Below are positions 1-64,000 of a DNA stretch of 64,000 nucleotides, piece after piece; positions within the stretch are counted from its first letter, which is position 1; every line of letters starts with the position of its first letter. This stretch comes from Bacillota bacterium. GTDB taxonomy: Bacteria > Bacillota > Clostridia > Peptostreptococcales > Anaerovoracaceae. Where the stretch lies: contig JAGAHX010000035.1 in the NCBI GenBank assembly GCA_017626845.1, positions 1-64,000 of the forward strand, written 5' to 3'. The position numbers were made by a program, and so were the translations under genes. The notes beneath the pieces are model-generated. The model searched no databases. It saw nothing but the letters and a program-made list of their open reading frames with translations, and was not told the origin of the DNA.

Positions 1-36
1 CCTGTGCTCAGTTGTAGTAGAATGTAGGTGGTCCAT
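1..36 (-). CDS. IS30-family transposase, N-terminal 12 codons only
   Basis: The reading frame starts with ATG at 36-34 and encodes MDHLHSTTTEHR before leaving the window. The SD AAGGAGG lies about 8 bases upstream, inside the IS leader. Short Thr/Ser-rich N termini of this kind occur in IS30-like transposases just before the helix-turn-helix. The DDE catalytic part is not in the window, so activity cannot be judged. Confidence 0.5.
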   Translation of the reverse strand, partial: MDHLHSTTTEHR

Positions 37-133
37 AGGGATTTCCTCCTTGTGAATGTGGTTTGGTCACTTACATTCTACCAAAGAGGTTCCTTATGGA
101 CTTTTCATCTTACATGTTCAACTTGATTCTACA
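1..133 (-). mobile_element. Terminal part of an IS30-family insertion sequence, continuing left of the window
   Basis: On the minus strand the element begins at 133 with TGTAGAATCAAGTTGAACA, which resembles the IS30 terminal repeat (TGTAGATTCAA-type start). A leader of about 75 bases follows, then a strong SD (AAGGAGG) and an ATG at 36. The other end lies outside the window, so the second inverted repeat and target duplication cannot be checked. It ends 46 bp past the stop of the FAD oxidase gene, so no gene here is interrupted. The family assignment rests on the terminal repeat and the start of the transposase only. Confidence 0.6.
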
Positions 134-178
134 ATCGGCCTCATTTTTCCAACCAAAGATTTCTGTATTTCCCGCCGT

Positions 179-1690
179 TTAATCACCTGTACCAAACAAA
201 TTCCCGGGATTCAGCATGCAGGCGGGGTCGAACGCCCGCTTGAGCGCCCGCATTTCCCCGATGGCAGAAGCTCCGTACATCGTCTCCAGGAAGGAGGCCT
301 TCAGCTTGCCCACGCCGTGTTCTGCGCTCACGGCGCCGCCCATCTCCGTCACCTGCTTTGCCCATTCGCCGTACAGCTCCTTGGCCCGGGCATATTCCGC
401 CAGGGAATTGGGCAGGATGTTCACATGCACGTGGTTGTTGCCGATGTGACCCCACACAGCAGACTGAAGTCCCAGCTGCGAAAGTCCTTCCCGGTACAGG
501 GCGAACACCCGGTGCAGGCAGCGGTCTGGCACGGACATGTCCGTCCCCAGCTTCGTAATGCCGGGCTCCTTCCTGCGGCGCACGTCGATGAGCATGTTGA
601 CGGACTCAGGCACCGCATGGCGGAAATCCTTAAAACGGCGGATATCCGCTGCGTTCCAGCCGAACCAGGTCCGCGCCGGATCGCCATTGCAGGCTGCGAG
701 GCAGGCAGAAGCCTTCTCCAGCTCCTCGAACGCCGCCTTCTTCGAATCTGCGTGGATCTCAACAAACAGAATGCTGTGCACGTCTTCCGGAACTTCGGCA
801 AGGGAGAACAAAGAAGCATCCCAGGCCTTGCGCTCCCGCAGGACGCGCAGCGCGCCTTCGTCGAAGAACTCGATGGAAGCCAGCCTGCTGCAGTTCTTCC
901 GCAGCGCCTCCGTCAGATCCAGAGCATCCCGCTCCGCATTCAGCAGAAAACCGCACTCCCAGATCTGCGGCGGGAGCGGCTCCAGCCGCAACAGCACCTC
1001 CGTAACGATCCCCAGCGTGCCGTCGCTGCCCACGAATAGGTCCACCGCATCCATGCCGTCTTCGACATAGTACCCGGATGCGTTCTTGACGGCGGGAATC
1101 CGGTAGGAAGGCAGATCCACCTCGACCGTCGAACCATCCTCGCAGCGGAGGGAAAGGAAACGCCCGGAGGCTTTCTGCTCACCCCTGCGCAGAGAAACCG
1201 TGCGGCCGTCCGCCAGGATCACCCGCAGCCCTTCGACATAACGCCGCGTCGGTCCGTAAAAATACGTGCGGGCGCCGGAGGCGTTGCAGGCGGTCATGCC
1301 GCCGATGCTGGCCGTCGTCTCCGTCGGGTCCGGCGGGAAGAACAGCGGGCCATATTCGCTGCGCAGGCCTTCCACGTATTTGCGGAGGTTTACCAGCAGC
1401 ACGCCGGGCTGCACCCGCAGCAGCACAGTCTCCCCTTCCCGCTCCGGGCCCAGGATCTTATCCATGCGGGAAAGGTTGAGCACGAGGCCGCCCCGGGGCA
1501 CTGCGCCTGCCGCAAGGCCCGTGCGGCCGCCCTGGGTCGTAACGGCGAGTCCATTCTCCCGGGCGAAAGCCAAAGCCTCGAAAACGTCCGCATCGCAAAC
1601 AGGGAAGGCGATATAGTCCGCCTTCCCCACAGAGCGGGATTCGTCCCGCAGATACAGAGCATGTTCGTCCGAAACGCGTTCGATCTTCAA
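179..1690 (-). CDS. FAD-binding oxidase, GlcD / D-lactate dehydrogenase type
   Basis: This is a flavoprotein of the GlcD/D-lactate dehydrogenase family, expected to oxidise a 2-hydroxyacid. The N-terminal FAD (PCMH-type) domain carries the glycine-rich GGRTGLAAG segment near residues 54-62. The C-terminal FAD-oxidase domain carries GSDGTLGIVTE near 220, WGHIGNNHVHVN near 415, and the family-typical tail SAEHGVGKLK...DPACMLNPGNLF. At 503 residues it is a little longer than the usual 460-480. The start is TTG at 1690, chosen because GGAGAG lies 8 bases upstream and no better start precedes the domain. It follows the PNPOx-TerD gene by 3 bp in an operon with a TetR gene. The exact substrate cannot be read from the sequence. 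Confidence 0.88.
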   Translation of the reverse strand: MKIERVSDEHALYLRDESRSVGKADYIAFPVCDADVFEALAFARENGLAVTTQGGRTGLAAGAVPRGGLVLNLSRMDKILGPEREGETVLLRVQPGVLLVNLRKYVEGLRSEYGPLFFPPDPTETTASIGGMTACNASGARTYFYGPTRRYVEGLRVILADGRTVSLRRGEQKASGRFLSLRCEDGSTVEVDLPSYRIPAVKNASGYYVEDGMDAVDLFVGSDGTLGIVTEVLLRLEPLPPQIWECGFLLNAERDALDLTEALRKNCSRLASIEFFDEGALRVLRERKAWDASLFSLAEVPEDVHSILFVEIHADSKKAAFEELEKASACLAACNGDPARTWFGWNAADIRRFKDFRHAVPESVNMLIDVRRRKEPGITKLGTDMSVPDRCLHRVFALYREGLSQLGLQSAVWGHIGNNHVHVNILPNSLAEYARAKELYGEWAKQVTEMGGAVSAEHGVGKLKASFLETMYGASAIGEMRALKRAFDPACMLNPGNLFGTGD

Positions 1691-1693
1691 ATC

Positions 1694-2902
1694 CTATTCT
1701 CTCCAGTGTTCCAATCCGTACTGCGCGAAGACGTCGGGAATGAGCCACTTATCGAAAGCCTTCTCCTCCGGCAGCAGGGACCAGCCGTCCTCCGTCTTTG
1801 CGATACGGGCGAGCTGCATGGACTTCTTGCCCTCCGGCGCTTCGCCGACGGCGTAGGACAGAAGCACGCTGCCGGTCTTCGCATCCTTCAGGGTGACCCG
1901 CAGATCGGCAGTCTGGCGCAGATCCTTCGCCAGCGCATCGGCGTTGTAGACGCCGGCCACCAGCGCTACGGACTCGTAGTCCGCCGCCAGTTTGTCCAGA
2001 TCCAGGCAGTATTTCTCCACGCCCAGCGTGTGTTCGATATCGTCCTCCAGATAGAGCGCGCCCTCGGTGCGGAAGGTCTCGGTCTGGTTGTAGAACACGA
2101 TGTCGTAGCGGCGCTCCAGCTTGCCGCCTTCTTTCAGCAGCAGCGGATACGCATCCACGTCCACATGTTCACCCTTGTCGGACCAGGTGGTCTCCACCAG
2201 GATCCTGGAAGACTCGACCTTGGCCGGTCCGGCGATGGAGGGATAGTCCGGCGCTGCCCCGGCAGGCTCCGCCACCGGCGGCTTCTCGAAGTACTTGCGG
2301 CACATGAACCACTCGTATTCGTTGGGGTCCGTTACGGGAGGATCGCCCTTTTCGGGGAACTTGACGTACTTCATGTCCGCCATGGGGCCTTCCGCCTTGC
2401 AGGAGACGTCCTCCCAGGGGCAGGTGACCACGAACACGTCCATCCAGCCGTAATGCGGCACGGAGAAGTGCGAGGGACCTCTGCCGTAGTGGCGCAGCAT
2501 CGCCTGTACCGCTTCGCCGTGCTTGCTGCGGAATTCTTCCCGCTTTACCTGGGTCAGCCGGCCGCGGAGCATAACGCAGCGGTAGTCGTGGAACACGTCG
2601 CGGTAATAGAATTCCGGATCCGTGTTGTTGTAGAGATAGGCGGCGACGCAGGTGACGATGGGCTCCTTGCGCCACAGATCCACCTTTCTGCCCTCTCTGG
2701 CGGAGTGGATGTAGATCTTGACGCCCTCCTCATCGCAAACTGCGCCGTAACAGAGAGGCACGGAATACGGCAGGCCGTCCTCATCCGTCGCGGACACGAC
2801 CACGAAGGGCGCCGTATCCAGGATGGCGGCGATGAGCTCTTTTTCCTTGACTTCGTGCTCGAACTTGCGCATTTTGACTTTTCTTAAGCCGAATTCACTC
2901 AT
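1694..2902 (-). CDS. Fusion of a PNPOx/NimA-like flavin-binding domain to a TerD-like domain
   Basis: Residues about 12-165 read as a pyridoxamine 5'-phosphate oxidase-like FMN split barrel of the NimA (nitroimidazole resistance) branch: APFVVVSATDEDGLPYSVPL, then HSAREGRK and FHDYRCVMLRG. After a linker, residues about 225-402 read as a TerD (tellurite/stress, calcium-binding) domain: VDVDAYPLLL, DIVFYNQTET, DKLAADYESVALVAGVYNA, SVLLSYAV, then a tail with DGWSLLP. TerD is normally a stand-alone cytoplasmic protein of about 190 residues. ATG at 2902 is preceded by AAGGAG. It lies between a TetR gene (11 bp gap) and a flavin oxidase (3 bp gap), which suggests a redox or stress-response operon. 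The TerD call is from pattern alone. Confidence 0.8.
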   Translation of the reverse strand: MSEFGLRKVKMRKFEHEVKEKELIAAILDTAPFVVVSATDEDGLPYSVPLCYGAVCDEEGVKIYIHSAREGRKVDLWRKEPIVTCVAAYLYNNTDPEFYYRDVFHDYRCVMLRGRLTQVKREEFRSKHGEAVQAMLRHYGRGPSHFSVPHYGWMDVFVVTCPWEDVSCKAEGPMADMKYVKFPEKGDPPVTDPNEYEWFMCRKYFEKPPVAEPAGAAPDYPSIAGPAKVESSRILVETTWSDKGEHVDVDAYPLLLKEGGKLERRYDIVFYNQTETFRTEGALYLEDDIEHTLGVEKYCLDLDKLAADYESVALVAGVYNADALAKDLRQTADLRVTLKDAKTGSVLLSYAVGEAPEGKKSMQLARIAKTEDGWSLLPEEKAFDKWLIPDVFAQYGLEHWRE

Positions 2903-2913
2903 GGGGTACTCCT

Positions 2914-3513
2914 TTACTTGCTATCGACCGATTCCTTGCAGAATCCCTTTAAGAACTGCGGTAACAGCTGGGCCGAATACTGGGCCAGCGAATAATTGCC
3001 GCCGGAGATGCACCAGTCGTACATCAGGCCCCGCTCAAAGACGGCGTAGGCCCGGGTGACGTCCAGCGTCGTAAATTCCTCCCGGAACAGCCCCTGCTGC
3101 TGACCCTCGATGACGATCTGCCGCAGCAGCTTGTAGTACATGCGGGTCGGATCCAGCAGGCTGCGTTCGCTGCCGGAGACCAGCTGAGAGGCGAACAGGC
3201 GGCTGAGGATGTCGATGGAGACCGTGTTTTCGATCATCAGGAACAGTTCCTGGTTGATGAACACCAGTTTTTCGATGACCCCTAAAGAGGGGTCCATCGT
3301 CTCCGTCAGCTCCTCGTACTTCTCGTCGAACAGATACGAAAGAGAGGCAGGCAGCGACTCCTTGCTCTCAAAGTAATGATAAAAGGAGCCCTTGGACGTG
3401 CCCGAGGCCTCTACGATGTCATCCACCGTCGTCTTGTCGTAGCCCTGCTCATAAAACAGCTTCCACGCGGCGGAAACGATCTTCCCTTTTGTATTATTCT
3501 GCGTTCTTTTCAA
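2914..3513 (-). CDS. TetR/AcrR-family transcriptional regulator
   Basis: The N-terminal TetR helix-turn-helix is clear: IVSAAWKLFYEQGYDKTTVDDIVEASGTSKGSFYHYF split over residues about 12-48. The remaining 150 residues are a helical ligand-binding domain with no assignable ligand. The start is TTG at 3513: an in-frame stop lies two codons upstream and no ATG precedes the HTH. The nearest SD-like sequence (AAGGAC) is rather far upstream, so translation initiation may be weak. It is the first gene of the operon with the PNPOx-TerD fusion and the FAD oxidase and probably regulates them. Confidence 0.88.
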   Translation of the reverse strand: MKRTQNNTKGKIVSAAWKLFYEQGYDKTTVDDIVEASGTSKGSFYHYFESKESLPASLSYLFDEKYEELTETMDPSLGVIEKLVFINQELFLMIENTVSIDILSRLFASQLVSGSERSLLDPTRMYYKLLRQIVIEGQQQGLFREEFTTLDVTRAYAVFERGLMYDWCISGGNYSLAQYSAQLLPQFLKGFCKESVDSK

Positions 3514-3549
3514 GGTTTATTTTTTCGTCCTTTTTTCAGTCTATAATTT

Positions 3550-3578
3550 AGTTTAACAATTAAATATTGAATTTTCAA
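3550..3578 (-). promoter_or_regulatory. Putative promoter of the TetR / PNPOx-TerD / FAD oxidase operon
   Basis: On the minus strand TTGAAA (3578-3573) is separated by 17 bases from TAAACT (3555-3550). The region is A+T-rich and carries TTGAAAAT-like repeats that could belong to an operator. This is the best match in the gap, not a proven start site. Confidence 0.4.
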
Positions 3579-3656
3579 CCATTTTCAAAATTCAAGACCG
3601 CAGAATTCTAATTTTCAGTCTAAACTTTATTCCGTATTCCATTCTGGTTTTTGCCG

Positions 3657-3665
3657 TGCTACAAT
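3657..3665 (+). promoter_or_regulatory. Putative extended -10 promoter of the cyclodeaminase-like gene
   Basis: TGCTACAAT has the TGn extension next to a good -10 (TACAAT, 3660-3665). Transcription from here would carry the palindromic repeat at 3673-3735 in the 5' leader, about 100 bases before the ATG at 3770. Confidence 0.4.
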
Positions 3666-3672
3666 GCAGCAT

Positions 3673-3735
3673 GTCCCTTCGACAAGCTCAGGGACCGCGG
3701 CGGACGCTGAGACGGACGCTGAGCCCGTCGAAGCG
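3673..3735. repeat. REP-like palindromic intergenic repeat
   Basis: The arms CCCTTCGACAAGCTCAGGG (from 3675) and GCTGAGCCCGTCGAAGCG (to 3734) are imperfect inverted copies. The left arm alone can form GTCCCT...AGGGAC. Between them CGGACGCTGAG is repeated in tandem (3701-3711 and 3713-3723). Sequences of the type CTTCGACAAGCTCAGG recur between genes in many unrelated bacteria. It sits in the leader of the gene at 3770. Confidence 0.7.
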
Positions 3736-3769
3736 TCAATTCATTTTATAACAGTAAAGGAAGACCATC

Positions 3770-4876
3770 ATGTTTAAACTCAACACCTACATCGAACCCG
3801 ATTTCACCCAGAAGTTTCTCGCGGAGGCACCGGACTGCACGCTGGTAAGAGCGCCCCACGCAAAGGCCGCGCCGAAAGGCTTCCACGCTACCTCCATCTA
3901 CCCGGAATACTTCAAGGTGAACGGCGAATGGCATCTGGCCAGGGACACCCGCATGGACGCCGTGGCGGTCTGGCGGGACGGGGAGATCCAGGTCGTTGAA
4001 TTCCGCAATATCAAAGAGAACGATCTCGTGGTCACAGGGCGCAGCGAGGACGGCAGCGAAGGCATCTACGTGCACGCTGCATGCTTTACCAGCGACGAAG
4101 AAGAAAGCGCCGAAAACGTGTTTTCCTTCCGCCGCAGCCGCAACCGGGAGACCAGTTTTACCTACGATTACGAGCGCTTGGTGAATCTGCTGAAATACGA
4201 AAAAGAACACGGCGGCTACGTGGTCTGGGTGCTCGGCCCAGCCTGCAGCTTCGACGTAACGGCACGGGAGATCATGTCCAGGCTCATCGCCGAAGGCTAC
4301 TGCCAGGCGCTGCTGGCCGGCAATGCGCTTGCCACCCACGACCTGGAGGGTGCCTATCTGGGCACAGCTCTGGGCTGCGACATCCGCAACCAGAAACTGC
4401 ATCACATGGGCCACTACAACCATCTGGAGACCATCAATGCCATCAACACCTACGGTTCCATCCCCGCCTTCATCAAGGGCGAAGGCATCGACAACGGCAT
4501 CATCTACAGCTGCGTCGCTAATAATGTGCCCTTCGTGCTGAACGGTTCCATCCGGGACGACGGTCCCCTGCCCGAGGTCTACGAGCACGCCTATGAGGGT
4601 CAGGACATGATCCGTTCCCACGTGCGCAAAGCCACGACCGTCATCGGCATGGCCACCATGCTCCACACCATCGCCACCGGCAACATGACGCCGACCTACC
4701 GCGTGCTGAAGGACGGCACGATCCGCCCGGTCTACTTCTACATGGTGGATTCCTCCGACTTCGTCGCCAGCAAGCTGGGCGACCGCGGCAGCCTTTCCGC
4801 CAGATCCATCGTCACGAACGTGCAGGACTTTATGAAGAACGTGGGGAGCGGGCTCGGCCTTTACGAATATCGCTGA
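3770..4876 (+). CDS. Archaeal-type ornithine cyclodeaminase / LOR-SDH-related protein (TIGR00300-like)
   Basis: The sequence matches the TIGR00300 / ArgZ-AgrE C-terminal family, which acts in ornithine and arginine breakdown through an NAD-dependent cyclodeaminase reaction. An N-terminal subdomain (PKGFHATSIYPEYF near 35-48) is followed by a Rossmann-like region with LLAGNALATHDLEGAYLG near 182-199, GHYNHLETINAI, and NNVPFVLNGSIRDDGPLPE near 250-268. At 368 residues it is shorter than many homologues because the first part of the LOR/SDH domain is missing or much reduced. The SD AAGGAAG lies about 7 bases before ATG 3770. Its 3' end overlaps the convergent antiporter gene by 47 bp. The substrate is inferred from family only. 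Confidence 0.8.
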   Translation: MFKLNTYIEPDFTQKFLAEAPDCTLVRAPHAKAAPKGFHATSIYPEYFKVNGEWHLARDTRMDAVAVWRDGEIQVVEFRNIKENDLVVTGRSEDGSEGIYVHAACFTSDEEESAENVFSFRRSRNRETSFTYDYERLVNLLKYEKEHGGYVVWVLGPACSFDVTAREIMSRLIAEGYCQALLAGNALATHDLEGAYLGTALGCDIRNQKLHHMGHYNHLETINAINTYGSIPAFIKGEGIDNGIIYSCVANNVPFVLNGSIRDDGPLPEVYEHAYEGQDMIRSHVRKATTVIGMATMLHTIATGNMTPTYRVLKDGTIRPVYFYMVDSSDFVASKLGDRGSLSARSIVTNVQDFMKNVGSGLGLYEYR

Positions 4877-6143
4877 ACAGGTGCCAGAGAGGCAGTAAAA
4901 AGAGATAAAACGCAAGAAGAATGGACAGGTCCGGGGCTGCGATCGTGGAGAGCACGCTCGCCGCGCCGACGGACCAGGGCCAATATGCACAGGTAACGAT
5001 AGCGGAGTCTTCCAGAGCAAGGGCGGCTTCGCTTTTTGTTTGGTAAAGATCGCCGCACAGTTCGTGGGTGAGCACGACGTTCAGCGTCTGGTTGCAGGAG
5101 ACGACGGAGGTGACGAGGGCGGTCAGATAACTTGCCCCGAAGGGAACGGTCTTTCCCGACAAGCGGTGAACCAAAGATCGAAGGCCGTCCAGCAGGTGCG
5201 TCCCGTGGAAGATCCCCGAGAACGCGGATACGAACGTAAAGATGAGCGCGATGCGCCGCATGGACAGGATGCCGCCGCCGTTCAGGACTGTGGAAAGCGA
5301 AGGGTCGGCCGTCCGGTACCCGCGCCACAGCAGCGGAAGCAGTTCCTGCGGTTCCATATGCTGCAGCAGCATCGTCAGAACGGCCGCGATCAGCATGCTG
5401 CAGCCCATCGTCAGGCGCATGTTCTTCTTCAGCGCCGCCAGCGCCAGCAGGACTGCCGCAGGCAGGACGCACAGCGGGGACAGCACGAATTCCCGGGAGA
5501 ACAGGCCCCGCAGATCCGGCACGCTGCCGCCGTGATGCGCGGACAGACCCAGCGCCAGATAGACCAGGCAGCTGGTGAAAAACGGAACGATGCAGCTCCT
5601 CGCCATATTGCGGATATTGTCGTAGATGTCCGTCTCCGTCAGACCGCTCACCAGCAGCGCGCTGGAGGACACCGACGACATGCGGTCGCCGAAATAGCAG
5701 CCGGAAAGCACCGCGCCGCCGGTCAGAACGGGGCTCACATCCATCGCGGAGGCCATAGCCATGCTGATGCCCCCCATCGTCGCGGCGGTCCCCATGGCCG
5801 TCCCGGTCAGGAAGGAGATAAGGCTGCACAGCACAAAGGCCATCATCAGAAAGATGGAAGGCCGGATCAGGCCCGTCGCCGCGGTCACGACGAAGGGAAT
5901 GGTGCCCGACGCACGCCAGCTGGCCGTCAGCATGCCGATAAATACGAAATTCAGGAAGATCAAGCGGTTGCGCCAGATGCCGTCCCGGCACATGCGCAGC
6001 AGCTGCGTCCACGTGTGCCCTTCCCGCCTGCCGTACAGCAAAAACAGCACGAGCCCCACCGTGAGGGCATACGCAGTAGACCGTCCCATGATGACGCACA
6101 GCAGCAGCGCCGCGCTGAATCCTGCAAAACAAAGATATGCCAT
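4830..6143 (-). CDS. NhaC-family Na+/H+ antiporter-like membrane transporter
   Basis: A 437-residue polytopic membrane protein with about 11-12 hydrophobic segments. Family marks include SFLTGTAMGTAATMGGISMAM near 110-130 and SGCYFGDRMSSVSSSALL near 148-165, typical of NhaC antiporters, some of which exchange amino acids or organic acids with sodium or protons. It is slightly short for NhaC (usually 450-490). No SD lies before the ATG at 6143; instead a terminator hairpin ends five bases upstream, so either expression depends on read-through from the aminotransferase gene or the start is elsewhere. Its 3' end overlaps the convergent cyclodeaminase-like gene, a neighbour that could share a substrate. 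Confidence 0.82.
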   Translation of the reverse strand: MAYLCFAGFSAALLLCVIMGRSTAYALTVGLVLFLLYGRREGHTWTQLLRMCRDGIWRNRLIFLNFVFIGMLTASWRASGTIPFVVTAATGLIRPSIFLMMAFVLCSLISFLTGTAMGTAATMGGISMAMASAMDVSPVLTGGAVLSGCYFGDRMSSVSSSALLVSGLTETDIYDNIRNMARSCIVPFFTSCLVYLALGLSAHHGGSVPDLRGLFSREFVLSPLCVLPAAVLLALAALKKNMRLTMGCSMLIAAVLTMLLQHMEPQELLPLLWRGYRTADPSLSTVLNGGGILSMRRIALIFTFVSAFSGIFHGTHLLDGLRSLVHRLSGKTVPFGASYLTALVTSVVSCNQTLNVVLTHELCGDLYQTKSEAALALEDSAIVTCAYWPWSVGAASVLSTIAAPDLSILLAFYLFLLPLWHLFSDIRKGRARSPRSS

Positions 6144-6176
6144 AAAAATACCCGGCAGGAAAAGCTCCTGCCGGGT
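6144..6176 (-). terminator. Rho-independent terminator of the aminotransferase gene, abutting the antiporter start
   Basis: Perfect 11-bp arms ACCCGGCAGGA (6150-6160) and TCCTGCCGGGT (6166-6176) flank a 5-base loop. On the minus strand the hairpin is followed by ATTTTT, directly before the ATG of the next gene at 6143. Confidence 0.85.
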
Positions 6177-6188
6177 CTATTCTACTCC

Positions 6189-7403
6189 TTACTTCAGCTT
6201 GTCGCAAAGCATCTTGCCCAGCTTCTTCGTTGCCTTCTCGATATTTTCGGGAGGAACGGCGCCGAAGCTGATGCGCATGCAGTTCGTAACAGGCTCGCCG
6301 TCGGTGAAGAACTTTTCGCCGGCTACGAATGCGACCTTAACGTCGGGTCTGGTGATGGCTTCTTCTCTCAGTTCGGTGGTGTTGAGTCCGCCGGGCAGCT
6401 GAGCCCAGGTGAACAGGCCGCCGTCGGGAACGGTCCACTTCGTGCCCTTGGGGAAGTATTCCTCGATGCACTCCATCATCTTCTGGCAGCGTTCTCTGTA
6501 CAGGCTGCAGATCATCTCGTGATGTTCGGGATAGTATCCTCTCTTGAAGAACTCGGCGCACAGCACCTGCGGCAGCATGGAGGTGTGGGAGTTCATGGCG
6601 GTCTTTACATCCTGCAGCGGCTGCATCATCTCGGGCAGGCCTACGATGTAGCCCAGACGGCTGCCTGCGGAGAAGATCTTGGAGAAGGAGTTGCCCAGGA
6701 TGACCTTGCCGGCCTTATCGAAGCTCTTGATGGGAGCCAGGTCGTGTCCGATAAAGCGGATGTCTCTGTAGGGGTCATCCTCGAAGACCAGCACATCGTA
6801 CTGCTCGGCCAGTTCGGCGATCTTCTTTCTTCTCTCCAGGGTGAGCGTTCTGCCGGAGGGGTTCTGGAAGGTGGGGATGACGTAGATCATCTTCGGGTTG
6901 TATTTCTGGATCTTGGCTTCCAGATCGTCCATGCGCATGCCGTCTTCATCCATCTCGACGCCGATGCACTTCGCCTCGAACATCTCGAAGGTCTCCACAG
7001 CGTGGACGAAGGTCGGTCTCTCCACCAGCACCACATCGCCGGGGTTGATGTAGATCTCGCAGGTGAGGGAGATGGTCTCCAGGCCGCCGGTGGTGATCAT
7101 GATGTGGTCTGCGTCGGTCTTGACGCCCTTGGGAGCCAGCAGCTGGTCGACAATGACTTCTCTTAAGTCCTTGACGCCGAGCAGGGGTCCGTACTGCAGG
7201 GCTTCCACGCCTCTGCCGTCCCGTCTCAGCACGTCGTTTGCGATCTCGCGGACTCTCTCTACGGGGAGCGCTTCCTTAGCGGGGGCGCCGATGCTCAGGG
7301 ATATGAGCTCGGGATCTGCCAGGGAATTGAACAGGCCGCGTACGACTTCCGCGGAGCCTGCCATGGTGTGTATTCTCTTTGCGAATTTGTTGCTGCTATC
7401 CAT
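6189..7403 (-). CDS. PLP-dependent aminotransferase, class I/II (2-aminoadipate aminotransferase-like)
   Basis: A fold-type I aminotransferase related to LysN/2-aminoadipate aminotransferases and to the catalytic half of MocR regulators. The PLP-lysine region NSFSKIFSAGSRLGY lies near residue 235, and the cofactor-binding segments YVIPTFQNPSGRTL and FEDDPYRDIRF are present. The start is placed at ATG 7403 because CAGGAGGT stands 7 bases upstream; the frame stays open 24 codons further, but that part reads through a structured repeat. At 404 residues it matches the family. A single gene with its own terminator at 6150-6176. The amino donor is unknown. Confidence 0.9.
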   Translation of the reverse strand: MDSSNKFAKRIHTMAGSAEVVRGLFNSLADPELISLSIGAPAKEALPVERVREIANDVLRRDGRGVEALQYGPLLGVKDLREVIVDQLLAPKGVKTDADHIMITTGGLETISLTCEIYINPGDVVLVERPTFVHAVETFEMFEAKCIGVEMDEDGMRMDDLEAKIQKYNPKMIYVIPTFQNPSGRTLTLERRKKIAELAEQYDVLVFEDDPYRDIRFIGHDLAPIKSFDKAGKVILGNSFSKIFSAGSRLGYIVGLPEMMQPLQDVKTAMNSHTSMLPQVLCAEFFKRGYYPEHHEMICSLYRERCQKMMECIEEYFPKGTKWTVPDGGLFTWAQLPGGLNTTELREEAITRPDVKVAFVAGEKFFTDGEPVTNCMRISFGAVPPENIEKATKKLGKMLCDKLK

Positions 7404-7425
7404 ACCGATTACCTCCTGTTGCTCG

Positions 7426-7482
7426 GGGTCCTGTCGCCGGGCACCCTTCCCTACATCCTCGCTGACGCTCGGCACAGGGCCC
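7426..7482. repeat. Imperfect palindromic intergenic sequence upstream of the aminotransferase gene
   Basis: GGGTCCTGTCGCCGGGC (7426-7442) is an imperfect inverted copy of GCTCGGCACAGGGCCC (7467-7482), separated by a C-rich loop. It lies in the leader of the aminotransferase gene. It has the look of a REP-like element, but no second copy exists in this window. Confidence 0.4.
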
Positions 7483-7540
7483 TTCCCTTGGCGCCACCCC
7501 TCGCATTCGCATTAAGGGCTATTATTTAAATAAATTTTAC

Positions 7541-7574
7541 CACAAAAAGAATCCATCAATGATTGATGGATTCT
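7541..7574 (-). terminator. Rho-independent terminator of the lipoprotein-to-dtd operon
   Basis: Perfect 12-bp arms AGAATCCATCAA (7548-7559) and TTGATGGATTCT (7563-7574) with a 3-base loop are followed on the minus strand by TTTTTGTGG. It lies 8 bp past the dtd stop. Confidence 0.9.
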
Positions 7575-7581
7575 ATTACAG

Positions 7582-8028
7582 TTATAAATCTTTTGAATTA
7601 AGAACGATGGTAAAGGGACCGTCGTTGGTAAGGCTGACTTTCATGTCGGCGCCGAACTCCCCTCTTTCCACCCGGGGGCAGTAGGTCTTCGCCTGCTCGA
7701 TGATGTATTCGTACATCTCGCTGGCCATATCCAGCGCACCAGCACCGATAAAGGAAGGCCTGTTGCCCTTCTTGCAGTCGGCATAGAGCGTAAACTGGGA
7801 AATGAGGAGCAGCGAGCCGTCCACGTCCGCCAGAGACAGATTCGTCTTGCCGTTTTCATCTTCGAAGATGCGCATGTTGCACATCTTGCGGACCATCTTG
7901 TCCGCGATCTCCTTCGTATCCGTATCCGCCACGCCGATGAGGGTCATAAAGCCCTTCCCGATCTTGCCGCGGCATTCGCCTTCGATATCGACGCGGGCCT
8001 CGCTCACCCGCTGAATGACAAATATCAT
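7582..8028 (-). CDS. dtd: D-aminoacyl-tRNA deacylase
   Basis: Dtd hydrolyses D-amino acids (and glycine on tRNA-Ala) from mischarged tRNA in the cytoplasm. The 148 residues match the family length. The diagnostic segments are [11 protein letters not shown] at the N terminus, [20 protein letters not shown] near 78-97 (SQxT motif), and the C-terminal [12 protein letters not shown] with the NxGP motif. It is the last gene of an operon with a D-2-hydroxyacid dehydrogenase 15 bp upstream. Both deal with D-configured metabolites, but a functional link is only suggestive. Confidence 0.96.
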
Positions 8029-8043
8029 CGTTCTCTCTGTTTT

Positions 8044-9027
8044 CTATTTGATCTCGTAGGGATTGGGTTTTCCGCTCAGCGCCAGGTAAGACGCCTCGAT
8101 GGCGGTCTTCAGCTGTTCGTTGGCGGACAGGTAGGTGCAGAAGGCCATATGCTGCAGCAGGGTCACCTCGGGCAGTTCCTCCAGGGCCGCGATGTGTTCG
8201 GGCACCGGTTTCTGCCGCGCGTCGGTGTAGTAGTAGCCGGACTCATCCTCGATGACGTCCAGCACCGCGCCGCCCAGTTTCTTCGCCCGCAGGGCGTCGA
8301 TGAGGGCCCAGGTGTCGATGAGGTCGCCCCGGGCGGTGTTGACGATGTAGGCGCCGGGCTTCATGAGAGCCAGCTTTTCCGCGTTGATCAGATGATGGTT
8401 CTCCGGGCTTGCGAAGGCGTGCAGCGTAACGATGTCGCAGCGCTGCAGCAGTTCCTCCATGGATACGTACTCGCAGAATTCCTTCAGACCGTCGTTTTCA
8501 TAAATATCATAGCAAAGGATCTTGCATTCGAAGGGGCGCAGGCGCTTCGCCACGCACTGGCCGATCTTGCCGGTGCCGATGATGCCTACCGTGAGTTCGG
8601 ACAGATCGTGACCCCTGCACTGGTTGATGCGGTAGTCGCGGGTGCGGTAGCCTTCCAGAATGGTATGCACTCTTCTGGCGCTCATCAGGATGCACATCAC
8701 GGCGTAGCTGGCCACGCTCTGGGGCGGATAGACCGCGTGAGAAATGCCGATGCCGTACTTCTTCGCCGCATCCTTGTCGAAGTGGTCGAAGCCCACGGAC
8801 TGGGTGACGACGTGCTTTACGCCGGCTTCCTTCAGGGTCCGGAATTCCTCTTCTCCCGTGGGATGGGGCACGGAGATGACCGCGTCGAACCCCTGCCCTT
8901 TGAGCGCCTTGTACGCCTCCAGGGAGGGCAGGTCTTCCGTCGCATCGTAGTCGAGCCCATATCCTTTAAACAGCTCGTCCAGGAATTTCTCCTGCGCTGC
9001 CTGCTTGCAGAAAAGTTTTACTTTCAT
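8044..9027 (-). CDS. D-isomer-specific 2-hydroxyacid dehydrogenase (D-lactate dehydrogenase / VanH-like)
   Basis: An NAD-dependent dehydrogenase that probably reduces pyruvate or a related 2-oxoacid to the D-2-hydroxyacid. The Rossmann motif is GIIGTGKIGQCVAKRL near 147-162. The catalytic Arg lies in NTARGDLIDTW near 233-243, Glu near VLDVIEDESGYY, and the catalytic His near LLQHMAFCTY. The N-terminal VTQSVGFDHFD segment is typical of the D-LDH/VanH branch. The 327 residues are usual. It lies between a YdcF-like gene and dtd in one operon. No ligase gene of vancomycin resistance is nearby, so fermentative D-lactate formation is more likely. Confidence 0.9.
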   Translation of the reverse strand: MKVKLFCKQAAQEKFLDELFKGYGLDYDATEDLPSLEAYKALKGQGFDAVISVPHPTGEEEFRTLKEAGVKHVVTQSVGFDHFDKDAAKKYGIGISHAVYPPQSVASYAVMCILMSARRVHTILEGYRTRDYRINQCRGHDLSELTVGIIGTGKIGQCVAKRLRPFECKILCYDIYENDGLKEFCEYVSMEELLQRCDIVTLHAFASPENHHLINAEKLALMKPGAYIVNTARGDLIDTWALIDALRAKKLGGAVLDVIEDESGYYYTDARQKPVPEHIAALEELPEVTLLQHMAFCTYLSANEQLKTAIEASYLALSGKPNPYEIK

Positions 9028-9059
9028 ACTGTCTCCTTTGCTTGTCTTGTATTGGGAAC

Positions 9060-9665
9060 TTAAATATAAAACAATCTCGTGTAGACCATGCCCAGAGCTT
9101 CCCGGATAAAGTACCGTACTTTATAGGCAGCCAGGCTGGTGGGCGCCGGATAGGTGCCGAAGTCGTAGTCCAGCAGATGGCGCCCCAGATAGCGGGCGCG
9201 GCACAGGTGATATTCGCTGGAAACGATCACGATCCTTTGCGTCTGCCAGTCTTCCCCGCAGTCCTGCGCGATAAGATCGCAGGAAAAGCGGAGGTTTTCC
9301 CGGGTGTCGGAGGCATCCTCCTCCGCGATGACCCGTCCAGCGTCCACGCCCTTCTCGATCAGCCAGTTCCGCATGCACTGGCCCTCGCTCTCCGGTTCAT
9401 CCGGGCCCTGCCCGCCGGTGACGACGGCCTTGGCGTCCGGATAGTTTTCCAGATAGGCTAGCGCTGCCCGCAGGCGGTCGTCCAGCGCGCGGGACGGTCC
9501 CCAGGGGTCGACCTTCGCGCCGAGAACGATAATATAGTCCGCGTCTTCGTAGTTCTGCCCCTTGCTGGCCCGGATCACCAGGCTTTCGGACACGCAGAAC
9601 GTAATGGCGCCGATCGCGATAACAGCGAGGAGGATGCCCAGAACGATCTTCAAGGCCTTCCTCAT
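9060..9665 (-). CDS. YdcF/SanA-family (DUF218) membrane-anchored protein
   Basis: An N-terminal hydrophobic helix (residues about 5-27) anchors a DUF218 domain: DYIIVLGAKV near 44-53, RLRAALAYL, AVVTGGQGPDEPESEG near 82-97, DTRENLRFS, and IVSSEYHLCRARYLG. Members have been linked to envelope integrity and vancomycin tolerance; the biochemical activity is not settled. The start is placed at ATG 9665, which overlaps the stop of the upstream lipoprotein gene by 4 bases (ATGA). The 201 residues fit the family. The open frame extends 22 codons upstream, but that part lies inside the lipoprotein gene. Confidence 0.85.
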   Translation of the reverse strand: MRKALKIVLGILLAVIAIGAITFCVSESLVIRASKGQNYEDADYIIVLGAKVDPWGPSRALDDRLRAALAYLENYPDAKAVVTGGQGPDEPESEGQCMRNWLIEKGVDAGRVIAEEDASDTRENLRFSCDLIAQDCGEDWQTQRIVIVSSEYHLCRARYLGRHLLDYDFGTYPAPTSLAAYKVRYFIREALGMVYTRLFYI

Positions 9666-10951
9666 CCTGCGGTCCTCGAATAGACCAGATTCATGCCGGT
9701 GGGTTCGTCGGAATGGTCTGCCTCGGTCCATTCGTACCAGGTGACGTACAGCATCTGATTCTCCGGATCAGGCCGCAGCTGCATCTGCCACAGACCGTCG
9801 TCGGATTCGTACACGACCACCCAGTCGTCCGCATCCGTACCGTCCGCTTTGGCATCAGAGACCATCCGCATCTCCGTAAACAGATAGGCGCCTCTGGGGT
9901 CATTTTCGTTGCTGTAACCTGCATAGAGCAGTCCGTTGCTGAGGATCTCCAGCTCGCTTGCGGACAGACCGGCTCCCATATAGGTGATGCCGTCGTCATT
10001 CCAGGCGTACTGGATGTACCAGGTGCCGTAGAGATCCAGGAAGCTGGGGAAGTACGGAACCTCCTCGTCCGCACGGTAGATGTGGGCGCCGCCTGCACCT
10101 GCCGCATAGAAACTGTAGTACGGATCTTCGATGAGGGAAGCGAAGACCTCCGCGTCTTCCCGGACGCCGAAGCCGTCCCAGCTGTAATGCAGCCCCACGT
10201 TCAGGGCTTCGTCCGTATAGTCGTCTTCCGGCGTCTCGAAGGTGTCCGGGGTCCACCAGGCGATGCTGCAGACGCTCTCATTATAGCCGGCAAAGCGCTC
10301 GGCGGGGGCGTTTACGTACCACTCCCCGTCCCGGTCCATGCCTTCATCCTCCGGACCGTAATACCAGATATGGTTCTCCTCCAGCCCGTCGGCGTTGGTA
10401 TCCTGCGTCATGGCCATGCACCAGGCGAGGTCGCCGGCTTCCACCGTGCCCTCGGCGATCATCAGGCAATCCAGCACGTGATAGTTCTGGTAATCGGACT
10501 GCTGCACCGGACCCATGAAGATATCGTCCGTCGCGATGAGATAGCAGCCTTCCTGTCCGATATACATCGGGAACTCATCGTGATCCACCAGATCCGGGTG
10601 GGAATATTCGTCTCCGAAGGGGAACGCCAGCGCCTCCAGAGTCTTTCCGTCCAGGCTCATCTCGAAGAAAGCGTCTTCCGACCACCATTCGCCCGACTGC
10701 GCGCAGCGGATGAGCTCCAGCCGGCCGTTGTTGTTCAGGTCCGTGACCGCATAGAACGTAGCGTAGTTTTCCGCAGGTTCGAGCCACAGATCCTTATTGG
10801 CGACGATCACATCGATCTGGTCCTCTGCGGGCACGTCGCTGCGGACGACTTCCGGTTCCTGTTCCGTTTCCGGAGCAGTTTCGGAAGACGTGCAGGCGGC
10901 AAGCCCGAAGATCATCGCGGCTGCAAGGAAAATAGCAAACCATTTCTTCAT
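9662..10951 (-). CDS. Predicted lipoprotein with EF-hand-like loops, paralogue of the upstream gene
   Basis: A lipoprotein signal peptide (MKKWFAIFLAAAMIFGLAAC, lipobox LAAC) precedes an acidic linker and about 380 residues of secreted domain. DLNNNGRLEL near residue 84 and DTNADGLEEN near 200 resemble EF-hand/dockerin calcium loops. It is similar in layout and motifs to the gene at 10969-12273 (same V-T-D-L-x-x-N-G-R-L-E-L core, same WxxW-rich ending YVTWY.W), so the two arose by duplication. GGGAGGTG precedes ATG 10951. I recognise no family and assign no function. Confidence 0.8.
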   Translation of the reverse strand: MKKWFAIFLAAAMIFGLAACTSSETAPETEQEPEVVRSDVPAEDQIDVIVANKDLWLEPAENYATFYAVTDLNNNGRLELIRCAQSGEWWSEDAFFEMSLDGKTLEALAFPFGDEYSHPDLVDHDEFPMYIGQEGCYLIATDDIFMGPVQQSDYQNYHVLDCLMIAEGTVEAGDLAWCMAMTQDTNADGLEENHIWYYGPEDEGMDRDGEWYVNAPAERFAGYNESVCSIAWWTPDTFETPEDDYTDEALNVGLHYSWDGFGVREDAEVFASLIEDPYYSFYAAGAGGAHIYRADEEVPYFPSFLDLYGTWYIQYAWNDDGITYMGAGLSASELEILSNGLLYAGYSNENDPRGAYLFTEMRMVSDAKADGTDADDWVVVYESDDGLWQMQLRPDPENQMLYVTWYEWTEADHSDEPTGMNLVYSRTAG

Positions 10952-10968
10952 GAGGCACCTCCCCGGTG

Positions 10969-12273
10969 TTATGCGACACCGTTCGTAAACGTTAACTTCA
11001 TGATCTGCGGATCCGCGCCGGGATCCTCTTCGCTCCACCAGTACCAGGTGACGTACAGTCTGCCGTCGTCGGCGCCGATGGCGGCTTCGAAACGGTTGAG
11101 GCCGTCTTCGCTGTTGAACACGACCATCCAGCCCGCCGCATCCGCGGGCGCTTCCGTCACTTCCGGATCGGCCGCTTCCGCCGGTTCCTCCGCCGTCTGG
11201 CCCATGCCGTCCTCCGCCATGGAGATGGGCATGCCTTCGATGCTGATCTCACCCCGGGCGTCCGCCGGATCGTTCCAGTAGAAATCCGCCATGCCGTCCT
11301 GTCCAATGATCAGGTGGCAGTCCAGCCCGTTGAAATCCTCGGTCGTACGAGCTTCGAGCTCCGTGGCGGCCTCGACCAGCTGCCAGTAGTCCGCCAGGCT
11401 CTCCATGCCGTAGGTGATATCGGCCTTTTCGCCGTTTTCATAGAGTTCTTCGTAATAAGACGATGGCGCCACGAACAGGCCGTTAAACTCGTCCATGTCC
11501 TTGCGGAAGCCGAAGGCCTTCCAGGAATCCAGCAGCGCTGCGGGGATATCCACTTCGCTGTCTCTTTCCTCTGCACTGAAGCGCTGCCACTCCACATCCA
11601 TCACGTAGCGGTCGTAGTCGTAGCCGAAGAAGTCGTCCACGGAAGAAGCGAACTGCTCGGAGGTGAGCTCCTCTTCCTGGTCACCGCCGGAGGCGTAGTA
11701 ATAGGCGTGCATCTCCGGCTCACCGTCGCCGTTGGAATCCTCCGCCAGCACCATGCAGTAGGAGATGGAGTGGGCATCCACGACGCCGTCCTTCAGGACG
11801 ATCAGGTCCTGGGTGTAGTAATTTTCCGCATAGCCGTTACGCATCTCGTCCATGACGATCACGAAGTTGCCGTATTCGCCCTTGTAGCAGCGCAGCGCGT
11901 TGTACCAGCCGATGTCCGGCTCACTGTGGGTCTCGCCGTAGGCGTATTCCAACGGCACGAGGCTGGCGTAGTCCTCGCTCACCTCGTAGAAGTGGGTGGT
12001 GGAGAACTGGCCGGAGCCTTCCGTTACGGTGGCGATGAGCTCCAGGCGGCCGTTTTCGTCCAGGTCGGTGACCGCGTACAGGTACTGGTCGGCCTCGCTT
12101 TCGTCGGTGACCAGCCACAATTCTCTATTTTCTGCGATGAGCTTTACCTGATCTTCGGCTTCTGCGCTGCGGGAGACTTCCTCCTCCGGCTCTTCCGCCG
12201 GCTGCGAGGACGAACAGGCCGCCATCGATATGCAGAGCGCCAGGCAAAGCAGAATGCTGAGATACTTTTTCAT
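10969..12273 (-). CDS. Predicted lipoprotein with EF-hand-like loops, first copy
   Basis: The signal peptide MKKYLSILLCLALCISMAAC with lipobox MAAC is followed by a Ser/Glu/Pro-rich linker and an acidic domain of about 380 residues. DLDENGRLEL near residue 71 and DSNGDGEPEM near 173 resemble calcium-binding loops. The C terminus (LYVTWYWWSEED) parallels the downstream paralogue. It is the first gene of an operon running to dtd, with SD GGGGGAGG before ATG 12273. No known family is recognised. A surface-exposed or cell-wall-associated role is inferred from the lipid anchor only. Confidence 0.8.
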   Translation of the reverse strand: MKKYLSILLCLALCISMAACSSSQPAEEPEEEVSRSAEAEDQVKLIAENRELWLVTDESEADQYLYAVTDLDENGRLELIATVTEGSGQFSTTHFYEVSEDYASLVPLEYAYGETHSEPDIGWYNALRCYKGEYGNFVIVMDEMRNGYAENYYTQDLIVLKDGVVDAHSISYCMVLAEDSNGDGEPEMHAYYYASGGDQEEELTSEQFASSVDDFFGYDYDRYVMDVEWQRFSAEERDSEVDIPAALLDSWKAFGFRKDMDEFNGLFVAPSSYYEELYENGEKADITYGMESLADYWQLVEAATELEARTTEDFNGLDCHLIIGQDGMADFYWNDPADARGEISIEGMPISMAEDGMGQTAEEPAEAADPEVTEAPADAAGWMVVFNSEDGLNRFEAAIGADDGRLYVTWYWWSEEDPGADPQIMKLTFTNGVA

Positions 12274-12317
12274 GCGTTCCTCCCCCTTTTGCTTTGGGAC
12301 AATTCTTTCTCAGGATA

Positions 12318-12326
12318 AGTATACCA
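12318..12326 (-). promoter_or_regulatory. Putative extended -10 promoter of the lipoprotein operon
   Basis: On the minus strand TGG is followed directly by TATACT (12323-12318), an extended -10. It stands just past the T-tract of the MMPL operon terminator and about 40 bases before the ATG at 12273. No good -35 is seen. Confidence 0.4.
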
Positions 12327-12327
12327 T

Positions 12328-12359
12328 AAAAAAGAGACGGAGCACGAATGCTCCGCCTC
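12328..12359 (-). terminator. Rho-independent terminator of the MMPL exporter operon
   Basis: GAGGCGGAGCA and TGCTCCGTCTC (minus strand, within 12359-12334) pair with one G-U/mismatch around a 4-base loop and are followed by TTTTTT. Confidence 0.88.
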
Positions 12360-12385
12360 AGGGAAATGAGAAAATTGCGCGGCCG

Positions 12386-14449
12386 TTATCCGAGCCATTT
12401 ATAACTGGTTTTGCGGAAGAGTGGCTCCGCCGCGCACAGGATCGCCGGCAGGAACAGGATGCTCATGACTGCCGAAATGACGGACCCTCTGGCCAGCATG
12501 GTGCAGATGGAGCCGATCAGGTCGATGGACGACACGAAGGATACGCCCAGCGTGGCGCACAGCATGACGAGGGAACTGGTGATGATGGCCGGGTCAGACG
12601 CCCTGGCCGCAATGCGGATCGCCTCGAAGCGGTCTTTGCCCGCCCGCAGTTCGTCCTGAAAGCGGCTCGTCATCAGGATGGCATAGTCCACCGTAGCGCC
12701 CAGCTGCACGCAGCTGATAACCGTCGGCGTGATGAATGCCACTTCGCTTCCCGTAAAATAGGGAATTCCCAGGTTCACGTAAATAGCCAGCTCGATGACC
12801 GCCACCAGCACCAGAGGCACCGTAACGGACTTGAACACGATGGCGATGATCAGGAAGATGGCCGCCATGGAGATATAGTTCGTCGTACGGAAATCCACGG
12901 CCGTGGTCACGATCAGGTCGTCCGTCAGCACGGCTTCGCCCGTCAGCATGGCGTCCGGGTCGTAGTCCTTCAGGATGGTCCGCAGCTGCGCGACCTGCTG
13001 CGAAACCTCGTCGGATGCGGTGTCGTATTCCGAGTTGATCATCATCAGCTGGTGGCCGCCAGCCTTCACCATGCTGCGGAGTTCTTCGGGCACGAAGAAT
13101 TCCGGGATGCCGCTGCCCAGCAGCTTGTGGTAGGAGATGAGGTCCGTGACCCCGTCCACCGCCTCGATCCTGCTTTCCATCTCGGACAGCTGCGCCGCAG
13201 TCAGGTCGTCGGAGACAACGGCGAAATGGCTCACGGACATGCCGAATTCATCCTTCAGCCTGTGGTTGGCCACGATGGAGGGCAGATCCTGGGGCAGGGA
13301 TTCATCCAACTTGTAATAGACCGCTGCATTGTTCTTCGCGTAGACTGCCGGCACGAACAGGATGGCGGCGATCAGCACGAAGACCCATCTGCGGCGTATC
13401 GTGCGTTCGTTCAGGCCCGTCAGGTCCGGAATGAGGGGTTTGTGATGCCACTTTGCCACCCATTTATCCACCAGCAGCAGAAGCGAAGGCAGCACCAGGA
13501 TGACGGTGGCTACGCCCAGCACGACGCCCTTAGCCATGACGAGGCCGATGTCTTTGCCCAGAGTAAAGCGCATGAAGCACAGGGCCAGGAAACCGGCGAT
13601 GGTGGTCAGAGAGCTGCCTGTGAGGGAACGGAATGCGGTCTCCACGGCTGCGGCCATGGCATCCTTGTGGTCCTCGAACCGGAGCTTTTCCTGCTCGTAG
13701 GCGTGGTACAGGAACACGGAATAGTCCATGGTAACGCCCAGCTGCAGCACCGCAGCGATGGCCTTCGTAATGTAGGAGATCTGCCCCATCAGGAAGTTCG
13801 TGCCGAAGTTGTAGATGACGGCAAAGCCGATGTTGACGAGCAGCACGAAGGGCAGGATCCAGGATTCCATGGTGAGGGACATGGCGATGAGCGCCAGCAG
13901 CACAGCCAGGCCCACGAACAGGGGCATCTCCTGGTCCACCAGCTCCCGGGTATCTTCCACCACTACGGAGAAGCCTGCCAGAAAGCATTTTTCGTTGCAG
14001 AGCCTGCGGATCTGCTGAATGGCGTTCATGGTCGCATCCGACGCGCCGGGATGCTCGTACTGGATGATCATCATGGTGCCGTCCCCGGAGTAGAACATGT
14101 CCCGGTACTGCTGGGGGATGAAATCCGTGGGGATCTGCACGCCCACCACGTTGGAGAGCCATACGGCGTTGGACACCCCTGGCACCTTCTGGATCTCTTC
14201 CGTCAGCTCGTTGGTATACCCCGACGGCATGTTCTCCACGACCAGCATGGAAGTCGCCGCCATGTGGAACGGTTCTTCCAGCAGATCCATGCCGTGGGTG
14301 GAATCCAGATCCGCCGGCAGGTACGTCAGGATATCGTAGTTGACCGGCGTCGCGATATAGGCGATCACGGACGGCACCAGCAGTGCGATCGCGATGAGTA
14401 CGACGAGGGCCGGCTTTCTCGTTAGGATATGCGCAAACCGTTCGATCAT
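12386..14449 (-). CDS. MMPL/RND-superfamily exporter
   Basis: A 687-residue RND-type permease of the MMPL (YdfJ-like) class, driven by proton flux. The layout is an N-terminal helix (residues 12-32), a large extracytoplasmic loop, about five helices (190-350), a second extracytoplasmic loop (370-510) and five more helices to the end. Family marks are LGVTMDYSVFLYHAYEQEK near 250 and LGATVDYAILMTSRFQDEL near 585, the two GxxxDY repeats that carry the proton-relay aspartate. Its ATG overlaps the stop of the upstream coiled-coil protein gene by 4 bases, so the two are co-translated and probably work together. The substrate is unknown. Confidence 0.9.
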   Translation of the reverse strand: MIERFAHILTRKPALVVLIAIALLVPSVIAYIATPVNYDILTYLPADLDSTHGMDLLEEPFHMAATSMLVVENMPSGYTNELTEEIQKVPGVSNAVWLSNVVGVQIPTDFIPQQYRDMFYSGDGTMMIIQYEHPGASDATMNAIQQIRRLCNEKCFLAGFSVVVEDTRELVDQEMPLFVGLAVLLALIAMSLTMESWILPFVLLVNIGFAVIYNFGTNFLMGQISYITKAIAAVLQLGVTMDYSVFLYHAYEQEKLRFEDHKDAMAAAVETAFRSLTGSSLTTIAGFLALCFMRFTLGKDIGLVMAKGVVLGVATVILVLPSLLLLVDKWVAKWHHKPLIPDLTGLNERTIRRRWVFVLIAAILFVPAVYAKNNAAVYYKLDESLPQDLPSIVANHRLKDEFGMSVSHFAVVSDDLTAAQLSEMESRIEAVDGVTDLISYHKLLGSGIPEFFVPEELRSMVKAGGHQLMMINSEYDTASDEVSQQVAQLRTILKDYDPDAMLTGEAVLTDDLIVTTAVDFRTTNYISMAAIFLIIAIVFKSVTVPLVLVAVIELAIYVNLGIPYFTGSEVAFITPTVISCVQLGATVDYAILMTSRFQDELRAGKDRFEAIRIAARASDPAIITSSLVMLCATLGVSFVSSIDLIGSICTMLARGSVISAVMSILFLPAILCAAEPLFRKTSYKWLG

Positions 14450-16959
14450 AGTTCAGCCGCCTCCTCCGCATCTCTGTGGAACAGGCCGGCGATATCGTCC
14501 TTAATGCCGGAGAACAGCTCCAGGATGCGGTCCCAGACGGAGTCATGACCGTTGTCGGTCTCCGCCGGTATACCGTCGGTCCCGTCCGTTTCCACGGCAG
14601 CATCGGCCGTCTTGATCTCCTGAGTGCGCAGCATCACCTGGATGGTCTGAGGCGCTTCGTTGCGGCTGTCCGTCAGGGACCGGGCCGGCGCGGAAGGATC
14701 CATCAGCAGCAGGTTGTTGAGCTTTCCGGTATAATCGTTCCAGACGTCCTCCACGATGTCCGACACGCCGTTCTTGGCAGCCCGCACGCCGCCCGTCGTA
14801 TCCGTGGAATCCGCCAGTTTTCTCAGGGTCACGGCGAGGCCTTCCAGGGTCTTCTTCGTACCTTCGTCCAGCTTCGTGCCCGCATTCTTCATGGTATCCT
14901 CGAAGCTGCGCAGCAGTCCTGTGGTATCCTCCGCCGTCTTGTTCAGATCCGCCAGCAGCGTCTGGGCATCCGTCAGATCCGCCTTCAGATCCGGAGCCGC
15001 ATCCTCTGCGGTCTTGCCCAGAGCCTCGAGGCTCGTCAGCAGTTCGCCCGTCTTGGTCAGCAGGTTCTCCGTGCGGGTCATGACGGTGTCGAAGTCGTCC
15101 AGCGCATCCTTGGTCCGCTTGGACAGGTTGGTGTTATTGCTTCCGATCAGGTCCGCCGCAGATCTCGTTCCCTTGCTGAGGGAATCGCAAAGCGACGCCA
15201 GGTTCGCCATCAGACCGTTCTGCATCGCATCCATCAGGGCGAAGCTCTTCTGTACGGAAGCGCGGTAGGAGGACTGGCCCGACAGGGTCTGGTCCTGTGC
15301 CATCAGCAGCGCGGTCATAAAGTCTTCCTCCGTCATCAGGCCGTCCTTGCCGGTGGCCGTCTGGGCGTACAGCGTCTGCAGGAAGCTCTGCTTCTGCAGC
15401 GCAGCCGCGATGGCAGCAAACGTCGGATCGCTTGCCGCATTCGCCTGGATATAGGCGATGGCGGACGCTTCGTCCGGGATGGCCCCCTGTGACCCCATAA
15501 TGACCGCGGTCACCGCCTGGGTGAGCTGCTCTTTCTGCTGCTGCAGCGCAGCGGCGCTCTCCGCCGGGGTGATGCCGGAAGCCATAGCGTTCGCGGCTAC
15601 CATAAACATGTCCGCGTTGTTGATGGGCGCGATGGCAGAGGTCTTGTCGTACAGATCCAGCACGGCCTGGGCCTTCTTGCTCTGGGCGTCCAGATCCTGG
15701 GACGGAATGCCCTGCACCGTAATGTCCTTGCCGCCGATCTGCAGATCCAGCAGCGCCAGGGTCTCCGTAAAGTCGCCCAGGGAATCCCGCAGGGCAGCTG
15801 CGTCGGTGCTGAGCGCCCGCAGAGCGGACTTCAGATCCGAACCCGTGCCTCTGGAGTAGCTCTGCAGCAGGCTGAGGTCCTTGTCCAGATCCGTCAGAGC
15901 CTTGGACAGACGCGTAAGGCTTTCGGACACGGTCCCCAGCGACCCGTCGAGGGCCGTCAGGTCCGCCGCCACGTCGTCTACGGTCTTCTGCAGATCCGCC
16001 GTGTTCTGCGCTGCAGTATCCAGATCGGTGCGCAGCGTATCCACGTCGTTCAGCGCCGTATCCGCCTGCTCGTAAAGGCCCTCCTTGTCTTCGGACAGGA
16101 TCGCCCGGCCTTCGTTGAGCTCGTCCAGACCGTCCGCGGTCTCCCGCAGGCTGGCGGACATGCCGGAGAAGGAGTTGAGCAGCGTGTCGATGCTGCTGTC
16201 CAGTTTATGATAGTTGTCCTCCAGCTGGTCTTTCTTATCGGACAGATCCGAGATCTGGTCCAGCGCACCGAGATTGGCCGGCACCATCAGCATCGTAAGA
16301 CCGTTGAACGCAAAATCCTCCGCGCCGACCTCGATCACGAAATGTTCTTCCTCGCCGGGAAGTCCGAGGAACAGGACCGCCCGCAGGTTGCCGATCAGCT
16401 GCACCTGGGCGCCGGGCGCCTTCAGGGACAGGATGTTGTCCTGGTTGAACAGGCCCATCACCTCCAGGGTGTAGTTGTTTCTCGCATATTCGGATGCCGT
16501 CTCCCGGGGAATGGCGTCCACGTCGATCTCGATCATGCCGGTCTTGCCCGCCAGATCTTCCGCCTTCGTGGGCACGCCGTTCAGTTTATAACTGACAGTG
16601 ATGGTCCAGGGCAGTTCCTCGAAAGGCTTGTCCGTCTTCCCTTCAAAATAGAAGTGGCTGGGCGCATCTTCTCCGAAACGGAACACATGGGCACCGCCCT
16701 CTTCGGAAGGCGCCGTTCCGTCCGTCAGGTTGTTGATGGCTTCGTATTCACCGTAATCCGTAACGGTGTCGACGCCATTTAAGATGTAACTTTTGACCAT
16801 GCTGGCATCCTTCAGGTTGCCGTAATAGTCCAGATTCGCGTAATACGCCTCGTCGTAGGTGGCGTACACGCCGTTTCCGATCTCTCCTTCCGCGAAGACC
16901 GGGGCGACGCTCGTCAGGGTCAGCGCAGCGGAAAGACACACTGCCAAAAATTTTCTCAT
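14446..16959 (-). CDS. Large secreted coiled-coil protein (YhgE/Pip-like partner of the MMPL exporter)
   Basis: A cleavable signal peptide (MRKFLAVCLSAALTLTSVAPVFA) precedes a beta-rich N-terminal part (residues 25-265) and then long heptad-like helical stretches (270-420 and 560-740) rich in Leu, Asp, Thr and Ala. The tail (780-837) is charged with no clear membrane helix. Proteins of this build, often labelled YhgE/Pip-like, are encoded next to MMPL exporters in Firmicutes and are thought to bridge the exporter to the wall. It is the first gene of the operon with the exporter; SD GGAGG precedes ATG 16959, and a TetR-type palindrome lies in its leader. The family label is tentative. Confidence 0.7.
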   Translation of the reverse strand: MRKFLAVCLSAALTLTSVAPVFAEGEIGNGVYATYDEAYYANLDYYGNLKDASMVKSYILNGVDTVTDYGEYEAINNLTDGTAPSEEGGAHVFRFGEDAPSHFYFEGKTDKPFEELPWTITVSYKLNGVPTKAEDLAGKTGMIEIDVDAIPRETASEYARNNYTLEVMGLFNQDNILSLKAPGAQVQLIGNLRAVLFLGLPGEEEHFVIEVGAEDFAFNGLTMLMVPANLGALDQISDLSDKKDQLEDNYHKLDSSIDTLLNSFSGMSASLRETADGLDELNEGRAILSEDKEGLYEQADTALNDVDTLRTDLDTAAQNTADLQKTVDDVAADLTALDGSLGTVSESLTRLSKALTDLDKDLSLLQSYSRGTGSDLKSALRALSTDAAALRDSLGDFTETLALLDLQIGGKDITVQGIPSQDLDAQSKKAQAVLDLYDKTSAIAPINNADMFMVAANAMASGITPAESAAALQQQKEQLTQAVTAVIMGSQGAIPDEASAIAYIQANAASDPTFAAIAAALQKQSFLQTLYAQTATGKDGLMTEEDFMTALLMAQDQTLSGQSSYRASVQKSFALMDAMQNGLMANLASLCDSLSKGTRSAADLIGSNNTNLSKRTKDALDDFDTVMTRTENLLTKTGELLTSLEALGKTAEDAAPDLKADLTDAQTLLADLNKTAEDTTGLLRSFEDTMKNAGTKLDEGTKKTLEGLAVTLRKLADSTDTTGGVRAAKNGVSDIVEDVWNDYTGKLNNLLLMDPSAPARSLTDSRNEAPQTIQVMLRTQEIKTADAAVETDGTDGIPAETDNGHDSVWDRILELFSGIKDDIAGLFHRDAEEAAEL

Positions 16960-16971
16960 ATTCCCTCCATC

Positions 16972-16988
16972 TGTGAATTTAATTCACA
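16972..16988. promoter_or_regulatory. Palindromic operator in the leader of the exporter operon
   Basis: TGTGAATTTAATTCACA has perfect 8-bp arms around one central base. It sits between the -10 (17032-17037) and the ATG at 16959, immediately before the SD. The adjacent divergent TetR gene is the obvious candidate to bind it. Confidence 0.65.
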
Positions 16989-17031
16989 TTTGTTTTTTTA
17001 TAGACACTTGTTGCTTTTCCGAACGATGTCA

Positions 17032-17060
17032 ATTATAATGATCATCTGTTGATTAGTCAA
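17032..17060 (-). promoter_or_regulatory. Promoter of the coiled-coil protein / MMPL operon
   Basis: TTGACT (17060-17055) is separated by exactly 17 bases from a perfect TATAAT (17037-17032). The -35 shares bases with the divergent TetR promoter, so the two promoters face away from one short overlap. Confidence 0.8.
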
Positions 17061-17077
17061 TCGAAATCCACTATTAT
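17049..17077 (+). promoter_or_regulatory. Promoter of the TetR gene
   Basis: TTGATT (17049-17054) and TATTAT (17072-17077) are 17 bases apart. Together with the opposite promoter the -35 region reads TTGATTAGTCAA. Confidence 0.65.
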
Positions 17078-17083
17078 TAAGGA

Positions 17084-17102
17084 GAGGAATTCGATATTCC
17101 TC
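17084..17102. promoter_or_regulatory. Second palindrome, at the TetR transcription start
   Basis: GAGGAAT and ATTCCTC (7-bp perfect arms) flank TCGAT. The position just past the + strand -10 would suit autoregulation. Its sequence differs from the 16972-16988 site, so both may not be bound by the same protein. Confidence 0.45.
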
Positions 17103-17148
17103 ACATCCTACGAAATTTGTAGAAAAAAGAGGGGAGAAAAAAATACCC

Positions 17149-17727
17149 ATGCATAAAAATACGGACGACAGAAGGGCGAAACGGTCGAGAAGACTGCTGA
17201 AAGAAGGCCTGTTGACCCTGATGCAGGAGAAAAAATTCAAGGATATCTCCGCGAGGGACATCACGGAAAGCGCCGATCTCAACCGCGGCACGTTCTACCT
17301 GCACTACCCCGACACCCAGGCGCTCCTGGACAGCATCGAGGACGACATCATGGCGGAAGCCCAGCAGCTGGTGGATCTCCACTTAAAAGACCTGGGCGAT
17401 GGAAACTCCCTGGAGCCCGTGCTGCTGCCGATCCTGGATTACATCGAAGAGAAGCACAAGACGATCCAGCTGCTGCTGCGCAACAGCAACGCCAGCAGTT
17501 TTCTGGACAAACTGCACGACCTTATCTATAAAAACAGCCTTGGATACGCCAAAGCGCGCTTCGGCATCCGGGACGAAGCGAAGTTAAATTACTTCCTCAG
17601 CTATGCCAGTTTCGGCATCATGGGGATGGTCATGGAATGGGCGGGTCAGGGAATGACCCTTCCCAAGGAAAAACTGATCGCCTACGCGGACGATCTGGTG
17701 GACCGCTCCGCACAGGCCATTTTCTGA
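17149..17727 (+). CDS. TetR/AcrR-family transcriptional regulator
   Basis: The helix-turn-helix is at the N terminus: [20 protein letters not shown] followed by [17 protein letters not shown] (residues about 16-55). The C-terminal part is of the TetR_C_33/dhaS-like kind, with [15 protein letters not shown] near 160. SD GGGGAG lies 15-20 bases before ATG 17149. It is divergent from the exporter operon with interlocked promoters, so it most likely represses that operon. Its stop codon is followed at once by the truncated potA frame. Confidence 0.9.
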
Positions 17728-17728
17728 G

Positions 17729-18193
17729 GTGATGGCTTTGGAAAAACATAAGATCATCGAACTGAAGGGCATCTGCAAATCCTACGGCAGCGAAAAAGTC
17801 TTAAACGACATCTCGCTGGACATCTACGACAACGAATTCGTAACGATGCTCGGTCCTTCCGGCTATGGCAAGACCACAACGCTGCGCATTATCGCGGGGT
17901 TCGAACACCCCGACAAAGGCAGCGTGTATTTCGACGGGAAAGACATCACGGCGCTTCCGCCCTACCAGCGGCACGTCAACACGGTCTTCCAGAAGTACGC
18001 GCTGTTTCCGCATTTAAATGTCTACGAGAACATTGCCTTTGGCCTGCGGGTGGCCAAACGCCCGGAGGAAGAGATCCGGGAACAGGTGAAGGAGATGCTC
18101 CGCCTGGTCAACCTGAGCGGCTTCGAAAAGCGCCACGTTACGACGCTGTCCGGCGGTCAGCAGCAGGTACTGGGAATAAGTGATATAATATAA
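17729..18193 (+). pseudogene. potA: Truncated potA-like ABC transporter ATPase
   Basis: The frame (GTG 17729, or ATG 17732 after GAGG) encodes the first 145 residues of a PotA-type spermidine/putrescine or sulfate/iron-type importer ATPase: Walker [10 protein letters not shown] (Tyr replaces the usual Cys/Ser), Q-loop [13 protein letters not shown], and signature LSGGQQQ. It then breaks off after the last Gln and ends with nine unrelated codons, so Walker B, the D-loop and the H-loop are absent. No potB, potC or potD follow. It cannot hydrolyse ATP as it stands. It is joined to the end of the TetR gene, suggesting a deletion that fused a former pot operon start to the alcohol dehydrogenase region. 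Confidence 0.85.
18181..18189 (+). promoter_or_regulatory. Extended -10 promoter of the alcohol dehydrogenase gene
   Basis: TGATATAAT is a perfect extended -10. It overlaps the last codons of the truncated potA frame and lies about 55 bases before ATG 18244, which is preceded by AAGGAG. Confidence 0.6.
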
Positions 18194-18243
18194 AAATTAA
18201 GACCGTCAACCATTTCTATGTAAACATAAAAAGGAGCAGACAC

Positions 18244-19416
18244 ATGATCGAATTCACCCATCAGATCCCCACTAAGATCATCTTCGGACCGGACAAGCTG
18301 GGCCAGCTGGGCACCGAGCTCGCAGCCTTCGGCAAGAAAGTCCTGGTCGTTTACGGCGGCGGTTCCATCAAGCGGAACGGCATCTTCGACAAGGCAGTCG
18401 AGTCCATGCAGGAAGCGGGCCTCACCTGGTTCGAGCAGGGCGGCGTAGAGCCCAACCCCAAGGTGACCAGCGTCCAGGCCGGCGCTGACCTCTGCAAGAA
18501 GGAAGGCATCGACGTTATCCTCGCCATCGGCGGCGGTTCCGTCATCGACTGCGCCAAGGGCATCGCGGCGGCAGCCTTCTACGACGGCGACGCCTGGGAT
18601 CTGCCCACCCATAAGGCGCCCATCGGTAGGTGCCTGCCCATCGTTTCGATCCTGACCCTCGCAGCCACCGGCTCCGAGATGGATCCTGTCGGGGTCATCT
18701 CCAACAAGGACACCGAGCAGAAGCTGGTCATCAGCAACCCGGCCCTGCGCCCGGCAGTCTCCTTCCTCGACCCGACCCTCACCTACTCCGTGAGCGCGTT
18801 CCAGACCGCTTCCGGCTCCGCGGACATCATGTCCCACATCATGGAGGACTACTTCGTGGATGGCGACGGCAGCATGTACATGCTGGACCGCATCAAGGAA
18901 GGCATGATGAAGACTGTCATCCACTATGCGCCCATCGCCATCGCAGATCCCACGAACTACGAAGCCCGCGCCAACCTGATGTGGACCAGTTCCTGGGCGA
19001 TCAACGGGTTCACCGGTGCCCTGTGCAACTGCGAGTGGACCAACCACATGATCGAGCACGAGCTGTCCGCCATCTACGACATCACCCACGGTCTGGGCCT
19101 GGCCATCGTTACCCCGCGCTGGATGCGTTACGTGCTGGACGACACCACGGCACCCAAGATGAAGGAATTCGCCGTGAACGTCTTCGGCGTCGACGCTTCC
19201 CTGCCCGACAAGGAAGCCGCCCTGAAGGGCATCGAATGCCTGGAGGACTTCTTCTTTAACAAACTGGGACTGAAATCCACCCTCACCGAGATCGGCATCG
19301 GCGAGGAGAACCTGGAAGTGATGGCCAAGAAGGCCTGCAACGGCAAGGAGACCCTCAACGGCTGGAGAGTGCTGACCCCGGCACAGATCGTCGAGATCCT
19401 GAAGGCCTGCCTGTAG
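18244..19416 (+). CDS. Iron-containing alcohol dehydrogenase (BdhA/YqhD type)
   Basis: A group III metal-dependent alcohol dehydrogenase, expected to reduce an aldehyde such as butyraldehyde with NAD(P)H. It has the dinucleotide-binding GGGSIKRNG near 39-47 and AIGGGSVIDCAKGIA near 93-107. Metal ligands are expected in SADIMSHIMEDYF (Asp, His near 195-199) and in the H-x3-H-type region IEHELSAIYDITHGLGLA near 262-280. The 390 residues match the YqhD/BdhA branch. It is a single gene with its own promoter and terminator; codon choice is strongly C/G-ending, suggesting high expression. Confidence 0.93.
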   Translation: MIEFTHQIPTKIIFGPDKLGQLGTELAAFGKKVLVVYGGGSIKRNGIFDKAVESMQEAGLTWFEQGGVEPNPKVTSVQAGADLCKKEGIDVILAIGGGSVIDCAKGIAAAAFYDGDAWDLPTHKAPIGRCLPIVSILTLAATGSEMDPVGVISNKDTEQKLVISNPALRPAVSFLDPTLTYSVSAFQTASGSADIMSHIMEDYFVDGDGSMYMLDRIKEGMMKTVIHYAPIAIADPTNYEARANLMWTSSWAINGFTGALCNCEWTNHMIEHELSAIYDITHGLGLAIVTPRWMRYVLDDTTAPKMKEFAVNVFGVDASLPDKEAALKGIECLEDFFFNKLGLKSTLTEIGIGEENLEVMAKKACNGKETLNGWRVLTPAQIVEILKACL

Positions 19417-19451
19417 GGCTGCCTGACCATACGAATTACGGCAATCCAAAA

Positions 19452-19480
19452 GCCCGGAGCATTTCGCCCCGGGCCTTTTT
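19452..19480 (+). terminator. Rho-independent terminator of the alcohol dehydrogenase gene
   Basis: GCCCGG and CCGGGC arms within 19452-19475 around a loop are followed by TTTTT (19476-19480). Confidence 0.85.
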
Positions 19481-19498
19481 GTGTCTGCTTGTATTTTT

Positions 19499-20155
19499 CT
19501 ATTCGGTCTTGTCCTCGAGCTTATCCAGCATGCCGGAAAACGCCTGCAGCAGCGCGAAACTCAGGAACAGGCCGCCCAGGATGTCCGTCAGCCAGTGTAC
19601 GCCGCTGAAGAGGCGCCCCAGCACGGAGACGGCCATCAGGACGAGGCAGATGTTCTGCAGCAGGTTGGTGAGCCGCTTTTCCTGCAGATAATCCTTTGCG
19701 ACCATGGCGACGCTGCCGAAGATGACCACCGCCAGCACCGTATGGGACGACGGGAACGACGCCTCCGGCACCGTTTCGCCCTCCATCAGGATGGGCCGGC
19801 AGTTGATGACGACCTTTTCGAACAGCACGTACAGGATGCCGATGACCACATACAGACCGCCCAACGCCAGGATCTTTTTATCCACCTTAGCAAGGCTCTT
19901 GCGCTGAAACAGCTGCACGCCGCCCATGACGGCGAACACGCAGCCGCACAGGATGGCCCAGAATCCCAGCAGGTTCGTCGCCTGGTACAGGAACATGTGC
20001 GTGCCGATGAGGTTATGGAATCCGGCGTTCAGGTGCGACAGGCCGATCTCGGTGTTCGCCGGCCCCACCGCTGCCACGTCCACCTTCTTCACCAATACGA
20101 TGGTGAGGATGAACAGGGCCAGGCTGACGGCTGCTTTTAGAAATTTCTTGTTCAT
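19499..20155 (-). CDS. PAP2-family membrane phosphatase
   Basis: A membrane phosphatase of the PAP2 superfamily, acting on a lipid phosphate or polyprenyl diphosphate at the membrane face. The three PAP2 motifs are present: the K-x6-RP-like region KVVINCRPI near 111-119, PSSHT near 131-135, and GRLFSGVHWLTDI near 178-190 (Arg/His). Five or six hydrophobic helices fit the family. The ATG overlaps the stop of the CCA-adding enzyme gene by 4 bases. UPP phosphatase activity is possible but not shown. Confidence 0.9.
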   Translation of the reverse strand: MNKKFLKAAVSLALFILTIVLVKKVDVAAVGPANTEIGLSHLNAGFHNLIGTHMFLYQATNLLGFWAILCGCVFAVMGGVQLFQRKSLAKVDKKILALGGLYVVIGILYVLFEKVVINCRPILMEGETVPEASFPSSHTVLAVVIFGSVAMVAKDYLQEKRLTNLLQNICLVLMAVSVLGRLFSGVHWLTDILGGLFLSFALLQAFSGMLDKLEDKTE

Positions 20156-21546
20156 ATCTCTTCTTCCCCTTCCTTTTCCGGTCCATTATACCCCAGTTTC
20201 CGGGCATAGGCGAGGGTTTGTTTCAGGGCGGACTCCTTTTCGATGCCGGCGAGGCGCAGTTTGTGGGCGTAGGCCAGGATCTCCGAAAAGTCTTTTCCGG
20301 GTTTGAGCCCCGCATCGATCAGATCCTGGCCGGCCACACAGGGCTTCGCCATGATCTCCCGGTAGATCTGCAGCCGCTCCGTGAGGAAGGCGGTGTCGCC
20401 ATGGAATTCGTCCTTACCGGCGAAGTCCGGCCGGTCGGCCTCCGCGAACCAGATGAGGTCCAGGGGACTCTCCGCAACGTCGAACAGATGGTTCGTGGAT
20501 TTGATCGAGGGCCGGGCGTAAGCTGCCACGTTGGGTTTCATGTGCAGAGGCACCATGTTCCGCACGTAGGCGCGCACCGTCTTCTCGCTGCAGATCCGCT
20601 GCAGCAGGCGCTCAACGATGGGCAGGCCTTCCGTTTCGTGGCCGTAGGAATGGATGCGGCCGTCTTTGGGCGAGACCGCAGAGGTCGTCGTCTTGCCCAG
20701 GTCGTGGCACAGGCACAGCAGCAGGAAGGCGTAGGGCTGCTCCGCCTTGTCCCTTCTGGCCGCTCCCCGGTCCAGCACCTCCATGGTGTGCACCCAGACA
20801 TCGCCCTCCGGATGGTAGATGGGGTCCTGCTCCAGCCCGATGAGGGGCTTGAGCTCCGCAAACCAGGGCTCCAGCTGCTCCATCTCCCGCAGCACTTCGA
20901 AGAAAACGGAAGGCTTGCTGCTCTGCAGCAGCGCCTTCTTGAGTTCCCCTTCCACCCTCTCCATGGAGAGCGCGGAGAGATCGATATGCCGGCAGAGTTT
21001 GACGGTTTCGGGGGCAACCTCAAATTCGAACCGCGCCGCAAACTGAGCTGCCCGCAGCACCCGCAGGGGATCTTCGGGAAAGCTGGCGTCGTCCACGTGG
21101 CGCAGGATGCCGGCTTTGAGGTCGGCAAGGCCGTTCCAGGGGTCCAGCAGTTTGCCGGTCAATACGTCCTCCATCATGGCGTTGACGGTAAAATCCCGGC
21201 GGCGGGAGGCTTCTTTGGGGCCGATGTGCGGGTCAACGCTTACGGCAAAGTCCCGGTGACCCCGCCCAACCGCATGCTCCCTGCGGGGCATGGCGATGTC
21301 CAGGGTTAGATGGCGCAGCGAATAGACCCCGAAGGATTCGCCGAACACGGCGGGCTCGCCCACCTGCTGCAGCAGTTCCCAGAGGGTCTGGGGCTCCAGT
21401 CCGTGGACCTCGATGTCCACGTCCTTGGACTCTTTGTTCATGTATTTGTCGCGCACGCAGCCGCCTACGTAATAGGCCCGGCCGCCGCGCTCCGCCGCCA
21501 GCTGCGCGATGCGCCGGGAGGCTGCTAACGTTGCCTTTTGGTCCAT
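20152..21546 (-). CDS. CCA tRNA nucleotidyltransferase with HD domain
   Basis: A class II nucleotidyltransferase that adds or repairs the tRNA 3' CCA end. The catalytic core has YYVGGCVRDKYMNKESKDVDIEV (GG...D-x-D, residues about 25-47), then RRRDFTVNAMMED near 120, and ERxxxELKK in the neck. A C-terminal HD domain (LCHDLGKTTT near 278, HETEG) is fused, as in many clostridial and cyanobacterial homologues. At 464 residues the length is normal. No SD precedes ATG 21546; TATAAT ends six bases upstream, so a leaderless mRNA is possible. Confidence 0.92.
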   Translation of the reverse strand: MDQKATLAASRRIAQLAAERGGRAYYVGGCVRDKYMNKESKDVDIEVHGLEPQTLWELLQQVGEPAVFGESFGVYSLRHLTLDIAMPRREHAVGRGHRDFAVSVDPHIGPKEASRRRDFTVNAMMEDVLTGKLLDPWNGLADLKAGILRHVDDASFPEDPLRVLRAAQFAARFEFEVAPETVKLCRHIDLSALSMERVEGELKKALLQSSKPSVFFEVLREMEQLEPWFAELKPLIGLEQDPIYHPEGDVWVHTMEVLDRGAARRDKAEQPYAFLLLCLCHDLGKTTTSAVSPKDGRIHSYGHETEGLPIVERLLQRICSEKTVRAYVRNMVPLHMKPNVAAYARPSIKSTNHLFDVAESPLDLIWFAEADRPDFAGKDEFHGDTAFLTERLQIYREIMAKPCVAGQDLIDAGLKPGKDFSEILAYAHKLRLAGIEKESALKQTLAYARKLGYNGPEKEGEEEI

Positions 21547-21552
21547 GGGTCT

Positions 21553-21558
21553 ATTATA
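21553..21558 (-). promoter_or_regulatory. Consensus -10 six bases before the CCA enzyme start
   Basis: TATAAT on the minus strand (21558-21553) is followed by AGACCC and then ATG. The expected start of transcription falls on or next to the A of the ATG. No convincing -35 is seen because a terminator hairpin occupies that position. Confidence 0.35.
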
Positions 21559-21560
21559 GC

Positions 21561-21596
21561 CGAAAAGCAGCCGGGAAGGCTGCTTTTCGAGTTTTT
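21561..21596. terminator. Bidirectional terminator hairpin after the surface protein gene
   Basis: CGAAAAGCAGCC (21561-21572) and GGCTGCTTTTCG (21578-21589) pair perfectly around a 5-base loop, with TTTTT on the + strand at 21592-21596. On the minus strand the TTTT inside the right half of the stem serves the surface protein gene ending at 21631. Confidence 0.75.
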
Positions 21597-21630
21597 CAGA
21601 CGATTCAGTCTGGAATTTTATATAGTTTGC

Positions 21631-24600
21631 TTATTCTTCTCTGCGTCTCTTGTAGGTCAGCAGCACGATGCCCAGCAGGGACAGGATACTGACGATGCCC
21701 CAGACCGCAGTGTGGCGCTCGTCGCCGGTGAACGGAGTGAGCGGAGTCGCCTCTTCAGCGATCTCTTCTTCCTCTTCAGCGCCTGCGAGAGGCACATCGC
21801 CATCGTCGATGTTGGTGTCTTCCTCTTCGACCGTTCCCGGAGCCAGCGGCGTGTCGCCGTCGTCAATTTCAGTCGGCTCTTCGGTTACGGGGTCTTCGGG
21901 AGTAATCGGAGTCTCATTTGCAGAAGGTCTGTTGGTCGAAGGTGTGGTGTTGGGTCTTTCGGTTTCACCGACAGGCGGGTTATTCTGCTGGACATCTCTG
22001 TAAACGGCTGTGTATACGATATCGCCAACGCCGTCTTCGCCACCGGTCTTTTCCCAATGATCGAAGACTTTGCCGTCCTTATCGGGACCATCGCCGTACT
22101 GATCGCCGGCAGGCTGTGTTTCACCGGCCATGTAGGAATCTGCGGGATAACCCTTATCGTTCTTGTCGTTATTGTCTTCGGGATAGCTGTCGCCAAACGG
22201 AGTCTTTCCGTCTTCGTCGACCCAAATAACGGTATATGGTTTCGCCTTCCACCAAGCATAGAGGTGTACTTCGGCATGGAGCTCTTCCTTATCTTTCGGA
22301 TAGATCTTATCAACAGCATCGCCTGCAGGATCATCCGTTTTTTCATCGGCGGAGTCGTTGGGTGTTGTGCTTTCGCCAACCTCATCCTTTATTTTATCAG
22401 CTTCGATCTTTCCGAGGAATTCAACGGACTCGGCCTTATTCGCCTGCTCAGCTTCAGCAGGGACAGTTCCCTTAGCAGCCTTGAAGATCATCCTGACATC
22501 CTGTGCCTTGGATTCTTCCTTAAGGTATTCCTTCTCCGCCTGAGCTTCCTCAAGATGCTCGGGTTCCATCGGTCTCTGTTCTCCGGGGTTGAACGGATTA
22601 GCTGGATCCGGGTCTTTGGGGTTACGTGGATCAGAGATCGTCATCGTCCAATAATCGAATTCGTAACCAGGAATACCATCCAGTTTCGTATCAGGATAAC
22701 TTAAGACCTCAAACAATCCCTCGCCATCCTTGTATTGAGCAACGGAATAATCTACCCTATAAGTCTGGTCTTTGATCTTGTTGTCGAGTGCAAAGTCGGA
22801 TTTGGGGTCTACTCTGTGGTAGATCACCTTGAAACAAGGCTCCCAAATAGCAAATAGATGCACTTCAAGATGAATATCTTGCTCCGAACCTGCTTGGACT
22901 TGCGGTAACTTAGTAGCGGTTTCAGCGTCAAAGTCAGGCTTTGTGCCAGGACGAGTTTCTTGCTCAGTCGAGTTGGACTGTTCCTTTTCAGTCGTAACTA
23001 CGGAGTCTTTCTTTTCCGCAGCAATTGCTTCTTTCTTTGCTACCTTTACTTCCTTCTTCGCTTCTTGCAAGACTTCTGCAGATGCCTGGGCTTCTGCTTC
23101 GACATCCTTATTCTGCTCGCTGTTCTCTTCCTGATTGATATCGCCTGCTTCTTTGGGATCGATAACCTCCATCTCCCAGCAGACAAATTTGTATCCTAAA
23201 GGTTCCTCATAAGAAGTGTCTTTGAACGCATCCGTAAAGGTCTTTACTGTAAACGTATTTTCGGCGAATTCGTGATTTTCGAAAATTTCAAAGTGATCAT
23301 TCTGCAACCCAGTACTACCGGGATAGTTGGTGTGGTAATACACGACTGCACTCTGTTTCCACTGCGCATAGAAAACCTTATCATATTTGGATTCCTTTAC
23401 GACCATTCCACTCTGACCACCAGTAGCTGTTTCATTGCCAGCATTGTTCTGTTCATGGTTCGGAGTGTATGCTGCAGAATCTACAGTCACAGCAGTGTTA
23501 TCATCTATAACCGTCTCATCAGTTGTTGGATCGGCATCAATCGGACCCAAATCGGTAAATTTATAGTCAATGACAGGCTGTTCTCCCGGTTTTTCACTCC
23601 AACCGATGAAGGTCCAGCCAGCAGGTTCTATAAATCGATCTTCGCCGTAAATCTTCTCGTATTCCTCGCTGACCTTTTCAAAGCTTTTAATCTCATATTC
23701 ATATGCACGGCTGGGGTCTGTGATTTCGATTTTATCTACCCATTCGGCATCATCCTTCACATTCGCCCCGGAGGGATAATTTGTATCGTACAGAACATGG
23801 TAAGAAGGAATTTCCTTCCAACGTGCATCCAGAAGGGCAACAACGTGATCACCAAATTCCACATCAGGATCGTCAGGCCATACAATTACTTTTGCCGTAA
23901 GCTCGTTAGATGCATCGGTGTTAGATGCCTCGGAGCTCGCAGCTGCCCGCACCCTCTTGACATCCTGGTAGTTATATTCTTGCTGAGCTTGTTGTTCGCC
24001 GAGGTCAACCGTTGCCGACTGTTCCAAATCTTCATTGAAAATCTTATTGAATTCCTCTTCTGTGTCGAGAAATCTTAACCACCAGCCATCGAATTCATAA
24101 CCCTTCGGCTGTTCAAATCCCTCAAACTCATACGCACCGGCAATTACAAAGGACTCTTTACCACGGAATCTTTCATCTTCGTGGGTAACATTTGTTAAAC
24201 CACAATCCTCCGGATATTCCGTGCGGTAAAAGACAGCCTTCTCCTTTGCCCATACAGGAACAAAGTAGATCTCAGCCTTAAGATCCCAGGTCGTTCCGGG
24301 CAGGATAACAGCATCTTTTGTTTCAGTATTAATTTTCTGATCAGTAATGATCTTCTCCGATGTTTCTGCGCTCTTGGATTCAGCAGCTTTGGAATCGGCG
24401 AAACGTTTAGCAGCCGGGCTTAGTGCAGGCTTCTTCATAACGTTTTCATCCCAGCCACCACCTGAAACAGATCCTTCGGAAGGTTGCGATGCTTCAGCGG
24501 GATTCTTTTCGGTTACTTTCCACCCAATGAACTTATAGCCATCAGGAGCTTTAAACCCAGTTTCCTCAAATGTAGCAACCTTAAACGTTCCGGCCTCGAA

Positions 24601-25926
24601 AGCCTCCACATTTTCGGTTTCGGAATATTTTACCGTATACGGTTTCCCGACGACGTCTCCGTTCGGATAAAGCAGATAATAACTCACAAGGTTGAACTGC
24701 TTCGCTTCGAGGTGGAGTTCCAAATCGCTGGTAATCGGAGTCGTGAAATCGAAAGGAACTTTAGCACCGGATTCGTCCAGAGAATACCAGTTATACTCAA
24801 CGCCAACGCGAGCCTTGAGTTCCGGCTGTTTAACGGTCTTTTCATGATCGACGGTATTTACCTGTATAACTTTATCATCTTCGCCGATAAAGGTTACATC
24901 CCAGGTCTTGATCCATTTGGGGACAAATACTGTGTCCTTTGTAATCGTGCGATTACCGAAGTAATACGGATAAACATCCTCTGTTATAGCCCAATCTTCT
25001 TCATAATTAAAGTCAGGCTTAATCTCTAACAGATCATCTAATAAAAACCAATTCTCGGCATATCTAAACCCTTTATAGCCAAAGGCTTTCAGAGTATTGT
25101 ATGTATTGCTCGGGGGTTGCGTTTGGCTATCTTTGCTTCCGCTCTTGGTTTGAGTTTCAAAAATAACATCATCTTTCCCAAGTCCGGTTTTAAAGCTGAC
25201 AGTTACCCACGTTTCTCCTTCCTCTTTCCAAACAGCGTTGAATCGATATGAGGTGTTGGGCATAAAATTGGTGGACGAAAAGTCAACCCTACTACCGTTC
25301 ATATTCCAGCCGACAAACTGATCTTCCTGGTAAGGTGGATTGGGAAAATCTTTATAGGAAGGTGGAATAATCTGTTCGTTTGTGGGCCTACCAAGAATGA
25401 CTTCATTTCCTTCGGCATTTTTGTAGCCCAGATAAAAATCACTATAATAACCAGAAACTTTTACCATAGAAGCAGCTTTAACTGCAACGTCAACAATAGA
25501 AGAATCATTCTCTTCTGCTTTAGGCATAGTCGTTACTGCTTCCGAATCAATGGCATTGAGTTCTGCTTCCGCAGGGGCAGGAATAACTTCTTCCTGCATT
25601 TCTGCAGCCGCCTCAATCTCATCATCCTGCTTGAGTTCTGCTTCCTGCTCCTCTTCCGTCATCGCAGGCTCTTCGGATTCCGTCTCTTCCGGGAGCGCCT
25701 CAATTTCGGGCTCCTGCGAGGTTTCAGCCTCTTCTTCTGCAAGATCAGTGGTGATCTCAGGGGCCTTATCGACCTCCTCCACTTCAGGCTCTGTTACCAG
25801 AGTTACTTCCTCTGGCACCGGCTCAGTGATGGGGTCACCTTCCTGCGCAAAGATGCTCGCGGGGAACATCGTGAGGCACAGGGAGAGGGCCAGCATCAAT
25901 GCCAGTACTGTTCTCATCTTTCTCAT
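21631..25926 (-). CDS. Giant wall-anchored surface protein with InlB_B-like repeats
   Basis: A signal peptide (residues 1-28, ending PASIFA) is followed by a Glu/Thr/Pro-rich stalk (29-145) and about eight diverged beta-grasp-type repeats of the Listeria-Bacteroides (InlB_B) kind. Repeat landmarks are YRTEYPEDCGL, YDTNYPSGANV and YHTNYPGSTGL, each followed some 60 residues later by a GYxFxGW...M core. A Pro/Thr linker with duplicated IDDGDxPLA (near 1358 and 1380) leads to a sortase-type tail: TPFTGDE, a hydrophobic helix and KRRREE. The motif is TPFTG rather than LPxTG. No sortase gene is in the window. The gene is A+T-richer than its neighbours. Adhesion is inferred from architecture only. 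Confidence 0.88.
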   Translation of the reverse strand: MRKMRTVLALMLALSLCLTMFPASIFAQEGDPITEPVPEEVTLVTEPEVEEVDKAPEITTDLAEEEAETSQEPEIEALPEETESEEPAMTEEEQEAELKQDDEIEAAAEMQEEVIPAPAEAELNAIDSEAVTTMPKAEENDSSIVDVAVKAASMVKVSGYYSDFYLGYKNAEGNEVILGRPTNEQIIPPSYKDFPNPPYQEDQFVGWNMNGSRVDFSSTNFMPNTSYRFNAVWKEEGETWVTVSFKTGLGKDDVIFETQTKSGSKDSQTQPPSNTYNTLKAFGYKGFRYAENWFLLDDLLEIKPDFNYEEDWAITEDVYPYYFGNRTITKDTVFVPKWIKTWDVTFIGEDDKVIQVNTVDHEKTVKQPELKARVGVEYNWYSLDESGAKVPFDFTTPITSDLELHLEAKQFNLVSYYLLYPNGDVVGKPYTVKYSETENVEAFEAGTFKVATFEETGFKAPDGYKFIGWKVTEKNPAEASQPSEGSVSGGGWDENVMKKPALSPAAKRFADSKAAESKSAETSEKIITDQKINTETKDAVILPGTTWDLKAEIYFVPVWAKEKAVFYRTEYPEDCGLTNVTHEDERFRGKESFVIAGAYEFEGFEQPKGYEFDGWWLRFLDTEEEFNKIFNEDLEQSATVDLGEQQAQQEYNYQDVKRVRAAASSEASNTDASNELTAKVIVWPDDPDVEFGDHVVALLDARWKEIPSYHVLYDTNYPSGANVKDDAEWVDKIEITDPSRAYEYEIKSFEKVSEEYEKIYGEDRFIEPAGWTFIGWSEKPGEQPVIDYKFTDLGPIDADPTTDETVIDDNTAVTVDSAAYTPNHEQNNAGNETATGGQSGMVVKESKYDKVFYAQWKQSAVVYYHTNYPGSTGLQNDHFEIFENHEFAENTFTVKTFTDAFKDTSYEEPLGYKFVCWEMEVIDPKEAGDINQEENSEQNKDVEAEAQASAEVLQEAKKEVKVAKKEAIAAEKKDSVVTTEKEQSNSTEQETRPGTKPDFDAETATKLPQVQAGSEQDIHLEVHLFAIWEPCFKVIYHRVDPKSDFALDNKIKDQTYRVDYSVAQYKDGEGLFEVLSYPDTKLDGIPGYEFDYWTMTISDPRNPKDPDPANPFNPGEQRPMEPEHLEEAQAEKEYLKEESKAQDVRMIFKAAKGTVPAEAEQANKAESVEFLGKIEADKIKDEVGESTTPNDSADEKTDDPAGDAVDKIYPKDKEELHAEVHLYAWWKAKPYTVIWVDEDGKTPFGDSYPEDNNDKNDKGYPADSYMAGETQPAGDQYGDGPDKDGKVFDHWEKTGGEDGVGDIVYTAVYRDVQQNNPPVGETERPNTTPSTNRPSANETPITPEDPVTEEPTEIDDGDTPLAPGTVEEEDTNIDDGDVPLAGAEEEEEIAEEATPLTPFTGDERHTAVWGIVSILSLLGIVLLTYKRRREE

Positions 25927-25948
25927 AAATACAGCCTCGTCTTTCTAC

Positions 25949-25975
25949 GTTTGCCGCATATAAAAAACGGCAAAC
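25949..25975. repeat. Inverted repeat in the surface protein leader
   Basis: GTTTGCCG (25949-25956) and CGGCAAAC (25968-25975) are perfect 8-bp arms around an A/T loop, about 25 bases before the ATG at 25926. It could be an operator or an mRNA hairpin. The T-run is in the loop, so it is not a terminator. Confidence 0.5.
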
Positions 25976-26292
25976 CATCGTTGTCGTGCGTGAAAAAATA
26001 GTCGTCTGGATCGGTTGGGGCACAATTAAAAAATAGGGTATTGGGATCCGGCTCCATAGCGGAACCTCTTTGTAGTTAGACGCGTGCGGCCGGGAAAAGT
26101 TCCAAAGCCATGATATTCCATAGCCGCACAGCATTAAAATTTTACAGAACTGACCGAAATAATTCAAGGCAAAAATGGTGTTTCTGCACGAAATGCCGAA
26201 AGAATTCACGAAATACTTTTTTGTTGTTTTTGGACACAAAAAACCCGTTGAAAATTTGTCTGTCAATAAAGGGTCAGCCGTTTTATCGCTTC
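25976..26292. other. Gene-free, A+T-rich gap with a weak IS30-end-like stretch
   Basis: I see no gene in these 317 bases. On the + strand CCATAGCGGAACCTCTTTG (26054-26072) closely resembles CCATAAGGAACCTCTTTGG in the IS30 element leader at the window start (minus strand), and the bases before it loosely resemble the IS terminus. It may be an old IS30-type remnant. The frame that is open upstream of 26344 has no codon pattern or SD. Confidence 0.3.
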
Positions 26293-26332
26293 TTGCATCG
26301 TCCCATGTATTGTGGTACAATATGTACCACAA
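26293..26332 (+). promoter_or_regulatory. Promoter with 23-bp palindromic operator of the Phd-MntA/HepT operon
   Basis: TTGCAT (26293-26298) and TACAAT (26316-26321) are 17 bases apart. A perfect palindrome, TTGTGGTACA-ATA-TGTACCACAA (26310-26332), covers the -10 and the start of transcription and ends at the SD AAGGAG (26331-26336). A protein bound here would block both polymerase and ribosome access, as expected for antitoxin autoregulation. Confidence 0.8.
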
Positions 26333-26343
26333 GGAGTATGGTT

Positions 26344-26892
26344 ATGCCTAAGATCATTCCATTGAGAGAACTGAAAAATCCATCGGCGGTTTCTACGATG
26401 TGTCACGAATCGACGAGTCCCGTTTTTGTAACAAAAAACGGAGTAAGCGATCTTGTCATCCTCACTTCAGACGCTTATGACCGTCTCGTGGAGAATGCTG
26501 CGCCACCCAGAGAAACCCGTTACGAATTGCGCAACGAGTCTGCGTTATATGCTGCTGAACCGGTCACATTAACGCAGTATATGGCACAAAGGGATGCCAA
26601 ACCGCTTTATACGATCGCAGAATTGAAAAATACGCTTTCGCCGATCTTTAAAAAGCACAAGGTGCGGAAGGCAACGCTGTTTGGATCTTACGTAAAGGGG
26701 ACTGCAACAACGCGAAGCGACGTAGATCTGGTCGTGGATTCGGGATTAAAGGGGTTAGCCTTTTACGGCTTGTTAAACGATGTAACCGAGGCTCTTCGCT
26801 TTCCTGTAGATCTGATCGAGCAACGGGAGATTCAGCAGGGGTCCGAAATGGCGGCAGAGATCGAAGATACGGGGGTAACGATCTATGGATAG
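26344..26892 (+). CDS. mntA: Fusion of a Phd/YefM antitoxin-like domain to an MntA nucleotidyltransferase
   Basis: Residues 1-55 read as a Phd/YefM-type DNA-binding antitoxin domain: IIPLRELKNPSAVSTMCHES, then PVFVTKNGVSDLVILTSDAYDRL. Residues about 88-182 read as a minimal nucleotidyltransferase: LFGSYVKGT...RSDVDLVV with the exact G-S-x10-D-x-D motif (Gly114-Ser115, Asp126, Asp128) and a third Asp near 156. In known type VII systems MntA (about 100-140 residues) AMPylates and silences the HepT toxin. ATG 26344 is chosen over 26338 because SD AAGGAG lies 7 bases upstream. The gene overlaps hepT by 8 bases. The N-terminal domain probably binds the palindrome at 26310-26332. Confidence 0.85.
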   Translation: MPKIIPLRELKNPSAVSTMCHESTSPVFVTKNGVSDLVILTSDAYDRLVENAAPPRETRYELRNESALYAAEPVTLTQYMAQRDAKPLYTIAELKNTLSPIFKKHKVRKATLFGSYVKGTATTRSDVDLVVDSGLKGLAFYGLLNDVTEALRFPVDLIEQREIQQGSEMAAEIEDTGVTIYG

Positions 26893-27232
26893 CAAGGACA
26901 GGAAGGTTCTGAATAAGATCTTGGAACATGCGCAGAGCATACTCGAAGAAACTAAAAATATCGCAGATGCACAGGAATTTCATGAGAATAACGACCAGAC
27001 GAAAGCCGCATTATTTGATCTGCTCCAAATCGGAGAATTGGCGAAAGATGGTCTTAGTCAGGACGTTGTTACAAAGATGACCGCTATACCTTGGCATCAA
27101 ATCTATGCTTTGAGAAACAGGATCGTTCATGGATATGCTTCCGTAGATCATCAGGTCATTTGGGAAACGATACAATTCGACATACCACAGCTGATCGATG
27201 CTATCAGATCGACGCTGGACTCCGAAATATAA
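26885..27232 (+). CDS. hepT: HepT-like HEPN toxin (DUF86)
   Basis: A 115-residue all-helical HEPN-domain protein of the HepT family, whose members act as RNases and are neutralised by MntA. The catalytic R-x4-H-x-Y motif is intact in RNRIVHGY (Arg77, His82, Tyr84), so the toxin should be functional. The target tyrosine for AMPylation would be Tyr84. The start lies inside the end of mntA (8-base overlap), ensuring coupled translation. A bidirectional terminator follows. Base composition is A+T-richer than the zinc operon next to it, consistent with acquisition. Confidence 0.9.
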   Translation: MDSKDRKVLNKILEHAQSILEETKNIADAQEFHENNDQTKAALFDLLQIGELAKDGLSQDVVTKMTAIPWHQIYALRNRIVHGYASVDHQVIWETIQFDIPQLIDAIRSTLDSEI

Positions 27233-27238
27233 AATAAT

Positions 27239-27276
27239 AAAAGCAGAAGCACAACAAACCAATGCTTCTGCTTTTT
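27239..27276. terminator. Bidirectional terminator between hepT and the zinc transporter operon
   Basis: AAAAGCAGAAGCA (27239-27251) and TGCTTCTGCTTTT (27263-27275) are perfect 13-bp arms around an 11-base loop, with T-tracts on both strands. Confidence 0.92.
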
Positions 27277-27288
27277 AAATGCAGCAGT

Positions 27289-28116
27289 CTATTTTCTCCG
27301 CTCCACCGCACAGCACACACCGAACACCACCATATCCGCCGCAACGATGGTCGCACCGACGGGGGTGCCCGCCGCGATGGAGATCAGCATGCCGCAGGCC
27401 GCGCACACCACGGACAGCACAGCGGAGCAGATGGTCACCTTCAGAAAGCTGTTGTAGATGCGCATGGCCGAAAGCGCCGGGAAGATCACCAGGGCCGAGA
27501 TCAGCAGCGATCCCACCAGGTTCATGGCCAGCACGATGATCACCGCGATCACCACGGCGATCAGCAGGTTATAGGCGCCGGCGTTGACCCCCGCAGCCCG
27601 CGAAAAGGTCTCGTCGAAGGTCACCGCGAAGATCTTGTTGTAGAAGAAGATGAACAGCGCCACCACAGCCAGGGACAGCACCGTGCAGAGCGCCACGTCG
27701 CTGCGCCCCAGCGTCAGGATGGACGTGGAGCCGAACAGCGTGCTGCACACGTCGCCGGACAGATTGGACGAGGTGCTGAACAGGTTCAGCAGCAGATAGC
27801 CGACCGCCAGCGAAGCCACGGCGATCATGGCGATGGCGGCGTCACCCTTGATCTTCGCCCGCTCGCCGCCCTTCAGCAGCAGCACCGCGCACAGCACGGT
27901 TACGGGCAGCACGATGATCATCCGGTTCGACACGTTGAGGACGCTGGCGATGGCGATAGCGCCGAACGCCACATGGGACAGGCCGTCGCCGATAAAAGAG
28001 AAGCGCTTTAAGACCAGCGTGACCCCCAGCAGCGACGAGCACAGCGCGATGAGCACGCCCACGATAAAGGCGTAGCGCACGAAGGGGAACGAGAGATACC
28101 AGAGAAAATTACTCAT
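27289..28116 (-). CDS. znuB: Zinc/manganese-type ABC transporter permease (ZnuB family)
   Basis: A 275-residue ABC-3 family permease with eight or nine hydrophobic helices. Marks include FSFIGDGLSHVAFGAIAIA near 37-55 and GSLLISALVIFPALSAMR near 215-232, the family's coupling and conserved segments. The start is put at ATG 28116 (SD GGGAGG), overlapping the ATPase gene by 8 bases; the open frame extends upstream only as a shadow of that gene. It is the last gene of the zur-znuA-znuC-znuB operon. Zinc is preferred because of the neighbouring regulator and His-rich binding protein. Confidence 0.9.
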   Translation of the reverse strand: MSNFLWYLSFPFVRYAFIVGVLIALCSSLLGVTLVLKRFSFIGDGLSHVAFGAIAIASVLNVSNRMIIVLPVTVLCAVLLLKGGERAKIKGDAAIAMIAVASLAVGYLLLNLFSTSSNLSGDVCSTLFGSTSILTLGRSDVALCTVLSLAVVALFIFFYNKIFAVTFDETFSRAAGVNAGAYNLLIAVVIAVIIVLAMNLVGSLLISALVIFPALSAMRIYNSFLKVTICSAVLSVVCAACGMLISIAAGTPVGATIVAADMVVFGVCCAVERRK

Positions 28117-28822
28117 GGTGGGGCCTCCCTTCCCGCGCGGCGAACAGCCGCCCGATCTCGCTGCCCAGGTACTGGTCCTTCGTGCCGAAGAACAGCGGCT
28201 CGCCCACGTGCAGGATGTGGGTGGCATAGCGCAGCGCCGCTTCGATGTCGTGGGAGATCATCAGGATGGTCACCCCTTCTTTGTTGAGGCTGCGGATAAG
28301 CCCGTACATGTCGGTGGTCACCACCGGGTCCAGGCCCGTGACCGGCTCATCCAAAAGCAGCACCTTTTCGGCTGCGCACAGGGCCCGCGCCAGCAGCACG
28401 CGCTGCTGCTGACCCCCGGAAAGATCGCGGTAGCAGCGATCCGCAAAATCCGCGATCTCCATGCGCTCCATGTTCTTGACGGCAAGAGCCTTGTCTTCCT
28501 TGCTGTAGAAGGGCCGGAGGCCATTGCGCGCCTGGCAGCCGGACAGCACGATCTCCCGTACGGATGCGGGGAAATCCCGCTGCACCTGGGTCTGCTGGGG
28601 CAGGTAGCCGATCTCGCCGGCGGCAAAGCCGGGGCCGCGGACGATCTCGCCGTCCCGGGGCGGGATGAGCCCGAGAAGGGTGCGCACCAGCGTGGTCTTG
28701 CCGGAGCCGTTTTCGCCCACGATGCAGAGATAATCCCCCTCGTTGATGGAAAAGTTGAGCCCGGACAGGACCTCCTGATCCTCGTAGCCGATAGTCAAAT
28801 TGTTTACGGTAAGTATCGCCAA
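28109..28822 (-). CDS. znuC: Zinc ABC transporter ATPase (ZnuC family)
   Basis: A complete ABC ATPase of 237 residues: Walker A GENGSGKTT near 37-45, Q-loop GYLPQQTQV, signature LSGGQQQRVLLARAL near 134-148, Walker B LLLDEPVTGLD near 155-165, and H-loop MISHDIEAAL near 187. It powers the metal permease encoded just downstream with an 8-base overlap. It follows the binding-protein gene by 9 bp. Confidence 0.92.
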   Translation of the reverse strand: MAILTVNNLTIGYEDQEVLSGLNFSINEGDYLCIVGENGSGKTTLVRTLLGLIPPRDGEIVRGPGFAAGEIGYLPQQTQVQRDFPASVREIVLSGCQARNGLRPFYSKEDKALAVKNMERMEIADFADRCYRDLSGGQQQRVLLARALCAAEKVLLLDEPVTGLDPVVTTDMYGLIRSLNKEGVTILMISHDIEAALRYATHILHVGEPLFFGTKDQYLGSEIGRLFAAREGRPHHE

Positions 28823-28831
28823 AATATGCTC

Positions 28832-29842
28832 CTAACGCAGGGCATCCTGCAGTGCTTCTAAGTTGTTTTCCATGGCGGACAGATAGGTCTTGCCCGCTGC
28901 GATATCCGCAGCCGTAACGGACTGCAGGGAATCGAACGTTACGACGGTCTGGTCCTTGGCCGTGCTGGCCTGGCAGATCGTGTTCGCCAGCGCTCCGTCG
29001 GAATCCTCCAGGATGCAGACGGCAGGCAGCTGCAGTTCGTCCATCTTGCCGGCTAGGAAAATGACCGTCTCGAAACTCGCCGCCGTCTCCGAGGAGCAGC
29101 CTGCGAAAGCCGCGTAATAATCCAGGCCGTAGTCGTCCACGAGATAGCGGAACGGAAAGCGGTCGCCAAACAGCAGGGTCTTTTGGGGCGCTGCTTCTAC
29201 AGCTGTCGCAAAGCGGGAGTCCAGTTCCTGCAGTTTTACCCCGTAGGAGGCCGCATTTTGAGCAAATCCGGCGGTTTTGTCCGGCATCAGGGCAGAGATC
29301 GCCTCCGTCATCTTTTCGACGCAGATTTCGGCGTTTTTCAGAGAAAGCCAGACATGCTCGTCGTACTCGGGGTCTTCTTCGTGCTCCGGATCAGCCTCGT
29401 GCTCCGCGCCGTGCCCGTGCGCCTCTTCCTGCATGCCTTCCTTGTGTTCTTCTTCCTTCAGCCGCTCTTCCAGGATCTCCATCAGGCTGAAGGCTGCGCG
29501 GGTATCCTTATGGTCGATCGCCAGGGCGTCTTCCACCCACTCGTCGGATTCCCCGCCCACATAGAAAAACAGGTCGCAGGAAGCGATGGCTGCGATGTCC
29601 GCAACCGAGGGCTGATAACTGTGCAGATCCACGCCGGAGCCGCCCAGCAGCACCAGCTGGCATTCTTCTGCTGCGTCGCCCAGGATCTGCTTCGCCCAGT
29701 CGCAGATGGGATAGGCCGTGCAGACGATCTTTGGACCGTGGTCGGCCTGGTCCGGGTCATACGAAGAGGCATCCTTGGCCGAGCAGGCACCAAGGCCGAA
29801 GAGCATGACGGCTGCCAGCAGGAGCGCGCCTAATCTCTTCAT
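28832..29842 (-). CDS. znuA: Zinc-binding lipoprotein of the ABC transporter (ZnuA/AdcA type)
   Basis: A cluster A-I solute-binding protein. Lipobox LGAC at residues 17-20 is followed by the domain start KIVCTAYPICDW. Metal ligand candidates are His in DLHSYQPSVADI near 73-84, a His/Glu-rich loop (near 130-165, with HGHGAEHEADPEHEEDPEY), His in DEHVWLSLKN near 165, and Asp/Glu near the C terminus. The His-rich loop is typical of zinc rather than manganese proteins. The 336 residues are normal. It lies 3 bp after the zur stop. Confidence 0.9.
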   Translation of the reverse strand: MKRLGALLLAAVMLFGLGACSAKDASSYDPDQADHGPKIVCTAYPICDWAKQILGDAAEECQLVLLGGSGVDLHSYQPSVADIAAIASCDLFFYVGGESDEWVEDALAIDHKDTRAAFSLMEILEERLKEEEHKEGMQEEAHGHGAEHEADPEHEEDPEYDEHVWLSLKNAEICVEKMTEAISALMPDKTAGFAQNAASYGVKLQELDSRFATAVEAAPQKTLLFGDRFPFRYLVDDYGLDYYAAFAGCSSETAASFETVIFLAGKMDELQLPAVCILEDSDGALANTICQASTAKDQTVVTFDSLQSVTAADIAAGKTYLSAMENNLEALQDALR

Positions 29843-29845
29843 GGC

Positions 29846-30265
29846 CTACCTCCCAGCCGCGCAGTCCTCGCACAGGCCGTAGAAGACCGTACGGAGCGGG
29901 TCCAGCGTAAAATGGTGCTCTTCCTTTAAATGGCTGCGGATCTGCACCAGCTCTTCGCAGTGCAGGTGGATGAGCTTGCCGCACTTCTCGCATTTGCAGT
30001 GGAAGCACTCCTCCCCGCAGGTCGTCTGCCGGTCCACGTATTCGAAGCAGGCCGGACTGTTGGCATCGATGATGTATTTGTTGACGAGCCCCTCCTCCAC
30101 CATGCGCTCCAGCTGCCGGTAGACCGTGGCCACGCCGATGGGTGTGCCGCAGGCCTGGAAGTAATCGCACACATCTTTCGCCGTAAAGTGTTCCCCCGGC
30201 ACTGTCTGCATGTATTCCAGCAGCCTGCTGCGCTGTCTCGTGTTGTATTGATTGCGGACGTTCAT
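29846..30265 (-). CDS. zur: Fur-family metalloregulator, probably Zur
   Basis: A 139-residue Fur-type regulator: a winged-helix part with GTPIGVATVYRQLERMVEEGL near 39-59, then a dimerisation/metal part with CFHCKCEKCGKLIHLHCEEL near 86-105 and a terminal CEDC pair. The two C-x2-C pairs form the structural zinc site. It heads the zinc transporter operon, so zinc sensing is more likely than iron or peroxide. SD AGGAGG stands before ATG 30265. Fur-like boxes flank its promoter, indicating autoregulation. Confidence 0.88.
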   Translation of the reverse strand: MNVRNQYNTRQRSRLLEYMQTVPGEHFTAKDVCDYFQACGTPIGVATVYRQLERMVEEGLVNKYIIDANSPACFEYVDRQTTCGEECFHCKCEKCGKLIHLHCEELVQIRSHLKEEHHFTLDPLRTVFYGLCEDCAAGR

Positions 30266-30302
30266 GGTTCCTCCTGTTGCATGTTCGCGCCTTCCGCGAA
30301 AT

Positions 30303-30368
30303 TGAAAACCTTTCTCATTTTAAGGGTGACCTCCGGATCTGTCAAGGAATTTGAGAATCATTTTCAAA
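30303..30368 (-). promoter_or_regulatory. Promoter of the zinc operon framed by two Fur-like boxes
   Basis: TTGACA (30345-30340) and TAAAAT (30322-30317) are 17 bases apart. Upstream lies TTTGAGAATCATTTTCAAA (30350-30368), a near-perfect 7-1-7 Fur-type palindrome. Downstream, covering the start of transcription, lies TGAGAAAGGTTTTCA (minus strand, 30317-30303). Two boxes of the same kind at both sides of a consensus promoter fit repression by the operon's own regulator. Confidence 0.8.
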
Positions 30369-30419
30369 ATAAAACGGGCCGGCAAAGAGTTCGCCGCGCT
30401 CCAGGCATCAGTGATCTAT

Positions 30420-30583
30420 GCCAAATTTGCTGCGAAACAAAAACTGGCTTAGAAATCCTATGACAAATCGATCCATATAAAAAGAATGACTTAGAAACCA
30501 GCCATTTTCTAAGTCATTCATTCCATATAAGGGGATTTGTCTTAGGATTTCTAGGACACAAATCGAAAAACTGCAAATTTGGC
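30420..30583. repeat. MITE-like 164-bp inverted repeat
   Basis: Imperfect arms of about 78 bases face each other around CCAGCCAT. Outer ends: GCCAAATTTGC (30420-30430) and GCAAATTTGGC (30573-30583). Middle: TAGAAATCCTA-x-GACAAATC on both sides. Inner ends: GAATGACTTAGAAA (30484-30497) and TTTCTAAGTCATTC (30506-30519), 14 bp perfect. No credible gene lies inside. It fits a non-autonomous element or a very large hairpin downstream of the TRIC gene. Confidence 0.75.
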
Positions 30584-30626
30584 GTAATGGCCTGCGCCGC
30601 ATGCCAAGCAACGCAGGTCCGCGCCC

Positions 30627-31244
30627 CTACTCCGCCTTGGGCAGCTTCCAGCGGAATTTGGCCGCCAGGATGCGCAGCAGCACGACCAACGCTGTACAGC
30701 TCAGCAGAGATGCTGCCTGGCTCATGAGGCCCCAGGTGAGGACGCAGTAGACCGCGCCCAGAATGGAGGCGCTGGCGTAGAAATGCTTCACGAAGATGTA
30801 GGGCTGCTCGCCAGCCATCACATCGCGCATCACACCGCCGCCCACGCCCGTCAGCACGCCGACGAAACCGGCCAGAAAGCCGTTGCACCAGGGAATGGCG
30901 CTGTAGGCAGCCTGGATGCCGATCGCCGTAAAGATGCCCAGTCCCAGCGCATCCGTCACCAGCAGGATCTGTTCGTAAAACTCGGCTTTGCGGCGGTAAT
31001 CCGCCCGCACGGCGGGCAGGAAGGCGATGAGCCCCACAGCGATCGCCGTCACCGTAAACGCCGGGTCGCGGAACGCGGCCGGCGGGGCGACGTTGATGAT
31101 GAGGTCGCGCAAAATGCCGCCGCCCACGGCAGTGGTCATGGCCAGGACGGCGACACCGAGAATATCCATTTTCTTTTTAATGCCGACAGAGGCACCCGAG
31201 ATCGCAAACGCGATGGTGCCGATGAGTTCCAACGTATAGATCAA
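30627..31244 (-). CDS. TRIC-type (UPF0126) cation channel family protein
   Basis: A 205-residue membrane protein of the YicG/UPF0126 family, the bacterial relatives of trimeric intracellular cation channels, with seven hydrophobic helices. It consists of two halves, each with a GGGxxRD motif: AVGGGILRDLI near 40-50 and GVGGGVMRDVM near 133-143. The family conducts K+ or Na+. It is the third gene after yihY and the PP2C phosphatase. No terminator other than the large inverted repeat at 30420-30583 follows. Confidence 0.9.
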   Translation of the reverse strand: MIYTLELIGTIAFAISGASVGIKKKMDILGVAVLAMTTAVGGGILRDLIINVAPPAAFRDPAFTVTAIAVGLIAFLPAVRADYRRKAEFYEQILLVTDALGLGIFTAIGIQAAYSAIPWCNGFLAGFVGVLTGVGGGVMRDVMAGEQPYIFVKHFYASASILGAVYCVLTWGLMSQAASLLSCTALVVLLRILAAKFRWKLPKAE

Positions 31245-31271
31245 AGAATTCCAACCTTTCTGAGTTTCGTA

Positions 31272-33077
31272 TTATTTTGCCGGGCCCTCGTAGGACAGGC
31301 ACAGCATGGTGAGATCGTCGAACTGCTCCTCATCTTTCACGAAGCGGTTGACCGCATCTCTCATGTGCTCCACGACTTCCTTCGGCGTACTGTCCGGACC
31401 CTCGTTCAGCGTTTCCACGATCCGGGCCATACCGAACATGCTGCGCTCCGCCGCCATGGCTTCCGGCAGGCCGTCCGTGTAGACGAACAGGCGGGAACCG
31501 GGCTCCAGCTGCAGCTCGTAGTCGTCGTAGGTCATATCGTCGAAGCCGCCGACCACGAAGCCGTGGACGTCCTTCAACAGTTCAAACGGTCCGTTACCGT
31601 GCTTTACCACCGGGTATTCGTGGCCCGCGTTTACAGCGGTCAGCCGGCCCGTGGAGATCTCCAGGATGCCCATCCAGACGCTGACGAACATCTCCTCCGG
31701 ATTGTTCGAGCAGATCTGTTCGTTCACCTGCCGCAGCACTTCGGCGGGGCTTACGCCGGCCTTCGTCTCGGTCTTCAGAAGCACCATGGTGATCATCATG
31801 AACAGCGATGCCGGAATGCCCTTGCCGGAAACGTCCGCGATCATCAGCGCCAGATGATCGTCGTCGATCATGAAGAAGTTATAGAAATCGCCGCCGACCT
31901 CCTTTGCCGGGGTCATCGTGGCGTAAACGTCGAATTCGCTGCGGTCCGGGAACGGCGGGAACACCCCCGGCAGAGACCGGGACTGGATGCGGGAGGCCAC
32001 CGCCAGCTCCGCGCCGACGCGTTCCCGCTCCGCCGTGATGGACTCGATCTGATGCAGATGCTCGTCGATCTCCTCCGTCATGACGATGATGTCGTTCTTC
32101 AGCTGGCCGATCTCGTTGGTACTGCGGACCTGCGCCAGATCCTGCCGCACGACTTCGCTGTCCTTGCTCTGTTCGTATTTGCGGATGCTCTGCTGGATCA
32201 TCTGCACCGGTTTGAGCACCGTCAGCAGGATGAGCACCAGGCAGATCGCCGAAAGGAAGAGCTGGTAAGCCACCGCTAGGGCTGTGCTCCGGTCAGTCTG
32301 CGATTCGATGCTTGCCCGGATATCCGACAGGTTGTAGGTCATGCCGATGAGGACAGCGTGGCCGTCGACCGTATCCAGCAGTTCATAGTAGTCCACGTAA
32401 TCGCCGGCATCCGCCAGATATCTGGAGTTCTGCCTGGCGTCGCGCATGGCCTTCTGCTGGCTCTCCGCCACCGTAACGGTGACCCCGATCGGATAAACTT
32501 CCTCGTAGTTCGTGCCACGGATCGAACCGGGGTCCGCCGCGCTGAATAGGAAGAACTGTTCGCTGTAGGGGTCATCCGAGACAACGCAGAACAGATAATC
32601 CACGCCGTGGGCCTGTTTGATCTCGTTGACCCGGGTGATGAGCCAGGAGTAGATGATCTCCGCGTAAAGTTTCTGATCCTTTTCCGGCAGGGCCTCCAGA
32701 TCCGCCTCTTCCGCATACTGCAGGCGGAATCCGGGGTGGCGCAGCAGCAGCTGCATGCACTTTCCGGCGGTCTGGGTCGCCTTGGTAAAGCGCACGTCGT
32801 ATTCGATGTCCAGGGAATCGCTGTTTTCGTACCAATAGCGAATGAGCCACGGATAGGCAGGATATTCCTTCACCGCCATGGTCACTTCGTCGCCGATCTC
32901 GTCCGCCAGCGATGCCGTCCGCTGTTTGATGCTCTCATCTGCGGCATCATACTGGGAAAAATACGTAAAAAAGCCCGTCACAAGGACGCCCAACACGAAG
33001 AGGAGGGCGACTTGCTGCAGGATGCTGAATTTTACCTTTCCGATCCGTTCGGAATACTTGCTCTTGTCCTGTTCCAT
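31272..33077 (-). CDS. Membrane-anchored PP2C/SpoIIE-type serine/threonine phosphatase
   Basis: An RsbU/SpoIIE-like phosphatase with a periplasmic-type sensor. A helix at residues 14-36 and another at 273-297 enclose an extracytoplasmic domain of about 235 residues. After a coiled segment (300-375) comes the PP2C domain: PAKEVGGDFYNFFMIDDDHLAL split near 395-416 (metal-binding Asp), IADVSGKGIPASLFM near 418-432, NAGHEYPVV near 500, and YTDGLPEAM near 550. Such proteins dephosphorylate anti-anti-sigma factors in stress or sporulation switches. No such partner gene is close. It follows the yihY gene by 6 bp. Confidence 0.92.
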   Translation of the reverse strand: MEQDKSKYSERIGKVKFSILQQVALLFVLGVLVTGFFTYFSQYDAADESIKQRTASLADEIGDEVTMAVKEYPAYPWLIRYWYENSDSLDIEYDVRFTKATQTAGKCMQLLLRHPGFRLQYAEEADLEALPEKDQKLYAEIIYSWLITRVNEIKQAHGVDYLFCVVSDDPYSEQFFLFSAADPGSIRGTNYEEVYPIGVTVTVAESQQKAMRDARQNSRYLADAGDYVDYYELLDTVDGHAVLIGMTYNLSDIRASIESQTDRSTALAVAYQLFLSAICLVLILLTVLKPVQMIQQSIRKYEQSKDSEVVRQDLAQVRSTNEIGQLKNDIIVMTEEIDEHLHQIESITAERERVGAELAVASRIQSRSLPGVFPPFPDRSEFDVYATMTPAKEVGGDFYNFFMIDDDHLALMIADVSGKGIPASLFMMITMVLLKTETKAGVSPAEVLRQVNEQICSNNPEEMFVSVWMGILEISTGRLTAVNAGHEYPVVKHGNGPFELLKDVHGFVVGGFDDMTYDDYELQLEPGSRLFVYTDGLPEAMAAERSMFGMARIVETLNEGPDSTPKEVVEHMRDAVNRFVKDEEQFDDLTMLCLSYEGPAK

Positions 33078-33083
33078 CGTTGT

Positions 33084-33974
33084 CTATTTTCTCCGGCGGA
33101 GCAGCCGCTCCGTATCGATCCCTTCCTCCTCCAGCGCCCTGTTGAACGCACCGCCGGCGAACAGGATCATCATGATCACCCGCACCCACAGCAGGAGCAG
33201 GAACAGAGATGCCAGCGAGCCATACAGGCTGGATGCGCGGTAGAACCGGGGGATGACGAAGGAGAAGATCTTCGTAAACAGGAACCAGGCCGCGCCCGTA
33301 AAGACCGCCCCCGGCACACGGCTCTTCAGCGTGTGCCGCGTGATCGGCAGATAGGCGTAGAGCATCAGGACCGCCAAAAGGCCCACGCCGGCCACGATCA
33401 GGTTGCTCACGTGGAAGACCGAGGCGAGGGTCTCTTCCAGTTCCGCCAGGCCTTCGATGCCGATCCGTTCCAGGATGCTGTTGACCACGTTCAGCACGGA
33501 GCTGCCCAGCATGTTGAACACCAGCAGCGCCGGGATGAGCACGACCACCATCAGCGTAAAAACGAGGCGTTTGAGGATATTGTGGACGCCCTTTTCCTTC
33601 TCCGCGTCGTCGAACTGGTTAAGCCCGACCCGGATCGCGTTTACGCCGCCGGAGGCCGACCACAGGGTGGTGAGCGCGGCAGCGGAGGCCAGCAATCTGC
33701 CGGACTGGTTTCGCAGATTCGACATCATGGATTCCAGCAGTTCCCGGACCTGGCCCAGATCCGGCAGCAGCTGAAACAGCACGTCGGACACGTCCGCAGG
33801 AGAGTACCAGGGGACCAGGTTGATGATCGCGATGATGAGCATGATAAACGGAAACGCCGCCGTAATGATGAACAGCGTCGCATTTCCGGAATACACGAAC
33901 ATGTTGTTGTCGAGAAAGAGCCGCACCGTCCGCAGGACCAGCGCTTTGCCCTTTTCCTTTGTCAGTCTTTCCAT
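33084..33974 (-). CDS. YihY/BrkB-family membrane protein
   Basis: A 296-residue protein with about six hydrophobic helices and the family segments SGNATLFIITAAFPFIMLI near 23-41, NLVPWYSPADV near 46, and AAALTTLWSASGGVNAIRVGLN near 97-118. The C-terminal part has FTGAAWFLFTKIFSF and SLYGSLASLFLLLLW, all typical of BrkB/YihY (UPF0761). The function is unsettled. The start is placed at ATG 33974; the open frame runs further upstream only through the terminator and tRNA. TATAAT lies 7 bases before it and no SD is present, so the mRNA may be leaderless. Confidence 0.88.
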   Translation of the reverse strand: MERLTKEKGKALVLRTVRLFLDNNMFVYSGNATLFIITAAFPFIMLIIAIINLVPWYSPADVSDVLFQLLPDLGQVRELLESMMSNLRNQSGRLLASAAALTTLWSASGGVNAIRVGLNQFDDAEKEKGVHNILKRLVFTLMVVVLIPALLVFNMLGSSVLNVVNSILERIGIEGLAELEETLASVFHVSNLIVAGVGLLAVLMLYAYLPITRHTLKSRVPGAVFTGAAWFLFTKIFSFVIPRFYRASSLYGSLASLFLLLLWVRVIMMILFAGGAFNRALEEEGIDTERLLRRRK

Positions 33975-33981
33975 ATGTATG

Positions 33982-33987
33982 ATTATA
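33982..33987 (-). promoter_or_regulatory. Consensus -10 seven bases before the yihY start
   Basis: TATAAT on the minus strand is followed by CATACAT and then ATG. A start of transcription 6-7 bases past the -10 would leave no room for an SD. The -35 position is T-rich and weak because the tRNA terminator lies there. Confidence 0.4.
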
Positions 33988-34005
33988 GCAAAAAGCCGAA
34001 AAAAG

Positions 34006-34030
34006 AAAAACTCCGAAGAGAACTTCGGAG
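34006..34030 (-). terminator. Terminator of the tRNA-Thr gene
   Basis: CTCCGAAG (34011-34018) and CTTCGGAG (34023-34030) are perfect arms with an AGAA loop. On the minus strand TTTTTC follows. Confidence 0.9.
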
Positions 34031-34034
34031 TTTT

Positions 34035-34110
<76 letters not shown>

Positions 34111-34127
34111 AGACTTGCGACTTGATT

Positions 34128-34157
34128 ATTATAAAGCGTGCTTCGGCAGGTTGTCAA
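34128..34157 (-). promoter_or_regulatory. Promoter of tRNA-Thr
   Basis: TTGACA (34157-34152) and TATAAT (34133-34128), both perfect, are 18 bases apart. The -10 ends 17 bases before the mature 5' end of the tRNA. Confidence 0.85.
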
Positions 34158-34169
34158 GGAAAATCCGCA

Positions 34170-34760
34170 TTAATCGAAAAAGTCTTTCAGTTTTCTGCGG
34201 ATGCGCTGAATGGTGTTGTCCACGGACTTGGGAGAACGACCCAGCTGCGCCGCGATCTCCCGGTAGTTATGACCGTCCGCCAGCATGCGGGCCACCTGCT
34301 TTTCCATGGGAGAGAGCAGTTTGCCGTCGTCCGAAAGAATGAGCTGCATCGTATCGCTGTAGATCGCCAGCTCGTCCGGGTTGGAGCTTACATCCGCCGG
34401 GATGTCCCAGGCGGCGGACAGATCGCCGGAGCTGTTGAGCGGCGTGTGCTTCTTTGCCGTAGCCGCCTCGATCGCGTTCAGGATCTGGTTGTGCACGCAG
34501 ATGTTCATGTAGGTCTTAAACGACGCGCCGCCTGCCGGATCGTAAGTCTGGATGGCCTTAAACAGGCCGATCATGCCTTCCTGGATGATATCGTCCTGGT
34601 CCCCGCCCAGCATGTAGAACTTGCGGGCTTTGCTGCGCACCGCATCCTTGTAGCGGGCAAGCAAAGCATCGGTCGCGTCGGCGTTGCCTTCCGCGGCCAG
34701 GATCGCCAGATCTTTATCGGTCCGTGTCTCAAAGTTGCTCACGATCTGCTCCTCCTGCAT
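34170..34760 (-). CDS. sigH: RNA polymerase sigma factor SigH
   Basis: A 196-residue sigma-70 family protein of the SigH (Spo0H) kind, controlling early sporulation or stationary-phase and competence genes. Region 2 has DQDDIIQEGMIGLFKAIQTYDP near 53-74 and FKTYMNICVHNQILNAI near 80-96. Region 4 has LSPMEKQVARMLADGHNYREIA near 148-169 and the recognition helix GRSPKSVDNTIQRIRRKL. It follows folA by one base, at the end of the thyA-rlmB-folA-sigH run. In many Firmicutes sigH also lies downstream of rlmB. The start may rely on translational coupling. Confidence 0.95.
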   Translation of the reverse strand: MQEEQIVSNFETRTDKDLAILAAEGNADATDALLARYKDAVRSKARKFYMLGGDQDDIIQEGMIGLFKAIQTYDPAGGASFKTYMNICVHNQILNAIEAATAKKHTPLNSSGDLSAAWDIPADVSSNPDELAIYSDTMQLILSDDGKLLSPMEKQVARMLADGHNYREIAAQLGRSPKSVDNTIQRIRRKLKDFFD

Positions 34761-34761
34761 G

Positions 34762-35298
34762 CTATTGGCGCGCGTACCGCCGGATGCGGTACGTCAGTCC
34801 GTTTTCCGTTACGGGATCACCCTCCGAAGCGATGCGCCAGGACGCATCTTCCCGGAAATCCGGGAACCAGGCGTCGGCTTCCGCCTCCGCGTCTACCTCC
34901 GTCAGCACCAGTTCGCTGCAGTAAGGCAGCAGCTGCCGGTAGATCTGCTCGCCGCCGCACACAGCGATGGTGCGGGGGTCACCGGAAATGGGACCGTCCT
35001 GGGGCAGATCGAGAAAATCCAGCAGCGACGGCACGTCGGGGAAGACGCCGTACAGCCACTTTTTGCCCTTCTTTTCCCGGATCCACAGGCCGCTCTCCAG
35101 CGATTTGCTCAGAACGAGCGTGTGACGCCCGGGCAGCGGCTTTCCGCCGGGCATGGATTCCAGGGTCTTGCGGCCCATGATGACGATGCCCCCGATCGTC
35201 TCCGCCTTAAAATGCGCCAGATCCGAAGGGATGCGGAACAACAGCTCTCCGTTTTTGCCGATCGCCAAATTGCGATCCACCGCAGCGATAGCCTTCAT
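34762..35298 (-). CDS. folA: Dihydrofolate reductase
   Basis: This enzyme reduces dihydrofolate to tetrahydrofolate with NADPH in the cytoplasm. The N-terminal AIAAVDRNLAIGKNGELLFRI split over residues 3-23 is the folate/NADPH pocket. Further marks are SDLAHFKAETIGGIVIMGRKT (Asp in the active site, then GRKT) and AVCGGEQIYRQLLPY near 109-123. The 178 residues match. It lies 4 bp after rlmB and close to thyA, whose reaction produces dihydrofolate, so the two enzymes form one folate cycle unit. Confidence 0.96.
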   Translation of the reverse strand: MKAIAAVDRNLAIGKNGELLFRIPSDLAHFKAETIGGIVIMGRKTLESMPGGKPLPGRHTLVLSKSLESGLWIREKKGKKWLYGVFPDVPSLLDFLDLPQDGPISGDPRTIAVCGGEQIYRQLLPYCSELVLTEVDAEAEADAWFPDFREDASWRIASEGDPVTENGLTYRIRRYARQ

Positions 35299-35302
35299 CG
35301 CC

Positions 35303-36226
35303 CTACTCCTTTGCCGCCAGCGTTCTCTGCCGGTCCACTTCGTACAGCAGGATGGCGGCCGCGTTGGAGGCGTTCAGGGAGTTCACCCGTCCCTTCATGG
35401 GGATGGACACGATGTAATCCGCCTTGCTGCGGACGATCTGGGACACGCCCTGGCCTTCGCCGCCGATGACCAGCGCCAGCGGTCCGGTGAGCTTCGCATC
35501 GGAATAGTTCTCGCCGTCCATGTCCACCGCTGCGATCCAGACGCCGCGCTCCTTCAGCTTATCGATGCACTGGCCCAGGTTCGTCACCTTGACGACAGGC
35601 ACGTATTCTATGGCGCCGGCACTGGCCTTCGCCACAGTCTCGGTAAGGCCGACGGCTCTTCTCGCCGGGATGACCACGCCATGGGCCCCCGCGCCGTCGC
35701 AGCTGCGCAGCACCGCGCCCAGGTTGTGGGGGTCCTCCAGGCCGTCCAGCAGCACGAGCAGGGGGTCTTCCCCCTTCGCTTCCGCCGCCGCGAAGATGTC
35801 GTCCAGATCCGCGTATTCCTTGGCGGCAGCATAGGCTGCAACGCCCTGATGGGGCCGGCCGGGGCACATCTTGTCCAGCACGATCTTATCCACGTACTGG
35901 ATCTGCAGGCCCGCTTCTCTGGCCATGGAAGCGATCTTCTTTGCGGAGCCTTCCGCGTCTTTCTGCATCAGGATCTTGTCGATGCTGCGGCCGGACTTGA
36001 TGGCTTCCGTCACCGGATTGCGCCCGATGATGAGGTTCGGATTCAGCTCGAAATCCGCAGCCGGCTTTGCGGAACGCATGCCGTGCGCCCGGGAGGTCCT
36101 GCCTGCCGGCTTGGGGCTGCTGTCCTTCTGCAGTCTGCCGTCGCGGCCGATGGAGTGGTTGCTCCGCTTGTTCTTTCCGTCTTTATTCACTTTTTCCCAC
36201 AGTCTGGGATTGTCTCTTTTGCTCAT
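35303..36226 (-). CDS. rlmB: TrmH-family 23S rRNA (guanosine-2'-O)-methyltransferase RlmB
   Basis: A SPOUT methyltransferase for the 2'-O-methyl of G2251 in 23S rRNA. A basic, disordered N-terminal extension (residues 1-58) precedes the substrate-binding domain (NLIIGRNPVTEAIKSGR near 59-75) and the catalytic SPOUT core: LVLLDGLEDPHNLGAVLRSCDGAG near 155-178 in two blocks (motif 1), LVIGGEGQGVSQIVRSKAD near 247 (motif 2), and IPMKGRVNSLNASNAAAILL near 268-287 (motif 3). In Firmicutes it normally follows mrnC; here the Wadjet island and two MFS genes lie between. Confidence 0.94.
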   Translation of the reverse strand: MSKRDNPRLWEKVNKDGKNKRSNHSIGRDGRLQKDSSPKPAGRTSRAHGMRSAKPAADFELNPNLIIGRNPVTEAIKSGRSIDKILMQKDAEGSAKKIASMAREAGLQIQYVDKIVLDKMCPGRPHQGVAAYAAAKEYADLDDIFAAAEAKGEDPLLVLLDGLEDPHNLGAVLRSCDGAGAHGVVIPARRAVGLTETVAKASAGAIEYVPVVKVTNLGQCIDKLKERGVWIAAVDMDGENYSDAKLTGPLALVIGGEGQGVSQIVRSKADYIVSIPMKGRVNSLNASNAAAILLYEVDRQRTLAAKE

Positions 36227-36235
36227 GGTTCTTTC

Positions 36236-37069
36236 CTATACCGCCACGGGGATCTTCTTTACCTGGGGGCCTGCCTGGTAGTCTTCGAATTCAAAATCGT
36301 CCAGCGTAAAGTCGTAGAAGTTCTTTACGTCGGGATTCATCTTAAACTTCGGCGCCGGATACTGGGGACGCTCGATCAGCTCGCGCACGATGGGCTCGTG
36401 TCTGTCGTAGATGTGCGCGTCGGAGATCATGTGCACCAGCACGCCGGGCTTTAAGCCGCTCACCTGGGCAAACATGTGCACCAGCACCGCATACTGCGCC
36501 ACGTTCCAGTTGTTGGCGACCAGCACGTCCTGGGATCTCTGATTGAGGATTGCATTTAAACGATCGCCCGTCACGTTAAAGGTCATGGAGTAGGCGCAGG
36601 GCTCCAGGCCCATCTCCGACAGATCCGCGAAGTTGTAGATGTTGGTCATGATGCGGCGGCTGTAGGGAGAGTTCTTCAGCTGCCACAGCACGTTGTCCAC
36701 CTGGTCCATCTCGCCCTGGGCGAACTTGTATTTGACGCCCAGCTGATAGCCGTAAGCTTTGCCTATGGTGCCGTCGCCGCCGGACCAGGCGTCCCAGATG
36801 TGGCTGTGCAGATCCGCCACCCGGTTGGACTTTTTCTGCCAGATCCAGAGGATCTCGTCGATGGCGTTCTTCATGGGCGTAGGCCGCAGGGTGAGCGCGG
36901 GAAATTCCTCCTGCAGATCGTAGCGGCTGCAGACGCCGAAGATCTTGCGGGTGTGAGCCGGAGCACCGTCGTCCGCCCACTTCGCCCGGACGACCTGCCC
37001 TTCCGTGGAATAGCCGTGATCCAGGATCTCTTTGCACATATTCACGAAGATACCGTCTGCTTTACTCAT
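36236..37069 (-). CDS. thyA: Thymidylate synthase ThyA
   Basis: This enzyme converts dUMP to dTMP with methylene-tetrahydrofolate. The 277 residues carry the folate/dUMP-binding landmarks: ALTLRPTPMKNAIDEILWIWQ split near 54-74, DAWSGGDGTIGKAYGYQLG near 94-112, RRIMTNIYN near 138, and LEPCAYSMTFNV near 154-165 with the catalytic Cys in EPCAY (Pro-Cys pair). The later QRSQDVLVANNWNVAQYAVL holds the conserved Asn/Asp region. ATG 37069 is chosen for its SD AGGAGG; it overlaps the MFS gene stop by 8 bases. Confidence 0.95.
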   Translation of the reverse strand: MSKADGIFVNMCKEILDHGYSTEGQVVRAKWADDGAPAHTRKIFGVCSRYDLQEEFPALTLRPTPMKNAIDEILWIWQKKSNRVADLHSHIWDAWSGGDGTIGKAYGYQLGVKYKFAQGEMDQVDNVLWQLKNSPYSRRIMTNIYNFADLSEMGLEPCAYSMTFNVTGDRLNAILNQRSQDVLVANNWNVAQYAVLVHMFAQVSGLKPGVLVHMISDAHIYDRHEPIVRELIERPQYPAPKFKMNPDVKNFYDFTLDDFEFEDYQAGPQVKKIPVAV

Positions 37070-38288
37070 GGGAACCTCCTTTGGGAACCGCATAGCGGCG
37101 GTACATAGCCGCCAGGAATATCGAAATGGCGATGCAGATGAGCGCGTTCATGCGCCAGCTGCCCTCGTAGCTGATGACGTTCAGCAGCGCGCCGTACAGC
37201 ACCGGGCTGAAAGTCTTGCCCGCCGCCGTCGCCGTCTCCAGCGTGGACTGGAAGCGCGCCACATGGGTGGCCGGGGAGTTCGCCGCGATAAAGGCGGCAG
37301 ACCCCGTGTTGATCATGATCTCACCCACCGTCCAGATGACGGTGGAAGCGAAGAACAGCCACACGCTCTTCACGAAGCCGTACATGCCGAAGCCCACCGC
37401 GTAGAACAGGAGCGCCGCCGCCATGTTGAGGAACTGGTGCCTGCGCTTCGTCACCGTAACGATGAGGGGCGTCAGCAGGATGACCACGATACCGTTGACC
37501 GTCCAGATAAGTCCGGAATAACGGCTGCCGTCCGCGACGCCGAACAGGTCGGACATCTGCAGCGACAGGTTGAAGTTGAGCATCTGGTAGCACATGCTGA
37601 TGACCAGCATGCTGCACACGAAAATGAACAGCGGCTTTCTGGCGTAGAGCAGCTTGATCGTGCTGCCCGACCGTCTTCCTCCCTCGAAGGACGGCGCCAG
37701 GGCGTTTCTGGCCGGGTCATAATGATCCTCCGCGAACAGCGCCACGACGAGGACGGACAGAAAGCTGATGACCCCGTCCAGCACGAACATGCCCACCAGG
37801 TGCTTGTGGAACAGGAAACCGCCGATGGCGGGCCCTGCGGCAAATCCCACGTTCTGCACCAGATACATCAGGGAGAAGCTCTCGGTGCTCTTTTCCGGCT
37901 TGCACACGTCCGCCACCATGGCGGAGAGCACCGGAAACAGCCCGTAACCCGCGCCGAAGCCGATCACGACGGGGGCGATGACGCCGCGGCTGCGGCATAC
38001 GGCCGCCGCCCAGAACTGGGTGAGCCCGACGATCACCAGGATGAAGCAGGAGACTTTCTTGCGGCTCATGCGGTCCGCGGCCCAGCCGCCGGCCATGGTG
38101 CCGAAGATGCCGGCTCCGTAACTGACGGAGATCCAGATGCCGGACTCGAAGGAATCCATGCCCAGCACGTCTTTGTACAGCAGCGGGGTCATGAAGGAGG
38201 TCAGGAAACTGATCGCCCCCAGCACCCGCGCCAGGCACAGGATATATACTTGTCTGCCTAATCCGGCAAAGTTATCTAGGTAATGCAA
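37062..38288 (-). CDS. MFS transporter, tandem copy 2
   Basis: A 12-helix major facilitator of 408 residues. The signature GGWAADRMSRKK near 67-78 (loop 2-3) and the conserved Arg/Asp pattern are present. It is a clear paralogue of the next gene: shared GRQVYILCL, FPVLSAMVAD, ESFSLMYL..NVGFAAGPA and THVARFQS blocks. TTG start at 38288 immediately after the stop of the other copy (TAATTG), with GGGGAG about 10 bases upstream. Its substrate is unknown; drug or metabolite efflux is typical. Two adjacent paralogues may act as a pair or on related substrates. Confidence 0.87.
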   Translation of the reverse strand: MHYLDNFAGLGRQVYILCLARVLGAISFLTSFMTPLLYKDVLGMDSFESGIWISVSYGAGIFGTMAGGWAADRMSRKKVSCFILVIVGLTQFWAAAVCRSRGVIAPVVIGFGAGYGLFPVLSAMVADVCKPEKSTESFSLMYLVQNVGFAAGPAIGGFLFHKHLVGMFVLDGVISFLSVLVVALFAEDHYDPARNALAPSFEGGRRSGSTIKLLYARKPLFIFVCSMLVISMCYQMLNFNLSLQMSDLFGVADGSRYSGLIWTVNGIVVILLTPLIVTVTKRRHQFLNMAAALLFYAVGFGMYGFVKSVWLFFASTVIWTVGEIMINTGSAAFIAANSPATHVARFQSTLETATAAGKTFSPVLYGALLNVISYEGSWRMNALICIAISIFLAAMYRRYAVPKGGSHE

Positions 38289-39557
38289 TTAAACGGATTC
38301 TCCCCTTGCCTTCTTTGCCATCTCGCCCTTGAAGATAAACCAGCAGTACGCCGCGATAACGATGCAGCAGACCGCGTTGATAGTCCAGGTCTGCCTGTAA
38401 TTGAGATACGTCAGCAGCTCGCCGAAAAGGAATGGGCCGAGGCCTCTGCCGATGGAGCGGGCCATGTCGTACTGGGACTGGAACCGCGCCACGTGGCTGG
38501 CCGGACTGTGCTCCGCGATAAAGACGCCGGCGCCAGTGGAGATGAGGATCTCGCCGATGGACCAGACGACCACCGCCAGGAAGTACAGGGGCAGCGCCTT
38601 GATGTAGCCGTACGCGCCGAAACCGACAGCGTAGAGCAGGCATCCGAGCGCCATGCAGTTGAACTGGTGATGCGTCTTCGTGTACCGCATGATGACCGGC
38701 GTTCCGAAGACCACCATCAGGGCGTTGACCGTCCAGATCCGGCCGCTGTAGCTGCCGCCGGCGGCCAGGCCGAAGGCATCCTTGAACTGCAGCGGGAGGA
38801 TAAAGCCGATGCCGCAGTACAGCATCGTGGCGATGGCCAGGGTGACGATGAAGATCAGCAGGATCTTCGTCTTCAGCAGCATCTTGAACGTGCTCTCGTG
38901 CAGAGTGCTCTCCGGTTCCGATGCGGTGTAATGGTCCGCCTTTTTGCGCATGCGCAGCGCTGCCCGCTCTTCCTTCGTCGGTACCTGATATACTTCTATG
39001 GTGCAGATATACAGGATGAGCGCCGCAAACAGGAACATGCCGGCCTGGATGCGGTACACCCAGGGCAGGTGATCCGCCAGCAGCGCGCCGCCCAGCGCAG
39101 GACCGACGGCAAAGCCGAGGTTATGGCTCAGATACAGCAGCGAAAAGCATTCCGCGCTCTTGGGCCCTTTGGCGCTGTCCGCTACCATGGCGGACACGAT
39201 GGGGTAGCATCCGCTTCCGAAGAAAAAGGCGCAGATGGAGATGGGAACGATCCAGATCGTGGTGCAGTAGAAACTGCCCAGCACGTAAAAGCAGCAGGTG
39301 ACCACTGTAAACCACAGGTAGATCTTCTTGCGTCCGTAAAAGTCCGCCATCTTGCCGCCCACGATGGCGCCGACCACGTTGGCTGTGGCATACAGCATCG
39401 CGACGATGCCGGCCTGCTTCGTGGTGAGCCCCACCATGCCGGTGAGGATGAGGGACGAAAATGTGAATACGAGGCTGCCCATCCCGGAGATCCAGCGGAC
39501 GAGGCACAGGATGTACACCTGCCGCGGAAGCCCGAGAAACTGGCTGAAGTAGGTCAT
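38289..39557 (-). CDS. MFS transporter, tandem copy 1
   Basis: A 422-residue major facilitator with 12 helices and the loop 2-3 motif GGKMADFYGRKK near 68-79. It shares blocks with the following gene (PRQVYILCL, YPIVSAMVAD, ECFSLLYLSHNLGFAVGPA, SHVARFQSQ), showing tandem duplication. It is the first gene of the run MFS-MFS-thyA-rlmB-folA-sigH. No clear SD precedes ATG 39557. A 145-bp gap separates it from jetD; that gap has no clear terminator for the Wadjet operon, so read-through into this gene is conceivable. Confidence 0.87.
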   Translation of the reverse strand: MTYFSQFLGLPRQVYILCLVRWISGMGSLVFTFSSLILTGMVGLTTKQAGIVAMLYATANVVGAIVGGKMADFYGRKKIYLWFTVVTCCFYVLGSFYCTTIWIVPISICAFFFGSGCYPIVSAMVADSAKGPKSAECFSLLYLSHNLGFAVGPALGGALLADHLPWVYRIQAGMFLFAALILYICTIEVYQVPTKEERAALRMRKKADHYTASEPESTLHESTFKMLLKTKILLIFIVTLAIATMLYCGIGFILPLQFKDAFGLAAGGSYSGRIWTVNALMVVFGTPVIMRYTKTHHQFNCMALGCLLYAVGFGAYGYIKALPLYFLAVVVWSIGEILISTGAGVFIAEHSPASHVARFQSQYDMARSIGRGLGPFLFGELLTYLNYRQTWTINAVCCIVIAAYCWFIFKGEMAKKARGESV

Positions 39558-39702
39558 AAAGGGATACCGGGTCTTTCTGAGTCTATTGTTAAGGTATGGT
39601 CTCTAAAGAGTTATTTTATCATACGATATATGCCTTGGAACGAAAGAAGTTTGAAAATTACTCTAGAGGCGCGGATGGAAACTTCTAAATTTTCTGTCAC
39701 AT

Positions 39703-40884
39703 TTACAGACATTCGATCAACGCCTCTTGTTCCAATTTCACATTATGTTCCAACATATATTGAATCGTATTCGAGTAATCCGGTATTGAAATCAGCTTTT
39801 CTAAGCGGATACGGTCATTCTGCGTTAATGGAATCGTATATTTTTCATGAGTTCGCAGTTCTTCAACACCCATTCGATAAGGGGAAAAGGGTATTCCGGT
39901 TTTCGTTTTCAAATGTTCTAAAATATAAAAACCGCCCGCATCTATGTCACCAAAATGCAGATATTTTTTCTCCGGGAACAATTCGTATATCTTCTGCAAA
40001 AAGGTTCTTCGAACCGTATTATGATAACCGCCTAAATAGAGAATCAATGTATCCTGCTTGCTACAGTTATAAAAGCTTGTCAGGTTTTCAACAGTCATGA
40101 TACATGAAGTTGGAATGGTTTCAAAAATAATATTCTCTATATCAGCAGATGTCAGGGTCAAACCTTCCTGAAAATCTTCAATTTGGATGATCGATGACCC
40201 TACCATGAGCCTGCCATGACCTTTGATCATCAAATGTCCCGGGTTCTTCAGAACATGAAACTGGGCAAGCACATCCTCCGTTGTTTCTTCGTCTTCTGCG
40301 GAAAAGAATTGTCTCAATATATGGACGATTTTCGTACGGATCCGTTCAAAAGCTTTCGAATTTCCTAAAACTCTCACGGAAAAAACGCGTTCCGAGATAT
40401 CTGAAGACAGATTAATTATCGCGCAGAGCGTTTTTAATAGATCTTCCTGAAGGTGTGGATCGTCAAAAGTCAAAGCAGAGACCCCGCGGAATGATGTGAG
40501 GCGATGTTCTACTTCCTGTAAATAAAGATCGATCCCTTGACCCTCATAACGCTGCAGAAGATCATAGAGGTTTTTATTATGTACACTGCGGATAGGCCGA
40601 TGAAGAAAACGGGCGGCTGTTTCTGCCTGATCCGTTATTAATTCTACTGTATTCAGCAACCCATCATCCCATGTCAGCCGAACCCAACCCCGAGCTTCAT
40701 ACTGCTTTAAATCGTCATCCAGAATCCGAGATTCCTGATAATGATCCATCCGAAAATAATCCGGAAAGTCTCGATCGGCATAAAGCAAAATCCGTAGATT
40801 ACGGGAGCTTCCTTCCTTCGAGAGTTTGGATCTCTCAAACTTTTCTATTAATTTCTCCAGAATATCTTCAGCTTTCAATTTCAT
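39703..40884 (-). CDS. jetD: Wadjet system nuclease subunit JetD (TOPRIM / DUF2220-like)
   Basis: JetD is the TOPRIM-related nuclease of Wadjet, cutting circular plasmid DNA after loop extrusion by JetABC. The N-terminal part (1-190) is a helical arm domain. The C-terminal part carries the TOPRIM acid triad: Glu266 in TVENLTSF, and Asp313/Asp315 in HFGDIDAGG. The 393 residues match known JetD proteins. ATG 40884 overlaps jetC by 17 bases. It is the last gene of the six-gene operon. The family call comes from motif order and neighbours; the active residues appear intact. Confidence 0.92.
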   Translation of the reverse strand: MKLKAEDILEKLIEKFERSKLSKEGSSRNLRILLYADRDFPDYFRMDHYQESRILDDDLKQYEARGWVRLTWDDGLLNTVELITDQAETAARFLHRPIRSVHNKNLYDLLQRYEGQGIDLYLQEVEHRLTSFRGVSALTFDDPHLQEDLLKTLCAIINLSSDISERVFSVRVLGNSKAFERIRTKIVHILRQFFSAEDEETTEDVLAQFHVLKNPGHLMIKGHGRLMVGSSIIQIEDFQEGLTLTSADIENIIFETIPTSCIMTVENLTSFYNCSKQDTLILYLGGYHNTVRRTFLQKIYELFPEKKYLHFGDIDAGGFYILEHLKTKTGIPFSPYRMGVEELRTHEKYTIPLTQNDRIRLEKLISIPDYSNTIQYMLEHNVKLEQEALIECL

Positions 40885-43800
40885 GTATAATCGCCTTGTT
40901 TGTAATGCAATTCTGTGTTTTCACGAGAAGCAATGTAGTATCGCTGTAAGGCATAATATTACGTACCCTACCTTCAGGTACGGCAATCATCAGCTGAATA
41001 TTTAGTGATCGATAGAACTTCATCAGCGCCTCAATGCGGTTTTCGTCCATATTGTTGAACGCCTCATCAAAAAGTACTAAGCAGCCGGTGCTTGCAACCC
41101 TCCTATTTTGCGCAAGTTGGTCAAATGATGCCGCAATAATCACATAGAACGGAGTCTGAGTTTCTCCGCCGCTCTTTTCCCGGTTCACTTTGGAGAACAT
41201 CGTGACTTGTCCATTCGCGTGCGTGATTTTTATGTCATAGTGCATATATTTGCGGTAGTCTGTAAAATCCTGCAGAAGCCGTTCATTGCGTTCACCATTA
41301 TCCGTTGCAACGAGCTTTGTGAACAGTTCTTCCATCAACTTCCGATTATGTTCTGAAAGTTCTTCCATGAAGATCGTGTTCCGCTGAAAATCTTCGCCGG
41401 AACAAAGAATTCTATAATACAAGCTGAATGCTGGATCGTTGCTTGGTCCGACAACAAAGGCATAGTGATCTCCTTGAAAATCTTTATCTTCCAGCGATCG
41501 ATTCAACTGCTTCAGGCTTTTCTTTGCCTGGTTGATTCGATCTCGAAGCGTGGAAATGAAATCCTCCTGGAAAGATTTCTCACATTTAATCCGAGCCTCT
41601 ATCGACTGATTCCGCACTTTTTCGATTTCTACTGTTCGAAGCTTAAGGTAGTGTTGGCGATATTGTCCTAATGCTTCCAAGGATTCTTCAAATCCGAACG
41701 ATGTCCGAAGATTAAAATCGTGCATTTCATCCTTCAACACTCGAATCACATTAGAGAGATCATCTTCAATCTGCTTCTTTCGAAGATTATTTTGATGAGC
41801 CATACGGTTAAAGTCATAACGGGCATTTTTTTGGAGTGATTCGTAAGTGCGATCTACTTCGGCCTGATAATCCAAGAGTTCATCTTTTGCGGCGGCTTCT
41901 GCGGTTTCGATTACCTGAAGCGAATTAAGGATTTCTTCCTCCTCCCGCTGCATGTTCATCAGTTCGCTTTTCAGCATGGAGGATTTTGATTGAATATTTG
42001 CAATCTCTGTCGTATAAGTGCTGCGGGACACTTCCAATTCTTCCTTCTGGCGGGTAAGAGTGAGCCAATTTGGATCATTTTGAAGTTCTTCGAGCTGCCG
42101 GGACACGGCATCCAGTTCATCCCTTACCGTTATGTACTGCTGTTGATTCTGCGCAAAAGAATCGACATAGGACAAGTCCATGACATCCAGTATGCCTTTT
42201 TGATCCTCCGCATCCTTTTTTCTACGGTTCACAAGCTGTAATGCTGTTTTCTTCTGCGACAATTCCTCTCTCGCTGTTACCAACTGCATCTCTACTGCTT
42301 TCAGTCCTAAGAATGGTTTCCTGTAAACAGACGGATGAATAGCTCGGACGGTAAAGTTGCGATAGACCATGCATGATGGAGTGATTGCTTGAATGTGTGT
42401 ATTCAACAGTTCGACGTCTTCTTCACAAACGACTCTTCCCAGTAGCAAATTCGCGTATCTGCGTGCATAAATATTATCAACAGAGACCTTTTCGGCCAAT
42501 GTACCCTTTGGAATCTCGCTGTATGCTTCCAGTTTTCCGGCATCCACGATACCGACGCCATAAATCCCCAGCGATCCTTTGAATTGTTCATAAATGCGGG
42601 AAGCCGCCCGAAAAAAAGCAGGCTCTACAAATAAATCAAAACGCTGTGTATTCAGGTACCCTTCTAATGCATCTCTCCATTGCTCATCTGCGACTTCCAG
42701 ATACTCGCAGAAAGGTTTTACATGAATTTCCCTGCCAGCCACTTTGCAAAGCTGTTCCGTCAGGATTTCTATTAGTGACTGTACATTTTTCTCATATGGG
42801 TGTTTTCTCTGTTCCAGCACCTTTACACGCTCTACGATCTCTGAAACATCCTTCTGTGCTTTCGCCAATTCGATATTAATTTCAGTCCTACGGCTGACAT
42901 TTTCTTCTTTCAAGCGAGAAATGCGATCCCGCATGCTTTGCAGAAAAGAGATGATGGCAGGATCTGTAATATCATCTGCTTCCGGACGGGCAACTCCTTC
43001 CATGACCCGCATCCGTTCCAAATTAATAAGATCCTGCTTATAGCTCTTCTGAAAATTCGCTAGCCATCTTTGACTTTCCGCAAAGGAGCGCATCATAAAG
43101 CGCTTTCTTTCTTCTAAAGCCGGAATCCGCCCGCCTGGATCCATTGTAGAGATCTGACTGTTGATCCCTGCGATCTGCCGGTCTATATCCTCCTGTAAAC
43201 CCCTCAGTGATGCCTCTTTCTCCTCACACACCCTCAGACTGTGCTGATGTGAAGCTGACTCCCTGTGGAGCTCTTCTAATCTCGTTTTATTTTGGTTAAC
43301 AAATATGCGGCCGTTGATGTAGGAGGAAATCTTTAAACCAAGTTCCAGTTCTTCTATTTTACGGCCAGAGGCATCAATCGACTCCAGCATTGCGAGCCGT
43401 TCCTGTTGTTCTTGCAACGTCTGCTCGAAATTGCGATATAATCGTACATTTTCCCGTAAAGAGTCAATATTGACCTTTTCTTCCGGCAGCAGAAAGCGAA
43501 ACATGAAATCATTCAGATCACCAATCGGCTTAAATGCCAATGCACGGGGGATAAGATCTGAATATTTTGAATGCAGGCCGAATGTAGTACTGACAAGCCT
43601 CCTCGCATCTCCTTTGTTCTGGGCAAAGTAATATTTCAGATCAGAACGCCGCAACGAAGACTCAAAAGCCCTCTTATTGCAAACTTCGTTTCCTTTCGGA
43701 ATATAGAACCTTTTTTGTATCTTTGTTTTGTAAATCACATAAAAATGTTCACTGCACCGGCCGCCTTCCGGCAGATCAATAACGGCACCCAATACGAAAG

Positions 43801-44107
43801 GACGTTTTTCTTCTTCGTCATAAAATTCTAAGGCAATATGTGTTACTACATCACCCGTGCGCAGACATTCCTGCGATTCCATGCCAAGCTTGCCGCGCAC
43901 ATATCCTTCCAGCCGACGTGCGCCGTCCTCATTTGCAGCCAGATTAAATTTTGTCCTACCGCCAGTCAGAACATATTGCACAGCATCCAGAAGAGTAGAT
44001 TTCCCTGCACCATTGTGTCCTGTAATCAGAATGTTTCTGTTCACCTCGATTTCACTGCAGGTAAACATGTGCCAGTTAATCAGCAGGATCTTCGTCAATA
44101 ATTTCAT
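40868..44107 (-). CDS. jetC: Wadjet system SMC/MukB-like ATPase JetC
   Basis: A 1079-residue SMC-like motor. The N-terminal half-ATPase has Walker A GHNGAGKST at residues 30-38. Long heptad-repeat coiled coils (about 215-430 and 600-860) flank a hinge (about 450-590). The C-terminal half-ATPase has the ABC signature SGGETQTPFY at 979 and Walker B CLVLFDEAF near 1009. It extrudes DNA loops and recognises small circular DNA. The start is set at ATG 44107, which has GGGAGGACG upstream; ATG 44125 has none. It overlaps jetB by 32 bases. Confidence 0.94.
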   Translation of the reverse strand: MKLLTKILLINWHMFTCSEIEVNRNILITGHNGAGKSTLLDAVQYVLTGGRTKFNLAANEDGARRLEGYVRGKLGMESQECLRTGDVVTHIALEFYDEEEKRPFVLGAVIDLPEGGRCSEHFYVIYKTKIQKRFYIPKGNEVCNKRAFESSLRRSDLKYYFAQNKGDARRLVSTTFGLHSKYSDLIPRALAFKPIGDLNDFMFRFLLPEEKVNIDSLRENVRLYRNFEQTLQEQQERLAMLESIDASGRKIEELELGLKISSYINGRIFVNQNKTRLEELHRESASHQHSLRVCEEKEASLRGLQEDIDRQIAGINSQISTMDPGGRIPALEERKRFMMRSFAESQRWLANFQKSYKQDLINLERMRVMEGVARPEADDITDPAIISFLQSMRDRISRLKEENVSRRTEINIELAKAQKDVSEIVERVKVLEQRKHPYEKNVQSLIEILTEQLCKVAGREIHVKPFCEYLEVADEQWRDALEGYLNTQRFDLFVEPAFFRAASRIYEQFKGSLGIYGVGIVDAGKLEAYSEIPKGTLAEKVSVDNIYARRYANLLLGRVVCEEDVELLNTHIQAITPSCMVYRNFTVRAIHPSVYRKPFLGLKAVEMQLVTAREELSQKKTALQLVNRRKKDAEDQKGILDVMDLSYVDSFAQNQQQYITVRDELDAVSRQLEELQNDPNWLTLTRQKEELEVSRSTYTTEIANIQSKSSMLKSELMNMQREEEEILNSLQVIETAEAAAKDELLDYQAEVDRTYESLQKNARYDFNRMAHQNNLRKKQIEDDLSNVIRVLKDEMHDFNLRTSFGFEESLEALGQYRQHYLKLRTVEIEKVRNQSIEARIKCEKSFQEDFISTLRDRINQAKKSLKQLNRSLEDKDFQGDHYAFVVGPSNDPAFSLYYRILCSGEDFQRNTIFMEELSEHNRKLMEELFTKLVATDNGERNERLLQDFTDYRKYMHYDIKITHANGQVTMFSKVNREKSGGETQTPFYVIIAASFDQLAQNRRVASTGCLVLFDEAFNNMDENRIEALMKFYRSLNIQLMIAVPEGRVRNIMPYSDTTLLLVKTQNCITNKAIIHEIES

Positions 44108-44714
44108 TGGCGTCCTCCCTTCCATAACTACGGATCAGCTTATCGATCTCCGAGATTTCCTCATAAGGGACCGCATACAATAAACTGGGGTACAAGATAA
44201 GCATCGATTCATCTCGTTCCAATTCTCCGATGTTTTCGATCAGATTAAACCGCTTCAGAATGCGCAATATGTTTCGGAAATCCGTTTTGTTCATACGTTT
44301 TGTAAACCATCCGATCTCCTCTATCTCGAAATGAAGTTCCTCTACGGATATCACGATATTCTCATGCAGAGAGATCTCTTTCGCCTTTTGTGCGTAAAGT
44401 TTACGCAGCAACAGCAATAAGACACTCTCGTTTAATTTCAAATTCAGATGGTTGTAATGTTCAAGGCTTTTCAATTGCACAACTTTCTCTGTAGGATGTA
44501 CGATTACTTCATAGTCTGTTATAGCAAAATAATCCCTGTACAAACTAGTCATCCGTTCGATGGAGTAATAATCTTCCCGATCATTATCCTTTTGCCCACA
44601 CAAAAAACTGGAAGACAAAAGTTTGTTTGCAATTCTGGAGAATTCAGTTCTCTCCGTTTCCGTTAAACGTGCGTAATTTTTTGCGAACTGTTGTGCACTT
44701 CTAGACTTATCCAT
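44076..44714 (-). CDS. jetB: Wadjet subunit JetB (MksE/MukE-like KITE protein)
   Basis: A 212-residue winged-helix KITE-type subunit that binds the kleisin and DNA. It has the MksE-like flow: FSRIANKLLSSSFLCGQKD near 27-45, YRDYFAITDYEVIV near 59-72, LNLKLNESVLLLLLRKLYAQK near 87-107 in two parts, and an acidic tail. ATG 44714 is preferred over 44780 because SD AGGAGAAG precedes it and the 8-base overlap with jetA then matches the other joints of the operon. It resembles the DUF4194/DUF6063 class; which one needs a profile search. Confidence 0.85.
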   Translation of the reverse strand: MDKSRSAQQFAKNYARLTETERTEFSRIANKLLSSSFLCGQKDNDREDYYSIERMTSLYRDYFAITDYEVIVHPTEKVVQLKSLEHYNHLNLKLNESVLLLLLRKLYAQKAKEISLHENIVISVEELHFEIEEIGWFTKRMNKTDFRNILRILKRFNLIENIGELERDESMLILYPSLLYAVPYEEISEIDKLIRSYGREDANEIIDEDPAD

Positions 44715-46083
44715 TATTTCTTCTCCTGAAACGGAACTGTCTAAACCGGTATCCATTCGCATGGATCTCCTGGTCTTCATTGATCACGCAAAGCGGACTG
44801 TTTTCGTCGCTGGCATAAAGGTATCCCAGTACCATAAAAGTAAACTCATCAAAGCTGGAAACAGCCAAGTCAGATGCCAGAATCTCATCATTATCTTTGA
44901 GTTGATCCAAGAAAAAGCCTTCGACATTCTTCCTGGAAAATCTGCGTTCCTGTTCCAACAACTTCTGAAAACTGCGAAGAGCCTCTTCATCTATAGTCGG
45001 CTCATCAGCAAAACTTTGCTTCACGCGCAGTCTCTTTTTCTTTGGGGTATATAAGGAATCGTCATCCAAATATATGACACGATACAAAGAAAACAAATCC
45101 GATGGTTCAATACGTCCCGCAAGTAACGCTTTTAGCACCCGGTTGATTTTCCCTTCCAAATCATCATGAGCTTCCAGTAAAAATGTGATCCTGGCCAACG
45201 CAGAATGGATGTATCTGTTATTTTTATGATCGATCTCATCCATCAGCCCATCAATGGATTCAAAGCAAATTTCAATATAATCCATCTGTTCCTGGATTCG
45301 ATTGAAAGCCTCTTCGTAAGTTTCTCCTTTGCGTTCTGCACGCTGGCGGGTAATCGAATCCATCAATACAGTATCCGTCCCGATCTCAATCATTCGATCC
45401 AGCACATATGCCCGGTATTTCTCAGGGTTATCTTTTGTCGTAAGATTGTAATATGATCGATCTACAACCTTTACTTGATACTCTTCCAGAAGCATCGACA
45501 TCAGCGCTCGCAAATCATCCTTATTTTCTTCGTCTACCAGGCGTTGAATATACTTTTTGATATTCGTATTTAGAGATGCTAATTGCCGGAAAAGGTCCTC
45601 TGTATTCGAATATGCACGCTCTAATGCTATGTCGCCATGAAGAGAATCGACTGACTTGAGCAATTGGTAGATTGTATAGATAAAACCACTGTATTCTTCC
45701 GTTTCTCGGGAACTGATCTTGCGGACAGCTTGCAGAAAATCCACAGCATAATCCTGAAAATGCAGAAAGCGTTGATAATTTTCACCGACTTCTTCCAAAA
45801 GCCAACCACAAGACTTTAATCGGCGCAACACAAATTGAGCGGTTCCACGAGAACCATCCAGAACCTCTTCTCCGGCATCTACGGAAAAGTCCGCTGACAA
45901 AACAACCTCTTCTACCAGATCACAGGCCTCTTCGAAAGTAAGTGTATACGATGTACCAAACTTTGTCGCGGTATAGAGTTTGCTCAACGCCTGTTGCATC
46001 AATTCCCGGTTGACTCCGTAGAATACATGATAGAAATTCCCTGGGAAGGCTGCAAACAGATTGGGATCTTGATCTTTAGACAT
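44707..46083 (-). CDS. jetA: Wadjet subunit JetA (MksF/kleisin-like)
   Basis: A 458-residue, acidic, largely helical protein at the position of the kleisin JetA. The N terminus (FAAFPGNFYHVFYGVNRELMQ split near 10-30) is a winged-helix-like domain; a helical middle and a C-terminal winged-helix (FDEFTFMVLGYLYASDE near 418-434) follow. It bridges the JetC heads and binds JetB. It does not show the DUF3375 pattern of classical type I JetA; it looks nearer to the DUF5716 JetA group common in clostridia. ATG 46083 overlaps the preceding gene by 8 bases. Confidence 0.87.
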   Translation of the reverse strand: MSKDQDPNLFAAFPGNFYHVFYGVNRELMQQALSKLYTATKFGTSYTLTFEEACDLVEEVVLSADFSVDAGEEVLDGSRGTAQFVLRRLKSCGWLLEEVGENYQRFLHFQDYAVDFLQAVRKISSRETEEYSGFIYTIYQLLKSVDSLHGDIALERAYSNTEDLFRQLASLNTNIKKYIQRLVDEENKDDLRALMSMLLEEYQVKVVDRSYYNLTTKDNPEKYRAYVLDRMIEIGTDTVLMDSITRQRAERKGETYEEAFNRIQEQMDYIEICFESIDGLMDEIDHKNNRYIHSALARITFLLEAHDDLEGKINRVLKALLAGRIEPSDLFSLYRVIYLDDDSLYTPKKKRLRVKQSFADEPTIDEEALRSFQKLLEQERRFSRKNVEGFFLDQLKDNDEILASDLAVSSFDEFTFMVLGYLYASDENSPLCVINEDQEIHANGYRFRQFRFRRRNNG

Positions 46084-46564
46084 TCTGGTTTGCCCTCCGT
46101 ATCTGCCTTAAGATCTCAACGCCTCTTTGGGTTAGGTCATTCGATCCAATTCCTTTGGCCTCCTTGATCCGCGCAATAGCCATCGCAGGGTCAAGCGTAT
46201 GATATGGCAGATATAATTGATTTAATTCATCCGGTTTTACGACTTTATAGACCTGCCGGCTGGATATCTGTTCGGTATAACACCAGAATCGATAAAGATA
46301 GCCAATCCAATACATATTATCCGCATTATAATGGCTCTGTCCGTAGGCACTCGGACCATATTGCAGTTCGATTTCCTGGATCGCCTGTATACTGTCTGTA
46401 CTTTCAAACAATATGCCGGATTGATCCATCCGTCTTGCGAATTCAGACAGCATAAAACGGCGGATAAAGATCCGGGAACTGCACGAAGTAAGATGAAGCG
46501 ATTTTTCAAAAATATCTGCCTGAAAACTGCAGGATTTTAGCCCATAAGAATCGATTTGTCTCAT
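46076..46564 (-). CDS. Unrecognised 162-residue protein, possible antitoxin to the DUF3990 protein
   Basis: I do not recognise a family. The chain is helical by composition and has an aromatic block YGQSHYNADNMYWIGYLYRF in the middle (residues about 74-93) and a later stretch PDELNQLYLPYHTLDPAMAI near 111-130. There is no signal peptide or membrane helix. ATG 46564 overlaps the stop of the upstream HTH-DUF3990 gene by 4 bases (ATGA), and its own stop overlaps jetA by 8. Obligate coupling with a putative toxin and the small size suggest an antitoxin or regulator, but this is inference from position only. Confidence 0.75.
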   Translation of the reverse strand: MRQIDSYGLKSCSFQADIFEKSLHLTSCSSRIFIRRFMLSEFARRMDQSGILFESTDSIQAIQEIELQYGPSAYGQSHYNADNMYWIGYLYRFWCYTEQISSRQVYKVVKPDELNQLYLPYHTLDPAMAIARIKEAKGIGSNDLTQRGVEILRQIRRANQNV

Positions 46565-47418
46565 TGCAGAATCTCCTCAATATATTTGCCTTGATTTCGG
46601 TACTGCTTCCTGGCGACTTTCACCTTATCCCGGTTGACAGCATAATTATCTTGTTTCAGCTGCATATACCGATGCTTTTCCGTATCGGAAAGAAAGCAAT
46701 GTTCGAGAAGCTGCACCTGGCGCATCGCCTCTTGCGTACGAAATACATACTGCGTTCCCAAATTGGTTGCAGAAAGACAATGCTGACATTGCACGTCAGT
46801 CAGTTCTCCATCGATAAACTGGTCGATGATCTCGAACATACGGTTATCTGCAATCGGAGCTATAACATAATCGGAATTTTCTACTCTTTCTGCCAGTTTA
46901 CGGACAATTTTAGAATCATTATATGATTCCAACAGATTCCGATAATACGCAACTGTCAGCATCCAATCCTGATCCACATGAAATTCACATCTTTGAAGTC
47001 CTTCAGGATTGAATTTAACCATATAAAGCGAAGCATTCGGATAAGCTGCAACGAATGTGATCGCTTGTTCCATGGTATCTCCGCAATAAAAACCAGGGCC
47101 GAAGTCGTTTTGATTTTTTGCATGTTTTAGATCCGGCATGCCTTCGATTCCTGTTTTTGAACCGTGGAATAGAAGCAATCCATTGGAAGCAGAGGTTTCT
47201 TCGGTATAAAGCTGTTCCTTGATCCTATTTAATTGAACACCCTTCGAATAGGTAAACTCGTAGAAAGCTTTTACATTCCTGTCATCCGGCTCATGGCTTT
47301 CGCTTAACCAATTATTCAAGGTTGATCTTGAGATTTTCAATTCCCTCGCAAAATCAGAGTGTGAAAGCCCCAGCAGCTCTATTACAACTTTTATGTCCTG
47401 TGCAAATTGATAATTCAT
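46561..47418 (-). CDS. HTH-DUF3990 fusion: putative ADP-ribosyltransferase-fold toxin/regulator at the head of the Wadjet operon
   Basis: Residues about 5-60 form an XRE-like helix-turn-helix (ELLGLSHSDFARELKISRST, then LNNWLSESHEP). Residues about 80-235 match DUF3990, a family with an ART-like fold: LLLFHGSKTGIEG (His85), NDFGPGFYCGDTMEQAITF (Tyr111), and FIDGELTDVQC (Glu205/Gln210), then LGTQYVFRT. A charged tail follows. The order His-Tyr-Glu resembles the diphtheria-toxin-type NAD site, but activity is not shown. SD AAGGAT precedes ATG 47418. The HTH probably binds the palindromes at 47439-47516. It could be a toxin, an infection sensor or a pure regulator. Confidence 0.85.
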   Translation of the reverse strand: MNYQFAQDIKVVIELLGLSHSDFARELKISRSTLNNWLSESHEPDDRNVKAFYEFTYSKGVQLNRIKEQLYTEETSASNGLLLFHGSKTGIEGMPDLKHAKNQNDFGPGFYCGDTMEQAITFVAAYPNASLYMVKFNPEGLQRCEFHVDQDWMLTVAYYRNLLESYNDSKIVRKLAERVENSDYVIAPIADNRMFEIIDQFIDGELTDVQCQHCLSATNLGTQYVFRTQEAMRQVQLLEHCFLSDTEKHRYMQLKQDNYAVNRDKVKVARKQYRNQGKYIEEILQ

Positions 47419-47438
47419 AAAGGTATCCTTTTTGCAAA

Positions 47439-47516
47439 CTTATTTGTACAAAATTATACAAACAAGATTCGTACTTGTCAACAAACTTGTTTGTATAAAA
47501 TTGCACAAACAAGTTT
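47439..47516 (-). promoter_or_regulatory. Perfect consensus promoter of the Wadjet operon framed by two long palindromes
   Basis: TTGACA (47481-47476) and TATAAT (47458-47453) are exactly 17 bases apart. Palindrome 1 (47439-47466, arms CTTATTTGT/ACAAACAAG, one mismatch) covers the -10. Palindrome 2 (47483-47516, perfect 12-bp arms AAACTTGTTTGT/ACAAACAAGTTT) ends next to the -35. Both have 10-base spacers and their centres are 47 bp apart. This fits tight repression by the operon's own HTH protein. Confidence 0.88.
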
Positions 47517-47522
47517 CAACGA

Positions 47523-47552
47523 ACAAAATAACCGGTGAATCTTCCACCGGTT
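47523..47552 (-). terminator. Terminator of the carD-to-mrnC operon
   Basis: AACCGGTG (47530-47537) and CACCGGTT (47545-47552) pair around a 7-base loop. On the minus strand ATTTTGTT follows, a modest T-tract. It separates mrnC from the Wadjet promoter by only about 14 bases. Confidence 0.7.
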
Positions 47553-47556
47553 ATGA

Positions 47557-47946
47557 TTATGCCTTTTCAATAGTCTCCGCCGCCCGCTCCATCAGCTCCG
47601 CCAGCCGTTCGCTTTGGCCGGACAGATACAGGTAGCCGAGCAGGGCTTCGAAGGCGGTAGCCATCTTGTAGGTGAGCGGGTCTGCGTTCTTCGGCTTGGA
47701 AGTGATCTTATGGTTGCGGGCGCGATGCACCACGACCTGTTCGTCTTCCGTCAAATCGTCCAGCATCTCCCGCAGCGAAAGCTCCTGCGCCGCCGCCTTC
47801 ACGTAGCGCACGGCTGCCCGGTGCATCTTATCCGCCCCGGTCTTGCCGCTCCGCAGGATGCGCTCCCGGATAAACCGCTCATAAACAGCATCGCCCATAA
47901 AGGCCAGGGCGATGCTGTTGTAGTTTTTATAGTCGACTTCTCTCAT
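47557..47946 (-). CDS. mrnC: Mini-ribonuclease III
   Basis: A 129-residue RNase III-fold protein lacking the dsRNA-binding domain, which trims 23S rRNA ends in Firmicutes. Marks are NSIALAFMGDAVYERFIRE near 9-27 (catalytic Asp) and YKMATAFEALLGYLYLSG near 92-109 (catalytic Glu in FEALLGYLY). The ATG follows the cysS stop with no gap, the standard cysS-mrnC pair. In other Firmicutes rlmB follows directly; here the acquired block begins instead. Confidence 0.95.
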   Translation of the reverse strand: MREVDYKNYNSIALAFMGDAVYERFIRERILRSGKTGADKMHRAAVRYVKAAAQELSLREMLDDLTEDEQVVVHRARNHKITSKPKNADPLTYKMATAFEALLGYLYLSGQSERLAELMERAAETIEKA

Positions 47947-49428
47947 TTACTGTCCGTCGGCATCGTTCATGATGGCGCGCAGCTTGCCGCCCTGCACCTT
48001 TGCAGGTTCCTTGGCGGGCTCTGCCTTGGGCGCCGTGCGGATGATCTGCACGCCCTGGGGCGTATCCTTCAGCGTAATGCCCATGGCAGCCAGCTGGTCG
48101 CGGATGGCGTCTGCCGTCGCCCAGTCCTTGTTCTTTCTGGCTTCGGCGCGTTTGTCGATCAGTTCCTGCAGTTCGGTATCCACCGCATCCTCGTCGTCCT
48201 TTCTCAGGATGCCGAGCACGCCGGTGAGCTCATCCAGCATCTGCCACATCTTTTCGGCAAATTCCTTGCTGCAGGTCTCCCGCAGGTTCGTGTTGATATC
48301 GCGGATGAGTTCGAAGATCGCACCGATGGCGCCTGCAGTGTTCAGGTCGTCGTCCATGCACTCGATAAACTTGTTCTTATGCTTCTGCAGATCCGCCAGT
48401 TTGTTGGCCTCTTCCGGGGTCATCGCACCGGTGCCGGAAGCGATGGCGCTCTTCAGGTCGCGTCTGCAGTTGCGCATGCGCTCCAGCGCCGTCTTCGCCT
48501 CTTCCATCAGGGTGTCGGAGAAGTTGATCGGCCCTCTGTACTGGGCGGACAGCAGGAAGTAGCGCAGCACTTCGCCGTCGTATTCCTTTAAGATGTCGCG
48601 CACGGTAAAGAAGTTGTTGAGCGATTTGCTCATCTTCTCGTCGTTGACGGTGATAAAGCCGTTGTGCATCCAGTAGTTGGAGAACTTCTTGCCGGACAGG
48701 CCTTCGGACTGTGCGATCTCGTTCTCGTGGTGCGGGAACTGCAGGTCTTCGCCGCCGCAGTGCAGGTCGATGGTCTCGCCGAGATACTTCTTGCTCATGG
48801 CGGAGCACTCGATGTGCCAGCCGGGACGGCCCTTGCCCCAGGGAGAATCCCAGGCGATCTCGTCGGGCGTCTTCTGCGCTTTCCACAGCGCGAAGTCCAG
48901 CGGATCCTGCTTCTTTTCGCCTTCGGGGATGCGGGCGCCGACTTCCAGATTCTCGATGAAGTTGCCGGACAGCAGGCCGTAGCGCGGGAACTTGCGGGTG
49001 CTGTAATAGACGTCACCGTCCACCTCGTAGGCCAGGCCCTTGTCGATGAGGCCTTGCACGAAGGCGATGATCTCCGGCATGGTCTCGCTCACTCTGGGGT
49101 GAACATCCGCCGGGGTGATGTTGAGAGCCTTTACATCCTTAAAATACTCGTCGATATACTTGTTCGCCACGTCCATGGCGCCGATATGCTCTTCTCTCGC
49201 GCGGTTGATGATTTTATCGTCCACGTCCGTAAAGTTCTGCACGTACTTCACCTTCTGGCCTCTGTACTGCAGATACTTTCTCATGGTATCGAACACGACG
49301 AACGGACGGGCGTTGCCGATGTGGATAAAGTTATATACGGTAGGACCGCAGACGTACATCTTGAGTTCCGACGGATCCATCGGAACGAGTTCTTCTTTTC
49401 TGCGGCTCATGGTGTTGTAGATCTTCAT
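47947..49428 (-). CDS. cysS: Cysteinyl-tRNA synthetase
   Basis: A class I synthetase of 493 residues. The HIGH motif is HIGN at 36-39 within CGPTVYNFIHIGNARP. Zinc ligands are in the CGPT..., SAMSKKYLG/IDLHCGGEDLQFPHHENE and later segments. KMSKS is present as DEKMSKSLNNFFTVRD. The C terminus has the typical helical anticodon-binding part, extended by a short charged tail. SD GGAGGAAT precedes ATG 49428; it lies 1 bp after the cyclophilin gene. Confidence 0.96.
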   Translation of the reverse strand: MKIYNTMSRRKEELVPMDPSELKMYVCGPTVYNFIHIGNARPFVVFDTMRKYLQYRGQKVKYVQNFTDVDDKIINRAREEHIGAMDVANKYIDEYFKDVKALNITPADVHPRVSETMPEIIAFVQGLIDKGLAYEVDGDVYYSTRKFPRYGLLSGNFIENLEVGARIPEGEKKQDPLDFALWKAQKTPDEIAWDSPWGKGRPGWHIECSAMSKKYLGETIDLHCGGEDLQFPHHENEIAQSEGLSGKKFSNYWMHNGFITVNDEKMSKSLNNFFTVRDILKEYDGEVLRYFLLSAQYRGPINFSDTLMEEAKTALERMRNCRRDLKSAIASGTGAMTPEEANKLADLQKHKNKFIECMDDDLNTAGAIGAIFELIRDINTNLRETCSKEFAEKMWQMLDELTGVLGILRKDDEDAVDTELQELIDKRAEARKNKDWATADAIRDQLAAMGITLKDTPQGVQIIRTAPKAEPAKEPAKVQGGKLRAIMNDADGQ

Positions 49429-49429
49429 G

Positions 49430-49915
49430 CTATTCCTCCTCGATGGTGACCCGCTTCATTCTCTGGTCTTCGAGAGGCTTGTCCCGGAAATCGCGGCGGG
49501 CAGACACGATCTTGCGGGCAACGTCGAGCCCCTCGATCAGACAGCCGAACGCTGCATACTGCCCGTCCAGATGGGGTGCGTCGTCCACCATGATAAAGAA
49601 CTGGGAACCGCCGGAGTTGGGGTCCATCGCGCGCGCCATGGAGAGCACGCCTGCGGTGTGTTTCAGGTTATTGGGCACGCCGTTGGCGGCAAATTCGCCC
49701 TTGATGTTCCAGCCGGGGCCGCCCATGCCGGTGCCGGTGGGGTCGCCGCCCTGGATCATAAAGCCGGGGATGACCCGGTGAAAGATGACCCCGTCATAGA
49801 AGCCGTCTTTTACCAGCTTTTCGAAATTCGCCACGGTGATGGGTGCGGTCTCGGGATAGAGTTCCGCTCTCATTACGCCGCCGTCTTCCATTTCGATTCT
49901 AACGATCTTTGCCAT
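49430..49915 (-). CDS. Cyclophilin-type peptidyl-prolyl isomerase
   Basis: A 161-residue cytoplasmic cyclophilin without signal peptide. Active-site segments are FHRVIPGFMIQGGDPTGTG near 46-64 (Arg, Phe, Gln), NSGGSQFFIMVDDAPHLDGQ near 97-116, and YAAFGCLIEGLDV. ATG 49915 is used; the reported longer frame has only codons inside the end of proS. It sits between proS and cysS, separated by 1 bp on each side, in the large carD operon. It assists protein folding. Confidence 0.94.
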   Translation of the reverse strand: MAKIVRIEMEDGGVMRAELYPETAPITVANFEKLVKDGFYDGVIFHRVIPGFMIQGGDPTGTGMGGPGWNIKGEFAANGVPNNLKHTAGVLSMARAMDPNSGGSQFFIMVDDAPHLDGQYAAFGCLIEGLDVARKIVSARRDFRDKPLEDQRMKRVTIEEE

Positions 49916-49916
49916 G

Positions 49917-51653
49917 CTATTTACCGTACCTTTCTGCATTTACGAGTTCAACGGCCTTCGCCAGCGCTTCGTCCGCGCTCAGTTCCAGCACATCCCCGCC
50001 TCTGCGGAGCTTGTATTCTACGATGCCGTCGGCAGCCTTCTTGCCTACGACGATGCGGATGGGAATGCCGATGAGGTCCGCATCCTTGAATTTGACGCCG
50101 GGACGCTCGTCTCTGTCGTCGAGGATGACTTCCACGCCGGCCTTCTGCAGCTTCGCATAGAGATCCTCCGCCAGAGCCTTCTGCGTCTCGTCCTTAATGC
50201 CCACCAGGTCGATGATGACGTGGTAGGGAGCGACGCTCATGGGCCAGATGATGCCGTGTTCGTCGTGGTGCTGTTCCACGATGGCCTGCATGGTGCGGCT
50301 TACGCCGATGCCGTAGCATCCCATCTGGACCAGCTGGTCCTGCTGGTTCTCGTCTTTATAGGTGAGCCCCAGAGCCTTGGAATATTTGTCGAAGAGCTTA
50401 AAGACCTGACCCACTTCGATGGAGCGGGCGGAGCGGACAGGCTGGCCGCAGACCGGGCAGGGATCGCCTTCCTGCAGCAGCTTGATGTCCTTTACGATGT
50501 CGGCCTTGTAGTCTCTTCCGTAGTTGACGTTGATGTAGTGATGATCTTCTTCACAGGCGCCTGCGCACATGTTCTTGGCGTTCACCAGCTCGCTGTCGAC
50601 GACGATGGTGCAGTCGTGCAGGCCGATGGGGCCGGTAAAGCCGCCCACGCAGCCGGTCGCTGCAGCCATAGCCGCTTCGTCCGCCATGGTGAGGGCGAAT
50701 TCCGGGATATCCAGGGCGTTGACCAGCTTGATCTCGTTCACCTGCCGGTCGCCGCGGATGAAGGCTGCCACGTAGCGGATGGGATCGTCGTTGGTCACCT
50801 GGACCTGGTACAGCAGCGCCTTGATGCTCTTGTCCTGGGGCAGACCCAGGAAATTGCAGACGTCTTCGATGGTCTTCGTGCCCGGGGTCAGCTTCTTTTC
50901 CAGGGGCTTTTCGTCTTCCTGCGGCATCACCGCGTCGCGGAAGTCGGCCTTCTCGTCGGTGGCCGCCATGTCGCAGTGGTCGCAGTACAGGATGGTCTCC
51001 TCGCCCACTTCGCACAGCGCGCAGAACTCGTGGGAGCCGGTGCCGCCGATGGCGCCGGTGTCCGCCTCGACCGGTCTGTAGTTGAGTCCGCAGCGGTCGA
51101 ACACGTTGCAGTAGGCGTCATAGTTCAGCTGATAGGACTTGTCCAGACCTTCCGTATCCCGGTCGAAGCTGTAGTTGTCTTTCATGACGAACTCGCGGCT
51201 GCGGATAAGGCCGAAGCGGGGACGGGCTTCGTCCCGATACTTGTTCTGGATCTGGTACAGCTGTACCGGAAGCTGCCGGTAGGACGTGATGTTCTGACGG
51301 GCGATGTCCGTAAAGACCTCTTCATGGGTGGGTCCGAGACAGAAATCTCTGCCGTCCCGGTTCTTGATGCGCCACAGCTCGGGGCCGTAAGCGGTCCAGC
51401 GGCCGGATTCTTCCCAGAGTTCCGCCGGTTCCAGGATGCTGGGCTTGATCTCCTGAGCGCCGATGTTGTCCATCTCTTCCCGCACGATGTTTTCGATCTT
51501 GCGGAGCGTCCGGGTACCCAGGGGCAGATATGCGTAAACTCCCGCCACCTGCTTGCGGATGAATCCGGCGCGCAGCAGCAGGATATGGCTTGCGATCTCA
51601 GCTTCTGCGGGCACTTCCCGCAGGGTGTACAGATACATGTTCGATGCTCTCAT
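49917..51653 (-). CDS. proS: Prolyl-tRNA synthetase, bacterial type with editing domain
   Basis: A class II synthetase of 578 residues. Motif 1 is in YAYLPLGTRTLRKIENIVREE near 31-51 (two parts), motif 2 in NKYRDEARPRFGLIRSREFVMKD near 135-157 (two parts), and motif 3 in GCYGIGVSRTMQAI near 440-453. The editing (INS) domain between motifs 2 and 3 carries CNFLGLPQDKSIKALLYQV and RGDRQVNEIKL. The C-terminal anticodon-binding domain ends the protein. ATG 51653 is selected because it starts the conserved MRASNMYLYTL; AAAGGAA lies 10 bases upstream. Confidence 0.96.
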   Translation of the reverse strand: MRASNMYLYTLREVPAEAEIASHILLLRAGFIRKQVAGVYAYLPLGTRTLRKIENIVREEMDNIGAQEIKPSILEPAELWEESGRWTAYGPELWRIKNRDGRDFCLGPTHEEVFTDIARQNITSYRQLPVQLYQIQNKYRDEARPRFGLIRSREFVMKDNYSFDRDTEGLDKSYQLNYDAYCNVFDRCGLNYRPVEADTGAIGGTGSHEFCALCEVGEETILYCDHCDMAATDEKADFRDAVMPQEDEKPLEKKLTPGTKTIEDVCNFLGLPQDKSIKALLYQVQVTNDDPIRYVAAFIRGDRQVNEIKLVNALDIPEFALTMADEAAMAAATGCVGGFTGPIGLHDCTIVVDSELVNAKNMCAGACEEDHHYINVNYGRDYKADIVKDIKLLQEGDPCPVCGQPVRSARSIEVGQVFKLFDKYSKALGLTYKDENQQDQLVQMGCYGIGVSRTMQAIVEQHHDEHGIIWPMSVAPYHVIIDLVGIKDETQKALAEDLYAKLQKAGVEVILDDRDERPGVKFKDADLIGIPIRIVVGKKAADGIVEYKLRRGGDVLELSADEALAKAVELVNAERYGK

Positions 51654-51670
51654 AAAGTGTATGTTCCTTT

Positions 51671-52789
51671 CTATTTGACAGTCGCGGATGCCAGGCACGC
51701 CATGGCGCTTCCGTCTCCGGTAAAGCCCAGACCTTCTTCGGTCGTAGCTTTGATGGACACAGCAGAAGCGGGGACGCCCAAAGCCTTCGCGGTGTTTTCG
51801 ATCATCGTCTGCGCATAAGGCGCGATCTTCGGTCTCTGCGCGATGAGCGTGGCATCCACGTTCCCGATGGAGAAACCGTTCTGTTTCAGGATCTCCGCGG
51901 TCCTACGCAGGATCTCGGAGCCGGACATGCCCTCGTAAGCGGGGTCGTTGTCCGGAAAATGCCGGCCGATGTCGCCCAGCGCGGCGGCGCCCAGCAGGGC
52001 GTCGGCGATAGCGTGGGACACCACGTCGGCGTCGCTGTGACCCAGCAGCCCCTTTTCGTAAGGGATCTCGCAGCAGCCCAGCATGAGTTTTCTTCCGGGG
52101 ACGAGCCGGTGTACGTCGTAGCCGTTTCCGATGCGGATGTTCACGGGCAGATCCTCCGGTGTCGTTATCTTATAGTTTGCATAGGAGCCTTCCGTGATGC
52201 GGACCGGCCCTCCTTTGCCGTAATGTTCGAAGACGCCGGCCTCGTCCGTGCCGGAAAAACCGGTCGCTTCCGCGTAGTCGAACGCCTCCTGCAATAGCCT
52301 GCGGTCGAACCCCTGGGGCGTCTGCACTTCGAAAAGCGCGTTCCGGTCCAGCGTTCCGTCCTCCGTGCGTATGGTGCTCTTTGGATGCACGCAGGGAACG
52401 GCGGCAGCGCAGATTTCCAGGGATTCCAACACCCGCCGGATGACCCCTTCCTCCACGAAGGGCCGGGCGGCATCGTGCACCAGCACGGTGTCCACCTCCT
52501 CCGGCAGGCTCTTCAGCGCCTTGGATACGCTCTCCTGGCGGGTGGCGCCGCCTGCTGTGAGGGTCACCTGCGGCAGACCGTAGCGATCCAGCAGCTCTCT
52601 GCAGTAGGCCATATCCTCCGCCGGCACGGCGGCGGTGACCCAGCCGAACGCCTCCATAGCACAAAAAGCCCTGGCGGCTTTCACCAAGACCGGAGCATCC
52701 CCCAAAAGGCGGTATTGCTTTGGAACGCCGCCGCCCATTCGGCTTCCCGAACCGGCGGCGGCTAAAATAACAGCGATCTTTTCTGTCAT
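51671..52789 (-). CDS. ispDF: Bifunctional IspD/IspF of the MEP isoprenoid pathway
   Basis: The first half (1-225) is IspD, 2-C-methyl-D-erythritol 4-phosphate cytidylyltransferase: [19 protein letters not shown] near 8-26, [11 protein letters not shown] near 102, and VQTPQGF. The second half (228-372) is IspF, MECDP synthase: [17 protein letters not shown] with metal ligands Asp and His, [20 protein letters not shown], and [14 protein letters not shown]. The two act at non-consecutive steps. Separate ispD and ispF genes are usual in Firmicutes, so the fusion is somewhat unusual here. It lies 9 bp from the yacL-like gene. Confidence 0.95.
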
Positions 52790-52798
52790 GGGTGCTGT

Positions 52799-53911
52799 CT
52801 ACATAATGGGTGCGGGTTTGACGAAGATCATGCGGCCGGCAGAAGTCTGCAGCACGCTGGTCACGGCCACGTTGATGGTCTGGCCGATAAACTTCTTGCC
52901 GTCCTCGACCACGATCATGGTGCCGTCGTCCAGGTACCCCACGCCCTGGTTGTTTTCCTTGCCCTCCTTGACGAGGAAGACCTGCATCTCCTCGCCGGGC
53001 AGCACCACCGGCTTTAAGGTATTGGCCAGCTCGTTGATGTTGAGCACGCCGATCCCGGTAATGGTGGCAACTTTGTTTAAGTTGAAGTCGTTCGTAACGA
53101 CCATGCCCTTCATGATCTGGGCGAGTTTTAAAAGCTTTACGTCTACTTCGGGAATCTCTTCCAGAGCTTTCTCCGAAGTGGTATCGTAGATCTCGATGCC
53201 GTAGTCGCTTTGGATACGGTTGAGGATATCCAGCCCTCTGCGTCCGCGGTTGCGCTTGAGGGAATCCGAAGAATCCGCGATGTGACGCAGTTCCACGAGC
53301 ACGAAGTCGGGAATGATGATATTGCCTTCGATAAAGCCTGTCTTAAGAATGTCTGCAATACGCCCGTCTATGATGACGCTGGTATCCAGTATCTTTGGCG
53401 AAGCTCCGGCGTTTTTTGCCTTGCTTTTCGCCGTCGGTTCTTTGCTGGTGATGGAGGAGAACAGCGGTTTTCCGATGTCGGAATTCAGCCGGCGCCCAAC
53501 GGTGACCCCGATGGTGCCGAAAAACAGATAAAGTGCCAGGGATATGACGACGTTCAGATTCATCGCCTTGAGGATCTGGACCTCATTAATAATCTGCGAG
53601 ATCAGAAACGCGATGACGAAACCAACGACCAATCCGATGGAACTTGCCGCGATCTCCGTGGCCGGGACCTTCTTCAGTCTCGAATCCACGTTCTCCATTA
53701 TTTTTTCCCCGCGCTTACGGAAAAACCCGAATAAAAAATCAAAGATAAATGCAAAAAAAACGGTACCGGTGCAGATCCAGAGGACCTTCTGTCCCGGGGT
53801 CATCCCCCAGGCTTCTCCGAGGATCTCGGGTCTGGCACTGAGTGTGGTGATTCCGTAACCGACAAGCGCTCCGCTCAGACAAACGATGATGCGGAACACT
53901 CTGTTTAGCAT
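52799..53911 (-). CDS. yacL: PIN/TRAM-domain membrane protein (YacL-like)
   Basis: Four hydrophobic helices (residues 5-25, 42-62, 88-110, 115-140) are followed by a PIN nuclease-like domain starting KILDTSVIIDGRIADILK near 173-190, with further acidic residues in VDVKLLKLAQ and TNDFNLNKVA, and a C-terminal TRAM domain (GYLDDGTMIVVEDGKKFIGQ). This is the standard YacL/PilT build; in Firmicutes it sits between radA/disA and ispD, as here. The PIN acidic residues suggest RNase activity, which is untested. Confidence 0.92.
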   Translation of the reverse strand: MLNRVFRIIVCLSGALVGYGITTLSARPEILGEAWGMTPGQKVLWICTGTVFFAFIFDFLFGFFRKRGEKIMENVDSRLKKVPATEIAASSIGLVVGFVIAFLISQIINEVQILKAMNLNVVISLALYLFFGTIGVTVGRRLNSDIGKPLFSSITSKEPTAKSKAKNAGASPKILDTSVIIDGRIADILKTGFIEGNIIIPDFVLVELRHIADSSDSLKRNRGRRGLDILNRIQSDYGIEIYDTTSEKALEEIPEVDVKLLKLAQIMKGMVVTNDFNLNKVATITGIGVLNINELANTLKPVVLPGEEMQVFLVKEGKENNQGVGYLDDGTMIVVEDGKKFIGQTINVAVTSVLQTSAGRMIFVKPAPIM

Positions 53912-53980
53912 TGTGTCTCCTTTCTGTTTCGTTAAGTTTTTTCTCTATGTCAAACGACGCAGCCTCGTCTTGCGGGGAAG

Positions 53981-54454
53981 CTAGACGGCGCTGTCGATCA
54001 TGTCCAAGGCGTCTTTTTCCGCCACGCCCCGCACCAGCACGATCTCGCTGGCCAGGATCTGGCGGGCGTTTGCAAGCAGTTTCTTTTCTCCGGTAGAGAG
54101 GCGTTTCGCCCGTTCCACGCGCATCAGGTTGCGGATGACCTCTGCCACTTTCGCGGGGTCTCCGCTGCGGAGCTTGTCCATGTTCTCCCGGTATCTGCGG
54201 TTCCAGTTCTCGTCCATCGGCGTGGATTCGGCGGAGAGCACGTCAAGAACGCCGCAGACTTCCTCTTCCGACACGATGGGTCTGAGGCCTGCCACGTCCG
54301 ATCCTTTGACCGGGACCATCACCTGCAGATTGCCATAGGGAATGCGCAAGATATAATAGGCCCTGGTCTCGCCCAGGACCTCTTTTTCCTCGATATTCTG
54401 AATGGTGCCGGCCCCGTGCATCGGGTAAACGACCTTATCTCCTATGGAAAACAT
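53981..54454 (-). CDS. carD: CarD/CdnL-type RNA polymerase-binding regulator
   Basis: A 157-residue CarD-family protein. The N-terminal RNAP-interacting Tudor-like domain reads FSIGDKVVYPMHGAGTIQNI near 2-21 and LRIPYGNLQVMVPV. The C-terminal DNA-binding helical part has NWNRRYRENMDKLRSGDP near 82-99. CarD stabilises open complexes at weak promoters such as rRNA promoters. It is the first gene of a unit running through yacL, ispDF, proS, cyclophilin, cysS and mrnC and has its own consensus promoter. SD GGAGG precedes ATG 54454. Confidence 0.95.
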   Translation of the reverse strand: MFSIGDKVVYPMHGAGTIQNIEEKEVLGETRAYYILRIPYGNLQVMVPVKGSDVAGLRPIVSEEEVCGVLDVLSAESTPMDENWNRRYRENMDKLRSGDPAKVAEVIRNLMRVERAKRLSTGEKKLLANARQILASEIVLVRGVAEKDALDMIDSAV

Positions 54455-54471
54455 GACAATCCTCCAAACAT

Positions 54472-54500
54472 ATTATATCTGCCGAAGATTGTTTAGTCAA
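54472..54500 (-). promoter_or_regulatory. Promoter of carD and the downstream housekeeping operon
   Basis: TTGACT (54500-54495) and a perfect TATAAT (54477-54472) are exactly 17 bases apart. The -35 overlaps the stop codon region of the histidine kinase gene. The leader is about 10 bases, just enough for GGAGG. Confidence 0.85.
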
Positions 54501-55962
54501 TCACAGGAAGCTCAAACCAGAAGGTACTTCCTTCGCCCAGAGTACTTTCCACCCCGTAGACCGCATCGTGCCGCTCCAAGATCTCCTTCGTGATGGACAG
54601 GCCGAGGCCGGTGCCGCCCTTGGAACGGTGACCCCGGGAGCTGGCCCGCTCATACCGGTTCCAGATATTCTCGATGTCCTCCGGCGCGATGCCGATGCCC
54701 TTGTCGCGGACCTCGCAGCGCAGTTTTTTCTTATCCAGAGAAAACGCCACGGTAACGTCCTTGCGGTCGCCGCTGTAGCGCACCGCGTTGGAGATGAGGT
54801 TGGAGAGCACCTGCTGCATGCGGTGTTCGTCCGCGTTCACCAGCACGGGCTCGTCCAGCGTTTCCAGGGAGATCGTAAAGCCCTCCTGCTCCTCCAGCAC
54901 CCGGTAGGTGGCCAGGATGCCTTCGGCGCACTTCTGCAGGTCCATAGGCTCCTTCTTTACGGTTTCCACGCCGGCCTGCAGGCGCGACAGCGTAAGGATG
55001 TCGTTTACCAGGTAGCTCAGCCGGTCGGATTCCTCGATGATGACCCCCAGATGTTCGTTGCGCTTCTCCGGGTTTTCGCCCGAGATGTCGCGGATCATCT
55101 CCGCGTAAGATTTGACCATGGTGATGGGCGTGCGCAGATCGTGGGACACGTTGGCCATCAGGTCGCGCTGCAGCTGATCCGTCTTGGACAGCGCCTCCGC
55201 CGTCGTGTTGAGCGTGCCGGCCAGATCGTTGATCTCCCGGTAGCTGCTGCCTTCGAATTCCACGTCGTAGTGCCCTTCCGCCAGCTCGGACGCCTGCTTC
55301 GTGATCCCGGTAATGGGCCGGGCGATGCGGCTGGAGATGTAGAACGCCAGGATGCCTGCCACCACCAGGGAGATGGCGGTGACCGTCAGCAGCTGCTTGG
55401 CCAGAATGCCGACGGCGGGGCCCATCGGCGTAAGGGGCGCGAAGGCATAGAACCGCACGTTGGGACGGTATTGGCTGTCCACTTTGGCAGCATATACCTG
55501 GGTCACGATCTCCCCGGTCTGATTGGAGATCTTAAAGGTCACCGGCTCGCCGTTGTTGGCGATGAGCCGTTCCCGGGCCAGATCCACGCCGCTGCGGCCA
55601 TAGTAGTAGCGGCCCGCGGAGCCCTGGTCCGTGGAGGAGATGTTGAAACTTTCGTCCTCCGCCTCGATGAAGAAGTACATGTCGTTGGCGTTGGAGATGG
55701 TGCCGATCTCCTGCAGGTAGCTTTCCAGGTCCAGCGTCTCGCTGGCGGAATACTGGAAGCTGAGGGAGCTGACGGCGGTCTGCACCTTCTTCTCCATCTC
55801 GCTCTCGTAATACTGTTCCAGGAACACGGTCTGGAAGAACCAGAGCATGCCCATCAGAGCCAGCGCAAACATGATAAAATACGCAGTGAGCCGGAAGCGC
55901 ACACTGCGTGTTTTATACTGTTTCGGGCTTTTCTTCTTTTCAGTCTTCAAACTTGTATCCAA
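54493..55962 (-). CDS. Membrane sensor histidine kinase
   Basis: A 489-residue kinase. A helix near 25-48, an extracytoplasmic sensor domain (50-185) and a second helix (187-210) lead to HAMP (IARPITGITKQASELAEGHY split near 212-231). The HisKA box has NVSHDLRTPITMVKSYAEM near 275 with the phospho-accepting His. HATPase marks are N-box LSNLISNAVRYSG, G1 DKGIGIAPEDIENIW and G2 KGGTGLGLSITKEI. Its start overlaps the response regulator gene by 23 bases. The signal sensed is unknown. Confidence 0.95.
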   Translation of the reverse strand: MDTSLKTEKKKSPKQYKTRSVRFRLTAYFIMFALALMGMLWFFQTVFLEQYYESEMEKKVQTAVSSLSFQYSASETLDLESYLQEIGTISNANDMYFFIEAEDESFNISSTDQGSAGRYYYGRSGVDLARERLIANNGEPVTFKISNQTGEIVTQVYAAKVDSQYRPNVRFYAFAPLTPMGPAVGILAKQLLTVTAISLVVAGILAFYISSRIARPITGITKQASELAEGHYDVEFEGSSYREINDLAGTLNTTAEALSKTDQLQRDLMANVSHDLRTPITMVKSYAEMIRDISGENPEKRNEHLGVIIEESDRLSYLVNDILTLSRLQAGVETVKKEPMDLQKCAEGILATYRVLEEQEGFTISLETLDEPVLVNADEHRMQQVLSNLISNAVRYSGDRKDVTVAFSLDKKKLRCEVRDKGIGIAPEDIENIWNRYERASSRGHRSKGGTGLGLSITKEILERHDAVYGVESTLGEGSTFWFELPVID

Positions 55963-56614
55963 TGCCTCTCACCGTGGTGATCTTATCCCGGTAATCGCCC
56001 AGGCGGCCCCGCAGGTTCTTGATGTGGGTGTCGATGGTGCGGTCATCGCCGAAGAAATCGTAGCCCCAGATGTCCTGCAGCAGCTTGTCCCGGGACAGGG
56101 CGATGTTCTTGTTTTCCATGAGGTAGACCAGCAGCTCGTACTCCTTGAGTGTAACGTCGATGCGCTTGCCGTCGATGGTAACGGTGCGGCTGTTCTTGTT
56201 GACCACGAGACCGCCGGAAGCCAGTTCCGCGGAAGGCGTCTGATTCTCCGACGCGTTGCGGCGCGCCAGCACGGCAGCCACCCGGGCCATGAGCTCCTTG
56301 GGGCTGAAGGGCTTTACCACATAGTCATCGATGCCCAGCTCGAAGCCGAACAGCTTGTCGTATTCCTCACCGCGGGCGGAGAGCATGATGATGGGAATAT
56401 CCTTATCCTTGCGGATCTCCTTGCAGGCGGAATAACCGTCCAGCTTGGGCATCATAATGTCCATGATCACCAGGTCGTAGTGGTCGTTTAAGCACATGTT
56501 GACGGCCTGCATGCCGTCCTCCGCCTCTCCGGTCTCGTAATGATTAAATTCCGCGTATTCCCGGATGACTTCCCGGATCTTCGCTTCGTCGTCTACGATG
56601 AGGATCTTAGCCAT
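55940..56614 (-). CDS. OmpR/PhoB-family response regulator
   Basis: A 224-residue regulator. The receiver domain has KILIVDDEAK at the N terminus, the phosphorylation site Asp52 in VIMDIMMPKLDG, and the switch Lys in DYVVKPFSPKEL near 98-109. The C-terminal winged helix has LTxxEYELLVYLMEN near 158 and DRTIDTHIKNLRGRLGD near 196. It pairs with the histidine kinase that follows and overlaps radA by 8 bases, an unusual place for a two-component system. Confidence 0.95.
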   Translation of the reverse strand: MAKILIVDDEAKIREVIREYAEFNHYETGEAEDGMQAVNMCLNDHYDLVIMDIMMPKLDGYSACKEIRKDKDIPIIMLSARGEEYDKLFGFELGIDDYVVKPFSPKELMARVAAVLARRNASENQTPSAELASGGLVVNKNSRTVTIDGKRIDVTLKEYELLVYLMENKNIALSRDKLLQDIWGYDFFGDDRTIDTHIKNLRGRLGDYRDKITTVRGIGYKFED

Positions 56615-58010
56615 TGTTCTTTCCTTTCTGCGAAGCCTCCATGGCTTCTTTTACGGTCGTGACCCCGACCAGCTCCAGCTCGCGGGGAACATCCTTTACC
56701 CGTCCCAGATTGCGTCTGGGGAGGATGATGCGGTCGAACCCCATGCGGGAGGCTTCCTTGCACAGTTTTTCCGCGTGCATCACGGGGCGCAGATCGCCCG
56801 TCAGGCCGATCTCCCCGATGATGAGGGTGGTATGGGGGATGGAGATGCCCTTTTCCGCCGACCAGACCGCCAGCGCCACCGCCAGATCCGTGGAGGTGCC
56901 TTCGGGCTTTAAACCGCCCACGACGTTTACGTAGACGTCCCGGGACAGCAGGCTGATGCCGGCTTTGCGTTCCAGCACGGCGATGATCATGTTAAGACGG
57001 TTCGCCTCCACGCCGATGCCCGTACGGCGGGCAAATCCGATGCCGGAGGGCCCGGTGAGCGCTTGGATCTCCAGCAGCAGCGGCCGAGTGCCTTCGTAGA
57101 CTGCCGTCGCCACCGCGCCTTCCGCCGAATCCTCGAAGCCTTCCAGAAAGCTGCCGGACAGGTTGTCCACTTCCACAAGGCCTTCTTCTCTCATCTCGAA
57201 GGCGCCGATCTCGGACGTGGTGCCGAAACGGTTCTTGAGCGAGCGAAGGATGCGCAGATCCTGATTGCGTTCTCCCGTAAACTGCAGCACCGTATCCACC
57301 ATGTGCTCCACGATCTTCGGTCCTGCGAGCTCGCCGCTCTTCGTCACGTGGGCCACGACAAACACGGGAATACCCTGGCCCTTGGCAACGTTCATCAGCA
57401 GATTGCCGCAGGCCCGCACCTGGGACACGCTGCCCGGGGCGGATTCCAGATCGCTGCAGTACATGGTCTGGATGGAGTCGATGATGAGGAAAGCCGGATG
57501 CAGCTGATTGACCGCCTCCAGCACGTTTTCCATGTTGGTCTCCGCCAGCAGATAGAGGTTCGACAGATCGCCTTGGCAGACCCGGTCGGCCCGCATCTTG
57601 ATCTGCTCCTCGGACTCTTCGCCGGAGACGTAGAGCACCGTGCCCTCCTTCTGTGCGATCGAAGAAGCCGCTTGGATGATGATCGTGGATTTGCCAATGC
57701 CCGGTTCACCCGTGATGAGGGCGATGCTGCCCTGCACGAGACCGCCGCCCAGCACCCGGTTGAGCTCCGCGATGCCGGTATCGATGCGGCTGGCCTGGGA
57801 ACTATGCACCTCGCCGATGCGGACCGGTTTAGGCGCCTTCCCTTCCAGCACGCCGGAGGCGGTACGCCGCCGGACGTCGGATGCCGGTGCGGGGGTCACC
57901 TTCTCTTCGACGAACGAATTCCAGGCGCCGCAGATGCACTGACCCATCCATTTCGGGCTCTCGTACCCGCACTCCTGGCATACAAAAACTGTCTGCGCCT
58001 TCTTTGCCAT
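56607..58010 (-). CDS. radA: DNA repair protein RadA
   Basis: A RecA-like branch migration ATPase of 467 residues. A zinc finger with Cys11, Cys14, Cys25 and Cys27 (CQEC...CICG) is followed by Walker A GEPGIGKST at 101-109, Walker B LIIDSIQTMY near 175, the RadA-specific KNRFGTTSEIG near 257, and a C-terminal Lon-protease-like domain (PEGTSTDLAVALAVWSAEKG near 368-387). It lies 3 bp after the P-loop/SAD gene. In many Firmicutes disA follows; here the two-component genes do. Confidence 0.96.
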   Translation of the reverse strand: MAKKAQTVFVCQECGYESPKWMGQCICGAWNSFVEEKVTPAPASDVRRRTASGVLEGKAPKPVRIGEVHSSQASRIDTGIAELNRVLGGGLVQGSIALITGEPGIGKSTIIIQAASSIAQKEGTVLYVSGEESEEQIKMRADRVCQGDLSNLYLLAETNMENVLEAVNQLHPAFLIIDSIQTMYCSDLESAPGSVSQVRACGNLLMNVAKGQGIPVFVVAHVTKSGELAGPKIVEHMVDTVLQFTGERNQDLRILRSLKNRFGTTSEIGAFEMREEGLVEVDNLSGSFLEGFEDSAEGAVATAVYEGTRPLLLEIQALTGPSGIGFARRTGIGVEANRLNMIIAVLERKAGISLLSRDVYVNVVGGLKPEGTSTDLAVALAVWSAEKGISIPHTTLIIGEIGLTGDLRPVMHAEKLCKEASRMGFDRIILPRRNLGRVKDVPRELELVGVTTVKEAMEASQKGKNNG

Positions 58011-58013
58011 GAA

Positions 58014-58946
58014 CTAGATCTCCGTATTGTTGATGTTCTGCAGGTTGTCGCCGAATTCGTCCGGTGCGCAGACACGGCCCGCCAGGATCCAGCGGTCGTG
58101 CTCGGTGTCGTGGATGAGCGGCTTGATGAGCCGGAACCCTTCGATGGCGCCGGTGGTCTTTACGTGGGTACGGGGACCGGTGCAGAACCGTTTTTCTCCG
58201 CCGATGGACACATGGTTCTCGTCCACATAATCGATGGGCATATCCTTCGCGATGTCTTCGAGGACCGCCCGTTCCATAATATCCAGATTGACGTTGGGTT
58301 TATCGCCGGGGAAGATCAGAAGGAAGCCCTTCTTGATGTCGCCGTGGATAGCCCGTGCCATATCTTCGTCGCTCAGATAGCGCTCCGTAAGGTCTTCCGC
58401 CGTATGAGCCATCTGACGGTATTTGATGGATTCGTAGACGATCTGATGGATCTCGTCGGGGGTGGGACCGAAGATGGTTGGGCGGGTCACGATGATCTCC
58501 TCGCCCACGCCGATCAGCAGATCGGCCTTCTCGTGCATATAGGGATAGAGCAGCTCGTAGTGCTCTACGACGACGCGGCGGTTTCTGCGCTTCGCTTCCA
58601 TCACGGCGTCCGCCAGCACGCCGGGCTGGGTAAAGCCCATCTCGAACCGCACGTCTACGTGGTAGGTGTGGGGCGTGTAGAAGATGTTCTCTTCGTCGAT
58701 GTTCAGCAGGGGCAGCGGCCGCACGTTGACCCCGGCATCGTCGTTCGTGAGCTCCAGACCCGGGAACATGCCCTTGATGAGCATGGATTTGCCGGCGCCG
58801 GATTCGCCCAGGATGCCGATGATGTGGTCGAACGGAGACAGATGCTGCTGGGCGATCTGCGCGCCTAGCTCGAACATGCGCACCGAACCGCGCGGTGCGA
58901 AATATACGCTATATAGATGGCTGTTGGTGGAATCGTAGAATGCCAT
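58014..58946 (-). CDS. P-loop protein with an AlaRS second-additional-domain-like C terminus
   Basis: A 310-residue protein. A kinase-like P-loop GESGAGKS at residues 47-54 is embedded in GILGESGAGKSMLIKGMFPGL split here; TNDDAGVNVRPLPLL and HVDVRFEMGFTQPG follow. A middle HTAEDLTERYL and a later CTGPRTH (Cys255, His261) recall the zinc-binding H...C-x-H pattern of the threonyl/alanyl-tRNA synthetase second additional (editing) domain. Clostridial genomes carry such proteins under that name; the function is unknown. ATG 58946 has SD AGGAGG. It begins the unit with radA. Confidence 0.78.
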   Translation of the reverse strand: MAFYDSTNSHLYSVYFAPRGSVRMFELGAQIAQQHLSPFDHIIGILGESGAGKSMLIKGMFPGLELTNDDAGVNVRPLPLLNIDEENIFYTPHTYHVDVRFEMGFTQPGVLADAVMEAKRRNRRVVVEHYELLYPYMHEKADLLIGVGEEIIVTRPTIFGPTPDEIHQIVYESIKYRQMAHTAEDLTERYLSDEDMARAIHGDIKKGFLLIFPGDKPNVNLDIMERAVLEDIAKDMPIDYVDENHVSIGGEKRFCTGPRTHVKTTGAIEGFRLIKPLIHDTEHDRWILAGRVCAPDEFGDNLQNINNTEI

Positions 58947-59030
58947 GGGTTCCTCCTTTTGTCCTGATTGTCCTTTCCTTGTTCCTTCAGGCAAATATTT
59001 ACTAAATTTTGCCAACTTTAAGTATACACG

Positions 59031-59066
59031 AAAAAATCCCGTTTGCATAGACTGCAAGCGGGATTT
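59031..59066 (-). terminator. Terminator of the opp operon
   Basis: AAATCCCGTTTGCA (59034-59047) and TGCAAGCGGGATTT (59053-59066) pair with one mismatch around TAGAC. On the minus strand TTTTTTCG follows. Confidence 0.9.
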
Positions 59067-59130
59067 GTGGAAACAATTTTGCTGTTAAACGCATCTGCAC
59101 AAATCAAGTCAAGCAGAGCAAGGGGGCATG

Positions 59131-60102
59131 CTACTTTTGTACCAGGTGGCAGCTGGCAAGATGGCCCGGCTCGACTTCGATCATATCCTGTTTGTCGTAG
59201 CAGACATCCGTCGCAAACTGGCACCTGGTCCGGAACCGGCAGCCGGAAGGAGGATCCACAGGGCTCGGGATCTCACCCTCTAACAGGATGCGCTCGGAAT
59301 TACCATGCCGCCCAACCTTCGGCACAGCAGAGAGCAGCGCTTTCGTATATGGATGTACGGGATTGCCGTATATTTGATCAACAGAACCGATCTCAACAAG
59401 TTGACCGAGATACATGATCGCGACTCTGTCGCAAATATGCTCCACTACGCTCAAGTCGTGTGAAATGAACAGATAGGTCAATCCGAGCTGATCCTGCAGT
59501 TCTTCCAAAAGATTCAGAACTTGTGCTCTTACGGAAACGTCCAATGCAGAGACAGGTTCATCGCAAATCAGCAGTTTCGGATTTGTCGCAATTGCTCTTG
59601 CGATAACAATTCTCTGCCGCTGACCGCCGGAGAATTCATGCGGATAACGATCCACATACGACCGATCCAGGCCGACCATATCCAAAAGTTCATAAATGCG
59701 GTTTAAGCATTCCGCTTTGTTCTTTGCCTGACCGCTGATAATCATCGGCTCCGCAATGATTTCGCCAACTTTCATGCGGGGATGCAGTGAACTGTACGGA
59801 TCCTGGAAAACGATCTGCATCTCATGCCGCAGACTGCGCAGTTCCCCGCCGCGCAATTTCAGCAGATCGATTCCATCGTAAAGGATAGAGCCATCCGTCG
59901 GTTCGATGAGCCGAAGGAGCGTTCTTGCCAAAGTGGATTTTCCGCATCCGGATTCACCCACGATTCCAAGCGTTTCGCCCCGATAAAGCGTAAGGGTAAT
60001 ATCGTCTACGGCCTGCACATATCGTTTTTTCTCAAAGAACCAGCCCTTCACGGGAAACCACGTTTTTACGTGATTGGCTTGTAACAGAATATCTTCACTC
60101 AT
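59131..60102 (-). CDS. Oligopeptide/dipeptide ABC transporter ATPase, OppF/DppF type
   Basis: A 323-residue ATPase: Walker [10 protein letters not shown] near 50-58, signature [15 protein letters not shown] near 155-169, Walker [13 protein letters not shown] near 175-186, and H-loop FISHDLSVV. The C-terminal oligopeptide-type extension ([15 protein letters not shown], then [17 protein letters not shown]) carries the Cys residues of the Fe-S-like cluster found in some Opp ATPases. It is the last gene of the operon. The substrate (peptide or other) is not determined. Confidence 0.93.
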
Positions 60103-61096
60103 TTTTCTGCACCTCGCCTGTATACCGAAAGCATCTTACCTTATGTCCTTCCTGCAGCGTGGTCAGAGGCGGCTTCTCTGCATGGCACTGTTCCGTTGCA
60201 TATTCACACCGCGGGGCAAAGACACAGCCTTTGGGAAAATGACCGGCTTGGGGGACCATACCGGGGATCACGTAAAGCTTTTCCGACCTGGAACCGGGAT
60301 GAGGAAGAGCATTTAACAGACCCATCGTATACGGATGTTTCGGATCTTCAAACAATGTTTCCGTTGAAGCCTCTTCCATGATCTCACCGCAATAGAGCAC
60401 GACAGCACGTTCGCACATTTCTGAAACAACGCCGAGGTCATGTGTAATAAATGCAATCGCAGTACCCGTCTCATCACGGAGTTTGCGCATAAGATCCAAA
60501 ACCTGCGCCTGAATCGTCACATCCAGGGCTGTTGTCGGCTCATCGGCGATCAAAAGCTGCGGTTTGCAGGCCAGCGCCATGGCGATCATGACTCTTTGCC
60601 GCATGCCGCCGGACATTTGGTACGGATAATCGTTGATCCGTTTCTCGGGAAGCGCGACATTTACCATGCGGAGCGCATTGACTGCCGCCTCCGTCGCCTG
60701 CTCTTTATTCATCCCCTGATGCAGACGGAAGACTTCCCGCAATTGGTAGCCGACCGTGAACACCGGGTTTAAGGAGGTCATCGGATCCTGGAAGATCATA
60801 GAGATCTCGTTTCCACGGATCTCTCTCATACGCTTAACGGATGCCTTCAGAATATCTTCTCCGCGGAACAGGATCTGTCCTTCGATCCTCGCCGGCGGCG
60901 ATTTCAAAAGGCGCATGATGGATAACGCCGTCATGCTTTTCCCGCAGCCGGACTCTCCGACGATGCCAAGCGTCTCACCGGATTTGATAGAGAAACTGAT
61001 CCCGTTCAGGATCTGGATCGTTTCATAGTCATTGTCAAAGAATACTTTCAGATCCTGAATATCAATGACAGTATCGTTCTTGGAGTTAGGAGTCAT
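60095..61096 (-). CDS. Oligopeptide/dipeptide ABC transporter ATPase, OppD/DppD type
   Basis: A 333-residue ATPase: Walker [10 protein letters not shown] near 42-50, signature [15 protein letters not shown] near 155-169, Walker [13 protein letters not shown] near 176-187, and H-loop FITHDLGVV near 208. The extension [15 protein letters not shown] and the Cys cluster [17 protein letters not shown] mark the Opp/Dpp family. Its stop overlaps the oppF-type gene by 8 bases. Together they form the heterodimeric motor of the importer. Confidence 0.93.
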
Positions 61097-61105
61097 AGAT
61101 CCTCC

Positions 61106-61951
61106 TTATTTGAGCTTGGGGTCTAAGATATCGCGGATCCCGTCCCCCATGATCGAAAAGGCCAGTACAGTGATAATAATGGCGATTCCTGCATAGGCGC
61201 ACTGATGAGGCTGAACCATGATCATAGATCGTCCCTCATTGATGACCCCGCCCCAGTTCGGGATACGCGGGTCAAGCCCTACGCCGAGGAAGCTCAGGGA
61301 TGCCTGCGTTAAAATCGTGAACCCCAGACCGCTGGTAAACCGGATGATCAACGGAGAAAGGCACAGAGGCAGCACGTATTTGATCATGATCCGAAGGTTC
61401 GATGCGCCGGAAGATCTCGCACATTCAATATGCTCCTTCTCTTTGATCGACAACACCTGCGAGCGGACAAGACGCGCAATACCGGGGAGGTTCACCACAG
61501 TCAGACAAATAATCAGCTTGTCTATGCCCTGTCCCATAACCGTTACCAAAACAATGGCAAGGAGGATCGTGGGAAGCGCATTGATACCCTCAAGCAGCCG
61601 CATGATGATCCGATCTGCCCATTTGTAATAACCGACCAACAAGCCTAACACGGTACCTATGATAATCGCCAGAACATTCACCGTTATGCTGATCAGCAGC
61701 GAAGACCTTGAGCCGTACACGATCCGTGAGAAAATATCCCGGCCGTAAATATCCGTGCCCATGATATGTTCTTTATCCGGCATCTGATTCATATTGTACA
61801 TATCCGTTTTCCCCGGGTCATGTGTTGCGATGAACGGTGCAAAGATCGCAACGAGGAATATACCCAAAAGGACGATTCCGGAAATGATGATTCTCAAATA
61901 GCGTTTCAAAAAGGCAGAACGCTTCATTTTTTTCTTTTCCATGGCGTTCAC
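61106..61951 (-). CDS. Oligopeptide ABC transporter permease, OppC/DppC type
   Basis: A 281-residue permease. N-terminal helix (18-38), the family linker (DPGKTDMYNMNQMPDKEHIM, GTDIYGRDIFSRIVYGSRSS near 72-92 split), five further helices, and the EAA-type coupling loop (KEKEHIECARSSGASNLRIM near 170-189, then LPLCLSPLI). It lies 3 bp from the second permease gene. Complete and normal in length. Confidence 0.93.
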   Translation of the reverse strand: MNAMEKKKMKRSAFLKRYLRIIISGIVLLGIFLVAIFAPFIATHDPGKTDMYNMNQMPDKEHIMGTDIYGRDIFSRIVYGSRSSLLISITVNVLAIIIGTVLGLLVGYYKWADRIIMRLLEGINALPTILLAIVLVTVMGQGIDKLIICLTVVNLPGIARLVRSQVLSIKEKEHIECARSSGASNLRIMIKYVLPLCLSPLIIRFTSGLGFTILTQASLSFLGVGLDPRIPNWGGVINEGRSMIMVQPHQCAYAGIAIIITVLAFSIMGDGIRDILDPKLK

Positions 61952-61953
61952 CT

Positions 61954-62901
61954 CTAATCCAGTTCGATCCGCGGATCGAGAAGCTTATAGATAATATCCA
62001 ACAGGATGTTGGTGAAAATAAAGATAATTGCGATAAACAGAATGATCGCCTGCTCCTGGGGATAATCCCTTCGCATCAGCGAATCATATGCTAATTTTCC
62101 CATGCCCGGGATATTGAAAACCGATTCAATGACGGTTGCGCCGCCGAGCATGCCGGCGATGGAAAAGCCGATCGTTGTTACGACCGGGGCGAGAGAATTC
62201 TTCAGAGCATGCACATAATGCACTTTTCCTTCCGTCAAGCCCTTAGCCCTGGCGGTGCGGATATAGTCGTTATTCAGAACGTCCAGCATCGTGGAGCGCA
62301 TATATCTGGCGAAGCTGCTGATATAGGACAGCGCCAAAGAAAACGCAGGCATGGTGAGAGAATAGAGCGCTCCCTTCAAGCCGCCTTGCGCAATAAACGT
62401 ATAGCCCTGCACCGGGAACAGACCATGCTGTACGCCGAGATAGAACACCATCATCAGCCCCAGCCAGAAAGCAGGGATCGATAAGCCGAATACCGCGCCG
62501 GTCGTCAGGATATAATCCAACGCCGAATTGCGTTTGATCGCAGCGATGATTCCTATCGGGATACCGATCACGATCGATATCAGAGACGCATATACCGTCA
62601 GTAAGATAGTCGGCTCCATACGATCACGGATATTGTCAAAGACCGGTTTGTTATTATACAGCGCCGTACCCCATTCACCTTTTAAACTGTCCGTAAGATA
62701 ATGAATGTACTGCAAATGAAGGGGTTCATTTAACCCCATCCGTTCCCGAAGCATTTCGACATCTTCCGGTCTTGCTTCATCTCCCAGTATCTGACGAACC
62801 GGGTCGCCGGGGATAATCCTCATCATGAAAAAGACCAACGTGAGGACGATAAAGAGAACTGGTATTGCAGAAAGCAGTCTTTTTACGGTAAATCTAAGCA
62901 T
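61954..62901 (-). CDS. Oligopeptide ABC transporter permease, OppB/DppB type
   Basis: A 315-residue permease with six helices: first helix at 9-29 (IPVLFIVLTLVFFMMRIIPGD with the conserved PGDP next), and the EAA loop LNNDYIRTARAKGLTEGKV near 212-230 followed by HALKNSLAPVVTTIG. It forms the channel with the OppC-type subunit. It follows the binding-protein gene after an 85-bp gap that contains a strong hairpin. Confidence 0.93.
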   Translation of the reverse strand: MLRFTVKRLLSAIPVLFIVLTLVFFMMRIIPGDPVRQILGDEARPEDVEMLRERMGLNEPLHLQYIHYLTDSLKGEWGTALYNNKPVFDNIRDRMEPTILLTVYASLISIVIGIPIGIIAAIKRNSALDYILTTGAVFGLSIPAFWLGLMMVFYLGVQHGLFPVQGYTFIAQGGLKGALYSLTMPAFSLALSYISSFARYMRSTMLDVLNNDYIRTARAKGLTEGKVHYVHALKNSLAPVVTTIGFSIAGMLGGATVIESVFNIPGMGKLAYDSLMRRDYPQEQAIILFIAIIFIFTNILLDIIYKLLDPRIELD

Positions 62902-62930
62902 TGATGTGCTCCTTTATCGGTTTCTGCAAT

Positions 62931-62962
62931 TTGCGGCAACACGCAAAAGCATGTTGCCGCAA
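62931..62962 (-). terminator. Hairpin between the binding-protein and permease genes
   Basis: TTGCGGCAACA (62931-62941) and TGTTGCCGCAA (62952-62962) are perfect 11-bp arms with a 10-base loop and no strong T-tract. In ABC operons such hairpins often protect the binding-protein mRNA or cause partial termination, giving more binding protein than membrane subunits. Confidence 0.65.
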
Positions 62963-62986
62963 GAACAAAGAATTATAAACTGTACG

Positions 62987-64000
62987 CTATTTTACGAAAT
63001 AGCTGTTCCAATAATACGTTGTCGTACCTTCAGAATTGAGTTCGAGATTGCCTGCGGTGAACTTGTTCGTAATAGCCGTGCAGAATCCGATCCAGGGGAC
63101 CTCATCAGCAAGCAGTTCGCAGAATTCCTTATAAGCTTCGATACTCTCGGGGGAGCCGGTCTTAGAAGCATACATCCGGTCGAGAAGCTCTGTCTTCTTG
63201 TCGTTAGTCCACCAGCCGCCGAACGTTCCGGTTACCATGGAAACGCACTCAAGCGGATTGGCAAGAGCTTTCTGGTTCTCCCAGGAACCGATATCAAAGC
63301 CGGATGCAGGATCCGCTCTCAGGCCGCTGTGAGAACCGCTGTCAACCGTCCAGAGTCTGACGTTAATGCCGATCTCTTCGAGCTGCGGGATGATCGCCAT
63401 AGCCTGTCTGTAGAAAGCCGTGTCTGCAGAAGCGAGCAGAACAACCTCTTCTCCGTCATATCCGGACTCGGCCAGATACTTCCTGGCAAGTTCTTTATCT
63501 GCGATATTCCACTCAGTGGTCTCGATGATATCGTTGTAGTAATCGACTGCTTCCTTAGCGATGGGGCTGCTGTCAAGATAGAACCGCGTCTCATCGCCGT
63601 TGAAAATGCTGAGCGCGACAGCCTTCATATCGAGGGCGGCTCTGACAGCCTTGCGGAAGTTGACGTTCTGAACGATGGAATCCTTATTGTCTTCGGAGAG
63701 GTTGAAGAAAATAGCGTGGGTCCACTGATTGTACAGAGGCACCCGCTTGATACCAAGTTGCTCTGCATAGGGCTGCATCGCGGGCAGAACATCGCCAACA
63801 TGATAATCGCCTGCAATGATGCCGGCCGTCTCAGACGCCTGATCCGTGTTCATCGCATACTTAATGGAATCCAGATAAGCGTGGCGCGGAGAAGCTGCAC
63901 CGGGGCCGCCGGGCTCTACGATATCGTAGTTTTCATTCCGTACCATCTTGATCTCCACATCGGGATTATAGGTTTCCAGAACATAGGCGCCGCTGCCGAT
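62987..64000 (-). CDS. Oligopeptide ABC transporter substrate-binding protein (family 5), N terminus outside the window
   Basis: The frame is open to the window edge; the visible 338 residues are the C-terminal two thirds of an SBP_bac_5 protein. The edge reads GSGAYVLETYNPDVEIKMVR in the family's typical G-x-G-x-Y region, then NENYD. Later marks are FNLSEDNKDSIVQNVNFRKA near the middle (segment before the AL-D helix) and the C-terminal DEVPWIGFCTAI. The ATG-like start reported at 63958 is an internal GTG, not the true start. It feeds the permease/ATPase genes downstream. Confidence 0.92.
   Translation of the reverse strand: MGSGAYVLETYNPDVEIKMVRNENYDIVEPGGPGAASPRHAYLDSIKYAMNTDQASETAGIIAGDYHVGDVLPAMQPYAEQLGIKRVPLYNQWTHAIFFNLSEDNKDSIVQNVNFRKAVRAALDMKAVALSIFNGDETRFYLDSSPIAKEAVDYYNDIIETTEWNIADKELARKYLAESGYDGEEVVLLASADTAFYRQAMAIIPQLEEIGINVRLWTVDSGSHSGLRADPASGFDIGSWENQKALANPLECVSMVTGTFGGWWTNDKKTELLDRMYASKTGSPESIEAYKEFCELLADEVPWIGFCTAITNKFTAGNLELNSEGTTTYYWNSYFVK

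Follow-up and report, generated by a model that had tools for sequence, protein, structure and literature searches.

The window analysed here is a stretch of 64,000 nucleotides, which begins at the start of a contig (C28) of a 2.28 Mb draft genome in 82 contigs. Near its beginning, on the minus strand, an open reading frame of 402 residues (P0001, 1694-2902) starts with ATG, is preceded by a ribosome binding site of the AAAGGAG type and encodes an N-terminal Nim-type split barrel fused to a C-terminal TerD domain. It is followed directly, on the same strand, by the gene of a GlcD-type FAD-linked oxidase (179-1690) and preceded by that of a TetR-family regulator with a TetR_N domain (2914-3513), the first gene of a putative operon; the place and neighbours are those given by the initial annotation. 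Divergent from the TetR gene, on the opposite strand, lies an ornithine cyclodeaminase-like gene (3770-4876), which matches the model of stand-alone, putative nickel-pincer-nucleotide ornithine cyclodeaminases (NF052526) with 566.9 bits for a cut-off of 440 and is overlapped tail to tail by an NhaC/ArcD-type transporter gene (4830-6143). The intergenic region between the two divergent genes (3514-3769), in which short blocks are kept in four genomes, is a candidate promoter/operator, where TetR might bind. A REP-like palindromic repeat (cttcgacgggctcag ... ctgagcttgtcgaag) is also found there, at 3660-3740, where genome G001 carries a different repeated element.

Both halves of the fusion were recognised by Pfam. 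Pyridox_ox_2 (PF12900) matched residues 22-137 (E 1.5e-11, 44.9 bits for a cut-off of 27) and TerD (PF02342) matched residues 230-376 (E 1.7e-18, 67.2 bits for a cut-off of 25.3), leaving the first 18 positions of the TerD profile uncovered. On the minus strand, the split-barrel domain corresponds to residues 11-175 (2378-2872) and the TerD domain to residues 230-402 (1697-2215), while the linker of residues 176-229 (2216-2377) shows the lowest conservation when distant members are compared. Sequence searches against solved structures returned for the N half 2fg9, a putative 5-nitroimidazole resistance protein (E 3.2e-6), and for the C half the TerD structure 2kxt (E 0.0015). Both Pfam domains were matched in 12 of 12 full-length fusions. 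The reading of one 402-residue chain as two domains, like the calcium-binding TerD assignment and the neighbourhood, is more robust than was initially claimed. The fusion is a new domain architecture built from two known families. No work joining TerD with PNPOx or pyridoxamine 5-phosphate oxidase was found in the papers searched; a 2012 survey of Ter domains may mention the architecture.

The AlphaFold2 model of the fusion, calculated from an alignment of 71 rows, has a mean pLDDT of 92.9 and a pTM of 0.88, and was used in place of an earlier, poor model obtained from 8 rows (pLDDT 68.8). It presents the split barrel and the TerD beta-sandwich that had been expected of such a prediction. Residues 230-400 superpose on the TerD proteins 3ibz (Z 18.5, rmsd 3.0, 167 aligned residues) and 2kxt (Z 14.5, 168 residues), and residues 13-187 on the Nim-type barrel 2fg9 (Z 14.6, rmsd 3.5, 146 aligned residues) and on other flavin/heme split barrels, namely 4ybn (Z 14.3), NohD (Z 13.4), DrNimA (Z 12.8) and Anf3 (6rk0, Z 12.5). 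The top-ranked chain, 9a6r_B (Z 24.0), was given no weight, as it belongs to an integrative model. The term NimA-like, used in the initial annotation, is appropriate at the level of fold and superfamily, considering the 2fg9 superposition and the PF12900 match, and does not extend to membership of the Nim family proper. The N half scored 28 bits with the NimABCDEF model (NF000261), whose equivalog cut-off is 260, and, judged by its sequence, it is not a NimA-F equivalog.

We compared the cofactor site of the barrel in the 12 fusions and in 29 chosen single-domain barrels. Residues Tyr46, Gly53, His66, Gly71 and Lys169 are present in all the fusions and all the single barrels of the alignment, and Pro49 in 12/12 and 28/29, respectively. 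Lys73, of a G-x-K motif, is kept in 10 of the 12 fusions, the two others having an isoleucine. His66 (2705-2707, minus strand) aligns with the proximal heme-ligand histidine of Nim/Anf3 proteins. In the sequence alignment it matches residue His69 of the 2fg9 chain, which would be His50 of BtNimB once a 19-residue tag is removed, and BtNimB His50 is equated with CdNimB His55, DrNimA His71 and the Anf3 heme ligand His70 in PMC10338468. That source also reports that the H55A substitution of C. difficile NimB abolishes heme-dependent metronidazole resistance. The heme-ligand histidine of Nim/Anf3 heme flavoproteins is thus, by alignment, in place in all the fusions. Nevertheless, ferrochelatase was not found in any of the 12 genomes tested. 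Heme would then have to be acquired from the surroundings or obtained in a different way, and the case for heme in this reading is the weaker for it. The fusions have additional invariant residues that are absent from most single barrels: Arg101, His105-Asp106, Arg108, Arg141, Val148-Pro-His-Tyr151, Cys161 and Glu171, of which His105, Asp106, Arg108 and Cys161 are present in a few single barrels too.

For the TerD half, the reference was KP-TerD, whose two calcium sites are given, in PMC8779313, as residues 40, 41, 42, 78, 79 and 89 (Ca1) and residues 29, 82, 84 and 88 (Ca2). By the 2kxt alignment and the MAFFT columns, Ca1 of KP-TerD would correspond to Asp248, Val249, Asp250, Asp287, Asp288 and Glu296 of the fusion. 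The putative site is thus made of an Asp248-x-Asp250 first half (2153-2161, KP-TerD Asp40/Asp42), an Asp287-Asp288 pair (2039-2044, KP-TerD Asp78/Asn79) and Glu296 (2015-2017, KP-TerD Glu89), all encoded on the minus strand, the loop preceding Glu296 being two residues short. The register of the Asp-Asp pair differs by one residue between phmmer and MAFFT, and the MAFFT register was favoured because distant fusions have G-D-D where canonical TerD has G-D-N. The five acidic residues of Ca1 are present in 12/12 fusions. At the position of KP-TerD Asn79, all 12 fusions have an aspartate, whereas the single TerD rows have asparagine (29/30) or serine (1/30). The situation of Ca2 is different: at the position of KP-TerD Asp88, an aspartate occurs in all but one of the 30 single TerD rows (29) and in none of the 12 fusions, and the loop of this region has 10 residues in 11/12 fusions compared to 12 residues in 29/30 single TerD. 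The Ca2 site is, as far as aligned residues tell, lost in the fusions and, with the acidic residues of Ca1 kept, binding of calcium at one site is predicted. The C half also has invariants of its own in all the fusions, Arg264-Arg265-Tyr266, Trp386 and a terminal W-x-E. The assignment of this half to the calcium-binding TerD family, proposed initially, is borne out by the PF02342 score, the 3ibz superposition and the aligned Ca1 residues. The outcomes set beforehand as speaking against the two-domain reading did not occur: the N half has its conserved cofactor-site residues, and the C half scores as TerD.

The 12 full-length copies are distributed over 10 genomes and three genera of one family (G000 and G007 with two copies each, and G001, G002, G004, G005, G187, G155, G097 and G248). 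A further copy, in G003, comprises the first 170 residues and is cut by the end of the contig. In its own genus the fusion is present in 7 of 8 genomes, counting this cut copy. In draws of genomes that overlap one another, it was found in 7/61 relatives, 11/292 genomes of the family, 4/325 of the order, where the fifth match was a single barrel, and 1/391 of the class; in 398 genomes of the phylum, the source genome was the sole match at E<=1e-25. These absences are soft, owing to the incompleteness of metagenome-assembled genomes. No record covering 80% of the fusion was found among plasmids (72,556 records) or phages (50,697 records), and of 75 stretches of viral contigs that fitted a pattern, none was confirmed. 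The closest named records are the Bacillota/Clostridia MAGs RUG11894, RGIG1565, RGIG7540 and RUI514, two of which come from goat abomasum and buffalo omasum, and the carrier lineage is one of gut, rumen-type Clostridia. An assembly artefact or a chance in-frame joining is ruled out by the number of full-length copies, genomes and genera. Read-through into the FAD oxidase, which is in the same frame, is also ruled out, since four genomes have TAG and one has TAA as the stop codon, and the next start follows after 0-6 bases. The in-frame TAG inside Nim-like matches was read, from the match positions, as the stop codon that immediately precedes the start.

The initial annotation placed this TerD outside a ter operon, and the carrier genomes agree, with no other TerD found in them. 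Stand-alone TerD was not found in the full-length carriers, where the number of TerD matches equals that of fusions; of the two TerD matches of the source genome, both in fusion-size open reading frames, one is the window gene and the other its paralogue (L037), with 49% identity. Some fusion-free members of the family have canonical TerD gene clusters, with best matches of 230-300 bits compared to 42-88 for the fusions. Divergent stand-alone TerD proteins of the same family (L070, L049 and L072) stand apart from canonical TerD (SH-aLRT 90, long branches). TelA is present in 2 of 10 carriers, on contigs other than that of the fusion. TerC was found in none of 12 genomes, which tells little, since the two genomes tested that do have TerD clusters gave no TerC either. 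The fusion does not have the setting of a ter operon, i.e. a TerD gene beside TerC/TelA and sister TerD genes.

In quick maximum-likelihood trees, unrooted and built from hand-chosen rows, the 12 fusions lie on one side of a single branch, both for the N half (SH-aLRT 97, against 29 single barrels) and for the C half (SH-aLRT 100, against 30 single TerD rows). Within the sampled rows, the fusions appear as one family of one origin. The single barrels nearest to the N half, L146 (G680) and L085 and L147 (both G400), belong to two genomes that fall in other families of the class, and share the HDYR motif with the fusions. The dN/dS ratio, against three members of the genus, is 0.03-0.22 in both halves, which are under purifying selection. 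The four most distant members are 41-42% identical to the window protein in the N half and 23-31% in the C half. The second paralogues (5688-6872 in L037 and 5010-6194 in L038) are the two copies in which the lysine of G-x-K is replaced. They group together in the N tree and not in the C tree, in which L037 joins the window type; its identity to the window protein is 56% in the C half and 43% in the N half. These discordant trees, together with a C half closer to the window copy, suggest a past exchange between paralogues. Directly downstream of the second paralogue in the source genome, an open reading frame of 103 residues (5366-5674 in L037) has no Pfam match.

In G000, G005, G001, G002 and G004, the genes of TetR, the fusion and the FAD oxidase follow one another in this order on the same strand. 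Of the seven fusion-bearing genomes of the genus, six have the TetR gene next to the fusion and five have the oxidase 3' of it, at a distance of 0-6 bases (in G004 the oxidase is cut by the contig end). In G007, TetR and fusion are followed by a long unrelated open reading frame; in G003, an NhaC-type gene lies upstream, and neither TetR nor cyclodeaminase was found by tblastn. Outside the genus, the neighbours are MsrA, upstream (G187), an overlapping DJ-1/PfpI gene (G155), an HTH/zinc-ribbon gene (G097) and an amidohydrolase on the other strand (G248). Beyond the genus, the neighbours thus differ and have a redox flavour, with no conserved system.

We propose, with a probability of about one half, that the fusion is a flavin reductase, perhaps a flavin/heme one, which is under TetR control, carries a TerD module with one calcium and serves against electrophile, nitro or redox stress. 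The product would be a soluble protein of two modules. Its N half would be a flavoprotein of the Nim split-barrel type, presumably dimeric and possibly with heme on His66, that would reduce a small electrophilic or oxidised compound, such as a nitro compound, a quinone or an N-oxide. The C half, a TerD with one of the two calcium sites, would most likely tether, assemble or tune the enzyme. The upstream TetR-family repressor would switch the operon on when an inducer, a toxic or oxidised compound or its metabolite, appears, and in the genus of the source genome the FAD-dependent hydroxyacid-type oxidase would be produced together with the fusion. The binding of cofactors, the substrate, the way electrons flow, the control by TetR and what calcium does are all inferred. 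The proposal draws on the Pfam matches of both halves in 12/12 fusions, the confident model, the kept cofactor-site and Ca1 residues, the purifying selection and the gene order of the genus. MsrA and DJ-1/PfpI beside distant members, in one case each, favour a reductase too, while the variable neighbours outside the genus, the undetected ferrochelatase and the isoleucine at position 73 in 2 of 12 copies speak against it. The redox or xenobiotic-detoxifying stress role suggested by the initial annotation is plausible, as a proposal. In the proteomics study PMC6262375, metronidazole raises the synthesis of TerD1 and TerD4, two of the five TerD paralogues of C. difficile; this response and the fusion both fit a role of TerD beside reductive detoxification, and neither is proof of it.

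The reductase has to be weighed against a barrel that would not be an enzyme. The solved relatives 4ybn and 5bnc are named merely as heme/flavin binding proteins, and the N half might be a flavin- or heme-binding sensor or carrier, with the TerD half as a stress-signalling effector, as is thought for ter systems. As the only TerD found in its carriers, the fusion may carry the whole TerD function, and the C half has invariants of its own (RRY, Trp386 and W-x-E). We consider this doubtful, although the most credible of the alternatives, because conservation is higher in the N half, as would be expected of an active site, and no downstream partner genes are conserved. The lower conservation of the C half could also be taken, together with the loss of the second calcium site, as the sign of an inert add-on, serving stability or dimerisation of an ordinary Nim-like reductase. 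This is unlikely, considering that the acidic residues of Ca1 and the RRY and W-x-E motifs are kept in all 12 copies and that the full fusion is maintained in three genera, where the only shorter copy stops with its contig.

A different chemistry would be the making or breaking of N-O or N-N bonds, of the piperazate-synthase or N-hydroxylamine-dehydratase type, in which case the role would be metabolic and not detoxifying. The heme enzymes NohD, PipS and KtzT are among the structural matches, and the ornithine cyclodeaminase-like neighbour in the genus indicates amino-acid chemistry nearby. However, Nim-type 2fg9 matches as well or better (Z 14.6 compared to 13.4 for NohD), the cyclodeaminase-like gene lies on the other strand without being conserved outside the genus, and no ferrochelatase was found in 12/12 genomes; we regard such an activity as very improbable. 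Returning to the reductase, a stronger form of the proposal is that Ca1 sets the activity or the assembly of the barrel and that, in the manner of a Rosetta stone, the TerD proteins that ter operons encode as separate chains have Nim-type redox enzymes as targets or partners. This is distinctly unlikely by our estimate and, if true, would explain the induction of TerD by metronidazole indicated for C. difficile.

The TerD domain occurs widely, in systems linked to stress, tellurite and phages, and its biochemical role is unsettled. A fusion that is stable over three genera offers a testable partner for it, an enzyme-type barrel of the class that includes nitroimidazole reductases, in one polypeptide, and a conserved pairing of this kind is a rare clue to the working partner of TerD. 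With a TerD that is predicted to have Ca1 alone, the contribution of each calcium site could, moreover, be distinguished.

Compared with known systems, the fusion shares with the Nim-type 5-nitroimidazole reductases (BtNim 2fg9, DrNimA 1w3o, CdNimB) the split barrel, the PF12900 match and the residues His66, Gly71 and Lys169, but it differs from them in the low NimABCDEF score, the extra HDYR, VPHY and Cys161 signature and the C-terminal TerD. With the heme-flavin proteins Anf3 and MSMEG_4975, it has in common the barrel (6rk0 and 4ybn) and a histidine that aligns with the heme ligand, whereas the TerD half is additional and its carrier genomes are without a detected ferrochelatase. The single-domain HDYR barrels of other Clostridia, the nearest relatives of the N half, carry the same motif in 178-211 residues, without a TerD half. 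Finally, the fusion resembles the TerD/YceC-type tellurite and stress proteins (KP-TerD 2kxt, SCO 3ibz) in its beta-sandwich, aligned Ca1 ligands and PF02342 match, and departs from them in the lost Ca2 ligands, a loop shorter by two residues and the attached enzyme-type barrel; nor was any other TerD found in the genome.

Follow-up and report, generated by a model that had tools for sequence, protein, structure and literature searches.

A toxin–antitoxin-like gene pair with its own predicted operators precedes a type I Wadjet system in a clostridial gene cassette

Introduction

Which protein would shut a promoter that matches the sigma-A consensus perfectly, and to which genes does the control belong? 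The question is raised by a 64,000-nucleotide stretch of contig JAGAHX010000035.1 (assembly GCA_017626845.1; the whole stretch is hereafter called the window) from a bacterium of the clostridial family Anaerovoracaceae, in which two related palindromes accompany such a promoter and six genes follow it, the last four encoding a Wadjet system, a kind of anti-plasmid defence that cuts closed circular DNA. A preliminary description had taken the strength of the promoter as a sign of tight repression and rapid induction of a defence operon, plausibly through the helix-turn-helix (HTH) domain of the first gene product. Our literature search found nothing on Wadjet regulation and no description of a toxin–antitoxin (TA) type promoter driving a Wadjet; DUF3990, the second domain of the first protein, is mentioned in few papers.

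Results

The promoter, on the minus strand at 47481–47453 (Table 1), is an exact TTGACA-N17-TATAAT and lies in an intergenic region of 110 bp with 73% AT. The preliminary description was right that the two palindromes are related and that their centres lie 47 bp apart: aligned over 36 nt as direct repeats, they are 86% identical, with a start-to-start distance of 47 bp. Its placement of them over the -10 and upstream of the -35 also agrees with the coordinates; the lengths of 28 and 34 bp need amending, however, as the downstream palindrome is also 34 bp long and the shorter figure describes its core (47439–47466). Similarly, the half-sites with their 10-bp spacer are found, but the unit is the AACTTGTT box with an arm spacing of 24 bp rather than CTTGTTTGT alone. 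Four AACTTGTT/AACAAGTT-like octamers (47515–47508, 47491–47484, 47468–47461 and 47444–47437) run through both operators with their centres 24, 23 and 24 bp apart.

Table 1. Promoter, putative operators and genes of the cassette, in window coordinates
Feature	Position	Strand	Basis or remark
-35 hexamer TTGACA	47476..47481	-	Exact consensus
-10 hexamer TATAAT	47453..47458	-	17-bp spacer to -35
Operator 1 (upstream), AAACTTGTTTGT-N10-ACAAACAAGTTT	47483..47516	-	Abuts -35; conserved in homologues
Operator 2 (downstream), AATCTTGTTTGT-N10-ACAAATAAGTTT	47436..47469	-	-10 within its spacer; conserved in homologues
Intrinsic-terminator-like hairpin between upstream mrnC and operators/promoter	47528..47554	-	12-pair stem, T-rich tail
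M42A, HTH_3 + DUF3990 (ART-like), 285 aa; predicted autorepressor and toxin-like enzyme	46561..47418	-	Pfam, PADLOC PDC-M42A/M13/M10, AF2, Foldseek, alignment
M42B, all-helical partner, 162 aa, PDC-M42B	46076..46564	-	PADLOC; akin to the N-terminal portion of DUF3990 partners that bear an HTH
jetA, Wadjet type I kleisin	44707..46083	-	Overlaps M42B by 8 nt
jetB, DUF4194, KITE	44076..44780	-	Start probably internal, ~44714
jetC, MukB/SMC-like ATPase, 1085 aa	40868..44125	-	PADLOC/Pfam
jetD, Toprim nuclease subunit	39703..40884	-	PADLOC/Pfam
Acquired cassette, ~8 kb: terminator, operators, promoter, six-gene operon	39579..47563		Absent in sister genome G046 (L131)

The arms of operator 1 are perfect over 12 bp around a 10-bp spacer, and when the 110-bp intergenic region was shuffled 20,000 times by mononucleotide, no such 12-10-12 palindrome appeared. 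There are, nevertheless, three in the whole window, since terminators and coding hairpins also form them; palindromy alone is therefore weak evidence, and it is from their recurrence in relatives that the strong evidence comes. The same caution applies to the promoter: with 12 exact consensus sites in the 2.28-Mb assembly, consensus strength by itself implies nothing, and tight repression does not follow from it alone. At up to two mismatches, AACTTGTTT-N14-AAACAAGTT occurs at just two sites in the genome, both at the M42A promoter, and we rejected a wider regulon on this ground; an RNA element was likewise discarded, Rfam giving no match.

All six genes behind the promoter overlap one another, M42A and M42B by 4 nt, an overlap seen also in many relatives. 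The Wadjet is a complete type I system with JetA-JetB-JetC-JetD in order (PADLOC E-values: JetA1 2e-96, JetB1 1e-59, JetC1 2e-283, JetD1 1e-100), and Pfam JetA and JetD_C match as well; as jetB matches its PADLOC profile only from residue 34 onwards, the gene probably has an internal start. Shuffled sequence contains promoter-like sites at least as often as the operon does, and none of those within the operon comes near a 12/12 match; the upstream promoter is thus the likeliest driver of all six genes, which it would probably drive alone, although weak internal promoters for the jet genes are conceivable. A search of NCBIfam profiles gave no informative match.

In PADLOC's terms, the first two genes form the candidate defence module PDC-M42, a DUF3990 protein with an adjacent PDC-M42B; the two are neighbours at every locus with enough contig, and share with type II TA systems the conserved overlapping two-gene operon. 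The AF2 model of M42A (mean pLDDT 90) consists of an HTH (residues 5–58), a connecting helix (63–77) and an ART-like domain. With Foldseek, the HTH resembles P22 c2, HigA2, CapH and CylR2 (probability 0.97–1.0, none at E 0.001) and the ART-like part tankyrase and the catalytic domain of diphtheria toxin (probability 0.95–0.98, E above 0.01). Pfam DUF3990 matches at 3e-28, a family that Pfam places in its ART clan (PMC7955679). Residues H85, Y111 and Q223 are invariant in our alignment, and by position we read them as the ART H-Y-[EDQ] residues; together with the clan membership, they make it likely that M42A is a toxin-like enzyme held in check by M42B.

M42B gave no solved relative of its fold. 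It does resemble the N-terminal part of the HTH-bearing partners of other DUF3990 proteins (hhalign probability 95%, E 4e-8). In two same-family relatives (L019, 1492–2797; L025, 837–2139), the HTH sits at the C-terminus of the partner, and in a third (L028, 1489–2736) a single fused protein of 415 aa combines DUF3990, partner and HTH. Such movement of an HTH that stays within the two-gene module is what one would expect of a module with built-in autoregulation, as in a TA-like autoregulator, and suggests that M42A represses its own promoter, probably together with M42B. The partners in three clostridial and Acholeplasmatales MAGs carry a fused GNAT acetyltransferase domain (L048 and L049, both 8852–9793; L051, 4280–5578), in L051 with a further, weakly pyrophosphatase-like extension at the C-terminus. 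Acetyltransferase matches of the M42B profile stem solely from these three members, and we rejected that function for M42B.

To establish recurrence, we gathered homologous M42A-M42B pairs from GTDB genomes and searched up to 150 bp upstream of the M42A start codon for AACTTGTTT-N14-AAACAAGTT (18 scored positions; arm starts 23 bp apart, or 22 in three loci), with 200 dinucleotide shuffles of each upstream region as the chance control. The operator is present at loci whose M42A is 33–59% identical to the window protein. Within clade 1, 21 of the 23 loci have 0–4 mismatches and 20 of the 23 keep both arms; shuffles reached the same score in 1.5% of cases at L011, 2% at L046 and 0.5% at L048, and never (0/200) at the other clade-1 loci with 0–4 mismatches. 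What remains at L043 (6 mismatches), L044 (5) and L040 (4) is mostly the right arm. The 47-bp distance between the centres of twin operators is seen also at L041, L045 and L047; elsewhere it is 59, 39 or 35–37 bp.

The pattern accompanies the gene across orders, including Acholeplasmatales MAGs (L049, L051), and disappears in the controls: 20 DUF3990 loci without an HTH (best 5–9 mismatches), the regions preceding 15 other jetA genes (5–8 at best) and, in whole-locus scans, 23 other jetA loci (nothing below 4). A distant clade with another HTH (TVNRWENG) has a different palindrome, TATAACAT..ATGTTATA, of about 40 bp, which straddles the -10 in most members. The palindromes thus recur upstream of homologous HTH-DUF3990 genes, where their absence would have spoken against a regulatory role, and we read them as operators; with the palindrome type following the HTH type and HTH-less relatives having none, repression by the HTH of the first gene product, as the preliminary description had proposed, is the best reading. 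Near-consensus promoters are also a trait of the M42A family: a match of at least 11/12, with spacers of 16–18 bp (17 in all but a few), is found at 16 of 33 M42A promoters, whereas among other genes of these loci, taken as background, the figure is 41 of 370.

Two further observations concern the search motif. Comparing L042, L046 and L052 with L009, L041, L045 and L047, the twin spacing of 47 or 59 bp differs by a 12-bp step, which, along with the 24-bp arm spacing, hints at protein units arranged along the DNA with a 12-bp period. A zero-mismatch AACTTGTTT-N14-AAACAAGTT lies within coding sequence at position 1501 of L087 and L088 (G031 C213:2014 and G107 C318:11533), in a gene that by eye is of the molybdate transport type; it is probably a chance occurrence and a caution for motif-only searches.

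Within the operator, outer and inner parts differ in constancy. Among M42A proteins of the HTH types NNWLS, ISRSE, ITRTE, ISRWR and IDEIK, 33–50% identical across types, the outer octamers are constant, AACTTGTT/AACAAGTT, and the inner 14–16 bp are specific to the type: in the same order, GTAAAC..GTTTAC, AAGTAATGTGATAT, GTATCATTTGATAC, TCAACATTTGTTA and GTACAACTTGTAC. The inner sequence is retained within an HTH type at 61–71% protein identity. Since recognition helices differ even where the AACTTGTT box is shared, a simple model of one HTH reading one box is incomplete; the inner dyad varies together with the recognition helix, which therefore fits the dyad better, presumably leaving the outer boxes to be read by some invariant element. 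A lead is provided by the motif [RK]xNxxK[EQ]x[LMF] just past the HTH, found in all proteins of the AACTTGTT type, with V/Q replacing its first residue in the window protein, and in 0 of 9 of the TVNRWENG type; as a candidate reader of the outer boxes, it rests on a correlation that is phylogenetically confounded.

Does the control belong to the Wadjet? None of the 32 other M42A-M42B pairs has jet genes beside it, though a few of these contigs end soon after M42B, and none of 23 other jetA loci, sampled at the level of family, order and class, has M42A, M42B or the operator; the closest other jetA that we found is about 31% identical. With the pairs standing apart from jet genes and other jet operons lacking the operator, the control belongs to the M42A-M42B pair, and we rejected it as a Wadjet property. 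The preliminary description correctly placed a defence system under the promoter, as the downstream genes include a Wadjet, but the control is a feature of the HTH-DUF3990 pair. It appears that the Wadjet was placed under the control of a TA-like pair, the junction being known from one example, in a draft assembly. At L078 (2915–3271, minus strand), a small ORF that by eye resembles RelE/HigB toxins lies directly upstream of jetA and is possibly a second TA-Wadjet neighbourhood.

The arrangement came to its present site by acquisition. In the congeneric genome G046, with flanks 94–97% identical, the site is empty: mrnC is directly followed by the transporter gene that in the window lies beyond jetD. 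Third-position GC is 0.40–0.45 in all six operon genes against 0.77–0.85 in their neighbours. From the empty site and the uniformly low third-position GC, it is most likely that the terminator, operators, promoter and six genes, some 8 kb of low-GC DNA, arrived as one unit. A search for integration repeats at the ends gave only an 8-bp match, away from the borders, and a plasmid or phage origin was rejected, as close relatives of M42A or JetA were lacking in plasmids and one truncated match came from a viral contig. In two congeners (L134, L135), other genes, about 2.4 kb, stand between mrnC and the transporter gene, and the gap thus looks like a variable insertion spot. Beside the cassette, at 37062–39557 on the minus strand, are two tandem related MFS-type transporter genes with stretches about 69% identical.

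Discussion

We consider it probable that the promoter is that of an autoregulated, TA-like pair, that M42A, alone or with M42B, binds both operators and shuts it, and that jetABCD is transcribed only from there. M42A would bind the two 32–34-bp operators through its N-terminal XRE-type HTH, and the bound complex, lying over the -10 and immediately upstream of the -35, would turn the near-consensus promoter off. As jetABCD follows M42B directly with overlapping frames, the Wadjet would depend on this self-repressed promoter: at steady state, occupied operators would allow little of all six proteins and a low Wadjet output. Whenever repressor occupancy falls, because the complex is depleted or the cassette enters a naive cell, a joint burst of M42A, M42B and JetABCD would follow, after which the promoter would reset itself.

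The same layout could be that of a dedicated Wadjet controller, with DUF3990 acting as a sensor and not as a toxin. An HTH gene in first place, inverted repeats at the promoter and defence genes after it form a defence-operon layout known from BrxR/CapW, CapH-CapP and CapK-CapS (PMC9122601, PMC13373217), and the model of the M42A HTH resembles CapH. M42A-M42B, however, has no WYL domain, peptidase or kinase, and its invariant H-Y-Q residues suggest enzymatic activity; above all, with jet genes scored, the 32 related pairs without them lack the defining habit of Cap controllers, repeated occurrence upstream of defence operons, and are not generally joined to such operons. We regard a dedicated controller as unlikely. 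More improbable still is that the operators are bound by some other regulator encoded elsewhere in the host: the constancy of the AACTTGTT outer box despite differing recognition helices would agree with it, but the own genome has only its two sites, the operator tracks the gene across orders as far as Acholeplasmatales, and the palindrome type switches with the HTH clade. Least credible are chance palindromes in AT-rich DNA beside a strong promoter and without regulatory meaning; AT content, the three palindromes of the window and the 12 exact promoters of the genome make them conceivable, and we reject them on the recurrence of the same sequence, spacing and position at more than 20 loci and its absence from the HTH-less DUF3990 and jetA controls.

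If the autoregulated pair is the correct reading, its closest likeness is the type II TA system Xre-RES of P. putida (PMC12204516), whose autoregulation works similarly; there the HTH is on a separate antitoxin, whereas here it is on the DUF3990 protein, with twin 34-bp operators and a whole Wadjet operon downstream. The RptR-controlled island of DarTG2 and type I restriction-modification in E. coli (PMC12255303) likewise has one repressed promoter for a defence island with an ADP-ribosyltransferase TA pair. RptR, though, is a separate small repressor binding TAGCTA direct repeats; in our cassette, the TA-like pair itself supplies the predicted repressor and the second system is a Wadjet. In its subunits, the latter is like the described type I jetABCD (PMC10586767), with all four present, and differs from the other Wadjets sampled in being preceded and overlapped by M42A-M42B and the operators.

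More tentatively, and with rather more doubt than conviction, we suggest that the operator is composite: the M42A recognition helix may read the clade-specific inner dyads and a second conserved element, the motif helix or M42B, the AACTTGTT boxes, in which case the ART-type TA module might be a portable, self-resetting switch that captured a Wadjet. That the outer sequence is constant and the inner one variable is unusual and would reveal how HTH-ART proteins read DNA. For PDC-M42, an uncharacterised defence candidate, a set of operators is now defined, with several HTH types and more than 20 loci. Little is known of Wadjet regulation, and the cassette offers a concrete, testable case of a Wadjet under a TA-like autorepressor, in which an anti-plasmid SMC system and an autorepressor pair would move as one unit.
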